DNA from: Caenorhabditis remanei
Lineage: Eukaryota > Nematoda > Chromadorea > Rhabditida > Rhabditidae
Reading direction: 5' to 3'
DNA: 64,000 bases
Assembly (NCBI RefSeq): GCF_010183535.1
Contig: NC_071331.1
Span: 10,540,001 to 10,604,000, forward strand
The position numbers and the translations under genes are program-made. Shown here in pieces: positions 1 to 64,000 of the stretch. The stretch's first letter is position 1, and every line of letters begins with the position of its first letter. The notes below the pieces were generated by a model. The model searched no databases. It saw only the letters and a list, made by a program, of their open reading frames with translations, and was not told where the DNA came from.

Positions 1-649
1 AAGGGGGAGATGAAGAGACGCAGATGGATGAGGTCTAGTGGGACCAGAGGGGGGAGACAAAAAACATGAAGGAGCAATAATCAGACAATTTTCAGCATAG
101 ATCTGTAACTTTGGTTTGAAAGTGAATCGGTTACCTACAAAAAAATCTACTTTTGATGTTTCGTACGTTGCAAATGGAATCGAAGCGATTTCTTCTTATG
201 GTAACTAACGAAAATTCTATGATCTCTCACAATTTATTCAAGTTTTTACAAGAATTACTGTTTCAGATTGTGAGTTTAACTTTTCCAAGTTTTTACCTTC
301 AATACTGTTCCGAATAATTTACTATTTCTCGATCATTACAAGACAATGATGAATTTACTACCGTGTTCAACAATATTTCAGAAAAAACTAGGACATCGGA
401 CTGATTTCTTACAGTAACCCGCCCAGTGGAAACCCTCAGAATTAGTACGTCTTTCAGAGAATGTTATGTTTCACATTAACCAGATAAATTTATTTTTCGA
501 GGAGTACTCCGATGTAATCACAAAACATTCTCACTTCTATGATCATAGCGCCTCTGTTTCAAGATGGAGATATTTGGAATTTGAAAATAAAACATACGTT
601 AAAAGAACATTTACTATACACCAGTTTGATATCATGAAATGGTCCCAGG
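1..649. other. No gene recognised
   Basis: AT-rich sequence without a convincing exon series. The open frame at 466-723 runs into the MITE that starts at 650, has no recognisable domain and no splice or promoter context, so I do not call it. GAAACAGTAAT occurs on the minus strand near 253-263, one instance of a word scattered through the window. Confidence 0.5.
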
Positions 650-1330
650 CAGTGTGTGTTTTTCGAAATTTCTTATTCGAAAATATGTATTTTCGAAAAA
701 AAATTCGAATGATATTCGAATAATTTTTCGAATATTCGTTCGAACAGTTGTTCGAAATTTTAATCGAACAATTATTCGAACGAATTTTCGAACGAATATT
801 CGAATGACTTTTCGAATATTCGTTCGAATATTCGTTTGAACATTTTTTTCGTTGAAGAGCTGGAAGATTTTGGATCCGAAGAACTTTAAAGATAAATATG
901 AAATTTGAAATGATTTTCGTCCGTTTTTTTTTTTCAATTTATACTTATATTTTTGATTTAAAACTTTGCTCAACTTTAAAAAATGAAGATATGTGTCAGA
1001 ACTATTTCGAATGTTTTGAACAGTTCAGATGGAAATTTATCCACAAAACTAGCAATTCTTACGAAAATTTTCCGTCTCCCGACGGAACAATACTTTTTGA
1101 AAAACAGTAAAAATTTTTAAATTTTATTAGAAACGATATTCGAAAATTGTTCGAATAAAATTGCCTTCGAATACTGTTCGAACAATTATTCGAATAGTTC
1201 GAATAATTATTCGAACATATTCGAATAAGTATTCGAACAAAATATTCGAACAGTATTCGAAAAATGTTAGAATAATTATTCGAATAAATTTTCGAACAAT
1301 TATTCGAACGTTATCGAAAAACACACACTG
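650..1330. mobile_element. hAT-type MITE with TTCGAA-rich ends
   Basis: Termini are inverted repeats: CAGTGTGTGTTTTTCGA at 650-666 and its complement ending at 1330. The element is flanked by a perfect 8-bp direct repeat GTCCCAGG (642-649 and 1331-1338). CAGTG-type ends plus an 8-bp duplication are the signature of the hAT superfamily. The subterminal parts (about 665-845 and 1135-1320) are built of irregular TTCGAA/GTTCGAAT repeats in opposing orientation, able to fold back. The ~280-bp middle has a 70-codon open frame (898-1110) with no transposase features, so this is a non-autonomous copy. Confidence 0.85.
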
Positions 1331-1338
1331 GTCCCAGG

Positions 1339-4300
1339 TATGGAAATAAAGCCTTACTACAAATTTTTGTTTCAGACTGTTTATAAGTTAAGGAACACGA
1401 TTTTTTTATAGTTCAGCCTCTTCTATAATTTCTAGCAATTTCCGTTTCATCACGTTTTTAAAGGCATAAGTTGAAACGTGTCACTAATGCCAATCGGACT
1501 ATTTTTTTGGCCAAATTTCAATCAAATTTGCCTATGAAGAAATATCATTGAATTTCTCGAAACAACCATGCATTAAAACCAAAATCTGAAACTGAAATAA
1601 TCACGATAACTTAGACTTGACCATGTTTTCCCACTGTTTCACCAAAACCATATTTAAACCGATTTTTTCCTAATAGTACTGCCTCTTCATTCAATATGTT
1701 TTGTTTTATGTTTCCGGTCCAGTATCTGACAATATTTTGCATATATAAGATGTGTATCAGAACTAGCTCCTCATAACTCCCATTTATCTTCCTCACAAAA
1801 CCGTAATGTTTGAACTTGACCCCCACTCAACTCCATTTCTCCCGGATAAAAAATGTTCTCACCCACTCTCTCTCCAGAGGAATCATGAGAGAAGCAACAA
1901 TATATTTTTCCAGCTACTCGTTTTCCAAAATGCAACTGTCATTCCGAAACTCTCATAAATCACAGCTCAATGTTGCCCACTTCAGTGAGAAGACTTCTTC
2001 TTCATCTCCGGCTCCCATTCCTTCCGTCTTCTTCCCATCTCCTCCCCCCACCCCGAGAACATAATTAATCAAACAAATCCGCCAAATAGCTGCTCTTTTC
2101 CAGTGCAGTAAACACATAGAAGACTCGGAGATTGATGAGTGTGTCGGCGGTAAGTGTTTGATGTGAAGGCCCGTCGCCGTCGTCTCTGACACTTACACGC
2201 AAAACCACTAGGCACCTCTTTCGCTCTCTATCGAAAATGCATCTGTTTTGAAACGAAGGTGTCGACGACTGCTTAGAGACGATAAGGCGTCTAATCGGTT
2301 TAATTAATCTCTAACAAGCGATGCGCTCCTCTTCGTCTTCTTCTCATTCGTCTTTTTGCTTTGGGGGCTGTCGGGACGAAGATATATGTGGGTACCTAGT
2401 CGAACTGACGAAGGAGGAGATGAACGAAAAAAGAAAGACAGCTGGCGAATAGGGCTCGTAAAACCATCTCGATGAGTTATTTTATAGTCGACCCCCCCTC
2501 CGGCGGCAACTGAGTAGAAGGGGGGAGGGATGATGTGAGTGTTTTATGGCTTACAGAGAAATGAGAAATGGTCCCGCTGTTTTGAGAAGAGAAATTTGAA
2601 ACTCTCTCCGTTATTACTGTTTTAGGGTCTGATTTTTTCAAGGGACCAAGCGCCTTTCTCGATTGATATATGTGAGATTTTCTGAGAATTGTAAAAGTGA
2701 GGCAATGGAAAAAGCAAGACTACCAATCATATCCTTTTAAAGCCTAAATTAATAGAAATACTGAAATCGTCGATCGCATTCGTAGGTTTATGTCAAGAAC
2801 TGGAAAAAATAACGAACTATGTATGGAATAAGTGACTCCAAACAGTTAGTTTCAGAAAACAGTAATTCACCAAATGTTCAAAATACATTACATTGGCATC
2901 AAAATTTTAAGATTTTCAAAAGATTTATGAAGATTTTGAAACAGGGACTACGGTTTTCCAAAATGTTGACATAGATAATTCAGATAATGTTAGAGAACAA
3001 ATATCGGTTTCATCACAAGACCTAACGAGAATATGCACCATCTGAAACAGAAAAGTCATCCGATGAGGTTTACTAGAATTTCAGAGGATGATGATGCTGA
3101 AGTGTGTCCCGATTGTTAGTTCATGCGAAATAGGCAACAAGAATTAGAAAAAAAGATAATGCTTGAAGTCAGTAACCTAACAAATTTTCAAAAGTGCATA
3201 ACTATATTCACTCACAGATTGGTTTCATTAATAACCGTCACTTGGAAACAGACAATCTGCAACAGTGAAGTCTTTCTATCTAGCTCAAGCACTTACTAAC
3301 CAGGTCTCGAGACTTAATGACAAGAACATGAAACTGAAATATATTCAAAAATTACTCAAAATCTTGAGTAGCTACTCAAATATGTTTTGTACCAAACTTT
3401 GCCGATTAATTGATATCAAGTCTGCACGCTTCTCCGAAAAAAAAACCCTATACAGTGAAAATTTACTAAAGTTTCTACTGAATTACCACAATTTTGTTTT
3501 TCGTGAAAAAATTGTCGGTCCTAATATTTATGTATTCCATGTGGTACACCGCAAAATATGATACTACAGATGTAACTGAAATTAATGTGAAACGGGTACA
3601 GTAACCCAAGAAATTGACGAAGGCTTTGAAAACATTTTCGCTCACAAATTAACTTCGGGCATATCTGTACGACTAATTCTGAGACACGAAATTGTAAAAA
3701 TGGCAACAGTGAAACGGTAACTTTCTGTGGTGAGACTATTGTCTCTAGTGGTTTTGGTAATTTAGGTCCCGCTGCAGAGAACTTAGCACTTAGCCCAACA
3801 AGCCTCAAGAAATACAAAAATACTGAAACAGTAGTATTTATTCCGAAATACTGTGTCGTGAGGTTTTGGTATAATTACAAAATTGTATCACGGAACGGTA
3901 GAAGACACAAACCAATATCTTTTAAAAAAGTTGTTTGAATTCATAATTTGTTGGAAGCATATCTAGAATACATTTTTAGGTTTCTATTACCGACCATGAC
4001 GTCATTTTAGATTCCTTGCTTTCTAAAACCACTGTAACACCTAATTAGAACCTAAAAAAATCGAGTTGCTGAAACTGTATTTACCGTTTCTCATATGTTT
4101 TTTGGAGCACCAGTGAGAAACAATCATAATTTTGTCCGTTCTGCATTTCTTAGTAAATACTATTTCATAATCAACACAGTGGAACAAAACCAATGTTGTG
4201 ATCTATCTCTCTTAAAACAACTGTCTTCTCCAACAAATCTCTGATAAATCAGATCGAAAGGTCAGATTGATGGGGGATATCTTCTTATCAGAGAGAAAGA

Positions 4301-5434
4301 GACATTCTGATTGGAAAATATTTGCTGGACAACCGATGTGGGCTTTAGGAAGAATTCATGGGAATCATTAGAACATTTCGAACCTAAAATCTACAGTAAT
4401 CCTATGGAGCTGAAACTGTATCCCACCAACCAAACATCTAGCTCCCTCTAATTGAAAACCCCGGTGGCGTCTCGTCGATCATCATATCATCATCATCTTC
4501 CCCCTCTACTCAAAAATCTCTTCTGACAACTCAAGTCAATTTTTGAACGATGACAGATAAGCATCGGGTTGGTAGTGCTGACAAGTGGGGCTCTATGATG
4601 TTTTGTTTTGTGTCTGTGTGTGTTTGAGAAGCGTCAGGAAGGCCTTCTCCATGTCATCTCATCTTGAGTTATCGACACGGGTCTTGCAACGAAGATTGAT
4701 TACTCATGTTAGGACGACAATCAATCAATCGACACACTGCCTTCTCGCCGCCGCCACCACCGTCGACGTCGTTTGTCGTTTCTCATTCTCCATCTCCCGA
4801 CAAATTCGTTTTGTTTGGAGAAGAGGAAGAAAAATACTCAAAAGTTAAAATGGCACCGTTTCGGATACACTTGTTCCCCCTGAAAAAGGCACAAAAAATA
4901 GATATGGGGGGAGAAAACGACGATGGATGGCACACCAGTTGGGAAGGGGGGATGATTTATGAGTGCGGAACATTTTCGGCCGGGGGCCCCCGTCCAAATC
5001 CTGACGGCCAGGGGTGAGAGGCAATCACTCTTGTACTCTTTTGAAAAATTGGTATGTGCCACTGATCCGTCAGACACACCACATACACACAAAACGGGCG
5101 GTGTCGTTTTGTGTTTTTCGGGTTTCAAAACGTGTTGAAAACGGGATCGCAGTTTTAGGGATCCGAAAATATCCGTTGCGATCTATTATGAACCGGACTC
5201 ATGACAGGTAATCATCATCGATCATCTTCATAGTGTGTGTGCTGCTTTTAAGGTGTAATAAGGTGATGACTGACAGTTTTGTTGAACTACTGTAGAGGCA
5301 GAGGGGGGAACGTTTTGAAAAAGACGAAGAAGACATCAAAGAAGAGAGGAACGAGTTTGGTTTTACAGTTTCAGAACTATGTTAAGTGTAGGGCAAAGTG
5401 GGGATTGGGATGATCAAGATTTAGTGCAACATTC
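1339..5434. other. Gene-poor stretch, no exon series supported
   Basis: I see no gene here. Short open frames occur on both strands (for example 1810-2064, 3265-3561, 4585-5017) but lack domains, conserved splice pairs or signal sequences. C/T-rich blocks and a G-rich block (about 2480-2530) resemble Caenorhabditis intergenic or long-intron DNA. The stretch could be intron or upstream regulatory DNA of a gene outside the window. Confidence 0.5.
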
Positions 5435-5653
5435 TAACAAGGGAACCCCAAGCACTTGCAAGTTTGGAATTTGATGAGAATGCTACCATATGTTTATCTA
5501 GGTCTGAATAGACTCCCCTGAAATTTTTGGAATCCGCTCGGCACTTTGAACCGAGATATGAGCCCCCAAAGTTCCCAGCTCCTTAACCATAGGAAACCTA
5601 CTTTCAATTGTGGAGTGAACCTCCGAGCTATCATTGCAAGCCGATTCCACGTG

Positions 5654-6726
5654 CACAGGTAGTTGGCGTGCGGACCGCATGCGGATTCAGTCCTATTTTC
5701 CGTCCGTATAGAGTCCGCGGCGGAATTATGGCCCGCTACGGATTGTAGATGGACGCAGTGTGGACTTCGGGAAAAGAGGAGGAAGTGGGCGGCAGGCGTC
5801 CGCGCGCGGACTCAGCGCGGACCGTATATGGATTGGCGAAATAGTCCGTATGGACTGGCCGCGGCGGCCGCTTGCAGTAGCTCTTCCGAAGCTCTCGGAC
5901 TCCTCTCGGATAATGATAATTTTTGCAATCATTTACGGAGATTTTACTTTTCTTTCCCTATTTTTCGAAAGTTTCGCCTTTCTTTATGTTTTTTATATTG
6001 AAATTTCTTTAAATTAATTTTTTCGTGAAAAATTCGTGCATTTTACTGTGAATGATCAAACAATTATTGTGTTTTCAGTCTGTCCGATGATCCCAAAAAG
6101 AGAGACATCGGCGATAGCTGAAATGGAATCTATTCTTCGATTTCCTCAAAGGTTTGTGATAGTATTCAACATTCTCTATTCAAAATAATTTTTTTCAGTG
6201 AGGAAAATCGATAAAATTGGTAGGAACTCCTTCTCAAACACGACATCTGTATTTGTCCGAGGGAGGAACTCATTTTCAAAAGTAAGTTAACTGAATAAAT
6301 ATTTCTTATTCCGCATTTAATTGATTTTTTTCAGAAATACAAAGGGAAAAGCGGAAATCAACGACTGGAAATTGCTTCTACGACAATTGGGTTTCGATGG
6401 ATTTCAAGGACACGACTGCCCGACAAACTAGTGATTTCTATGTCTAATTTGCTATGTTTTCTTATTTTCATTATTTTAATGTTCCTTTTTTCTTTCTTTA
6501 AATAAAATAGTAATTTTATCACTGATCTTCCTTGTTAAATGACGATCTCAACCGGGGAACAAAGTAGGGAAGGGGCTGGCGGTGGGAGGGAGAGAAGCAA
6601 CTTTTTCGGCGCGCGGGCTCGAAACGGACCGTATATGACGCACACATATCGTCCTTAGCTACTTCTTTTTGAGTCCGGCGCGGACGCGTATATGGTCCGT
6701 ATTTCGTCGCTGGCCAACTACCTGTG
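5654..6726. mobile_element. Nested inverted-repeat element inside the Tc5-like repeat
   Basis: Begins CACAGGTAGTTGGC at 5654 and ends with the exact complement at 6726. Compared with the uninterrupted right repeat of the host transposon, the only duplicated host bases are TG (5652-5653/6727-6728), or GTG if the ends are drawn one base inward. The outer parts are GC-rich with repeated CGGACCGTATATGG-like words. The middle (6070-6430) has three exon-like blocks separated by short introns with GT...TTTTCAG borders, then AATAAA near 6500. The last two blocks join in frame, the first does not, so this could be a degenerate or captured gene fragment. Superfamily not identified. Confidence 0.7.
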
Positions 6727-6998
6727 TGTTTCGACTGATGTGGCGGCGCAGCAGGTTGAGCGCTTGTCTACTATGCGGAGGCTGTTCGGTTCGGTTCCAC
6801 ATTACCTATTTTTCTTTTTTTTTCTTTTTTTTCGTCTGGAATTTGCTATTTTAAAAAACGTTCATAAAAGTTTAAATAAATCTTTGATCTTGTTCTACAT
6901 GCGGCTCAGCCAAAAGATCTTTCTGGAACAGTCGGATTTCCAGTATAAAAGGGTCCCCGAAATAGAGGTTAGTTCACTTTATTCATTTTAATTTCGCT

Positions 6999-8701
6999 AT
7001 GTCGGCTCTGCTCATCTGGGATGTCGTTAACGAAGTTCTGCTCAACAACAATAGCCCCAAGAAGCGACAATTGGACAGGAGAGCGTCAAAGTTGGTTCAA
7101 CATTTGGTCAGCATTCTTCACGAATACGAACAGGGAGAACTGGAAATGGAAGAGTCGTCAGAGGTGGATCGCGTTGAAGATGTTGAAATGGATCACAACT
7201 ATGATCCTTCCATCGATTCGGGTGTCAGAGTTTTGCTTCCTACCGATCCCGTTAATCCGAAGATGTGCCTTATTGGAGATCAGCTGGTTGACATCAACGA
7301 TGCCGAGAAAGCAGTTGCATATTACGGTAGTTTTGGGGACGCCAAACGGAATGGAAAAACACGGCCATCCTTGAATACTGTCAACAAGAAATTTCCCTTC
7401 ATCAAGACTGAAATGCACTTGCGGAGACTTGCGGATCTGGAAAAATACGGTAAATTACATGACTTCGTTGTAATCACTGATTTCTATTATATTTCTAGGC
7501 GTCGAGATCAACGCTAACAATGCGATCGAGTTCGTGTCCGAAGAGATGTACAAGAAAGTGTCCCAGCATATGGATGATGGTCATATAATCCACAACCGGG
7601 ATCTTGGCCAGATTGCAATGGACATTGTGGCCCAGAACAATCTTCAAATCCGATTCAGCGCCTCCAGTTCTTGGATTGATGCATGGAAACGGGCACACAG
7701 ATTATCATCCAGAAGAATAACGAAGTTTGTTTCGCGAAAACGTTTTGTGGATGCCGCCGAGATTCAAAAGAAGTCCGAGGAATGTGTCAAGCAAGTGAAA
7801 ACATTGATGACAGGATACAGCAATCATCAAGTCTACAACGCAGATCAGTCAGGATTCGTGTTCGAAATGCATACAATGAGAACATTGGCTAGAACTGGTG
7901 CCAAAGATGTCCCCGTTGTAGTCCGCTCTGAATCGAACATGAAACGTTCCTACACTGTTATGCCGATGATCAATGCTGACGGTGGATTTGCTCCAAAGAT
8001 GTTTGTCGTGCTCAAGGAACCGGGAGGCAAACTTCCTGCAAAAGGACACTTTCCAGTACCAAACTTGGTCGTCAAGGCATACACGACACATATGATGACA
8101 AAAGGACTCATGTTGGAGTTCTTCCAGGAGTGTGTGTTTGACAAGGACATGCCTGACGATCTGTTATTGCTCTTGGATAGTTGGACATCGTGGAAGGACA
8201 TTGCTGCAATCGACTCGGTGAAACCTGCTTCAACGTCGCTGAAAACAGTCACTATTCCTCCCGGTTGCACAGGAAAGATTCAACCTCTCGATGTTGGAGT
8301 TTTTGGACAATTCAAAAAGATCATCAAGGCGATCAATGCTTATGCTCAACGAAACTATCCCAACTTCCATGTAGCTGTACGCGATAATATCCTCAAGGTA
8401 TCTCCCAAAGATAAATGAATAGTTTTTATAGTGTGGTTTGCAGGTTATATCGTTGGTATTCTGGCAAATGTCACATCCAAGTCTCAAGGAATGGGTCAAA
8501 GAAGCTTGGTTCCTCCCTGGATACCTCAACTCCCATCCACTTCCGTACGACACTCCATTCGATCTTCTGTTTCCACTGGATGTCGCCGGGCATTGTGAGA
8601 TTCCATCGTGCAAAAATTCATCGTTCATTCGCTGCCTCTATTGTCAGAAAAATATTTGTTTCTCTCATTTCATAGAAGATTATCATTATACCAAATGTTA
8701 A
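6999..8701 (+). CDS. Tc4/Tc5-like DDD transposase, 3 exons, ~535 aa
   Basis: Exons 6999-7449, 7499-8397 and 8444-8701 join in frame across introns of 49 and 46 bp. The N-terminal third is charged, followed by a CENP-B/Tc5-type helix-turn-helix region (about residues 150-230, ending in a basic SSRRITKFVSRKR stretch). The catalytic core shows NADQSG (first Asp), LLLLLDSWTS (second Asp) and PPGCTGKIQPLDVGVFG (third Asp), the pogo/Tc4/Tc5 DDD arrangement of DDE_1-type transposases. The C-terminus has a Cys/His cluster (CEIPSC...CLYCQKNICFSH). The stop at 8699-8701 overlaps an AATAAA signal. No frameshift or stop is visible, so the copy may be active or recently active. It would cut and paste elements carrying the matching ends. 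Confidence 0.85.
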
Positions 8702-9070
8702 TAAACTTTTATGAACGTTTTTTAAAATAGCAAATTCCAGACGAAAAAAAAGAAAAAAAAAGAAAAATAGGTTATGTGGAACCGAACCGAACAGCCTCCC
8801 TCCGCATAGTAGACAAGCGCTCAACCTGCTGCGCCGCCACATCAGTCGAAACACGTGGAATCGGCTTGCAATGATAGCTCGGAGGTTCACTCCACAATTG
8901 AAAGTAGGTTTCCTATGGTTAAGGAGCTGGGAACTTTGGGGGCTCATATCTCGGTTCAAAGTGCCGAGCGGATTCCAAAAATTTCAGGGGAGTCTATTCA
9001 GACCTAGATAAACATATGGTAGCATTCTCATCAAATTCCAAACTTGCAAGTGCTTGGGGTTCCCTTGTAA

Positions 9071-12000
9071 ATGAAAATAAACATTTGAAATCATTTCCTG
9101 GAAAAGATAGGCTTGAATTACACTGGGATCCAAGAAGGTGATCGAAAGAATACTGAAACGGTAACTAACTCTGGTTAGAAGGAAGTGACAAAACTTATGG
9201 AATGGTTCTAGCAATATGATCCAATCCCCTACTTTTTTCAGAACGTTGAGTTTTTGATTGTTTCGATTCGAAAGTTTCGAACAGTTGTCAGAATTTCAGC
9301 TTGAGCTAATTTCACAACTTTTTAGTTTGATAGAAATACTGAAATTAAGAAATGAAACAATTGTCGATTCTTCACAAATTACCAATGATGATTAAACTTC
9401 TCACAAGTGAGTCGACAATCTGAAACCGAAACTCATTTCTCCTAAAAACTTACGGATAATACGCAGCGTTACCTTTTTTCGGATTACTTGAAGCGGTAGT
9501 TTTCTGTCCAACGTAGACGTCTGATCAACAAAACTTACATCGAACCATCGAAACTGTTAAATTTTCAGAAATCCGGATGAGGCATTGAGTGAAAAAGATG
9601 CTCGGGTTCTTACTTCTTTGTTGAATCAGAAAATATACATAATTGTTTCGAGCGCTGTTTCATTAATACAATTTTCAAGTGAGCTGGTAGCACAGCGAAC
9701 AGAACAGAAATCAGGAGTGGTTGGTTTACTTACTTTATCCTTGAAACTGTATCAATATTGTGATTTTACCTAGCATTCCTCGTAGAAAAAACTCATGTTA
9801 ATATACGCTTCTCTATTTTTTTCCAAGATAACCAAAACTAAACCAAAACAATTCACATCCAGGGGAGTTGATCCATACCAGAAACGGCAACTATTTAAAA
9901 AAAAGTACTTTTTCAGGGAGATGTTAACATTTATGGGTTTCAATATAAGACGGTCGAAATTACGCAGTTTTTTGCTTACGCATTTATTTTCTAAAAAAAA
10001 ACTGAGAAATTCTGTTCTGAAGCAAATTCTTTTTCTTGTTTCAGATTTCAATCAAAAACGTGTGAAAAATAATCATCTAGACACAAATTTACTACGTATC
10101 GGTTGAGCCACGTCATTCTCTGTTCCTGTTTTCCAGAGTCGATATCGATACGGACATTGTATCAAGCCAAAACATTGTAAATTCTGTTCCTTTCAATTCA
10201 ATCTTCAAATTCAATCAAATCAATCGAGGAAATTATGGATACTCAAAGTTATCGCAATGAAACAGTTATTTCAGTTTTGCAATCGAAACGAGAAATGAGA
10301 AATGTATCAATAATCGTACTATTTCAATAGGCTTTCAAAACTGCTGATTGATTTTTTTTTCATTAGTTGAATGAAATTAACAACTGGTCCTCAAAGAAAA
10401 ATTGAAAACCCATTTGACAAAATTGGACCCATAGGACGACCCAATAAAAAAAACTAGCAATAAACCATAGAAATTAACTTCCTGAAACATTGTTTTTTTA
10501 TTTCAAATTTTGACAGAAAACATGGATTTCAAAAAATAATCTTACTGTGTCTAGAAGACTTAAAATAGTTTCAATAGTTTTATTTTTTGATGTTGATGTA
10601 TTTTTTGCCGAAATCAAACTATAGCTTATTGTTAGGGCGTCTCCAAAATCCTTATTTTCAAAACCAAAATAAGTGACTCCTGCTCACGGTTTCAATTTCT
10701 CAATAAACTGGCTAAAACAGTAACATTTCCGTTTTTGGCAGCGTGAACGTTTTCTTCTCTCTTCAGACGAAGAAAAATTCAAAATTCAGCCCATCTGTCT
10801 TCTTCTCCTTAAATTTGATTCCATCTCCTCCTCCCGCCAGCCACCACACGGTATATGTACATACAATTCATCCCATTCCCCTTTGTGTCACTCACAGAAT
10901 GACATAAAAGAAAACGTATGCGGATTTTATGACTTTTTTCTCTTCTGGTGGCAAAGAAAAACGATACGAGTTAGTAGTCCGTCACGCATCGATGATAAAA
11001 TCTGCCTTTTTTGAACTTGAACTTGTGTGTCGACGGAACAAATTATTCATTGGGGACTGCTTGGATTGTGATGAAAACAGACATGTCGAGTGACAAATGA
11101 GACGAGAGTCTGTTGCTCGTCTTCATTCTTCATCTCAACACAGCCCCATCACGAAAAACAAAAACTCCTTCTCTGTATATATCTACAACAATCGCACCCA
11201 TTCATCAGTTTTTCTGCAACTGGGACCTATCGATCATTTCTTTTCGCCTTCTCCTCCCCTCTCCTCGTCGTTGTTGCCTTCAAAATTCGGTGTGTCGATG
11301 GAAAATGCGCGAAGCAGCAACAATAAGACAAACGATCTTCTCTTCTTCAAATCGACGACAACGATTTCTTCATCTTTTGGGTGACAAGCACCAACTTTCC
11401 GGGTGCCCCAACAATCATATTCTTGGGCTGTGCGATGATTGATTGGAAATATAGCGTTGATGACATATGATAATGATGGAATACCCCTTGATGTATCTAT
11501 ATCATCATAGCCTCTCCTCCCCCCACTCCCCCTTTCCTCCTGTCGTTGATCTTCAAGTCTTAATGGTCAAATAAAAACATAAACAAAGTGGAGAGAGGGG
11601 ATGGATTTTTATTTTTCAAAAGTTGAGGGACGAACTTTTGGAGTCTCATGATCATGGTGCCTGGATGAAAATGGGTGGAAAAACCTAACGATCTAGGAAT
11701 TTAATGAGCTGTATATCATTTTCTGAGAACAGTAAAAACTGGAATCACAGGTTTTAAAAGTATTTAGAAATGTTTAATTTCAATTGTTTTTTTCAGCGCG
11801 AACGAAAGCCAAAGCACGACTTCAATGAATGCAGGTCATGAAACCGAAACAATTTTGCAAGTATTTTCAAAAAATGAAAATTTCGAACTACTCATATTGC
11901 GTTCTTTAAAGGCATTCTTTAATTTGGTATTTAACTGAAATCATTGAGCTGAAATGTGAAAACCTATCAGAAGTCTATAATTACTTCAGTGAGCCATTCA

Positions 12001-12576
12001 TAACTTAACCTTATAATGAGGCGGAATTCTATAATTTTCTGAAATTATACCCTCTTAATCTCAACTGACAAGTTACTGTCACAGTGAAATTTCATCTTAT
12101 TTTCAACTCTTGCCAGGGGCCAACAGATGAGCGAGTGTTGTGAAAACTAAAAATCTGTATCCAATCCGAGTTTTTTAAAATTTGATACTTCTCCAAAATG
12201 CAATGGAATGCCAATTTCGTATGAACAGATATAAAAACTCAGAAACACAAAACTTCTTTCAATCAGTCAACTTGGATTTGTTCTCTAATTGTAACAGCCT
12301 TAAACCTATACCACTGACTACACAACTAAACCAAATAAATTATCCATCTGAAACAGGGGAAAAAAGTTTCAGAGAAATAACTTAGAGCAAAATATGGTTT
12401 CCTGTTTCAACAGTAGAACTTTGGTGTTTCTGTAAAATATGTATCAATGCGAACAGTTTTCTATATTCAAAAACGAAAATTCAGAAATCAAATTTCCTGA
12501 AATCTCGGTATTTCAGATTGCCCGTTTCTCAACATTCATGATTAGTTTTTGTATTCCAACTGGTTCGTTCAATGCA
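9071..12576. other. Gene-poor stretch
   Basis: No exon series or known domain found. Open frames such as 9585-9773, 9795-10106 and 11090-11442 look incidental. The part around 10.75-11.55 kb is richer in C/T-rich tracts and may be regulatory, but nothing specific supports a gene. Confidence 0.45.
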
Positions 12577-12578
12577 TA

Positions 12579-12901
12579 CTTGCAAAATATCGGCCCGTCC
12601 CGGCTCGGCCCGTCGGCCCGGCCCGGGCCGGGCCGGGCCGGTAGAGAAAGTTGCCGGCCCGGAGTCAAAAAATGAGCACAATTTTTTCACAAAATTTTTC
12701 GAAATTTTTTGAAATTTTTATCAAAAATAGTCAAAAATCCTATGTAAACTTGAGTTTTATCGATATGTAAAAACATTTTTTGCGAAAAAATCAAAAAAAT
12801 TTTCAAAAAATTCAAATTTTCAAATTTTTGTACTGTGACCCGGGCCGACCGGGCCGGTGAAAATTCTCAAATCGGCCCGGCCCGGCCCGGCCCGTTGCAA
12901 G
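12579..12901. mobile_element. GC-ended MITE, TA target duplication
   Basis: Ends CTTGCAA (12579) and TTGCAAG (to 12901), flanked by TA on both sides (12577-12578, 12902-12903). Runs of CGGCCCGGCCCG-type sequence follow each end in inverted orientation and sandwich an AT-rich centre full of AAAATTTTT. Related in its ends to the element at 17673-18037. The TA duplication fits a Tc1/mariner-type non-autonomous element. Confidence 0.75.
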
Positions 12902-12903
12902 TA

Positions 12904-15329
12904 TGGTTCAATGGATAGAGGTCAGACATGGGAGAGTTCAACCAAACAAAACATAAATATAACGCCCAAACCCGATTTTTTTGTTGGAGACTCATCTTTA
13001 GAGATTCTGTGCTTACCATTATCACGGTTTCACCCAACTTATTTCAGAAGTTGATGAAACCGTATTTTTTGTAAGATTGACTAATGTTTAAAATATTTCA
13101 ATATATAACATCAAGTTTCGGAAGCATCAAAACAATTATTTGAACCAAAACTGACGAATTTTCGAAACAGCAAACAAACTGTTGAATAAATTGCGGGATA
13201 TTCAAAATGGATCACTGAAAGAGAGGATTCCTGGGGTCCTGGTTCACATATTTACGATTGTTCCAGCAAACTTTGAAGTGATATTTCCAAAATTTAGTGT
13301 TTCAGAAACATTGTTTATTTCTATTTCTGCATTGTTTAACGATGAATTTAAGGTATCATAATCGAGTAGACATGAACTTGAATATTGACAACACAATGTT
13401 TACAGGAACACGATGTTAGTCTACTGGCCTTCATAATTACTATTTCATTGATAAGACTAATAGCTTGGTGAGAAATCAGAGATAATTACAATGAGAATAC
13501 ATGGCTTGTTCAAACTTCAATTGTTTTTTTTTCAATCTAGAACGGTCTGACTCAGAACTGTAGCAATAAACTGCTGAAAGCAGAAAAATTATAAAAATGG
13601 TACAGTAGGGTGCTAGATATACGCCCAGTTCTTATCAGGAATGATTTGAATCTGGTAGTTTATATGATGCCAAATTCTTACGAGGGAACCGGGGCGGTCG
13701 TAGGGCCGACCGAGCCCGCGGTTAAACCAAAAGGGCTCAATTTTCAAAATCCAACAAATCTTCTGGTTCTCTACATGGCCGTCTGAAGAAGCGAAAACTT
13801 TCTATGGCTGGAAACTCGAATTTAAAATGGGCGCGCGGCCTAGGAAGGAACTATTCAAATCGGACAAAAAAAAACAAAAACTAACCTTTGTAATCGTACC
13901 GGTAACTTTTTGTTCCTGTTGTTCACCTTTTTCAGTTTCATTGAACTGATTTCTATTTTTGCTAAATGTCATAGACAGTAATTCTCTCACTTCGTAGGTA
14001 TTCAAACAAGAACTATGACGTGTCAGACCAACGTTGAAATGGAACAACAAAATTGTAAAAGATACAGTATGACTACAGCTGGAGTACATTATGTTATCAG
14101 ATCACATGCTTATATAATTTTCCTACATTCTTCAACAACATAATGACCTCTGATCATCTGGAATGACCGTAACCTGCCACCTACGTCACCATCAAGTTTT
14201 CCAGACCAACATACATAATTAATGACCTACAGCGAATCGATAATCATAAATTTTATCTCTAGTCAAAACAAACAAATCAAGTTCTGTCTCTTTTTATATT
14301 CCATTTTCTTGAAAACGATTTCCGCAAAAACTTCTTGGCCACATAAATAAATCATTTTGTGATACTGTCATCACCATCATCATCACTCCTACGCATTCTC
14401 TCTATCAACTGGCTTTCTATCTTCTTCTCGGTGGGAGAGAGAGAAGACGCAAGTCTCTTTTGTATTTGTACAAAAATGATTAATTATTTGATGTCAGTTT
14501 GCGCCTTTAGGGTTATCAATCAAGCTAAGAATAACATTTATATTATTCGATCTGTGTGTGTGAGAAAAGAAAGAAAGAAAGAAGAGAAATGAATGATAAG
14601 GAAAGAAGGTGTACGGTAGGATGGGAATGTGTTGAGAAGAAGGGAGAGAAAGAATTGGACCAATGAACTTGTCACAAGAAAGGTGTGATGATGACCTGAA
14701 TGGTCAAATGATGTCGAGAAGGAAGTACTGTAGAAGACAAAGAAGAAAAAGAGAAGGTTACCGGTTATTAATAACTTATCAAGCGCATTTGATCAAAATC
14801 AATTCTTGAAAGGTATTTGGTTTGGGGAACAATTTCAATGCAATATCATAAATATTTTATTTATTTATTACAGACAGCGTATCATCTACGTTAGAGAAGC
14901 TGAAATTTTCAAACCGAATTTTTAAAAAAACAACTCTCATGAATTCCGTGATCAGATTTCAAAAAACACTGTTACAGAAAATCTTGAATGGAAGTTAAAA
15001 ATTTTTGTAGGATTCCACTATTCGCAAAAATCTTTAAACAGCTTATCGAAATATTCAGATAGAATAAAAACACATATTCAGAAATTTTTTCAAAGAATCC
15101 CGCGAAATAACATTTGATTTTGATAATAGGCTTCAAAATAACATTCTGAAACTGGAATCTACAAAACTTCCAGAGGGTATCATTGAACACAAGGAACATT
15201 CACAGGTTGTTTCATTAAATTCAATTAATTTGGAATATCAAAAAACAATCAATTACGAAACAAAATATGATTTTTTTAATGTAATTAACTCTGAATTCTC
15301 ACTTAATAACCTAGCACCGCAGATTCGCA
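12904..15329. other. Gene-poor stretch
   Basis: No supported gene. A GC-rich patch at about 13,680-13,850 stands out against its AT-rich surroundings and may be another element relic, but I could not define its ends. Minus-strand open frame 13802-14089 has no recognisable features. Confidence 0.45.
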
Positions 15330-18300
15330 TCTTCCGTATCATCATTCCAGATGAGCTAATTATGTACCAATTAGTCGATAATCACAGTGGCAAAAAACGT
15401 GGCAAACATTTTTGTTTAGAGATAGAAGCTTAGATGATGTGAACGCTGTAGACTGATAGAACAACATTTTTGTATTTTTTTTTGTATGGACACTACCACG
15501 AAAGGTACAGATAAAGAAACCCATTACTCTCTGAAATCGACTAATTTCAATGCAAATTAGCGAAATTTTGAAGATTTTCACTTTGACAATCAATAACTTT
15601 CAAGATAGTGTTCCTATAAAAAATGGTCAACTACAAAAATGATGTACTCTGTTCAACCCATACAAAATTGAATTTATTGGACAATCAGATGACACCGAAA
15701 TATACTGTCAAAGTTGATACCTTTTTGTCCGGTACTGTAACTTATGATTCTTCAATGAAACAGAGAAAAATCGAATCATTTATCACAAGTATCACATCAC
15801 GCACGACAGACTTACGGACCCTTAGAAAAAATACTTTTGTTTCTATTCAGTTCATAGTAGGAAAATGCTGCATATATGACGATTTATTGAAAAAACCAAA
15901 TTTTGAACATTAACAACTTCTAAATCCAGAAAGGATGTGTAGGAAAACAGTCAGAGGGCATTCGTCTAGAAGAATCAAAGAAAAACAACTAAACAGCGTA
16001 TGACTTCTCAATGAAACAGTTTGGATTATTTTCATCATAAGTCGATAGCCTACTGAAACAATATTCTGTTACAGAGTGATTTCAATTCGGTTACGCTGAA
16101 TATTATTGGTGATCCGATTCCACAAAACTCGAAAAACATTGCTGACGAACTATTATTGTCTGTATGAAACAGAATGAAATGATAAAATCGTTCAGATTAT
16201 TTTTTACTCAAGTAAGGATCCCAAAAAAACTTGATGAAACATGCTTTTTTTTGGAAATACGAGTATAACTTTCCGTTTCAGAAATGATGTTTATAGAATT
16301 TGTTTTTATGGCACAATCTGAAAATACTTTTCTTCTTCAAATTGAAAGTATATTTTACTTCGCTCAACAAACGACACAGGTTTCTTCCATTGTATTCTTA
16401 AAAGCTGTTCTCGAAACAGCGCCAAAATTATTATGTGTGACTGTTTAGAATACACCAAAAACCTACGAATCTACAAAATAGCTGTTTATGCAATTTTGGA
16501 AATTTGGAACAGACATGCTCTGTTTAATGATAACTATTTATTTTGACACTTTAAGCAACAATCAATAACAAAATAAATGGTATGGTTTTCCTATCTAATT
16601 AACTCATCAAAACACGTAGAATCACGGGTTAGAAACTTCTGAATTCCTCCAGCTGAGCTAATTACATACCAATTAGTCGATAATTACAGTGGCAAAATAC
16701 GCGACAAATACTTTTGCTATGAGGTAGAAACTTATGTGATGCGAATCTATGTTTTTGTCAAAGCTGAATTTAGAAACTAGACACTGAACACTATTAACTT
16801 TCCGTTCAATCCAGAAAACGGATCGGTTTGATTAGTGACTAATACCTCAATTTCCGAAACAAAACTGAAATTATTCTTATATTCGTGGAGTCTGTAGCAA
16901 TGCCCGCATATTTTGAGAAATGAGAAAAATAGAGGCCAGCTCCTAGACAAAGTTCACTGGGCCAGTCTGATTGAAACAATATATGACTTCTCATTGAAAC
17001 CGCTCGGATTAAATTTATTTGGTCTCTAGCCTACTGAAAAAATATCCTGTTACAGAGTGTATTCTAGTCGGTAACGATAACGTTGAACATTAGTGATGAT
17101 TTGACAATTCTATGAAATGACTATTATTTTCTGGTTAAAATTGAATGGTATAGATGTCTACACATTGTTTCTTTAAACAAGGAATGATCCTAAAAACATA
17201 CTTTTTTTGGTGGAATGACTGTAATTTTCCGCGTCAGAATTTGTTTTTATTGGCACATTTTGCATAATATTTCTTTCTTTTTCAAATGGAAAGTATAATT
17301 TACTCCGTTAAGACACATATTTTTTTTTGGTTGTTGGAAAGTACATATTATTTCTCCAATTGATTTATCTCTTAAAATCTGATCATGAAACAGTACAGAA
17401 ATATGGAGCTAATTACATACTAATTAGTCTCGATAATTACAGTGGCAAAACAGGCGGTAAATATTTATGCAATGAGCCGAAAACTTATGTGATGTGAACG
17501 GTTCTGAAACGCTATAGAGCTTGAAAATCACGTTATTTGAACTTCAATAAAACAGAACAAGATAGCACCATGTCCAGTCCCTCAGCACGAATTGCCGATA
17601 ATAATACGTCACGCTGTAACAGAAAACTTCTTGTTTTTATGCAGTTCATCGTAGCACGATTTCATATCACGACTTGCCAACCGGGCCGAAACGGGCCGAT
17701 ACGGGCGGGCGCGTTACTAGCGTCAAAATGAATATTATGAGCTGAAAAATATACCAAAAAGTAGATCGAGTTCTATGCCCGTGACCTACACCGGGCAGGA
17801 TGGCTATTCGTTAATCTGCCGCGGGCCGGGAAAAAGTGCCAAAAACGCGAAAATGGCCAAAAAAGCCATTCTAGCACGGCCCGCGGCATATTAACGAATA
17901 GACATCCGGCCCGTAGTAGGTCACGGACAGAGAACTCGTCGAGATCTACATTTTGATATATTTTTCAGCTCAGAGTATTGAGCTTTGAGTGAGTTACGAG
18001 CCGGCCCGTGTCGGCCCGTTTCGGCCCGGTTTGCAAGTACTGGGCCTGGCTGGTTGGAACAATATATGACTTCTCAATGAAACAGCTCGGATTATATTCT
18101 CAAAAGTCGTTCGCCTATTGAAAAATATCATGTTACAGAGCGATCGGGGTTGTTTAATATTATTGGTGATCCGACATTCTTTCTGAAACTGAGCTGTCGT
18201 ACAATTGTTGTCTGTTTAAAATGTAGTGGAACCCATGGAATCTACACATTGTTTTTGACCAAAGTAAAAATCTCAAAATAACTTAATGAAACATTATTTT

Positions 18301-18500
18301 TTTTGGTGCAACAATTGCAATTTTCCGTTTCTAAACTACAATTTCCAGAATGTTTTATTAATCAATAATTTGTTTTATTCTATTGTATTTTTAAGTCATG
18401 AGTCCAAAATTGAAATCATTTTCTCGATAATACCATTTCTTAAAAGCTCTTCTCGAAACAGCACCAAAATACGTATGTTACAACAAAAATAGACGAATCT
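15330..18500 (+). repeat. Diverged tandem copies of a gene-family upstream segment
   Basis: A block recurs at least three times in the same orientation. Its start (GAGCTAATTA...CCAATTAGTC...GATAATCACAGTGGCAAAA with variants) is at about 15,353, 16,654 and 17,405. A middle block (GTTACAGAG followed by a T-rich stretch) is at about 16,070, 17,050 and 18,133. An end block (CTTAAAAGCTNTTCTCGAAACAGC) is at about 16,398 and 18,440. The third copy runs directly into the promoter of the secreted-protein gene at 18,716, and shorter matches lie upstream of the relic at 20.2 kb and the gene at 41.8 kb. I infer that copies one and two are upstream regions of family members whose coding parts were lost. 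Confidence 0.6.
17673..18037. mobile_element. Foldback GC-rich MITE
   Basis: Starts CTTGCCAACCGGGCCG and ends CGGCCCGGTTTGCAAG. The inverted repeat continues inward through the whole element: the words around 17,755-17,830 reappear inverted at 17,875-17,955. Nearly the entire 365 bp can therefore form one hairpin with its turn near 17,850. The right flank is TA (18038-18039); the left flank is GA, probably a mutated TA. It interrupts the third upstream repeat copy; the uninterrupted version is visible at about 16,952. Confidence 0.75.
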
Positions 18501-18639
18501 ATAAAAGAACTGTGTGAAATATTCGTCATCGTTCCCTATTATTATTCGTAACTCTTTTCTTTTCCACCTATTGTTCCCCCGCACTCTCTTTCATCAAACA
18601 ATAAATTATGAGAAAAATGCAAAAATGGAGAGAACAAAT

Positions 18640-18715
18640 GAAACTTTTGTTGTTGTCGAGTATAAAAGTGTCCGCTCAAAACCAGTTGGACACAAACCAA
18701 ATCATCTGGTTCATC
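18640..18715 (+). promoter_or_regulatory. Family core promoter with TATA box
   Basis: TATAAAAGTG at 18,661 followed ~55 bp later by the start codon. The same layout (CTTTTGTTGTT...TATAAAAGTG...GCTCAAAAC...CAAAC...ATG) precedes the paralogue at 40,841 and, more diverged, the pseudogene at 41,830. Conservation across paralogues supports a functional core promoter. Confidence 0.7.
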
Positions 18716-19215
18716 ATGCAATTCCTTCCCTTTGTCGTTCTTGTTCTTTCGATTGCCTTCGTTTTGGTGGCTGCTGCTCCAACTACCCAATCAGAATCCC
18801 AGTCCTATTCTTTCCATCATAATAACCACTGTAATAACAATTCGAGAACAGTCAATAATGTCAAATTTGAGAAAATTAACTGCACGGTGAGGTAATTAAT
18901 CAACTAAATTAGAAGTTCACCAATAAATTACAGGCGGAAGGAACATTGACAGTGAGCAACGGTGAAGTTTGCACTGTTTCCACCTACAAGAGGTCCACTG
19001 TCACCGTGATTCCACTTCCTGAAGGAGCAACAGAGGATCCACTGAATGGTGTTGCTCAGTGCACAAAGACACCGTAAGACTTCACCTCGAGCTTCGTCAA
19101 ATAAATAAGTTATATTTTCAGATGTGACGTCAAGGAGGCAATTACTGTTGACTGCTCTGTTGCGTTCACTGAAAAACAAATTTCTGATATCCTCACTAAT
19201 ACACGTTCTGATTAA
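18716..19215 (+). CDS. Small secreted protein, 3 exons, 134 aa
   Basis: Exons 18716-18886, 18934-19073 and 19122-19215 keep phase across ~47-bp introns. I chose the ATG at 18,716 because it follows the TATA box and opens a classic signal peptide (MQFLPFVVLVLSIAFVLVAA, cleavage expected near AAAP). The mature part is short, Asn/Ser/His-rich at first, then has paired cysteines (INCT, GEVCT, QCTKTPCDV, VDCSVAF) that suggest disulphides. An upstream in-frame ATG (18,608) is less likely since it precedes the TATA box. AATAAA lies at ~19,256. Paralogues at 40,841 and 41,830 share exon structure and the QC-KTP-C junction. I do not recognise the family by name; function unknown, exported from the cell. 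Confidence 0.8.
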
Positions 19216-20204
19216 AAATTGAATGCACATGTATTGATAAAAAGGCTGACTGTCCAATAAATGAACTATTCTCTAAAGTTATTGACATTTCATGATTAAA
19301 ACATACATTTTCAAAAAAAGGTTAAAAGACGTGAAAAAAAAGAAATTTGATTTTAGTAATCTTTCCTTAGTAATTGCTTTTAGTGTTCAGACTCACTGTT
19401 AACCATTTCTTGTAACAGTGAGGTTTTCTATTTGACAGTAAATTTTAGACACTTTTTCTTTTCAATTTTACATATGCACTTTCCACGAATTTTGTTAAAT
19501 CCCTTTGTTGCGACTATTAAAACAATGGAAATACATCAAAAATCGTTTTTTAAACCTGATGAAATTGTTACTGTTTCTGTGTTTGCAAATGAGAATCTCA
19601 TGAAAACTGGTGTAATTCTCCGTCTATGTGTGCTCAGTTTTTTTCAAAATTTAAAATCAATTATCCAAGGTCAACTTCGAAACAATCTTTGTCAATTATC
19701 AAGTTTCACAGCAGAAAATGTTCGTTCCTCAATCGATGGATTGACACGTAATTTCCAAAACAGGTATACGTGCACTTGCTGAAACAGTAACAAAACTGCA
19801 ACAGCAACAAAAAATGTGGTTTCTTGCTCACCATCCGCCATAACCAACCAATCTACGAAATAACTTCCTAAAAATTCGTCATGTTTTGTTGATTAGTCGT
19901 CGTTATTCAATTCTAATTTTAGCCTTTTACACATTGTTCCCACAGACAGTTTTATTTTGAAATCTAACTTGTGACACACAATTCTAAAATGAAAATCTTG
20001 CTCTGCTCTGTAGTGTTGCCCAAAATTTCCTTACTTATATTTGAAACCATTTCAAATCCTGATTAGACGAGAAAACACAATACAATAGTGTGATAACTAC
20101 AGTAATTTGACTAAAAGTTCAATAGTGAAGATTGACGATCACTTGACACAAAGAAATGGTTCAGATTGCACTGTCTTTATATACAATAAGTACTGTAATT
20201 TTGA

Positions 20205-20365
20205 CTTCCACTATTCAATGATCCACTCAATGGAATTGCTCAATGCACCAAGACACCGTAAGACTTTTGCTGATACTTTAGAAAATGAATGTATGATTTC
20301 AAATGTTGTGATGTCACTGAGCCCATTACTGCCGACTGCTAGCATGAAGTTCAAGAAATGTTGTG
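20205..20365 (+). pseudogene. Relic of the small secreted-protein family
   Basis: Encodes the end of exon 2 (DPLNGIAQCTKTP, ending at a GTAAG donor near 20,260) and a degraded exon 3 (CDVTEPITADC then a stop). The first exon and signal peptide are gone. The position between paralogues and the matching upstream fragment at ~19,870 fit a dead tandem copy. Confidence 0.7.
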
Positions 20366-20449
20366 TTGCACAAAACAGATATAACGTCCAAATTGTTCAT
20401 AGTTGATTTATTGAAATAGTAGATTCATACTAACTTTTGAACTGTTCAG

Positions 20450-20735
20450 GTGATTTCAACGATGGATTGCAAAAACTAACATTATTGTTTTTTTCTTTCC
20501 ATGATGAAACACGAAAAATTAAAAACAGTAATTACGATATTGTAACTAATCCATTTAGATACTAAAACAGTTTTTGTATAAAATTATCTTCTAACTGTAA
20601 GATACTGTAAGATACTGTACTGTACTGTAGATACCGTAGAAAATTTCAACGGCGGATTGCAAAAACTAACATAATTGATTTTTTCCTTCCGTGATGAAAC
20701 ACGAAGAATTAAAGACAGTAATTACAATCATGTAC
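20450..20735 (+). repeat. Short tandem duplication with microsatellite
   Basis: A ~95-bp block (GATTGCAAAAACTAACAT, TGATGAAACACGAA, AAAGACAGTAATTAC) occurs at about 20,463-20,545 and again at 20,648-20,730. Between the two is a TACTGTAAGA/ACTGT microsatellite (20,596-20,640). No coding potential. Confidence 0.7.
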
Positions 20736-20742
20736 ATATTTA

Positions 20743-21112
20743 CCGTAAAAACTCTATTTGAGTTGCATGCAACTCTATTGTTCAAAGGGTCCGTCGGAGT
20801 GCAACTCTATTAGAGGGGCAATTCAAATAGAGGGTGCAACTCTATTGTTCAAAATGTTTTTTTAAAGATAAAATTTTAATTTTAAGGCGTAATTTTTATA
20901 ACTTCAATTAACAAAAAAACTAAAAATGAGAAATTTTAAATGCAGGCGCGGTGTTTGCGTACTGACAGGGGCACCTCTATTAGAGGGGCAACTCTATTAG
21001 AGGGGCAATTCAATTAGGGGGTGCAACTCTATTATTCAAAGCGTCCGTCGGAGGGCAACACTATTAGAGGGGCAATTCAAATAGAGGGGCAACTCAAATA
21101 GAGTTTTTACGG
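20743..21112. mobile_element. TA-flanked MITE with inverted repeats
   Basis: Left end CCGTAAAAACTCTATTTGAG and the inverted copy ending at 21,112, with TA on each side (20741-20742, 21113-21114). Inside, words such as CAACTCTATTAGAGGGGCAA and TTCAAAGNGTCCGTCGGAG recur in both orientations. Non-autonomous Tc1/mariner-type element by its TA duplication. The flanking text reconnects with the duplicated block at ~20,545 (AATCCATTT), confirming the insertion borders. Confidence 0.8.
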
Positions 21113-21719
21113 TAATCCATTTCTTCACAGATGCTAAAACTATTTTTATAAAAAAACTACCTCCTAAGACATTCCGTTTCCAAAACAATTCCCTGAAACA
21201 GCAAACAAATGACTGTGAATGGTATGCACACCAGAGTTGAGAGAAGTATGGGGGGGTACTAACACACACACAAGGGGAGAAACGATGGGGACCATGAGTC
21301 ATTGACAACAGAGTGATCGTATTTCCCGCACTGTTTGTTTGTTTGTTTATTGTTTACGTTGAATTAATTATCAATTTTATTGTTTTAACTAATTAGTTCT
21401 CATCCACTAATTAGTATTCCATTAATTATTTCAAACAATTAAAACGTAAGTGGTAATTCCAGAAGTTTTACACGTGAACATTATTATCTTGTCACGTGAG
21501 CAGTTGATATACTTAATTCATTTTTGTTTTGATTACGCTGATGCATTTTTTTTTTGTTTTCATTCAAACATGAACTTGACCATAATATACAATGTTATTC
21601 TCAGAAAAGGGGTGTATTAGGCACAAAATACTACTTTCATGCATTTTCACACTTTTTCAATGTTTTTAAGGTGACTTACCACTAATCACGAGCCTGAAAA
21701 GGGGCGGAGCCTAATGGAA

Positions 21720-21864
21720 TGGTATTTAAGACAGCTTATGCGTACCTAAATTATCATTCTGAGAAAAAATTAATGTGAGTTTTTATTTTATTTTCATTTA
21801 TTTATGGCTATTGTTTTTAATTTCCAATATTTATTCTACAATTATAACATTAATGTTCCAGAAA
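21720..21864 (+). promoter_or_regulatory. Promoter and 5'-UTR intron of the small arm gene
   Basis: TATTTAAG at ~21,723 resembles a TATA box. GTGAGT at 21,775 and TTCCAG ending at ~21,860 would define a 5'-UTR intron just upstream of the ATG at 21,865. The mirror copy is at ~39,643-39,787. Confidence 0.45.
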
Positions 21865-22430
21865 ATGGCTAACTATAAGAGAATACTGTTGACAATTTCA
21901 CATGATGAAGTTCAAATAGACGATCCAACACTCCCATCAACTGATGAATCATCTCCTGATGAGATAGATGCCAAGGAAAACCTTCCGAGTCAAAAGGTAC
22001 ATAAAAATATTTAAGTTTCAATTTACAAGTATTAATATTTCAGCTCGAGTCAAAAAATATTGTAAAAGTTTTGAGAAAGACATTTGACGAGCCAAGAGGA
22101 AAGTTTCGAGGAGCGATTGCAACTGTCCGTCTTCTTCTCGAACTACCACCGGCTTTGATTTTGCTTGACTCAGGATCCGAAAAATTCGGTGAATGTGTTA
22201 TCAAGCTCATGAAATCTCATAACCCATTCAAATCTGACCGCACCATCGTATCCATTGCCATTGATGGAGGTGACAATAATTGTGATGTGTCTACTCAATT
22301 CAAACCAATAGGAGACATCAAATCCTTTGATGTGGTTCGTTGTATTGAAAAGTCGGAGCACGACATCGACCTTGGTCTCCGACAAACATCAGTGATTTTC
22401 ACATATTTGAATCCACCAAGATCAAATTGA
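21865..22430 (+). CDS. Stand-alone homologue of the PolB N-terminal domain, 172 aa (left copy)
   Basis: Exons 21865-21996 and 22044-22430 join in phase. The second exon matches the N-terminal domain of the polymerase encoded 2.2 kb downstream: EPRGKFRGAIATVRLLLELP against DAKGRFNGLVKTVTLSLELP, then HNPFKSDRT against NDPFKTPRT, and a shared C-terminal TYLNPP. The first exon is acidic (DDPTLPSTDESSPDE). No transmembrane or catalytic motif is visible. A replication accessory or terminal-protein-like role is possible because it duplicates a domain fused to a protein-primed polymerase, but that is inference. The frame is intact and the right-arm copy is identical in translation. Confidence 0.7.
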
Positions 22431-23142
22431 AGTCGACTCTGTGTTTTTTTTACTTTACACTATTTACTTGTTGCAGTATCAATAATCTATGTACGCCTAT
22501 ATTATTTTGTAATTCCGAAATAATTTTTGTATTTTCCAATGAAGCGAAAAAATGGTGCATTACATTAAAAGCCAAGTCTGAAAATGATTCCAATACGTTG
22601 TTACGTTGAAAAACAAAGCGGAGTTTGTATTAGACAACAAGGAAATTTATTGCGATCGTGACTATCAGTAGGAATTATACTAATCAGAGAAATTATTATT
22701 CATTACATGAAGTGAATATATTTTAATAGTAATAATAGCAATCATTTATTACGATCGTGAAAGTATTGTGAAAGTATAGATTGGTGAATAAAATTCACTA
22801 CAAATACAATAGGTTCATTACATTATACTAGGAAGAATAAACATGAAACATGAACACATGAGGTCATACCAGAGAAAGTATTGAGAAAGTAAATGAAAGG
22901 ATAAACGAATTAAATGCAAAACTAACACATAAAAATTATAAAGAAATATTAAAACTTCGAAACAAGGCCTACATTAAAAAAAAAGAAGTTTAAGAAGAGT
23001 ACTTGTTATTAATAATATGTTGTTGAATATATAAAATACGTACGGATAACAAATGTCACGTATACACTTGTCTTTTTGATTTACTTTTTGGACAGATTGT
23101 CTGACACAATACAATAATAATAATAGGTGAATAAAAAGAGGT

Positions 23143-23493
23143 TTAGTGATTATGAAGGTGTAGGGTGAGGTATTTATCAAAGTTTGTTATATGTAGATTT
23201 GACTTTAACGCTGTTGAGGAGATTTTGGCAGGAATAGTGGCGCCAGGCAATGAATTCCTGAAATTTAATAACCGGTTGTGAAAGTATTGAGCACCAGGTT
23301 TAGTTGTATAAAGCAAGACAGACTCAATGTAGTAGGGATGTCTTCTTAACAATCCAAAGTTCAGAAGTGTAGTAAATAACTCATCGGGGTTTCTTCCGAC
23401 ACTATAGTTTTGTACATGAGATTTAGCACAGAAGTAAGTCTGAGGCATACATAAAACAAAAAGCAGTTTATTATTAGTTGTATGTGGTATCAA
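23143..23493 (-). CDS. Doubtful ORF on the opposite strand of the left arm
   Basis: About 117 codons are open on the minus strand; the first ATG in frame is at ~23,448, giving ~101 residues. The product is basic and Tyr/His/Asn-rich, with no domain I recognise. It is flanked by direct copies of TGTATACGTGACATT (about 23,052-23,067 and 23,520-23,535). No clear promoter or splice partners. It may be a small element gene convergent with 21865-22430, or chance; the identical right-arm copy adds no independent support because the arms are recent duplicates. Confidence 0.25.
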   Translation of the reverse strand: MIPHTTNNKLLFVLCMPQTYFCAKSHVQNYSVGRNPDELFTTLLNFGLLRRHPYYIESVLLYTTKPGAQYFHNRLLNFRNSLPGATIPAKISSTALKSNLHITNFDKYLTLHLHNH

Positions 23494-24619
23494 ATAGACA
23501 AAATAGGTTCAGATGAAGAATGTCACGTATACACTCAGACGGAAAATCTTCAAATTTCAATGAAAATAATAAACTTTTTATTTCAACTTCTGTATAAAGA
23601 AAGCTTCGTCGTAAACTAAGGAGTTATTGTGAATCCCGATTGATAGTTAGTGAAATTAATAAGTCAGTATAAACAAAGTAACGAAAAGATAGCGCAATAA
23701 ATGTAAAGCAAAACGTAAGAAAACATATGTTTAGACTTGACGCAACTATATTCTAGTGTGATATTCTGAATTCGGTACAGTAGAATGAGGACGTGAACAT
23801 CAAACCTTGTTAGAAATTGCTAGAATAAAGGAAGACGCGGGTCTACTTTAGAATGATTAAGAATATAAATTAGACAGAGATTTTAGAAGTCCGGTTCAAG
23901 CTCCTTGTGTGGTGGCGGAGGTCCCTTTTGTACTTCTGCTACTGGAATAACATTCTTAGAGATTGTGGGAGATTAAGAGGGGTTGGGACGGCGACTAATC
24001 GATTGGGTCTTGGGAATGTGCTAGAAGGGGAATATTATGTGTTGGGAAAGTTACTTGTCTGGAAATAGACTTCCGCGACTGTATTCGGGATGTGAGTCAT
24101 ATGGGAACGCGGTGTGAGTGGCCAATCTGAGGATGACTAATGGAACCGTGGGAAACTATCCGTTAGGGATTACTGATCCCTTACACTAGGAGAGATCACA
24201 TATATTTTGCTAGGTCTTTCATTTGGTACTCTTATGAAATGAGTGACGTCATCACTAAAAACAATAGTATGACGTCATAGAATGATATCGTGTTCGAACA
24301 CTTACTGAAACAAAGTAAGAAAAGCTCTTGAAACAGTAATTTTACCTAAAACCACGTATTCCTTATATTCCCATTAATATCAAATTTTCTATACAGTGAT
24401 GATAAACTTGCAAAAGTGACAATAATTGGACATATGGCGATGGAATGATCAAGAATGATAGAATTCAGCATAAAGTATGAAATAAGGCAAATTATCAACC
24501 ACACGGAGGGGTATATAAGACACATATTTTGACAGAAAATCATTCATTACACACTTTCACAAGTGTCGACTCTGCTTTTTTCTATTCTGAAATAATTTAT
24601 TTTCTTTTAATTCCATATA

Positions 24620-27600
24620 ATGGATTCGAAACTAGATGAAAGTGATGACAAAGTGGTAAGAGAAATTACATTTTTATTTTCATTGAAGGATATATTAGGT
24701 ACAAGTGGGAGGAGCCAATGTTCGAGTTCTGACAAAACTTGCTGAAGACGCAAAAGGAAGATTTAATGGACTTGTGAAGACAGTAACACTTTCTCTCGAG
24801 CTTCCAACATCCATGACGTCAGATCCACGTGGAGCAGAACTATTTGCAGACACGCTGATTGAACTAGTTCAGAGAAATGATCCATTTAAAACTCCACGGA
24901 CTAGAGCAGGATTCAACTTCGAATCTTCAGAATTTGAAGAATCTGTTGGAATGGCATTCCAAAAAATCAATAATATGTCAGTTTCGGAGATTGTGGAAAA
25001 TATGGCAAGGATGTCACAATCAAGTAGATCTCCTCTTGAACTAGAGGATCCCAAACTGACTTTGAGAATCACATATCTCAATCCACCGTCAGGAAGTGGA
25101 AAACGGAAGTTCAATACAGGAGATATTTTGGAGCTTACCGCATTTGAAAAGAAGAAAAAAACTGATGATACCATCGAAGAACCATGTTGTGAGACCAAAA
25201 CTATGGTGGAAACAAAACAGACGAGATCAAACATAATGCCAAATGAAGGTAACAAAATCATATGACTTTATAACAATAATTATGTTTATTTCAGTACGCG
25301 AAAATTGCCTAGTTCATGCACTTTATCAAACTCTTATGTATCATGAATGGAAACAAAATCGGACTATTGAAAATCAAAACAAGTACCGCAGTTCCGTCAG
25401 AAAAACATATAAACGCCCAGGAATTTGTTCAGAAGTATATGACGCAGTGAATGACTTGAAAGAGGTAAAAATATGGCTGTGATATATTATCAAACAAATT
25501 TTCATTTCAGAGAGCAGGAATGACAAAATCTAGTGATTTTGACAGACTGGATATAGAACAATTCCAGAAAACTGTATTTGCAAGTACACATCAAATTGTT
25601 GTCTTTGTTGAAAATTCAACTACACCATACTATATGGGACCCTATGTCGGGTCAAGTAAGCAGCTGGTTTTGTATCTGTCTAACGGACACTTCAGCGGTG
25701 TGAGAAGTATCTGTGCACTTCTCAAAACGGACTATTATTGCTTTTTGTGTAACACAAAATACAAAGATTCATCATCGCACTACAATTGTCCACTAATTCA
25801 TCGCGTGTGCGGCCAGAAGAACTGTATTATTTCGAAGGAAGATGAAGAAGTTCGTTGTAACAAATGCACAATTAAGTTCCGTTCCCAGTTATGCTTTGAA
25901 AATCATTTGAAAAATGGTAACAAAACAGTATTTTAAAGTTGTTGACATATGCTTTCAGGACTTCAAAACGGAAAAAGTCGTTGTCAACACACAAAATTTT
26001 GCAAGAAATGCGGTGAAGCATATTATACAAACAAAAACAAGGATGCTCATAAGTGTGGAGAGAAATGGTGTTACCGATGTAGCTGTAAAAGAGCAAGAAA
26101 TCATCAATGCATTATGCCTATTTCAAAGAAAAATGAGAAGAGATTGACAAGGCGACGAGTATTCTTTGACATTGAGGTATTATCAAGTCCTGAGTGTATT
26201 TTTGTTAATGTATTGTTTTTAGAGTAGAGCAGATGAAAAGACGGGTCAACAGTACCCAGTTCTCTTTGTGGCACTTCGTTGTTGTCCAGAGTGTTCTTCA
26301 TCAATACCAAAACCTCTTAAAGATGCTCGGAAGGAAACTTGTAAAAAGTGTGCACCGGATGGAAGACTGAAAATTATTGAATGTGTCACCATTAAAAACA
26401 GAAACGTTGATGTTGCTTCTGAACTAACCGAATGGCTCTTTGCGGATCATCATAAAGGAAGTGTTTTACTTGCACACAATGCATCTGGGTAACTTGTGAT
26501 TACTTAGAAGACATTATTAAACCCCCTTTTCAGGTATGATGCACAATTCATACTGGAAAAGATGATAGCAAGTAACAAAGCGTCACCTAATCTTATACTG
26601 GATGGTACAAAACTGATATTCATGGAACATAATGGTGTACGATTGTTGGATTCTATGAAGTTTTTGACGATGAGTCTTTCTGCATTAGGGAAAGCATTTG
26701 AAATTGACTCAGTCAAAGGGTGAGTGATAATTCTTCTAACTAAAATAAAATATAATTTTCCAGAGATTTTCCGGTTTTGTTCATTAAACCTGAGCACTAT
26801 GACTACAACGACAGTATGCCTGAAGACAAATGGTACAATTTGGAAAACAAACCTTCTTCTGTTAAGAAGCAAATCTTGAGTTTTCTTGAAAATGAGAGAA
26901 ATGCAAACAAAAAATTTAATTTTGTTGATGAAATCATGAGGTACTGCTACAATGATGTTTATATTCTTGCCAAAGCAATGAATATTTTTGAAACTGAATT
27001 TGAAGCTATGACCAATGTGTGTCTTTTGGAAGTGAGTTATTTCCCATTTAATACAAAACGAAATGTACAAGTTCAGGAGTCAACAACTGCGGCGTCTGCT
27101 GCTGCACTAGTTTTTCGAAGAAATCACATGGATCCTGAAAAACCAATTGTTTTGGATGTTAAGCCTTCTGCTTCTGTCAACAGTTCGGTAATCAGCCAAA
27201 AATACTTGGCATGGTTTGGAAGAAAAGAAGGAGTTCAAGTTAACATGTCTACCACAAATGGCGAGCAAAAAGTAATTTGAAAGCGGTAGTATCAAATTGA
27301 AAAGAAAATGTTACAGATTGGTGAATATCATGTAGATGGTTTTGTCTCTCCCTGTGAAAAATTTCCGGAAGGATTGATTATTGAATTCTTTGTAAGTTTA
27401 CGCATTTCTTTGATAAAATATTTTTTTTTGATGTTCAGGGGTGTTACTGGCATGCACATAGTTGCACCTACACAAAATCTTCTATGATTGGTAACGAAAA
27501 TGGCGAAGAAATTTGGGATAGAGATGCAAAAAGATTGAAAAGTCTTAAAGAACACCATCCAGTGAAAGTAGTATGGGAGTGTGAAGTTAAGCGAGAACTG

Positions 27601-29375
27601 TTGTTTGACACTGAAATGGCAGAATTCTTTGACAACTATGAACCAATTGTAAGTTATCTAACTCTCAATCCATAAAATAATATTATATATCAGGGAATAT
27701 TACACTGTGAGAAGTCTCTTGCTGGTGGAAGAACCGAAGTTTTCAAGTTGTACGCGAATAACACTAGAAAAGTTCTGCGATATTTAGATGTAGTCAGGTA
27801 ATTTAAAACACCAGTAATAAATAAACAACTAGTTTACAGTTTGTATCCCACTGTCATGAAGCATGAGGCTTTTCCGATCGGTTCTCCTGAAAATGTCCCG
27901 CAGTCTACAATGAAAGTACCTATGAAAAAACCGGAAGATATAAAATTTCGAGGATTTATGAGCTGTCGAGTACTTCCACCTCGCCAGTTGAATCTACCTG
28001 TCCTACCTATTAAGTATGGAGGCAAATTGCTATTTGGGCTATGTAGGTGTAAGTTTGGTTAATTTAAAATTATGATAATGTTTTTCCCGTGTTCAGGTTG
28101 TGCAAAGAAGATGAGTAACACGGCTTGCACCCACTCAAATGAAGAAAGGTCATTCAATGGCACCTTCACAACAGCAGAACTGCAAAAAGCTCTAAGCATC
28201 GGTTACACTATAATTGAAATTTACCACGTTAGTTCCAAATGAAGCGTTTGTTTTAAAATGGGGAATGTTATAGGGATTAAAATACAAACATTGGGCTCAA
28301 AATGATGCAAACGGAGAAGGTGGACTGTTCACTACCTATATAAATCAAATGATGGAGGAGAAAATAGTATGTTGTTGCACATAGTGACATAAAATAAAGA
28401 TATTATATTTCAGTATAGTTCCGGATGGCCGTCAAATGTTAAAACGGAAGAAGAAAAACATGCATTTTGTCAAGAATACTTTGAAAAAGAGCATATTCGA
28501 CTGACGGATCATTCCCGTTTCAAGAAAAACCCAGGAAAACGTGCCGTAGCTAAACTGATGCTTAACTCATTGGTAATACTCTGTTTCATTACCTTTTATA
28601 ATTGTATAATTTTGCAGTGGGGTAAATTTGCTCAGAACGTGGATCGAGAAACAACCAGCATCATAATAGACCCTTCAAAGTTCTGGGATATGGTGTATGA
28701 CACAAAAACTGTTATAACGGTCGCAAGGAGTGTAAATGATGTTTTGATTGTTAAACACCGTAAACAGGCTGAAACTCTGGAAAGTATGAGAACGAGTGCT
28801 ATGCAGCTTGCCACTTATACTACATCTTATGCAAGACTTCGACTCTACCGCTTCATGGAAATGGTAGGAGGAGAAAACATAATCTATACAGGTGCGTTAT
28901 TGCAAAATACCTCAAAATTATATTTTTTATTTTTATAGACACCGATTCTATTATCTACTCTGTACCGGAAGGTACGGAGGATCCGCTAAAAGATGAAGTC
29001 GGTTCTTATTTGGGACAACTTACGGACGAGCTGAATGGTAAAATGACAGAATTTGTAAGCCTTGGACCAAAAACTTACTGCTATAAGGATCTACTTGACA
29101 ACAATGAAGAAAAAATTGTGAGGAAAGCTAAAGGAATCATCATGAACTCGCAAGTGGAGAAAGAAGTTAATTATGACAAAATGAAAGTCATGGTGGACGA
29201 AGCAATCGAAAATGCAGAAGATCGTACAAGTCTCTACCTACCGCAACACACCATTTATAAGGACAAGAATCATAGGATGTACAGTAGGAACATCAAGAAA
29301 ATTTTTAAGTACACTTTCAACAAACGTAGACTGTTATGTGATGGATCAACACTACCGTTTGGTTATTGTGACTAA
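24620..29375 (+). CDS. Protein-primed family-B DNA polymerase, 18 exons, ~1,328 aa (left copy)
   Basis: Exons (approx.): 24620-24655, 24699-25248, 25295-25464, 25511-25916, 25959-26176, 26223-26488, 26534-26719, 26764-27031, 27077-27271, 27317-27391, 27439-27648, 27694-27797, 27840-28048, 28097-28227, 28274-28366, 28414-28572, 28618-28891, 28939-29375; all phases agree. Residues ~13-200 are the domain shared with the small arm gene. Residues ~320-445 are Cys/His-rich, zinc-finger-like. Exonuclease motifs: VFFDIE (~458), HNASGYDAQF (~547), YCYNDVYILAK (~671). Polymerase motifs: SLYP (~895), KLMLNSLWGKF (~1090), DTDS (~1185). The ~195 residues between the SLYP and NSLWGKF motifs leave room for the TPR1/TPR2 insertions of protein-primed enzymes. 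Similar to the 'DNA polymerase type B, organellar and viral' family. No frameshift seen; splicing is host-like, so it was adapted to nuclear expression. Confidence 0.85.
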
Positions 29376-30549
29376 CTTGTTTTTACACGTGTCATACTGT
29401 TAGAAAAATGTTATTAAATAAATATATTTTATAAAAGTTAAGTGAAAAGTCGATTACTGAATAAAAAATGTGGTTACGTGTTTCACACAGAAGGGAAATT
29501 TGTATGTGGCAAGCGGAAACCATACAAGTTGAGCATTTTATTGTAATACGTTAATAATTTTATTTATAAAATAACAAAATAAAGAAACAAAAAGTTTGAA
29601 ATGAGTGCAACAACAACAAAAAACTATATTTTCAAATTGTCTGTTACAAAATGAAAGAACTGAGTTGTTATTTTTCCTGAGAATCTTTGTTTTCTAAACC
29701 TTAAATTTTGCCATAGTTTCGAAATTGTTAATACTTTCATTTATGAGTCAGGTTGTGAGGCTCGGCAAACGTCGTTTTTGCTTCTTTCCCTATGAGTCAT
29801 CCTAACAGTGTTTGTTTCCAAGGTTTGGGTCCCGTCGTGAATGACTAATTTTGATTTGTCATCAAAAAAAAAAAGAATTTGGGATGAGGGAATACGAATC
29901 GAAACCAATATAGTAGGGAATTAATAAAATACAAACTAGGAAAATTATTTCAAGATCACAAAATACACGGATTGTTATACCTGATTTTATTTATTTAAAA
30001 ACTTTATTGTTAAGCCATTATTTTGAAAAAGAAGTTTGAAAATAGTTTGGTGTTACTATGTCATTTCCCCCTTCCTAGTCAGGAAGAATACAAGGAAAAC
30101 AAAGAAAGTACCGCCTTTGTCTGGTATTAAAAAAAAAAGAGAACTTGTGAGATTTAATGACTTAGTTTTTAATTAAAAGTCAGATTATGTTTATATATTC
30201 GATATAAACACTTTAGAAATTAAAATTTATTAGTATTTTTATGGGGAAACAAGTCATGAAAGGAAACAAGGTGTGTAGTTATTGTTAAATAACTATTTAA
30301 AATAATTAATTATATTTTTGCAAATTATAAAAAAACAAAAATATCTCTAATAGAAATACCTTTACCACGCTTTATCTATGTTTAACATAATAAAATTGAG
30401 TGAAATGTATTTTTATTCCAGAACTGTATTCCATTTGCTGTTCACTTTTTCATATTTTTCCTTTAAATTGACGAAAACTTGTAATTATGACTGTCAAAAC
30501 AGTGTTTTCTGATAAGTTTCGAGGAAACGATTCTCGCATCGAATGTGCC
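29376..30549 (+). other. Inner non-coding part of the left arm
   Basis: AT-rich, with AATAAATATATTT (~29,417) as the probable polymerase polyadenylation signal. No further gene seen. It mirrors 30,955-32,131 of the right arm. One arm difference is near 29,401: the right arm has three additional bases (see 32,100). Confidence 0.6.
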
Positions 30550-30954
30550 AGAGAAGTATGGGGGTCCCCCTACGACATGTCCCCATCCTTTCTCTCTGGA
30601 CCTTTTTTTTTAATTGTTTTTTGCTTTACATTGCTTCTTATTGTTGACTATGACGTCATCAGTAAGATAGAGACCGGCCAGAGGCGCGAGAGAGTACACA
30701 CCGCGTGGAGGGTACGAGAGAGTACACAAAGAGAGGAGGGTGTTAGACAAACAGAGAGAGGCGGTCGGCAGCGAGAGTTCGGAGAAATGACATGGAGGAG
30801 GGGAGGGGGGATGTGCGCGCGCGCGCCGGAGAGGAGGACCATCATGGATATGGTCGGGAGCCAGGTCGGCCACGGTAGAGAGCCATACTACCAGACTACA
30901 CTTTGGCAAAGATCAAAGATCAACTTATGTCGTAGGAACCACCCATAGTTCTCT
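30550..30954. other. Central GC- and purine-rich module between the arms
   Basis: The only non-palindromic part of the element. Its left edge AGAGAAGTATGGGGG (30550-30564) repeats the first 15 bases of the whole element in the same orientation; its right edge is an imperfect complement (ACCCATAGTTCTCT, to 30,954), and CCTACGACAT follows both edges. Inside are GAGAG-rich tracts, CGCGCGCGCG at ~30,818 and a palindromic TGACGTCA (30651-30658). The open frame 30487-30948 crosses the arm border and is low-complexity, so I do not call it a gene. Possibly a shared promoter, a replication origin or hairpin loop, or a short element with the same ends. Confidence 0.6.
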
Positions 30955-32131
30955 GGCACATTCGATGCGAGAATCGTTTCCTCGAAACTTATCAGAAAAC
31001 ACTGTTTTGACAGTCATAATTACAAGTTTTCGTCAATTTAAAGGAAAAATATGAAAAAGTGAACAGCAAATGGAATACAGTTCTGGAATAAAAATACATT
31101 TCACTCAATTTTATTATGTTAAACATAGATAAAGCGTGGTAAAGGTATTTCTATTAGAGATATTTTTGTTTTTTTATAGTTTGCAAAAATATAATTAATT
31201 ATTTTAAATAGTTATTTAACAATAACTACACACCTTGTTTCCTTTCATGACTTGTTTCCCCATAAAAATACTAATAAATTTTAATTTCTAAAGTGTTTAT
31301 ATCGAATATATAAACATAATCTGACTTTTAATTAAAAACTAAGTCATTAAATCTCACAAGTTCTCTTTTTTTTTTAATACCAGACAAAGGCGGTACTTTC
31401 TTTGTTTTCCTTGTATTCTTCCTGACTAGGAAGGGGGAAATGACATAGTAACACCAAACTATTTTCAAACTTCTTTTTCAAAATAATGGCTTAACAATAA
31501 AGTTTTTAAATAAATAAAATCAGGTATAACAATCCGTGTATTTTGTGATCTTGAAATAATTTTCCTAGTTTGTATTTTATTAATTCCCTACTATATTGGT
31601 TTCGATTCGTATTCCCTCATCCCAAATTCTTTTTTTTTTTGATGACAAATCAAAATTAGTCATTCACGACGGGACCCAAACCTTGGAAACAAACACTGTT
31701 AGGATGACTCATAGGGAAAGAAGCAAAAACGACGTTTGCCGAGCCTCACAACCTGACTCATAAATGAAAGTATTAACAATTTCGAAACTATGGCAAAATT
31801 TAAGGTTTAGAAAACAAAGATTCTCAGGAAAAATAACAACTCAGTTCTTTCATTTTGTAACAGACAATTTGAAAATATAGTTTTTTGTTGTTGTTGCACT
31901 CATTTCAAACTTTTTGTTTCTTTATTTTGTTATTTTATAAATAAAATTATTAACGTATTACAATAAAATGCTCAACTTGTATGGTTTCCGCTTGCCACAT
32001 ACAAATTTCCCTTCTGTGTGAAACACGTAACCACATTTTTTATTCAGTAATCGACTTTTCACTTAACTTTTATAAAATATATTTATTTAATAACATTTTT
32101 ATGCTAACAGTATGACACGTGTAAAAACAAG

Positions 32132-35100
32132 TTAGTCACAATAACCAAACGGTAGTGTTGATCCATCACATAACAGTCTACGTTTGTTGAAAGTGTACTT
32201 AAAAATTTTCTTGATGTTCCTACTGTACATCCTATGATTCTTGTCCTTATAAATGGTGTGTTGCGGTAGGTAGAGACTTGTACGATCTTCTGCATTTTCG
32301 ATTGCTTCGTCCACCATGACTTTCATTTTGTCATAATTAACTTCTTTCTCCACTTGCGAGTTCATGATGATTCCTTTAGCTTTCCTCACAATTTTTTCTT
32401 CATTGTTGTCAAGTAGATCCTTATAGCAGTAAGTTTTTGGTCCAAGGCTTACAAATTCTGTCATTTTACCATTCAGCTCGTCCGTAAGTTGTCCCAAATA
32501 AGAACCGACTTCATCTTTTAGCGGATCCTCCGTACCTTCCGGTACAGAGTAGATAATAGAATCGGTGTCTATAAAAATTAAAAATATAATTTTGAGGTAT
32601 TTTGCAATAACGCACCTGTATAGATTATGTTTTCTCCTCCTACCATTTCCATGAAGCGGTAGAGTCGAAGTCTTGCATAAGATGTAGTATAAGTGGCAAG
32701 CTGCATAGCACTCGTTCTCATACTTTCCAGAGTTTCAGCCTGTTTACGGTGTTTAACAATCAAAACATCATTTACACTCCTTGCGACCGTTATAACAGTT
32801 TTTGTGTCATACACCATATCCCAGAACTTTGAAGGGTCTATTATGATGCTGGTTGTTTCTCGATCCACGTTCTGAGCAAATTTACCCCACTGCAAAATTA
32901 TACAATTATAAAAGGTAATGAAACAGAGTATTACCAATGAGTTAAGCATCAGTTTAGCTACGGCACGTTTTCCTGGGTTTTTCTTGAAACGGGAATGATC
33001 CGTCAGTCGAATATGCTCTTTTTCAAAGTATTCTTGACAAAATGCATGTTTTTCTTCTTCCGTTTTAACATTTGACGGCCATCCGGAACTATACTGAAAT
33101 ATAATATCTTTATTTTATGTCACTATGTGCAACAACATACTATTTTCTCCTCCATCATTTGATTTATATAGGTAGTGAACAGTCCACCTTCTCCGTTTGC
33201 ATCATTTTGAGCCCAATGTTTGTATTTTAATCCCTATAACATTCCCCATTTTAAAACAAACGCTTCATTTGGAACTAACGTGGTAAATTTCAATTATAGT
33301 GTAACCGATGCTTAGAGCTTTTTGCAGTTCTGCTGTTGTGAAGGTGCCATTGAATGACCTTTCTTCATTTGAGTGGGTGCAAGCCGTGTTACTCATCTTC
33401 TTTGCACAACCTGAACACGGGAAAAACATTATCATAATTTTAAATTAACCAAACTTACACCTACATAGCCCAAATAGCAATTTGCCTCCATACTTAATAG
33501 GTAGGACAGGTAGATTCAACTGGCGAGGTGGAAGTACTCGACAGCTCATAAATCCTCGAAATTTTATATCTTCCGGTTTTTTCATAGGTACTTTCATTGT
33601 AGACTGCGGGACATTTTCAGGAGAACCGATCGGAAAAGCCTCATGCTTCATGACAGTGGGATACAAACTGTAAACTAGTTGTTTATTTATTACTGGTGTT
33701 TTAAATTACCTGACTACATCTAAATATCGCAGAACTTTTCTAGTGTTATTCGCGTACAACTTGAAAACTTCGGTTCTTCCACCAGCAAGAGACTTCTCAC
33801 AGTGTAATATTCCCTGATATATAATATTATTTTATGGATTGAGAGTTAGATAACTTACAATTGGTTCATAGTTGTCAAAGAATTCTGCCATTTCAGTGTC
33901 AAACAACAGTTCTCGCTTAACTTCACACTCCCATACTACTTTCACTGGATGGTGTTCTTTAAGACTTTTCAATCTTTTTGCATCTCTATCCCAAATTTCT
34001 TCGCCATTTTCGTTACCAATCATAGAAGATTTTGTGTAGGTGCAACTATGTGCATGCCAGTAACACCCCTGAACATCAAAAAAAAATATTTTATCAAAGA
34101 AATGCGTAAACTTACAAAGAATTCAATAATCAATCCTTCCGGAAATTTTTCACAGGGAGAGACAAAACCATCTACATGATATTCACCAATCTGTAACATT
34201 TTCTTTTCAATTTGATACTACCGCTTTCAAATTACTTTTTGCTCGCCATTTGTGGTAGACATGTTAACTTGAACTCCTTCTTTTCTTCCAAACCATGCCA
34301 AGTATTTTTGGCTGATTACCGAACTGTTGACAGAAGCAGAAGGCTTAACATCCAAAACAATTGGTTTTTCAGGATCCATGTGATTTCTTCGAAAAACTAG
34401 TGCAGCAGCAGACGCCGCAGTTGTTGACTCCTGAACTTGTACATTTCGTTTTGTATTAAATGGGAAATAACTCACTTCCAAAAGACACACATTGGTCATA
34501 GCTTCAAATTCAGTTTCAAAAATATTCATTGCTTTGGCAAGAATATAAACATCATTGTAGCAGTACCTCATGATTTCATCAACAAAATTAAATTTTTTGT
34601 TTGCATTTCTCTCATTTTCAAGAAAACTCAAGATTTGCTTCTTAACAGAAGAAGGTTTGTTTTCCAAATTGTACCATTTGTCTTCAGGCATACTGTCGTT
34701 GTAGTCATAGTGCTCAGGTTTAATGAACAAAACCGGAAAATCTCTGGAAAATTATATTTTATTTTAGTTAGAAGAATTATCACTCACCCTTTGACTGAGT
34801 CAATTTCAAATGCTTTCCCTAATGCAGAAAGACTCATCGTCAAAAACTTCATAGAATCCAACAATCGTACACCATTATGTTCCATGAATATCAGTTTTGT
34901 ACCATCCAGTATAAGATTAGGTGACGCTTTGTTACTTGCTATCATCTTTTCCAGTATGAATTGTGCATCATACCTGAAAAGGGGGTTTAATAATGTCTTC
35001 TAAGTAATCACAAGTTACCCAGATGCATTGTGTGCAAGTAAAACACTTCCTTTATGATGATCCGCAAAGAGCCATTCGGTTAGTTCAGAAGCAACATCAA

Positions 35101-36887
35101 CGTTTCTGTTTTTAATGGTGACACATTCAATAATTTTCAGTCTTCCATCCGGTGCACACTTTTTACAAGTTTCCTTCCGAGCATCTTTAAGAGGTTTTGG
35201 TATTGATGAAGAACACTCTGGACAACAACGAAGTGCCACAAAGAGAACTGGGTACTGTTGACCCGTCTTTTCATCTGCTCTACTCTAAAAACAATACATT
35301 AACAAAAATACACTCAGGACTTGATAATACCTCAATGTCAAAGAATACTCGTCGCCTTGTCAATCTCTTCTCATTTTTCTTTGAAATAGGCATAATGCAT
35401 TGATGATTTCTTGCTCTTTTACAGCTACATCGGTAACACCATTTCTCTCCACACTTATGAGCATCCTTGTTTTTGTTTGTATAATATGCTTCACCGCATT
35501 TCTTGCAAAATTTTGTGTGTTGACAACGACTTTTTCCGTTTTGAAGTCCTGAAAGCATATGTCAACAACTTTAAAATACTGTTTTGTTACCATTTTTCAA
35601 ATGATTTTCAAAGCATAACTGGGAACGGAACTTAATTGTGCATTTGTTACAACGAACTTCTTCATCTTCCTTCGAAATAATACAGTTCTTCTGGCCGCAC
35701 ACGCGATGAATTAGTGGACAATTGTAGTGCGATGATGAATCTTTGTATTTTGTGTTACACAAAAAGCAATAATAGTCCGTTTTGAGAAGTGCACAGATAC
35801 TTCTCACACCGCTGAAGTGTCCGTTAGACAGATACAAAACCAGCTGCTTACTTGACCCGACATAGGGTCCCATATAGTATGGTGTAGTTGAATTTTCAAC
35901 AAAGACAACAATTTGATGTGTACTTGCAAATACAGTTTTCTGGAATTGTTCTATATCCAGTCTGTCAAAATCACTAGATTTTGTCATTCCTGCTCTCTGA
36001 AATGAAAATTTGTTTGATAATATATCACAGCCATATTTTTACCTCTTTCAAGTCATTCACTGCGTCATATACTTCTGAACAAATTCCTGGGCGTTTATAT
36101 GTTTTTCTGACGGAACTGCGGTACTTGTTTTGATTTTCAATAGTCCGATTTTGTTTCCATTCATGATACATAAGAGTTTGATAAAGTGCATGAACTAGGC
36201 AATTTTCGCGTACTGAAATAAACATAATTATTGTTATAAAGTCATATGATTTTGTTACCTTCATTTGGCATTATGTTTGATCTCGTCTGTTTTGTTTCCA
36301 CCATAGTTTTGGTCTCACAACATGGTTCTTCGATGGTATCATCAGTTTTTTTCTTCTTTTCAAATGCGGTAAGCTCCAAAATATCTCCTGTATTGAACTT
36401 CCGTTTTCCACTTCCTGACGGTGGATTGAGATATGTGATTCTCAAAGTCAGTTTGGGATCCTCTAGTTCAAGAGGAGATCTACTTGATTGTGACATCCTT
36501 GCCATATTTTCCACAATCTCCGAAACTGACATATTATTGATTTTTTGGAATGCCATTCCAACAGATTCTTCAAATTCTGAAGATTCGAAGTTGAATCCTG
36601 CTCTAGTCCGTGGAGTTTTAAATGGATCATTTCTCTGAACTAGTTCAATCAGCGTGTCTGCAAATAGTTCTGCTCCACGTGGATCTGACGTCATGGATGT
36701 TGGAAGCTCGAGAGAAAGTGTTACTGTCTTCACAAGTCCATTAAATCTTCCTTTTGCGTCTTCAGCAAGTTTTGTCAGAACTCGAACATTGGCTCCTCCC
36801 ACTTGTACCTAATATATCCTTCAATGAAAATAAAAATGTAATTTCTCTTACCACTTTGTCATCACTTTCATCTAGTTTCGAATCCAT
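32132..36887 (-). CDS. Protein-primed family-B DNA polymerase, 18 exons, ~1,328 aa (right copy)
   Basis: Mirror image of the left-arm gene; start codon at 36,885-36,887, stop at 32,132. Exon blocks mirror those at 24620-29375 (left coordinate subtracted from 61,507 to within a few bases). Every open segment compared is identical in translation, including the DIE, HNxxxYD, YCxxDV, SLYP, NSLWGKF and DTDS motifs. The two genes converge on the central module: transcription from both arms runs inward, so read-through RNA would be self-complementary and could form long double-stranded RNA, a potential trigger of nematode RNAi (inference). Confidence 0.85.
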
Positions 36888-38013
36888 TATATGGAATTAA
36901 AAGAAAATAAATTATTTCAGAATAGAAAAAAGCAGAGTCGACACTTGTGAAAGTGTGTAATGAATGATTTTCTGTCAAAATATGTGTCTTATATACCCCT
37001 CCGTGTGGTTGATAATTTGCCTTATTTCATACTTTATGCTGAATTCTATCATTCTTGATCATTCCATCGCCATATGTCCAATTATTGTCACTTTTGCAAG
37101 TTTATCATCACTGTATAGAAAATTTGATATTAATGGGAATATAAGGAATACGTGGTTTTAGGTAAAATTACTGTTTCAAGAGCTTTTCTTACTTTGTTTC
37201 AGTAAGTGTTCGAACACGATATCATTCTATGACGTCATACTATTGTTTTTAGTGATGACGTCACTCATTTCATAAGAGTACCAAATGAAAGACCTAGCAA
37301 AATATATGTGATCTCTCCTAGTGTAAGGGATCAGTAATCCCTAACGGATAGTTTCCCACGGTTCCATTAGTCATCCTCAGATTGGCCACTCACACCGCGT
37401 TCCCATATGACTCACATCCCGAATACAGTCGCGGAAGTCTATTTCCAGACAAGTAACTTTCCCAACACATAATATTCCCCTTCTAGCACATTCCCAAGAC
37501 CCAATCGATTAGTCGCCGTCCCAACCCCTCTTAATCTCCCACAATCTCTAAGAATGTTATTCCAGTAGCAGAAGTACAAAAGGGACCTCCGCCACCACAC
37601 AAGGAGCTTGAACCGGACTTCTAAAATCTCTGTCTAATTTATATTCTTAATCATTCTAAAGTAGACCCGCGTCTTCCTTTATTCTAGCAATTTCTAACAA
37701 GGTTTGATGTTCACGTCCTCATTCTACTGTACCGAATTCAGAATATCACACTAGAATATAGTTGCGTCAAGTCTAAACATATGTTTTCTTACGTTTTGCT
37801 TTACATTTATTGCGCTATCTTTTCGTTACTTTGTTTATACTGACTTATTAATTTCACTAACTATCAATCGGGATTCACAATAACTCCTTAGTTTACGACG
37901 AAGCTTTCTTTATACAGAAGTTGAAATAAAAAGTTTATTATTTTCATTGAAATTTGAAGATTTTCCGTCTGAGTGTATACGTGACATTCTTCATCTGAAC
38001 CTATTTTGTCTAT

Positions 38014-38364
38014 TTGATACCACATACAACTAATAATAAACTGCTTTTTGTTTTATGTATGCCTCAGACTTACTTCTGTGCTAAATCTCATGTACAAAAC
38101 TATAGTGTCGGAAGAAACCCCGATGAGTTATTTACTACACTTCTGAACTTTGGATTGTTAAGAAGACATCCCTACTACATTGAGTCTGTCTTGCTTTATA
38201 CAACTAAACCTGGTGCTCAATACTTTCACAACCGGTTATTAAATTTCAGGAATTCATTGCCTGGCGCCACTATTCCTGCCAAAATCTCCTCAACAGCGTT
38301 AAAGTCAAATCTACATATAACAAACTTTGATAAATACCTCACCCTACACCTTCATAATCACTAA
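38014..38364 (+). CDS. Doubtful ORF, right-arm copy
   Basis: Identical inverted copy of 23143-23493; first in-frame ATG at 38,059. Same lack of recognisable domain. Flanked by TGTATACGTGACATT direct repeats at about 37,974 and 38,441. Confidence 0.25.
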   Translation: MIPHTTNNKLLFVLCMPQTYFCAKSHVQNYSVGRNPDELFTTLLNFGLLRRHPYYIESVLLYTTKPGAQYFHNRLLNFRNSLPGATIPAKISSTALKSNLHITNFDKYLTLHLHNH

Positions 38365-39076
38365 ACCTCTTTTTATTCACCTATTATTATTATTGTATTG
38401 TGTCAGACAATCTGTCCAAAAAGTAAATCAAAAAGACAAGTGTATACGTGACATTTGTTATCCGTACGTATTTTATATATTCAACAACATATTATTAATA
38501 ACAAGTACTCTTCTTAAACTTCTTTTTTTTTAATGTAGGCCTTGTTTCGAAGTTTTAATATTTCTTTATAATTTTTATGTGTTAGTTTTGCATTTAATTC
38601 GTTTATCCTTTCATTTACTTTCTCAATACTTTCTCTGGTATGACCTCATGTGTTCATGTTTCATGTTTATTCTTCCTAGTATAATGTAATGAACCTATTG
38701 TATTTGTAGTGAATTTTATTCACCAATCTATACTTTCACAATACTTTCACGATCGTAATAAATGATTGCTATTATTACTATTAAAATATATTCACTTCAT
38801 GTAATGAATAATAATTTCTCTGATTAGTATAATTCCTACTGATAGTCACGATCGCAATAAATTTCCTTGTTGTCTAATACAAACTCCGCTTTGTTTTTCA
38901 ACGTAACAACGTATTGGAATCATTTTCAGACTTGGCTTTTAATGTAATGCACCATTTTTTCGCTTCATTGGAAAATACAAAAATTATTTCGGAATTACAA
39001 AATAATATAGGCGTACATAGATTATTGATACTGCAACAAGTAAATAGTGTAAAGTAAAAAAAACACAGAGTCGACT

Positions 39077-39642
39077 TCAATTTGATCTTGGTGGATTCAA
39101 ATATGTGAAAATCACTGATGTTTGTCGGAGACCAAGGTCGATGTCGTGCTCCGACTTTTCAATACAACGAACCACATCAAAGGATTTGATGTCTCCTATT
39201 GGTTTGAATTGAGTAGACACATCACAATTATTGTCACCTCCATCAATGGCAATGGATACGATGGTGCGGTCAGATTTGAATGGGTTATGAGATTTCATGA
39301 GCTTGATAACACATTCACCGAATTTTTCGGATCCTGAGTCAAGCAAAATCAAAGCCGGTGGTAGTTCGAGAAGAAGACGGACAGTTGCAATCGCTCCTCG
39401 AAACTTTCCTCTTGGCTCGTCAAATGTCTTTCTCAAAACTTTTACAATATTTTTTGACTCGAGCTGAAATATTAATACTTGTAAATTGAAACTTAAATAT
39501 TTTTATGTACCTTTTGACTCGGAAGGTTTTCCTTGGCATCTATCTCATCAGGAGATGATTCATCAGTTGATGGGAGTGTTGGATCGTCTATTTGAACTTC
39601 ATCATGTGAAATTGTCAACAGTATTCTCTTATAGTTAGCCAT
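39077..39642 (-). CDS. Stand-alone homologue of the PolB N-terminal domain, 172 aa (right copy)
   Basis: Exons about 39,511-39,642 and 39,077-39,463 on the minus strand, mirror of 21865-22430 and identical in translation. Same relationship to the N-terminal ~190 residues of the adjacent polymerase. Intact. Confidence 0.7.
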
Positions 39643-40268
39643 TTTCTGGAACATTAATGTTATAATTGTAGAATAAATATTGGAAATTAAAAACAATAGC
39701 CATAAATAAATGAAAATAAAATAAAAACTCACATTAATTTTTTCTCAGAATGATAATTTAGGTACGCATAAGCTGTCTTAAATACCATTCCATTAGGCTC
39801 CGCCCCTTTTCAGGCTCGTGATTAGTGGTAAGTCACCTTAAAAACATTGAAAAAGTGTGAAAATGCATGAAAGTAGTATTTTGTGCCTAATACACCCCTT
39901 TTCTGAGAATAACATTGTATATTATGGTCAAGTTCATGTTTGAATGAAAACAAAAAAAAAAATGCATCAGCGTAATCAAAACAAAAATGAATTAAGTATA
40001 TCAACTGCTCACGTGACAAGATAATAATGTTCACGTGTAAAACTTCTGGAATTACCACTTACGTTTTAATTGTTTGAAATAATTAATGGAATACTAATTA
40101 GTGGATGAGAACTAATTAGTTAAAACAATAAAATTGATAATTAATTCAACGTAAACAATAAACAAACAAACAAACAGTGCGGGAAATACGATCACTCTGT
40201 TGTCAATGACTCATGGTCCCCATCGTTTCTCCCCTTGTGTGTGTGTTAGTACCCCCCCATACTTCTCT

Positions 40269-40650
40269 GAGTTGCATGGAAGTGAAAATTTCTTATCCGG
40301 AAGTCGGAAGTCGGAAGTGAATTTTCTTATCCGGAAGTCGGAAGTCGGAAGTAGGAAGTAAAATTTCTAATCCGGAAGTCGGAAGGGAAAAAACACCCGG
40401 AAGTCGGAAGTTGGAAGTCGAAAGTCGGAAGTCGGAATTAGATTTTTTCGCAAATATTCAAAAACTCCAAGAGAAAAGATCATAAAATTGGCGGAAATTA
40501 GTGGAAAATTAGGTTTTGGATGAAGAAAAGTCAATTTTCTCTCCTTTTAGACCATTTTTTCAAGTATTTCTGCGAAATATATTTTCGGAAATTCCACAGT
40601 TATTGGATGTCGGAAGTCGGAAGTCGGAAGTCGGAATTCCATGCAACTCT
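40269..40650. mobile_element. Mutator-like MITE split by the palindromic element
   Basis: The element begins AGAGTTG at 21,233, is interrupted by the 19-kb palindrome, and continues here (GAGTTGCATGGAA) to end TTCCATGCAACTCT at 40,650. It is flanked by the 9-bp direct repeat ATGCACACC (21224-21232 and 40652-40660). A 9-bp duplication fits Mutator-like elements. The interior is a minisatellite of GGAAGTC/GGAAGTCGGAAGTC units (about 40,300-40,435 and 40,610-40,640) around a ~170-bp AT-rich core. Non-autonomous. Confidence 0.75.
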
Positions 40651-40779
40651 GATGCACACCGAACATCAGTCAGTCAAAAAGATAATTGTGCAAAAAATTT
40701 GTCACTTTTCGTTATTATTCGTAACCTATTCTTCTTCCATTATTGTTCCACATAAAATGTAACCAACATAATTCGAAAA

Positions 40780-40840
40780 CAACTTTTGTTGTTTCTTGTA
40801 TAAAAGTGACTGCTCAAAACTAGTTCAATACAAACAAAAA
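40780..40840 (+). promoter_or_regulatory. Family core promoter with TATA box
   Basis: TATAAAAGTGACTGCTCAAA at ~40,800, about 40 bp before the ATG. Closely matches the sequence in front of the paralogue at 18,716. The upstream block TTTCGTTATTATTCGTAACC (~40,697) is also shared. Confidence 0.7.
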
Positions 40841-41315
40841 ATGAATTTCCTTCTTCCTTCCGTTCTCGTTCTCTCTGTGACCTTGCTACTTGCTGCTCCG
40901 AATCCAATTCGCTCGGAACTCATCGACATATTCCAGCAAAGCAGAATGTGCAACGACATAAATAGTAATGAAAATGGTGTTTTCACCACATATCACCATT
41001 GCCTGGTAATGTAATAAAGACTTATTGAAATTATTCATACCATACTTTTAAAGCACTTCGCTACCTGGAAATTGAGCGTCGATGGAGTTTGTACCATCTC
41101 CATGTACAGCAATAAGACGTTGACCTTGACTCCACAAGGAAATGTGCCGGTTGACCCAACTAATGGCGTGCCTCAATGCAGCAAGACACCGTGAGACTTC
41201 AGGAAATTCTTTTATTATGAAAATTCTATGAAATTCCAGATGTGGTGTTTTCACTCAAAATGTTGTGGATTGTTCAGTTGCTTTCGATGAGGAACATCTC
41301 GCTCAACTTGAGTAA
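40841..41315 (+). CDS. Small secreted protein, 3 exons, 125 aa
   Basis: Exons 40841-41005, 41054-41190 and 41240-41315, in phase. Starts with a signal peptide (MNFLLPSVLVLSVTLLLAA) followed by PNPI, then shares with the 18,716 gene the GVCTIS, PTNGVPQCSKTP and VVDCSVAFDE segments and the intron positions. The acceptor of intron 1 is TTTTAAAG, weaker than usual but dictated by phase. AATAAA follows at ~41,355. Function unknown; a secreted cysteine-paired product. It lies just downstream of the MITE/palindrome insertion, which sits ~190 bp upstream of its start and could influence its expression. Confidence 0.75.
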
Positions 41316-41829
41316 TGGATATTGTTCATTTGAATGTATTTTTCTGGAAGATTAATAAACTTTTTCATCATTAGAAATGCTGACTTCTTATTGATCTTTA
41401 TACCGAAACACCAACTTCTCGCTTACAATATTAGGTTTCCACTAAATTAAGAAACAGTAACATTAGTAACAAATTAATGTTGCTACCAGAATTTGACTAG
41501 CAGAATTTGGCATTCGTAAATTTTTGTTTTTCAGAAATATGTAAGATAGATATTCCATCTCCTCAATCATCCTTTGGGCTGCTCCTTGCCTGATATAATT
41601 TTCTTAAAACAGCAAAGAAAGACACAACAAAAACCAATCAATTTATGAAATAACAATCAAAGTCACAAAAATTTGTCACATTCCGTTATTGCTCATAACC
41701 TATTCTTTTTCCTTTATTGTTCCACCAACATTGTGACCGAAATAATCAAGAATTTAAACTTTTTTATGTCCGTATATAAAAGAGCCCTCTGGAAACTTGT
41801 TTTTTACCAATCACTTCTTCCGGTTCAAC

Positions 41830-42278
41830 ATGAATACCTTTCTTTTCACTATTCTCGTTTTCTCTGTCACTCTGACGACTGCTGCTCCGAATCCAATTCA
41901 CTCGGAATCAATTGACCACTTTGAATTAAACAGAATGGGGAACTACGTAAATAAAACGGAAAACGAAGTTGTCATCACATGTTATTATTCCTTTGTAGGG
42001 TTTGAAAGACTCGAAAGATTCACTATAATTCTAAACTTTCAAGCAAACTGCAATTTGGAAAGTGATCCTACTACCAGCGGTTTTGGAAAACTATTCTACT
42101 CCGGCCAGATGAATCATCTAATTCAGTGACTGAGTGCACCAAGACACCGTGAGACATATCATGCTATTTTTGGGTTCAGAATTTTGATAAATACGTTTTC
42201 AGATGTGATGTGAACACACCCATAACAGTGGACTGAACCGTCGCCTTCGATGAGAAGAATCTCGCCAAAATGGAATAA
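41830..42278 (+). pseudogene. Broken third member of the secreted-protein family
   Basis: Exon 1 is preserved with signal peptide (MNTFLFTILVFSVTLTTAAP) and a TATAAAAG box at ~41,776. The first intron boundary is not clear and the frame runs on to a stop at ~42,129. The expected end of exon 2 (TECTKTP) is in another frame at ~42,126-42,150. Exon 3 (from ~42,203) has an in-frame TGA where paralogues have the Cys of VDCSVAF. Two lesions make a functional product unlikely, although a truncated ~99-residue secreted product could be made. Confidence 0.7.
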
Positions 42279-42368
42279 CAAAATAATTGAATTGACTATA
42301 CAATTTTAACTGTATGTTCTCTTGTTATTCCATCATTTTCATTCAACAACTAAAAAGGAATAACAATT

Positions 42369-45262
42369 CTATAAACTCGCACATATCTTCTTATAAATAG
42401 GCCGAACGTGTTCCAGTCCGTGAGCAGAAAGATGACCCCCAGAAGTGAAATACGAGAATCCTTGATTATCGAAATACTGGAATGCATGCATTGTTTTGTT
42501 CCAGAATGCATCCACATAATCGATTAATTCACATTTTGATCCACACTCTTTCTTCACTAATTCTGCATGACGACGGCGTCCACGTTCGAATGATGTCGGG
42601 TTGTAGAGATATTTCTGGAAGGAAAAAATGTCAAAGCTGAAACTTTTAGCGCAATGTGACATGTTGAAATAATAACTTTTTTCTAACTGTATGGAATTAC
42701 TCTCTTTTAGGCCGGATATCGAAACTAGACTTTTTCAAACAGTGGAAAATGACTTTTTGAAACCGTGGAAATTCCTCGTGAACTCGAGTGAAGTAGCCGC
42801 GCATTAGATGGTTACTGATAATTAAGAAACTCACGTTAATTTCCTCCATCGTCTTCTTTCCCTCCTTCATTTCTCTTGCGATATTCTTGATATTATCTAC
42901 ATTTGTTCTAGGAAACGAGTCTAAAATAAACAATTTCCTCTTGATATTCGGCAAAATTTTTCTCAATTGGCTCTTCATTTCTAGGTAAACCGTATCATGT
43001 TCCAAGTCGTTCTCATTAGTGTCATATGGCTCACCGACGGCGAACCATCTGAAAAATCAGACTGAAATCAGACGCACTTATTTTTCATACCTCGTTAAAA
43101 AGAACACATAATCCGGCTGGGTTTCTTTCACAGAATCAACGAACTTTGCTAGTATTCCAGGACAATAATTAGCCCAAGCCGTAAAGCCACCGTTCTCCAC
43201 TGATTTATGTGGAGAAGCAAGAGGTTCACATCCTGTAATTATCTCACTGAAGGCGTCAACGGCACGCCAGACATACCAATCTCTGAATGCTTTGAAATAC
43301 TAATGGCACGGTCTCTGCATTCCTGGATAATTAGTTTGTGATGGTTTATGACATAACTGCTTCCCGTTAGAAGAATTTTGAATTCGGTTCCATTACCCTG
43401 ATAGAAAAAAAATTATCTAGATTTCTGTAGAGTAAAAAATTAGTTACTTCGAATTCACACCAGTCATACGCTGCATTTCGTTTCACACAATTTGGTTCCT
43501 GAAGTTCCGGAGCCATGTGATCGCGTTGATTCCAGTTAGCATTCATTCTTTCAGCATCGTCTAGAAAAATTAGATTATGGCAAGAGCACGAACCTGACAC
43601 CGGTTTCATAACAAACATTTTGAAAATCTCACCTAGTGTCATGTTATCTCTCATTTCATCCAATCTGGGATACTTTCTTTCTGGTGTTCTGAAATCAACT
43701 AGTTTTTCAGATTATTCAGTACTTAACTCACAATGGAATTTCTTCTTTCTTCTCCATACTCTTCTGAATTGTGTCCTTGTTTATATAGAAAGCATTTGAT
43801 AGAAATAACACCAGAATAAGAACAGTAAGTACAGCATTCGACTGTTTCAAGTACCACCTAAAAGTTTTCAACTTAGAAAGTTTGATAGTCCAATACTACT
43901 TACTTCTCGAAAAACTCATAAACTATCACAGCCAATAAAATAGAGACTAGAAGTGCTCCGGTCAGAATCCAGAAATTCGATTTGTAGATCAGTCTGACAT
44001 ACGCATAAACCGGCCAGTGAATCAGATAGAGTGAATACGAAATATCTCCAAGGTAGATCATAACTCGAGAATTCAGAATCACATCTTCCACTGATAGCAC
44101 TATTAAAACTCCTGTGAAAAATGTGAAAAATGCTCTGAAAAAATAATTATATGCAAAATTTGACGTGGTGAATTCAAACCTTGCTGAAACAGGATCAAGT
44201 TCTTTCGGCAGCAATACTACTGAAATCATCAGAGCTAATATAATACACTTCGTGACTAAATTAGCAGTTTTATCCACTTTTTCAGCTGTAATTTCTGGAT
44301 TTTCTTCCATCAGCCGAACATTGTCTTCTTGATTTTCTTCCGATTCTTCAGGTCTTCTGATACTTTTTTCATGCTGGACAAATCGACTTCTTGAGATGAA
44401 ATACGTCATCATTCCTATCAAAAACTGCCAGACTCTTGCGAATACACTGTTGAAAGAGACGGTGGGAGATGAGAATAAGTAGAACATGAAGGAAAGAGTA
44501 ACTAAAAATGATAAAGGTATTAAAGCGTCAAAGGCACGCCAGATTACCGATCATTGCGTAGTATCCGTATCTGGAAGACCCTTTGAATTGTACTCCGATT
44601 AAGAAAATAAGTGGAACGAAGATATAAAATTGAATTTCGACTGATAGAGACCATGTATGAGTGAAAAGATCCATAGCAATTGAGAGCTGGAAAAAGATGA
44701 TAAGCAATAAATAACCAGACAAAGTATTCGTTATAGGAGGTCAGAACTCAAAAACACTTTGGCTCAAAGTTTGGTGAGCAATTGCTCTGTGGGTCAATTT
44801 TAATTTTTGACACATAACTTCTCGAAATAATCCTCATCTCCAGTATGGGGACGATTTGATACAAACATCAATGCTTTCCCTGCTGATGCCTGATTTTGAA
44901 ATATTGCAGTATCCGGAAAAACGGTGTACAAAGCGAACATTGTGCATAGAATGAATAGGAAATAGAGAGGAAGTATCCGTTTGAATCGACGAATGTAGAA
45001 TTCAGAGAAGATTTGAAATATTGGAAGTTTTTGAGATTTAGTGAGCAGCATACACATCAGAAAACCCGATAGAACGAAAAATCTACAATTTAGTTGGAAG
45101 ACATGATGTGAGAAGTTAAGAAACTCACTGATCAACGCCTAGATATCCATTTGGAAATAAATTCGGATAAAAATGAAAACCAAGAACTGAAAGAATAGCA
45201 AAACCACGAATTCCTTGTAAGTCATTTCGTTTCGTTTTAGTCGGTTTCGAAGCGGCAGTCAT
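42369..45262 (-). CDS. OAC-like membrane O-acyltransferase with SGNH domain; splice-donor lesion
   Basis: Twelve exons: 45129-45262, 44818-45082, 44548-44686, 44180-44501, 43904-44134, 43732-43857, 43633-43688, 43448-43560, 43277-43397, 43091-43232, 42835-43048, 42369-42614; ~702 residues. The N-terminal half is an Acyl_transf_3 domain with many membrane segments: FHFYPNLFPNGYLGVD with the likely catalytic His, FFVLSGFLM, RRFKRILPLYF, FARVWQFLIGM, YSLYLIHWPVY. The C-terminal half is a lumenal SGNH-like domain (ILLTGSSY, GGHLSAHG). Such enzymes move acyl groups onto extracellular substrates. The donor after exon 2 reads AAG/TTATGT where the tandem copy has AAG/GTATGC, losing the invariant G, so splicing of intron 2 (~44,687-44,817) is probably impaired. 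All other exons are open, so the lesion is recent. Confidence 0.8.
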
Positions 45263-45700
45263 AGTTTAGCTGAAAAAAATGAATAAACTATCTGTGAAAA
45301 TACCTCAGCAGACCTGATGAAAGACCGCCTGAAGAAGCCGAAAACTCCGAAACTAACTTTTGATCAAATCTGTGGTCATTTTTTACAACTGACACGTGGG
45401 TTACGTTGTTCGAGAAAAACCTGAGAGGAGAGGTCACGGAAAAAGTTATTTTTTATAGTTTTCAAGAATAATTTTATGAATTCGATATTTTTCACGTGTT
45501 TTTTTCATCAACGTTAATTTTTGAAAACGGCCGTCAAGTTCTACACAGACAAAATAGCTCATTTCAAGAAAGCATAGTGTTTCGTGTTCCTAAATAACAT
45601 ACAGTCAACTTTTGTCTAACATAACAACCTTATTTTGTAGTAATCAATTCAGTAATTCATTCAACAAACGAAAAACAAACAATGAATTGAAACAACAATT

Positions 45701-48700
45701 CTATAAACTCGCACATATCTTCTTATAAATAGGCCGAACGTGTTCCAGTCCGTGAGCAGAAAGATGAGAACCAGAAGTGAAATAAGAGAATCCTTGATTA
45801 TCGAAATACTGGAATGCATTCATTGTTTTGTTCCAGAATGCATCCACGTAATCGATTAATTCACATTTTGATCCACACTCTTTCTTCACTAATTCTGCAT
45901 GACGACGGCGTCCACGTTCGAATGATGTCGGGTTGTAGAGAGATTTCTGGAAGGAAAAATGTCAAAGCTGAAACTTTAAGCGAAATGTTACATGCTGAAA
46001 TATTAGCTTTTGTTCCACAACAAAAATGACTTATTGACTGGAAATTCTTCTCTAAAGTGTTATTACTAGACATTTTGAAACCGAACAATATTCACTTTCA
46101 CAAAATGAATATTTTTCCTAGTTCTTCAAAATTGTTGTTTTTTCTAATTGGCCGCTTTGAAATGTCCCAAAAGGCAAACCTGAACGGCATCTTCTGTTTC
46201 TTAAGTATTTTTTTCAAAGCTTCGAACCATTTAATATTGATAACTTTTTTTAACTGACGTTAATTTCCTCCATCGTCTTCTTTCCCTCCTTCATCTCTCT
46301 CGCGATATTCTTGATATTATCTACATTTGTTCTAGGAAACGAGTCTAAAATAAACAATTTCCTCTTGATATTCGGAAGAATTTTTTTCAATTGGCTCTTC
46401 ATCTCTATATAGATCGAATCATGCTCCAAGTCGTTCTCATTAGTGTCATATGGCTCACCGACTGCGAACCATCTGAAAAAAAAAAACATTTTAAAGTTGA
46501 ATGTGATGTTTCTACTCACCTTGTCAATAAGAAAGCGTAATCTGGCTGCGTTGTTTTCACGAATTCCACAAACTCTATCAGTTGCGCAGGACATCCAGCA
46601 GCCCAACTGGCATCAAACTTCCCATTATCGATTTTCCTGTGTGGAGCGGCAAGAGGTTCGCAACCTGAAATTATTTCTGAGAACGCGTCAAAGGCACGCC
46701 AGTATACCAGTCACTTCATCGATTGAAATAATAGTGGCACGGTGTTTACACTCTTGGATGATCAGTTTGTGATGATTTTTGACATAACTGCTTCCCGTTA
46801 GAAGAATTTTGAACTCAGTCCCGTTTTCCTGAAAAAATTGAAACTGGCCGAATTGCGGCAGATTTTTGGGATTTGATCACCTGGAAATCAAACCACTTAT
46901 GATCTGGATGTCGTCGGACACTATGCGGTTCCTGTAGTTCCGGACCCATATGATCGTGTTGATTCCAGTAAGCATTCATTTTCTCAGCATCATCTGTGAA
47001 TAATCTCGTAGAAAGTTACCATTTCAGGTCGTCTTTTTATTTGTCTTGCTATGCCCATTTGGATAATTTTCGCGGGAAATATGTATAGTACCCTAGAAAA
47101 CTTTTATAAGAGAAGCTGCTTAAAATTTGTAAAAAAAAAGTTCACAAGATAACTATTCGTTTGCTGGGATTTTACACTTGTCATAAAATCGTACCAAGTG
47201 TCATATTATCTCTCATTTCATCCAATCTGGGATACTTCCTTTCTGGTGTTCTGAAATTGCCTAGATTTTCAAAATTAATTATCTAGAACTGAACTCACAA
47301 TGACACTTCCTCTTTCTTCTCCATACTCTTCTGAATTGTATCCTTATTTATATAGAAAACATTTGATAGAAATAACACCAAAACAAGAACAGTAATTACA
47401 GCATTCGACTGTTTCAAGTACCACCTAAAAGTTTACAAATTAACAATTTTTGATTGTTTAGTCATAGAACTAACTTCTCGAAAAACTCATAAACTATCAT
47501 TGCCAGTAATATGGAGACTAGAAGGGCTCCTGTCAGAATCCAGAAGTTTGACTTGTAGATCAGCTTGACATACGCATAAACCGGCCAGTGAATCAGATAG
47601 AGTGAATACGAAATATCTCCGAGATAAATCATAACTCGAGAATTTAGAATCACATCTTCCACTGATAGCACTATCAAAACTCCGGTGAAAAAAGTGAAGA
47701 ATGCTCTGAAAACTTTTATTGCACTTGGTGTGCCTATGACATAGTGAAGACAAACCTTGCTGAAACAGAATCAAGTTCTTTCGGCAGCAATACTACTGAA
47801 ATCATCAGAGCCAATATGATACACTTCGTGACTAAATTAGCTGTTTTATTTACTGCTTCAGTTGTCAAATCTTGATTTTCTTCCATCAGTCGAACCTTTT
47901 CATCTGTAGTTTTCTCCGATTCTTCAGGTCTTCTGATATTTTTCTCATGTTGGACAAATCGACTTCTTGAAATGAAATACGTCATCATTCCTATCAAAAA
48001 CTGCCAGACTCTAGCGAATACACTGTTGAAAAAGACGATGGGAGATGAGAATAGGTGTAACATAAAGGAAAGAGTAACTAAAAATGATAAAGGTATTAAA
48101 GCGTCAAAGGCACGTCAGTCTACCGAGCGTTGTATAGTATCCGTATCTCATGGACCCTTTTAATTGTACTCCGATTAAGAAAATAAGTGGAACAAAGATA
48201 TAAAATTGGATTTCGACAGATAGAGACCAGGTATGAGTGAAAAGATCCATAGCAATTGAGAGCTGGAAAGAAAAATATAATTGAAATACGGCGAAGGAGC
48301 GCCCCGCAGAGTATTCTTATGTGCATACCTTCTCGAAATAATCCTCATCTCCAGTATGTGGTCGATTCGATACAAATAACAGTGCTTTTCCAGCTGATGC
48401 CTGATTTTGAAATATTGCAGTATCCGGAAAAACAGTGTACAAAGCGAACATTGTGCATAGAATGAATAGGAAATAGAGAGGAAGTATCCGTTTGAATCGA
48501 CGAATGTAGAATTCAGAGAAGATTTGAAATATTGGAAGTTTTTGAGATTTAGTGAGCAGCATACACATCAGAAAACCCGATAGAACGAAAAATCTGGAAT
48601 TTAAGTTGGAAGTTTTGATGGAAATGAAGGGAACTCACTGATCAACGCCTAGATATCCATTTGGAAATAAATTCGGATAAAAATGAAAACCAAGAACTGA

Positions 48701-48772
48701 AAGAATAGCAAAACCACGAATTCCTTGTAAGTCATTTCGTTTCGTTTTAGTCGGTTTCGAAGCGGCAGTCAT
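45701..48772 (-). CDS. OAC-like membrane O-acyltransferase with SGNH domain, ~703 aa
   Basis: Twelve exons: 48639-48772, 48329-48593, 48124-48262, 47756-48077, 47475-47705, 47299-47424, 47195-47250, 46881-46993, 46708-46828, 46520-46664, 46259-46472, 45701-45946; all phases agree. Same architecture as the copy downstream: Acyl_transf_3 membrane domain (His in FHFYPN, LIHWPVYAYV), a charged cytoplasmic loop between membrane spans, then SGNH-like domain with ILLTGSSY and HLSAHG. The last intron has a GTCAGT donor. The N-terminal exon is almost identical to the paralogue, indicating recent tandem duplication or conversion. Belongs to the oac-type family that is large in Caenorhabditis; precise orthologue not identifiable by eye. 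Appears functional. Confidence 0.85.
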
Positions 48773-51054
48773 AGTTTAGCTGAAAGACCCAATAAAAAAA
48801 TTTGCGAGTAGTTCTTCGAACCTGCTAATAGGCCCTGAAACATGATTTTGCAAGAAATCTCGGTTTTTAAATGAAATAGAAATAAGAGAAATATCAGAAT
48901 CCACGGAACTTAAACGAAGCGAATATCATTTTTTGACTTTTTTCTTCCACTGTGAACAAACAGAAATTAAGCGGTCTGTCCGAATACAGTATACAATTTT
49001 TGTAGTATCATGTAAACATATGTGGGATGTGATTTGTTTACAGAGCTGTTTTGAAAATGGACTTTTGAGCTTCCAAGATTGAATCTTAAAGCCGGTATCA
49101 AACCATAAACCTAGAACTTGCCTTTTAATTTCGGCGCGAGGGACCTGTGATAAATATTATTTGTATGGAAAGTAATTGTCCTCACTGGCGTCAATTAAGT
49201 GAGTGGCGAAAGGAACACTTGACAAAATTAAAAGTGACCAAAAAGCTTGGAGGAAACGGGAAAAAATTAACAAAAATGAGCATTTGAAAACGGAAATTTG
49301 ATGGTTACTCATAGGAACAGACCGAAAAAAGCAAACGGAAATTGGTTTCCCATTTTACAAAATAAATCAAAAGTGTTGAATGAGTTTCTAAACGCTCAAA
49401 GAGCTGGTATTAATGTGGAACCAGTTGCAATCAAAAACTGGAAAAAACTGGATATATTTTCATGAACATAAACCGAAAATTTTCACCACTAATTCGAAAC
49501 AAAAACATTTAAAAAGGCAACACACCTGTCCCAATATCGTATCGAAAATTTATAGTTTCGTTTAAAAAATGTGGGCTTTGACTTGTTTATACAACTGTTT
49601 TCAGATGGACTTTCGAGTTCTGAAGATGGGATCGTATCGACGAAAATTCTAGTGAAGGTACAAAAAAATTTCAGAGCGTGTTTCAGAAAAATGTAATTTT
49701 TCGTGATTGAGAGAAGTTCACAGTGATGTTTACTAGCGTTGAGCATATTTCTCAAATTCTCGAGGCTTTGAAAATTACTATGTTTTCGATAAATGTAAAA
49801 CTCTCTCCAACAAATCGAAGCAAAAAAATAAAATGTGGAAAAATGAATTTGATGAAACGGGAGGAAAAAGTGACGAGAATGAACTATTGAACGCGGTTGC
49901 TTATAGAAACAGACGGAGGAAAATCAACGGAAGTCCGCAATTTTTTGTTTTTAAAATGAATTTAAAGTGCGGAAGATCAAATGGAAAACGTGATAAAATA
50001 GGGGAAATATTTCAGGGTAATTCAATAGAACATAGTAAACTGATGTGTAAAAAATAATTGCAAACAACTTAGGCAAACTGAATCTCCACATATAACTCAA
50101 CTATATTTGGCTCCCCAACAAAACAGTAACCGTATCTAAAACACTATCAAAAACTCTTTATAAGAAAATTTTCTTGCATCGAAAGAAATGTTTGGTGGAA
50201 GGTTTTATTGGTAAAAAAATTATCATGAATGAATCATTCAAAAATTTATTTCATGGTCTTTTCTTCACCGAAAAATTGCATACAAAACGATCTGAACACT
50301 CTTTGACCGTCACTAACACGGACATAATGTATGCAGAATATAACATTTTCTCGATCAAATAGTGTTGAAGGACAAAACGAAATTTTTGAGAACCTGTCGG
50401 TTGAAAATGAAAACATGGAACCCCTTTTATTATGAAGTTATTAAATGAAAGTTAAACGGGAAAATTTTGAAAATAAGCACAGTTCTAATTGAGAAAACTG
50501 TATAAATGCCTTGTGAAGTTCAACAAACAAAGACAATGTCACAATAATTGTGTTCGTCTTCAGGCAAGTTTCTTAATTATTTGAAACTGAACATCAAACA
50601 ATGTTTCCATAAGAAAAAATTGATTGAATGCTGTTAATAAAAAGTTTAAAAAAGTAAACTTCGTTCAGTTGATTATTTGTTAAGCATGGGAAAAAGTAAG
50701 TCAAAATAAAAACGTTCTTTACCAATGTTTTTCAGAAGACTATCAAACAAACACTAATAACCACCAACGTTAGTAAATAATGTGGGCGACTTATTTTTTT
50801 GAATGTATGAACAAAGACATACTGCAAGACATGTATTAAAAGGGTATGCCCCCTCTATTTTTCCAACACGTCGTATGTAAATTTAAAATTTTCTGAGGTA
50901 TCTCATTCCTCGTTATATCATGCTCTCACAATCACAAAAAAGTTTATAGGAACTGGGACAATTCAAGTTCTGAGCACCAAGGGCACTCTTTTATGTATTA
51001 AAGACGATCTTTCAAAAAAGAAAAGTTTTGATTCAGCTCTTCCGGTCCATATTA
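48773..51054. other. Intergenic, ancient duplicated segment, no supported gene
   Basis: About 48,970-49,460 and 49,520-50,060 are diverged tandem copies (CTGT...CCGAATA/CCAATATCG..., GTTTACAGAGCTGTTTT / GTTTATACAACTGTTTT, GGACTTT). A TATAAATGCC box at ~50,500 precedes a short transcribed-looking stretch with AATAAAAAG at ~50,637, but the first ATG is followed at once by a stop, so at most a non-coding RNA or relic. Confidence 0.45.
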
Positions 51055-51343
51055 ATCTAAACAACTGCACGACCCATCCCAAATACAGAAAAATTTACTG
51101 TGTGTATCAGCAATAAAAAAACTGTTGCGTGAACCACATTTGTCACAAATTTGATTTTCTCCATATTAGATACCTCGAGTATTGTAGAGTTTCCATCATT
51201 CTTATATATAAAACACAAGTGGTGTTTGTCTGTTTGTCTGACAAGGGAACCTTTTTCATACGATGGTTGAGAATTTGCTGAAACTTGGCACACATACACT
51301 TTCAAATGTGCCTAATTGAATGGCGTTGTCAGAATTTGCAGAG

Positions 51344-51488
51344 TTATGCTCATTGGCTAGAAATATCGATCTGAAAATTCTGGAAATCCAAGCCTCATTC
51401 AAATCAAGAGAGGGATGCCACGCGGACAAAATGAGGCTTGGATTTCCAGAATTTTCAGATCGAGATTTCTAGCCAATGAGCATAACTG
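51344..51488. mobile_element. Small foldback element nested in the inverted-repeat element
   Basis: AGTTATGCTCATTGGCTAGA at ~51,342 is repeated inverted, ending GCATAACT at ~51,488. The matching arms are about 57 bp with a ~30-bp loop. It resembles a miniature hairpin element; no clear duplication is seen at its edges. Confidence 0.6.
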
Positions 51489-51490
51489 TC

Positions 51491-51726
51491 TTCACAGTAT
51501 ATTCTTGAATTGATACACAATTTCAGCACGCCCCCGCCATGTCCGCCATCTTCGCTTCTCAATGCAGACGAGTTCTTGAGGATAAAGAGCTGTTGGAAAG
51601 ACTGAAAGCGGAAAAATTCGACTTGTAAATCACAGAACCTTTTGATACATGCGCCTACGGTAATAAAATGATAATTAGGATCTTCAAAATTATTATTATT
51701 ATTATTTTCAGAACTCTTCGACGCTA
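51491..51726 (+). pseudogene. Captured UGT exon-intron-exon fragment
   Basis: Matches, in forward orientation, the complement of about 55,750-55,985 of the UGT gene: end of intron 2, all of exon 3 (HAPAMSAIFASQC...), intron 3 and the first ~17 bases of exon 4. Intron retention shows capture at the DNA level. A few differences exist, including a TAA stop after KFDL and an expanded ATT repeat in the intron. Both edges coincide with other structures: the nested foldback on the left and the right terminal repeat exactly at 51,727. Confidence 0.85.
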
Positions 51727-51976
51727 GTGCCAAGTTTCAGCAAATTCTCAACCATCGTATGAAGAAGGTTCCCTTGTCAGACAAATAGACAAACACCACT
51801 TGTCTTTTATATATAAGAATGATGGAAACTCTACAATACTCGAGGTATATAATAGGGAGAAAATCAAATTTGTGACAAATGTGGTTCACGCAACAGTTTT
51901 TTTATTGCTGATACACACAGTAAATTTTTCTGTATTTGGGATGGGTCGTGCAGTTGTTTAGATCATGCTTCTTCAG

Positions 51977-52184
51977 ATTTTCGGATGGCGACCTGCTCAG
52001 ATCTGAAGAAACCATCGAGGGTCCAGATGGTCTTTCACATAGAACAAAGTGTTGTATTCAACGCAACGATGGAACAATTGGAGAGTTCCTCGTGGAAAAC
52101 AATAAATATTTATATATCAGATCTAGAGATAACACTGATATCTCACTCTCCACTTTCATCTCGAAAACCAAAACAATGATGTGA
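51977..52184 (+). CDS. Orphan exon-like open frame
   Basis: Preceded by CTTCTTCAG (acceptor-like, ending 51,976) and open for ~69 codons to TGA at 52,184, with balanced composition (DGDLLRSEETIEGPDG, CCIQRNDGTIGEF, ENNKYLYIRSRDNTD) rather than low complexity. It looks like a last exon. Any upstream exons would lie on the other side of the inverted-repeat element at 51,055-51,963, so a gene may have been split, but I could not identify partner exons. Family unknown. Confidence 0.35.
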
Positions 52185-52276
52185 TCAATATTCAACACTC
52201 TGTTCTATTGCATTCATTTATCCTAACTTTTATCTCATAAAAATCAACAAACCGCTTTAAAATTGAAACAAAATTC

Positions 52277-53122
52277 GGGATAATTCAAGGAAAGCCCCCC
52301 ACCTCAGTAGAGCCCCCACGTTGATAACAACCTTGGAAGAGCCCCCCACCAGTACTAATTTGGTGGGGGGCTTTATCTGGATTTGGGGGGTGATTGTTGA
52401 ATGATCTGGTTCAATAAAAGACCCCCACCAACGCAAAGTGGGGGGCTGTTCTTTAAGAACCTGGGATTCTTAAAGAATAGCCCCCACCCCCCTTCTGAAC
52501 AACCTAGTCTTGGTGAAAGATAAGCCCCCCACTATTCAACAATGGGCCCCACCTAAAATAGCCCCCCACCTAGACATGATCATGGTTCAATTTCCTCCCC
52601 CCATCATTCAATATCCACCCCCCACCATTCAATAGTAACAAACGTACACAATATTCAGCTAAAAATAATTTTTTCATCTAAAAAATGATATTATTTTGAT
52701 AAAAGTAATACAATTTTCTAGAAAACCAATAAAAAATGCATTAAAGCGTGATTTTTTTGATAAAAAATGACTGGAAAATCCCAAAAAATAAGCTAGCGGA
52801 CTTTCGTAGTCTGTAATCTTCCGATGCATCGGATTTTACAGAGAAATGGGGGGCTCTCTTTCAATGCTGTAGCATCATATCCTACGTTAGAATGGGAGGA
52901 CTTACTTAAATGCCCCAGTGATAGCCTGAACTAGGTGGGGGGGGGGGTTAATATTGAATGGTGGGGGCTCATTTTTCAATTGTGGGGGCACATTGTTGAA
53001 CATAAAGTTTTGGCCTTCAAGAATACTCCCCCATCCCAGTTTAACAAGTGGGGGGCTCTTCTAAGGTTGGTTTTGGGGGGCGATACTTCAATTAGGGTGG
53101 GGGCCATACTTGAATAATCCCC
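52277..53122. mobile_element. GGGGGC-rich inverted-repeat element
   Basis: Starts GGGATAATTCAAG and ends with the near-complement CTTGAATAATCCCC (one mismatch). Subterminal regions are packed with GCCCCCCACC on one side and GGTGGGGGGC on the other, interspersed with TTCAA/TTGAA words, and surround an AT-rich core (~52,640-52,790). The strand asymmetry and G-runs could form hairpins or G-quadruplexes. An open frame at 52935-53117 is a product of the G-rich repeats and is not a gene. Target duplication not resolved. Confidence 0.65.
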
Positions 53123-53173
53123 AAAAATCAACCCAAAACCACCGAAAAATGTATTTATTCAAAAAATACAAAT

Positions 53174-56100
53174 CTACTCATGCTTCACTTTCTTGCTTCT
53201 GAAACAAAGTCCAAAAACACAACGAAGGATTCTGAAAGAGATGTAAGACACAGTGAGAATGATAAGAAGTGCAATTGAGATAATATCAAGCAGGTAGTAC
53301 TCAAAGTACGATTGATGACGACCGTATGGATCCATTGACGGGAGTTGACCGAACCTGGAATTTTTGATTGCTTGCTGGAACCAGTTTCAGATCATAACCA
53401 AGAAAAATTTTCATTAAAGTGGGATTTTAGAAACAGGGATAGAGATTTTTTGAAAGTCTTTTTGAAGTCAACATTTTCGACATTTTCAACGTTGAAAGCG
53501 GATTTCTAGTATTTTCTTTAAATGTCATGACAAGTAAACACTGTTTCCTTTTTAAAAGAGTTATCAAATTGTATTGTATATGAATCGACTCAGAATTTTC
53601 AAGAAATGAGAAAATTCTCTTGAATGTAGGACTGAAAATCAGTCAGAAACATGTTATAGACTCTCAAAGTTCCCAAAAACACTCACTCGCGCGCCTCTTT
53701 TTTCATTAATTTTCAACGTGAAAACTATTTTCCTATTTTTATAACTGATTTTTCAATCACGAAGCTCGCGAAATTTTTCACGTTAAAAACTGAAAATTTT
53801 GACTTAAAAAAACTCTAAAAATAGCTGTTTTTCTCTGTTTCAAAAACCCCTCTTTAGTGACTCTTTCTTCTTAAATATGATCAGCTTTCATTTTCCTGTT
53901 TCTCAAAAAACCTCACCTCGCTGCAAATTCCACATGCTTCACCAATGTCTCCTTCGGATCTGTTGGTTGATTGTTGAGCATCTCCGCTAGTCGTTCAGCG
54001 CTCTTTTGGTATCTGAAAAATCCTCCGATTCCAGATAATATTCTAGCTAAACTCACTCATCATTGAACAAAACTTCTTCAATCGCCTTTTTGATAACTTT
54101 AGAATCTCCCAAATCAGTCTTGTGAAGCACTTGAGCACCTCCGTGTCTTTTGAGCATCATGGCGTTTCTAGCTTGGTCAGCGAAGAGGGGGACCTGTAAA
54201 TGAAAATTATCGTGTTTCAACAAGACTCTATATTAGTTTCGACACGACTATATATAATTTTGCCACAGTTCGAAAACTGTTCAATTATGTACTTTAAATT
54301 TTTTCCCAAAAACAACTACCGAAACTATGAACTTTTCAAACTACGAAACTATGAACTTCGTTGCAACGAAAAATTATCAACATTGTGAAACAGAAAGAAT
54401 TTTACGAAAAATAATAAACTCACCATAACCGCCGGCTTTCCCATCAGAGCCAGTTCAGTGACACTGGCAAGTCCTCCATGAGTGACAAACAGAGAAAGAC
54501 GTGGGTCGCCTGGAATGTGCTAGGTATTACTGATGATAGTAAGTAGTGGTCCGACGCACGTTAAACCGATTAACTGAATTTTTGTTGAACCTCAAAAAAT
54601 ATTGATCTGAAACAGTGACTCTGAAAATCCTAATGAATGCTTGAAAAATTGTTTCTGTTCCCAGTGGGCTGTATTGATAGTGACTTTTTATTTTTTAGGA
54701 TATTTCTATAATTTCGGTAATACAGAATGCTTTTCAGTTTTCAGACTATTCATTTTATGTGAATGAATTTGAATTTTTCATGCTCTTATTGTTAGAGGTT
54801 CAAAATTCCAAAAATAAACTTGTTCAGTTTCGTCATGTGTTCAAACCAACTTTCATAAGTCTCTTCTGTTTTCTCATCGGATTCTAACTCACCCAATAAC
54901 TCATTCTGTGGCAACCAATCCCCCAAGTACACATTCTTCAAATGATCTGCCAACGTGTCCTTCTCATTCTCATACTTCCAAATGAATGTCACTTCTGGCA
55001 TTGATTCAGCTACTCGTAAGATATTCTTCCTGCAAATATTTGAACGTTTTTCTATTCAAATGCTCTTAAAATCTTACTTGAACTCCTCTGGCATGTCCGC
55101 TGATCTCGCGTTCGACCCAAATGAGATCAACACATTCTTCTTGCGAATTCCAAGAATCTTGTCCCATTTTTCTGGGAGTTGAAGTGATTTCCGTTGAGTT
55201 TTTACAGAGATTCCACCGATTGGAATGATTTTGTCGAATGTTGGAGCGGGGAAGTCCATGAGAGGGATGTGGTTGGTGAAGATGTATGAGGCTTCTGGAA
55301 GAACTTCCTGGAAATAAAAACTTTGATTGAATTTTTAGAAGTCTTCAAATGTTCACATAGTAACTTTGTTGGAATTTATTCAGCACTGTTTCGTTGTTGT
55401 GTTAAGTTAGTCAGCTATTCCTATGTATTAGTTTATTGTGGTTTTCGTAGTTTTGATAATTTGTTTTACAACAATTCTCAGCGCCTCTGTCTTACCCCAA
55501 CTTACTCTCCATGACCGAACTCCTGGCACGACTTCCTTCGCCACCTTGTAATCCTCATCTCCAATATACCCGAACAAGAAATCTCCCATCACAAAGTGCA
55601 GAATATTCATGAACTTTTGTCCAACTGTCATCTTCTCCCCATAAGTTGATTGGGTTCCCGGTACATAACTCGGTGCAATTGGTTGTCCGATTGCAGAGGA
55701 AACATGATCAAGACGACTGCAAGCGAGAACAGCCACATGAGCACGGATTTTGATAGCGTCGAAGAGTTCTGGAAAGTAAAAATAATAATTTTGAAGATCG
55801 TAATTATCATTTTATTACCGTAGGCACATGTATCAAAAGGTTCTGTAATCGCCAAGTCGAATTTTTCCGCTTTCAGTCTTTCCAACAGTTCTTTATCCTC
55901 AAGAACTCGTCTGCATTGAGAAGCGAAGATGGCGGACATGGCGGGGGCGTGCTGAAATTGTGTATCAATTCAAGAATATACTGTGAAAGGTCTTTAGAAG
56001 GGATTATCACGTCATCAAAACTTTGAAAAAACACACTTTACAAAAACTCCATGAAACCGTATAAGTGTTGCAGAAGCCCCTTCTCATCCGGTCCTCGGAG

Positions 56101-58347
56101 TACAGAATTTTTTAACCTTCGACCTGAATTTTTTCTGTTTCCGATTGTTTTCAAACAGTTCAAGTTCAGCTTTCAAACATTTCATCGCTGAGATATCCAC
56201 TTTTTCCCAACTCACGAATAGCATAAAAAGTGGATTTGAGTTGTCGGATGTCCACAACTGCGTCATGAACTTCTCCATAGTTGCAATTGTTTCAGCAGTA
56301 TCCTGTCCTGGTGGCACTTTAATGATGTTCTTCGTTGATTTCATTGCTGTTTTGTTCTCTTGTTTGAAGTCGATTACAGGCATTAGAACGGTCTGAAAAT
56401 GGGTTTTCTGTAGTGATGGAATTAGTGTTCATAGGTAGAGACCGCAACATTTTTTTCAAACTCAATTTTTCATTAAAATTTCCATCCTGACCTTTTCTTC
56501 AGGTAAATGGAAGTACATTCCCAAATTTTTTTCTGAAAATATTCACTCTCTCCGAAGTTACAGGACCTTTTGGTCAGCCATGGTTTCTACTGAATTCTCT
56601 TGGAGAATTCTTTTGTTTTCCTGACCACGCAAAAAATATTTTCTGTTTTCACGTTAAATCCGTCGAATTTTTGTAAAATTTGGGAAAGTTCGAACCAGAA
56701 ACCGTTTGATTAAAAACCCAGCGTCTTATCCACTGAACTAAATGAGTACAAATGTGACGCTGATAATAAGAAAATATATTTTTGACGTGATTTTTAAAAA
56801 TTGAAGAGAATTATTTGAAGGATTTTCAGCTTATTTCGAGATAAAACATCAAATATCTAAAGTTCTACAATACGGATTTTTTAATTTCTAAGTGGATCTA
56901 GATCGAAATTTTGCGTAGATTCTGATTCCGTCGAAAAACGAAGCGAGTCTGACTTGCATTAACCTGAACTGTCGATAAAACTACTTTTCTTTTTGAGCCT
57001 GTTGTCTTCCGACACCGAAAAAACCACATTTTACGAATCAACGGCTTTCAAAATTTTGGCCCCAGGTACCTGAAGAGATGTCTAAGAAGAATATGTCAGA
57101 AAATAGATCGGTTTTCACTGTAAATTTTTGAAGTGATGCCTCGAAGTTCAGCTGGCTCCCAAAAAAATTCGACAACACGAAAATTTAATTTTCTTTCAAA
57201 ACCTATTAGAGTATGTCAAGAACTACTAGAAACAGTAAAAAACAATGCGAGTCTGACCTAGAACAACCTAAACGTGACATTTTACTGAAAAAAGCAAAAT
57301 GTTTTTTCAGTTTTCTGAGAAAACTAAACATTTGGGTGAAACGAAAGTGTGTTCATCGGATTCTACGTACTCGATTACATAGGGGTCAAAAGTTTTCATT
57401 CTGTTTTAGCGTACTGGGCTCTCAGGGCAGACCGCCAAACATTTCAATACCCTCCTCATGACGCCCCAAGAGAAGAAAATGAAAAACTCCGCCCACGTTC
57501 ATTGCGGTCCCTATTCATAGGAACTGAAAACTTTTGAGGTTTTTGAAACATTAATTTGTGATAATACAAGGAGATTGAAATCAGGGCTTTGCGTAAAAAA
57601 CTTTTCCGAAATACTTTCGAAAAACGTTTTTTTTTTCGAAATTTTCGAACCGAAAAAACAGAAAAAAAAATTCAAAAAATTTGACCGAAAAACTAAAAAT
57701 TCGAAAAATATTCAAGAAACTGTAAGAAAAAATGATTTTTTCAGAGGTAATAGTTTTGAATTTGTATGAAAACTGGAAGAATTTTAAGGACAGACCCCCA
57801 GAGACCTGTTTTTGAGTACAAAGTTAGAAAAAATTTCAGGAAAATCGAAAATCACTATTTTTGTATCTTAATTTTTGAAAATTTCAGTAAAAATTACCTA
57901 AATTTATCGAACGGTTTTTTCGGAAACTATCGGAAAACTTTTCGAAAAACCACAGAAAAAATCGAAAATATTCTTCGTCCGAATATTTTTTGCCCTGATT
58001 GGAACCCAAACAATTCACCAGATCAGCGATTTTTGAGGTTGATAGATATATTTCTAGCTTCCTGGAAACAGTAATTCTAGTTGTTTCCTAATAAACTGAA
58101 TCTCTCGAAACTTGTTTGATTCTTTTAATTTTTGATAAATTTGCTTGACACAACTCATCAAACTGCCTCTTTCAATAAAGTCAACTTAATATCTTACCAC
58201 ATCATGTCCTGCATCTGTCAATGTATCCGAAACAGCACCCAACATTTTGATGTGACTGTGACCGAATAGATTAGTGTACATCAGGATTTTGTAGGGCTCA
58301 CCGAGCCCTATAAAGGCTACGAGCAATAGTAGAGCTAACGTTTTCAT
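53174..58347 (-). CDS. UDP-glucuronosyltransferase (UGT), 10 exons, 529 aa
   Basis: Exons 58198-58347, 56216-56392, 55819-55951, 55506-55768, 55078-55307, 54893-55029, 54424-54509, 54193-54. Continuing: 54057-54193, 53917-54012, 53174-53354; phases agree throughout. Signal peptide MKTLALLLLVAFIGLG, then the variable acceptor-binding half. The UDP-sugar signature spans exons 6-8: DWLPQNELLGDPRLSLFVTHGG, TELALMGKPAVMVPLFADQ. A transmembrane helix (LLDIISIALLIILTVSYISF) and a basic tail (RSKKVKHE) end the protein, giving ER type-I topology. It would conjugate sugar from UDP-sugar to lipophilic substrates, as in detoxification. Intron 1 is 1.8 kb and holds a tRNA-like relic and a MITE; other introns are ~45-520 bp. 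No lesion seen. A piece is duplicated in the element at 51,055-51,963. Confidence 0.9.
56680..56748 (-). pseudogene. tRNA-like relic or SINE head in UGT intron 1
   Basis: On the minus strand, TAGTTCAGTGG (56730-56740) matches an A box and GGTTCGAACTTTCC (56682-56695) a degenerate B box, at a spacing normal for a tRNA, with GGTTTTTAATC where the anticodon loop would be. Stems do not pair well, so a functional tRNA is unlikely. A tRNA-derived SINE or tRNA pseudogene is the best reading. Confidence 0.45.
57582..57997. mobile_element. hAT-type MITE in UGT intron 1
   Basis: Ends CAGGGC (57582) and GCCCTG (57997), flanked by a degenerate 8-bp repeat (ATTGAAAT / ATTGGAAC, six of eight matching). 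The interior is rich in TTTTCGAAA and TTCGAAAA words, as in the MITE at 650-1330. CAGGG ends and an 8-bp duplication fit hAT. Confidence 0.65.
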
Positions 58348-60600
58348 TCTCTCCGAATACAAGAAGGAAATGAATAGACGAATGAAGAACGAATTGAGTT
58401 GTACACAAGAGTATGGTTAATGAAGACGAGAATTATGGTTTGATTTCTCGTTCATTATCTATCTATTGACATTGTTCTTCCAATTGATAAGATAAGAGTC
58501 AAAAATGCACATTGTGCGTTTTGTTGTTCTGTTGGTTTGACTGCTTTGGGAATTTCCAAAAGTGCTCTATTCATTAGGAAAGTCGTTGGTATATGTAGGT
58601 ATGACAATCAGTTGGGAACAGTAACTCTAACTTTTTCGATCAGATAAGAGAAAAAAATCGTTGACCAGAACCACTTCCAGCAAAAACCAGTTCCGGAAAC
58701 AGTAAAAATGCATGTTGACCTCACATTGAGATACAGGGATCTGTTTGATACTATTTTCAAACAAAGAATTTTCTCAAAGCATGATATTTCTTTTTAATCC
58801 GACAAACTGAATAACATTTGCTGGTTCAAATTATTGTAATTTAGAAATTTCGAAGTTTTCAAATCAGTTCAAAGCTAGAGTTAAGCTAGAGTACTGAAAA
58901 TTTTATCTGATGAATTCAGTGGTACCAGGGAATTGTATTGTCGGTGGAAGAAGTGAGAACAATGAAACATAATTTATTCTCATTGTTACGAACGTCTGAA
59001 TTGAAAAGATATAATTGTTGATATGAGCACATAATATGAAGAATACGATATTTATTATTCTTTGAATCGGCATCTGACATGTGGCATTGTCTTGTCTGGA
59101 ATGTGTCTTCAAATTGACCATGGTTCTTCAAGCTTCATCAAGACGTCGGACATACGACGACAAGGCTTCAAAGTATTTTACCTATGTCTTAGGTTCTTAA
59201 ATATCAAATTTAGATCCACATTTATCTCTCGTTTATTAAATTTCGTGTCAATTTTTTATTGGAAAGAAATTATATTAGAATCATTATCAAATAAATTGTG
59301 AAATCAACAAATCAATACTGATGTCGTTTCCGAATTGAGCTACTTTCTAAACTAAATTCTTTGAAAATATCTAGACGCTTATTTGAATTTTTTTCGTTTT
59401 CTCGAGTGTGGTTTATTGAAGCTTTCTGTTTTAGGTTAGTGAGCCGACTGTTATGCGCGAGAGCTGTAAGATTATTGCGTTTTTAGCGGAGTAAACTCAT
59501 TAAATGCTTGATAACTCTCTGATTTTCAAATCTTTCATGCCATTTATTTACTTCTGAAATATGACAGTGTCAGAAAGCTTGTTGTGGAATCTACGTTCCA
59601 CAAGTTGAACTCTGGAGAAGAATAGAAAACTCTCCGCAACAACCTCAGACATTTCTCTATAATAAACTGAATCACAGTCAATTAATATAATTATTATAAT
59701 AACTAATCTCCCCTACTTTCAGAATAATTTCCCTTTCAGATTCCCCAGTCATCGTTCGTCTTTCGTCTCGTTGCCCTTCCGACTCCTCACTCTCCGTAAA
59801 TCTACATCTGGCTGTCTGCGTCTCCCCAATGGAGCGCCTCTCTCGTGCGTGATCGTGGCGAGACCAACGGGGAGTGCGAGGGAAGGAGCTTGCCGGTCTC
59901 AAAAGGATCTCGCTCTCGTTATATATAGATATTGATTGCTATGTTTACTAATTAAATTCCGTATGATCACTGCCTTAACAAATTATTCCAATTAATTGAC
60001 CTCTTGAGAACAAAGTCAATCCCCTCTTATTCTTCTCCGTTATTCTTAAATTCGCGGCCAGCAGCGTCTCGGCTAACTTTAGGCCCTCGTTTGTATCTCG
60101 GTTCCGGAGTTAATCTTCTCCTGTATCCTTTGCGATAATAAACCGTTATCGTATAATTGTTCTATCTTTCTCATTTCAGATATTTATCACTACAATTTCT
60201 ACAGTTCAGGTTCTCTCTCTCCCTTTGTAACTTTAAGAGATTATTATTAGGAATCTTGAGTACATGTCCACACTTTCCGTCTGAGTTGTCGTCAATCGCG
60301 TGGCATTGTGATCTCACTCGACGGATCTGCTGAAGCTTCTCGTTCACTCCTCTATCCCCTTGATAGTTCTTCGGGGATATTCTGATCAATTCTATCCACT
60401 TGCCAGTTCTTCGTGGATATTCCACTCAAATCCAGCATGTCTCCAAATAATCTGTCTTCTTTCTTGTCTATTCCATTGGAGGAACGACGAAATGGTGCAT
60501 CGACTTAATTAATACCACTGAACCCATATCGATGTATCCGAGATAAACGAGATTCAGCAGAATTCTCGTTTTACGCGGAGAATTAGCGTGAAAAATCGAT
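58348..60600. other. Intergenic; possible repeat relic
   Basis: No supported gene. A perfect 8-bp-stem hairpin (TTGTGGAA...TTCCACAA, 59582-59603), a TATATATAG box at ~59,919, AATAAA at ~60,137 and a duplicated ~30-bp word (CCACGAAGAACTGGCAAGTGG / CCCCGAAGAACTATCAAGGGG on the minus strand, ~60,360-60,425) recall a decayed LTR-type element. I could not find paired LTRs, a primer-binding site or retroviral domains. Confidence 0.35.
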
Positions 60601-60609
60601 AATTCAAAG

Positions 60610-60930
60610 TGACCAGCAGGTCAATGAAGAGTAAGAATGCTAAAAAGCGAGCCCGCTTCAATATAAATCAAACTAATTATAAGGAAACTCTAAGTAAAAT
60701 TAATAAATAATTGACCAGCAGGTCATAACGAAAAAGGTATATAGTGATAAGTAAGAATCGCTCTCGCATAGACTCAAATGCGCGTGTTTTAAGAATATAG
60801 CCGAAATCTAAAGAAAATGTAGTTAAAATTAATAAATAATAGACTAGTAAATCAGAATAAAAGAAAAAATATATAAATAATGATTAGAGAGAATCGCTAC
60901 CGTGTATACTTAAATTCAGTGCGCTACAAA
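60610..60930 (+). repeat. Tandem repeat, ~115-bp unit, about three diverged copies
   Basis: The unit GACCAGCAGGTCA...AAGTAAGAAT...AAATTAATAAATAAT recurs from about 60,611, 60,713 and 60,840 (last copy GACTAGTAAATCA). Each unit contains the palindromic GACCAGCAGGTC-like core and a following GAATCGCT or GAATGCT. No coding potential. Confidence 0.65.
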
Positions 60931-62614
60931 TGATAACTATTACAATAGTTAAAAATCAGCACTTTCAGGTCTAATAAACCTCATTCTTCAGCTCATAAAT
61001 CTCTCAAACTTAAACAAACTCAGAGTTTTGATAATGATAATAAAAGTTCGATGTTTCCAAGACTATAGAGAATCAGCGGATATCTCGAAAGTCGCGAAGC
61101 AAGTCCCGCGGAAGACGCGAATTGTTGAGAGTCCAGCAAAATTCTGACATCACCCATATTCAGTTTGAGTTTTTTTCCGGTTTCACATAGTGAAAATCAG
61201 GTTTCCAGTCATTGAGAGTTTCAATAAATAGATCAAACTATAGCTTCTGCTGAATTAGAAGCCCGTTAGTTCTCGTATTTCATTGTTTTTTTCTAATGTT
61301 TATCAGATGTCTAGAATGTGGACACCGTAATACCAGGTAACCTTTGAGTTGATTCAAAGCATCCTGTCAATCAGTGTACACCAAAAACACATCAATTCCG
61401 AGAAATAGCTGATCTAATAACATTCCTACGTAAGTGAGACATTCACTTCGTTGATTGAATGAAAAGCACGGAATTTTTGCTCACCGCTTTAGAAAATAAG
61501 TGAGAACTGAAAATTTTAAAGTTACCAATTTCTGTTTTAGCTTTCTGTTTTATCAATTCTGATGACATCATATTGTTTTTGTTATTCCACATTGAAATTA
61601 CTGTACTTTTATAACTTTTTCTGGATAAAGTACGGTAGAGAGCCGCCGTGAATCGAAATACCGCAACGAGACCCACACCTTGTCCCCGGACCAAAGTTTG
61701 AGCGAGCCGCCTGCAAATATCTCTAATCTTCCCTCCTAATTGAGCTCTGTAATCTCTAAAATACCAGTTAATGCGGTTTCTATAAAGTTTCTAATCAAAT
61801 TGTTGGTTTCTCTTGCAACTAACTGTTTATCCTAAAAAATCCTATCACATTCTTCATCAGTGAAAAAAAAAACGTCAAGAAACTGTAACTTCTTTCAAAG
61901 AATAAAGCAATAACTTCACAGCCGTTTTTGGAAATTTCCTTCATAACTATTCATAACTTCATAACATAACTATTGCCTTCATAACTTCATAACTATTGAA
62001 ATAAAACACGGTCTGAAAATTGAAACGACTTTTTTGATTGGTCAATACTAAAAAAAATTAAAAAAACATTAATTAGATATTGCAGCCTTAGTCAAATGTA
62101 AGACAAAAATTTTTCAGATATTGCAAAACATGAATATTTTTCCTAATTTTTTTTCCTATGGCTCTGTATTTTTTTCTGTCACGATATTGTTTGTCACTTC
62201 TCTACCTCAGTTTGATAGGCATTTCATGAAAAATGGTGACCAATTGTTGAAAACTTTTAATTCGATACACACCGGTTGATACTTTTGTGTTTAAATTATA
62301 ACAATTTCTTGGGACAGAAAAAAATCAAAAGACTATTACGTCTATACCGAACAATCCAAAATACACATTCGATAAGAAAATTTGAATTTGATGACAACAC
62401 CAAAAAGCAGCAAATACTTTCGTCCATTTCCCCTCATGACCCGATTTATTTACCGTCCGTTTTCTCCACTCTTTCCTCCACTATTTTCATATCTTTCTCC
62501 GTCTCTCTTTCCAAAAGAACAAAATTTGAACACGTCAGTGCTCGTCATTTATTTAGGCTATAAAAGCTTACTTTTTTAGAGATTGGGCATTGCTCCAATA
62601 TTTGGTTCAAGTTC
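60931..62614. other. Intergenic, upstream of the membrane-protein gene
   Basis: AT-rich, no supported gene. TATAAAAG at ~62,560 lies about 55 bp before the start codon at 62,615 and may be its core promoter. Short repeats of CATAACTATTCATAACTTCATAAC occur at 61,940-62,000. Confidence 0.45.
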
Positions 62615-64000
62615 ATGACAAAAGTATGCGATTCCAAGTCTTCTGAGGCTTTGGAACCTTTAGCGACAGTGGAAAATGGAAAAACCGATGGACCTCAAAA
62701 AATTGGATGTCACAGTGAGTTTTTCCTCCTTCTTAATCATGTTTCAGCCAAGTAAAACATGCAATTTTCAGAACTCCAATGCTTGTTGACATGTTTATCC
62801 ACCTGGCCGATCTACGCTCTTATTTTCTGGGTGTCGTCAATTGAAAAATGTTTTGCAAGTCATGATCCAATCACAACCTCAATCTTGGTTGGAATGTTCG
62901 CTACTCTCGAGGCGCTCCATCTCATGATATTCGCCCCACCCAAAACATATGGACAGAGTTATATCCAATTGGAGATGGTTGATTTTGATGAGCTGGAGAA
63001 GGAGAAAATGAGAATCGGAGTGATGAGAATAAACCAGAGAATTCACGGTTTCTCTACTTTATGGTAAGTTTAGGAAATGACAGATAGAATCGGTGAATGA
63101 GTGTGTCCAAAAATAAATATCCTGAGCAGGGTTGAGCAGAATTCCGCATTCCACTTTCCGTCTTCCGTCATTTTTGTTCAGCACAGCTCATATTTTGAAA
63201 ATTTCCGATTCAAAAAATGTCATTATCTTAAAAAAATAATTTTTCATAATACCGCAAATTCATGTAAAACGTTCATTATCTGAAATTGAAATTAGTTTCC
63301 CAGCTTCCGCTGTAAATATTGACACTTTTATTATAAAATTCAGACAAACTCTTATATAACGAAACCATTTTCAGCACAATTTGGAGTGTAGCAATAGCCG
63401 GAATCTATACTGCCCGTAATCAACTTTCATACGTTCACTATCATATCGTCGCTTCCATTTTTATTTTGTTGGGATTCCTGGCTACATGCGGGGTCTACAA
63501 GGCGTTTAGTGTCGGAAGATGGATGAGCAGATACTGTGAGTCATTAATTAATCCCCACACAACCAATTCATCCTTTTTATTTCAGCCACCTCCACCATCA
63601 ACTGCTCCATTTTCTTCCAAACAATCGGTTACATTCTTCTTGTTCAAGGATGTCTCCAGCGCATCAGCTTCTCTTTGATTCTCCTTGGAGCTTCTATTGT
63701 TTTGGGAACAGTTGTGCATCTTCGTTTCGCTTTTTACTTCAAAAACCCACCCCAGTACTTGAGTGTGGTTTCTATCAAGTCTACAAGACCCTTTTTGAAA
63801 AACTGGTATGGATGGATGCTTCTGGGAAACTGGTCAGTTATAACTCTCGAGCTTAAGATTTTGAATTGACACATTTTCAGCGTTATCTGGGTTGGACTCT
63901 TCCTCATCGGACCACTGACTGGAAGTGCTGTATCATGCTCGACTACTACCGTAATCCTCCTACTGGCATTTTGTATTGCAACACCACTGCTCATGATTTG
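62615..64000 (+). CDS. Multi-pass membrane protein, 3' end outside window
   Basis: Exons 62615-62714, 62772-63063, 63375-63535, 63586-63832 and 63881 to beyond 64,000, in phase. The N-terminus is short and hydrophilic. At least six hydrophobic helices follow: CLLTCLSTWPIYALIFWV, SILVGMFATLEALHLMIF, IWSVAIAGIYTA, HYHIVASIFILLGFLATCGV, FFQTIGYILLVQGC, LILLGASIVLGTVVHL, then VIWVGLFLIGPLTGSAV and ILLLAFCIATPLLMI in the last exon. A charged loop (DFDELEKEKMRIG) lies after the second helix. I do not recognise the family; it does not show an obvious GPCR, channel or transporter signature. The reading frame is open to the end of the window. Confidence 0.75.

Follow-up and report, generated by a model that had tools for sequence, protein, structure and literature searches.

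Known self-complementary systems and the window element

Polintons, or Mavericks, have been proposed as the ancestors of several groups of DNA viruses, and the replication of their linear DNA in animals is not known to have been observed. In the snap-back or copy-back defective interfering genomes of RNA viruses, and in the symmetric duplications of the adenovirus left end, an end folds back and primes its own copying; the products are self-complementary molecules without structural genes. Hairpin-mediated copying also occurs in the rolling-hairpin replication of parvoviruses and AAV, and bidnaviruses (Bidnaviridae) have a related protein-primed family B polymerase (PolB). Foldback transposons are bordered by target duplications and have inverted repeats of great length, and their arms consist of short tandem repeats.

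The window, that is, the whole stretch of 64,000 nucleotides of Caenorhabditis remanei DNA analysed here, contains a 9.3-kb inverted duplication (21240-40268, hereafter W; Table 1). The main structure given in the initial annotation was confirmed by alignment: the termini with GAGTTG on both outer sides are present, and the inverted arms of about 9.3 kb are identical at 9333 of 9344 aligned positions. Self-comparison resolved the inverted blocks 21546-29408/32099-39961, 29404-30562/30942-32100, and 21240-21560/39948-40268. The arms differ by three substitutions (one within a predicted intron at 28928, one at 30325, and one at 30556, which belongs to the inner motif) and by two indels, one of 1 bp at 21545 and one of 3 bp at 29403, beyond the PolB stop codon. 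The element is not a perfect palindrome, because its centre is a non-palindromic loop of 405 bp, which had been overlooked.

Table 1. Features of the palindromic element, in positions of the window
Feature	Position	Strand	Basis
Left 6-bp target-site duplication, GAGTTG	21234..21239	.	sequence ends and flank comparison
Left arm, with outer terminal motif AGAGAAGTATGGGG at its start	21240..30549	+	arm alignment
Gene A, an open stretch related to the N-terminal domain of PolB but standing alone	22005..22427	+	alignment
PolB gene, left copy, many exons	24699..29375	+	Pfam PF03175 and motifs
N-terminal domain of PolB, predicted to be a terminal-protein (D1-like) domain	24699..25262	+	alignment; D1 per PMC11071308
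Apex loop, non-palindromic, inward terminal-motif copies at both edges	30550..30954	.	
Loop part with 94-95% identity to the final 253 bp of one canonical Polinton family	30703..30954	.	
Right arm, the left arm inverted	30955..40268	-	arm alignment
PolB gene, right copy, bounds approximate (mirrored)	32132..36808	-	
Gene A, right copy	39080..39502	-	
Right 6-bp target-site duplication, GAGTTG	40269..40274	.	sequence ends and flank comparison

W and its relatives resemble Polintons in their AG...CT terminal inverted repeats, their 6-bp duplications, and a protein-primed PolB with a predicted N-terminal terminal-protein domain, and full-length Polintons with the same termini are present in the same genome. 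They depart from Polintons in that each of two inverted 9-kb arms carries a polymerase gene, a Polinton terminus lies inside the element at its apex, and no integrase, ATPase, capsid, or adenovirus-type protease was detected. They share the self-complementary form and the missing structural genes with snap-back derivatives; unlike these, they are chromosomal, have their own polymerase and target duplications, fall into several lineages, and are known from DNA sequence alone. The likeness to parvoviruses and bidnaviruses lies in hairpin-mediated copying, which is proposed here for the palindromes, and in the protein-primed PolB of bidnaviruses, but the palindromes are double-stranded, integrated, and built of 9-kb arms. 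With foldback transposons they share target duplications and long inverted repeats; in contrast, their arms are protein-coding, with a polymerase gene, and lack short-repeat arrays, and no tandem array was found in the window at a score of at least 150. In the titles and abstract openings searched, no palindromic Polinton was described; an earlier description is possible, and Jeong et al. (2023), on nematode Polintons, lay outside the search.

Palindromes and full-length Polintons in the genome

The C. remanei genome contains a class of such palindromes, which are inserted elements of 16-19 kb. A 6-bp duplication flanks each of the 11 bounded palindromes, which also have facing PolB matches. 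It likewise flanks all nine bounded Polintons that share these termini; there, PolB lies on a single strand, and integrase and capsid are present. The terminal 14-mer, found at both ends of W, has 49 exact copies genome-wide versus one for the reversed control. Among the polymerase loci listed, 27 pairs with scores within 15% face each other, while none is back-to-back and two are same-strand neighbours; the corresponding numbers in the list obtained with the Pfam model are 18, 0, and 1, and the latter list gave 13 facing pairs beyond the 27. Mirror-image pairs hold 54 of the 108 related polymerase loci among the matches listed, and the class would account for these. Since the same structure recurs at many loci, the structure in the window is not due to chance, and a plain one-off duplication is ruled out.

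Perfect palindromes are also a classic form of assembly or library artefact, arising from chimeric or missed-adapter reads, and the elements described here come from assembled sequence only. However, distinct flanks with matching 6-bp duplications at 11 loci, as well as loops in two orientations in several lineages, make an artefact very improbable.

Which Polinton genes have matches in the palindromes? Open reading frames of at least 90 amino acids from two full-length Polintons, E1 and E2, were compared with the W arm, and only those of the polymerase region matched, on either strand. The integrase, ATPase, capsid, and protease frames had no match in six arms tested (one each from W, E3, E5, E7, E8, and L032). 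In the same comparison, the integrase frames matched the Polintons E4, E6, and L035, and the integrase, ATPase, capsid, and protease frames matched other Polintons. None of the 11 bounded palindromes contains any of the 94 integrase matches listed (77 of 196 candidates scored) or any of the 95 capsid matches listed. A palindrome-borne integrase is rejected on the frame comparison for six arms and on the listed integrase matches for the 11 bounded palindromes. The lack of integrase and capsid matches fits an integrase acting in trans, and it is probably supplied in this manner. The earlier proposal of a polymerase-only, palindromic kind of element with 6-bp duplications of the Polinton type is supported, and what was described as one element is now a large class, with 27 and 13 facing pairs.

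The distinct lineage proposed in the initial annotation is no more than a possibility: exon trees group the palindromic polymerases with mixed support and not firmly as one group, and segments of arm DNA are shared with Polintons of different families. In a second type of palindrome, C174, the apex falls between PolB and ATPase; the loop is nearly absent, and a terminal motif is lacking.

Polinton ends at the apex and the origin of the arms

The apex ends derive from three different Polinton families in three lineages. The loops of W and E3 match the end of one family over 253 bp with 94-96% identity (for W also genome-wide), those of E5, E7, E8, and L027 match the E1 family over 106 bp with 86-92% identity, and those of L025, L026, L028-L031, and L036 match the end shared by E2, E4, E6, and L035. 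In the loops read, the arms meet the loop exactly at a terminal motif. Both loop orientations occur, with E5 and E7 opposite to E8 and L027.

In some elements, the arm follows the same Polinton as the loop. In E5 and E8, the stretch of arm before the apex corresponds to the E1 end between about 1.8 and 0.66 kb from the terminus and is directed towards it, with 89-90% identity over a main block of 0.9-1.05 kb and 80-94% over short, partly duplicated blocks; one loop end corresponds to the first 104 bp of the E1 end, and bases of about 105-660 from the E1 terminus have no counterpart. In L032, both parts correspond to the E2/E6 type, the arm to its PolB-side flank (83-84% identity over 1.35 kb) and the loop to its PolB-far terminus. 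In W, only the loop matches a Polinton end at the DNA level and the adjoining arm does not.

The occurrence of such ends at the apex suggests that a Polinton terminus snapped back, which is likely the origin of the palindromes and likely also the means of their persistence. As in snap-back products, the arms are nearly identical within an element and the apex lies at a genome end. An ancestral Polinton would have lost the integrase and virion genes and kept PolB and the ends. The 3′ strand of one end (CCCCATACTTCTCT-3′) may then have annealed to an upstream AGAGAAGTATGGGG on the same strand and primed synthesis, so that the PolB half was copied and the end was left as the loop. In later cycles, the PolB encoded by the element, which is predicted to include its own terminal protein, would initiate at the open termini. 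The strand displaced by this synthesis is self-complementary and would form a hairpin, whose copying across the loop would rebuild both arms and make them identical in each cycle. The common termini would allow a helper's integrase to insert the palindrome. That W is a palindromic, polymerase-only Polinton derivative, with arms likely copied by fold-back and insertion probably by the integrase of full-length Polintons, is somewhat favoured over the alternatives taken together. The joint correspondence of arm and loop to one Polinton (E5/E8 to E1, L032 to E2/E6) argues for it. Against it, the fold-back replication, helper dependence, and mobility that I infer for the palindromes are all read from DNA; snap-back also requires an inward copy of the terminal motif, whose origin is unexplained (the first 950 bp of E1 contain no second copy), and loops in both orientations are equally expected from hairpin cycling and from simple recombination. 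Since the C174 apex has no terminal motif, terminal snap-back would not be the sole route.

The head-to-head replication dimer proposed in the initial annotation, in which two linear units are fused by closed or joined ends, ranks second to snap-back and is unlikely overall. Fusion gives the inverted symmetric form with two outer termini, and it suits the nearly loopless centre of C174 and six of the 13 loops; these six belong to the third lineage and are nearly symmetric (95-100% covered by imperfect inverted partners). The other seven are asymmetric, with inverted-partner cover of 0% in W and L036, 14% in E3, and 38-46% in E5, E7, E8, and L027, and plain end fusion would not be expected to leave a terminal motif inside the molecule, facing the loop, as in the loops read.

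With both terminal motifs present, a loop resembles a miniature element, and a short non-autonomous Polinton-ended element might have been inserted into the centre of an older inverted repeat. However, no 6-bp direct duplication surrounds the loops read in any lineage; the flanks are inverted copies of each other, which rules out a target duplication at the apex, and insertion at precisely this central point would have had to occur in three lineages. Nested insertion is thus contradicted, unless the arms were recopied afterwards, and is improbable. Motif-bounded pieces of 622-987 bp were likewise dropped as independent miniature elements, as their flanks are inverted.

The full arms of five elements from two lineages (W/E3 and E5/E7/E8) were compared. 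The two arms of an element differ by only 1-3 substitutions per 8.5-9.3 kb, versus 155-157 substitutions between W and E3 and 267-453 among E5, E7, and E8. The arms are homogenised within elements, because 719 columns are constant within elements and different between them (155 in W/E3 and 564 in E5/E7/E8), versus eight arm differences (two and six, respectively), each private to one arm; none is common to several of the five elements. Gene conversion between the arms, of the kind that acts on mammalian Y-chromosome palindromes, could also produce such homogenisation. A palindrome made once as a mobile unit and then kept alike by chromosomal gene conversion would fit the arm identity of at least 99.9% and need no special replication. 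Yet in the one case covered, over the inner 2.6 kb, the left arm of C4:13668454-13687141 is 99.96% identical to C1:15587282-15605931 and 99.68% identical to its own right arm, and these post-insertion differences have not been erased. Moreover, seven of the 27 facing pairs among the polymerase loci listed have unequal scores, and gene conversion leaves the Polinton ends at the apex unexplained. This explanation is doubtful and ranks below the dimer. Under snap-back, the jointly rewritten arms would preserve the history of fold-back copying directly in their sequence, and the palindromes and Polintons would offer a worm model in which a helper-satellite relationship can be tested. It is conceivable, as a more tentative extension, that the palindromes are a standing class of self-complementary satellites, in which a hairpin cycle maintains the elements and keeps the arms identical by copying, and the terminus of each satellite's own helper family serves as a recognition site at the apex; together with virion-half palindromes (integrase, ATPase, and capsid) on unplaced contigs, they would make up a Polinton system divided between two kinds of element in the germ line of an animal.

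Polymerase and gene A

The expectation of two PolB genes, one per arm, was borne out, and they are of the protein-primed family B type. Matches to Pfam PF03175 are spread over separate exons (best E-value 4e-10). The full set of catalytic motifs claimed earlier was located in the left arm at the expected exon junctions; I take these to be exo I, exo II, motifs A, B, and C, and a post-C lysine motif. The predicted terminal-protein domain resembles the D1 domain described in PMC11071308. Among the 102 matches listed for gene A, 31 reach 75 bits, and none of these 31 lies inside a bounded canonical Polinton. The single TAA in the translation of the right PolB copy corresponds to base 28928, read through the predicted intron.

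Palindromic elements and their Polinton relatives

W, the palindromic element of the window (C4:10540001-10604000), had been annotated initially as a perfect-looking palindrome with a 6-bp flanking duplication. The duplication was borne out, GAGTTG lying immediately beyond each end. W is an inverted duplication with arms of 9.3 kb, but its arms differ slightly (3 substitutions and 2 small indels, the catalytic exons being untouched), and its 405-bp centre, which the annotation did not mention, is an asymmetric loop without self-complementarity. At either edge of the loop, the terminal motif recurs facing inward, and its right-hand copy is mutated.

In the 130.5-Mb genome (186 contigs), the terminal 14-mer has 49 exact copies versus 1 for the reversed control, and the 15-mer with at most one mismatch occurs at 128 places versus 11. 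From the followed places of the 14-mer and of the 15-mer (the first ones listed), 20 bounded elements were delimited; single ends and places at contig edges do not enter this count. As listed in the table, 11 are palindromes of 16.4-19.3 kb and 9 are ordinary Polintons, and each of the 20 is flanked by an exact duplication of 6 bp. Among the matches listed (the best 150 of 275 candidates for the family B polymerase PolB, 77 of 196 for integrase, and 96 of 107 for capsid, a label for a double jelly-roll match of 22.6 bits, below the cut-off of 27), every palindrome has facing PolB matches on both strands and none has an integrase or capsid match, while all 9 Polintons have PolB on a single strand together with both integrase and capsid.

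W shares the 6-bp duplication, the termini, and the polymerase with Polintons; integrase, capsid, ATPase, and protease were not detected. On these grounds, it is classed as a Polinton-derived palindromic satellite and not as a Polinton. Of six exon trees, four separate palindromic from ordinary polymerases by one change, two of them with starred support, and the other two need two changes. Protein relatives with a named source are from C. nigoni, C. brenneri, and C. sp. 36. One PolB exon of W has a weak Vsr-nuclease match (E 0.079), which recalls the nuclease inserts that nematode Polinton polymerases reportedly carry.

Positions of the elements and loci (C-numbers, chromosomes or contigs; W and its parts in window coordinates)
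Feature	Position	Description
W	21240-40268	bounded palindrome
W loop	30550-30954	apex
W exon	28393-28935	search query
W exon	27385-27672	weak Vsr match
E3	C4:20221445	bounded palindrome
E5	C5:20638892	bounded palindrome
E7	C98:237995	bounded palindrome
E8	C124:1431	bounded palindrome
	C1:15587282	bounded palindrome
	C2:3223923	bounded palindrome
	C4:13668454	bounded palindrome
	C6:9365108	bounded palindrome
	C3:15505440	bounded palindrome
	C2:19207561	bounded palindrome
E1, E2, E4, E6		bounded Polintons
	C2:13278910	bounded Polinton
	C4:24592966	bounded Polinton
	C5:16750518	bounded Polinton
	C5:18247328-18263425	bounded Polinton
	C6:1607815	bounded Polinton
	C156:65630-86171	both ends match W loop
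	C2:1160990-1174126	facing PolB pair
	C40:94565-114504	facing PolB pair, wide gap
L047	C174:12200-14600	centre, second palindrome type
	C92:19594-29730	split capsid match
	C118:1482-11616	split capsid match
L009 ORF	L009:1250-1561	near E1 end

Polinton ends at the palindrome centre

Bases 154-405 of the W loop match the last 253 bp of a Polinton family (L034, L037-L040) at 94-95%, including both ends of the C156 element; both ends of the C5:18247328 Polinton match at 90%. The loops of E5, E7, E8, and L027 share a stretch of about 106 bp with the E1 terminus (86-92%), and the terminus shared by E2, E4, E6, and L035 is matched by loops L025, L026, L028-L031, and L036. Among the ends compared, the loop of each palindrome lineage matched its own Polinton family only.

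Starting about 1.8 kb from the E1 terminus and coming as close to it as 0.66 kb, the arms of E5 and E8 before the apex track the E1 end, first as a main block (89-90% over 0.9-1.05 kb) and then as short, partly duplicated blocks; the match stops at the border of the 653-bp terminal repeat of E1. One loop end is the first 104 bp of the E1 end, and the E1 stretch in between has no counterpart in E5 or E8. L032 resembles the E2/E6 family in both parts: its arm matches the flank on the PolB side (83-84%, 1.35 kb), and its loop matches the opposite end. The W arm next to the apex matches no Polinton end; its loop alone does. Separately, a short ORF near the E1 end has matches (60-76% amino acid identity) beside the apex in the E5, E7, and E8 arms (L017, L021, L023), the E5 stretch holding stops in the frame used.

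Loops occur in either orientation. Their flanking bases are always inverted repeats and never direct ones, and therefore a target-duplicating insertion was rejected as the source of the loop.

Arm similarity and a model of formation

In the elements compared in full, the arms differ at 2 of 9310 positions in W, 2 of 9321 in E3, 3 of 8554 in E5, 1 of 9039 in E7, and 3 of 9086 in E8, while 155 to 453 differences separate the elements. In two lineages, 155 and 564 columns have arms agreeing in every element yet differing between elements; the arm differences number 2 and 6, every one private to a single arm. Over the inner 2.6 kb, three elements of a third lineage have arm identities of 100%, 99.68%, and 99.92%. 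That the arms are kept alike by gene conversion seems improbable. Over this inner part, the left arm of C4:13668454 is 99.96% identical to another copy versus 99.68% to its own right arm, and this one case argues that arms are identical at insertion and drift thereafter instead of being continuously corrected.

The model builds on the observed architecture, gene content, arm homogenisation, apex Polinton ends, and target duplications. A Polinton that had lost its integrase and virion genes would snap back, one 3′ end folding onto an upstream inward-facing motif, and this end would copy the polymerase half. The resulting self-complementary DNA might go through a hairpin cycle, with the predicted terminal-protein domain priming synthesis at the open ends, and this cycle would rewrite one arm from the other. 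The integrase would come from a full-length Polinton.

Fusion of a head-to-head replication dimer is another conceivable, rather unlikely, origin of the palindromes. The share of bases with an inverted partner in 13 loops is 95-100% in six third-lineage loops, 38-46% in four E5-type loops, 14% in E3, and zero in W and L036. Thus, some lineages have an asymmetric centre, and another has one that is nearly symmetric.

Further polymerase pairs and a second palindrome type

The best 150 of 275 matches to the W query exon merged into at least 108 PolB loci, and these include at least 27 facing pairs (at most 25 kb apart, scores within 15%), 20 of the 27 with equal scores, no back-to-back pairs, and two same-strand neighbours among the matches listed. 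The Pfam-model list (69 exonuclease-part matches of 131) gave 18 facing pairs, none back to back, and one on the same strand. Counted by PolB position rather than by termini or loops, 13 of the 18 are absent from the W-exon list; these are probably other palindromic lineages. They lie on C4, C2, C3, C5, C1, and C122, and their gaps are wider (6.7-13.5 kb); long open frames occur in some of them, and three share the score of the C2:1160990 pair. The C40 pair has a gap of 18.96 kb versus about 3.9 kb in its siblings, which suggests a later insertion within one arm.

A second palindrome type was found on contigs C174, C92, C75, and C86, where integrase genes lie back to back with an identical gap of 2218 bp; no PolB match on them is among those listed. 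The centre, read in C174 (the others by coordinates), lies between PolB and ATPase and forms a palindrome with almost no loop, 2370 of 2378 positions being identical. These palindromes may be the complementary, virion half of a split system, or they may be an assembly feature of unplaced contigs. On C92 and C118, the capsid gene is apparently interrupted: its N- and C-terminal matches share a strand but are separated by about 9 kb.
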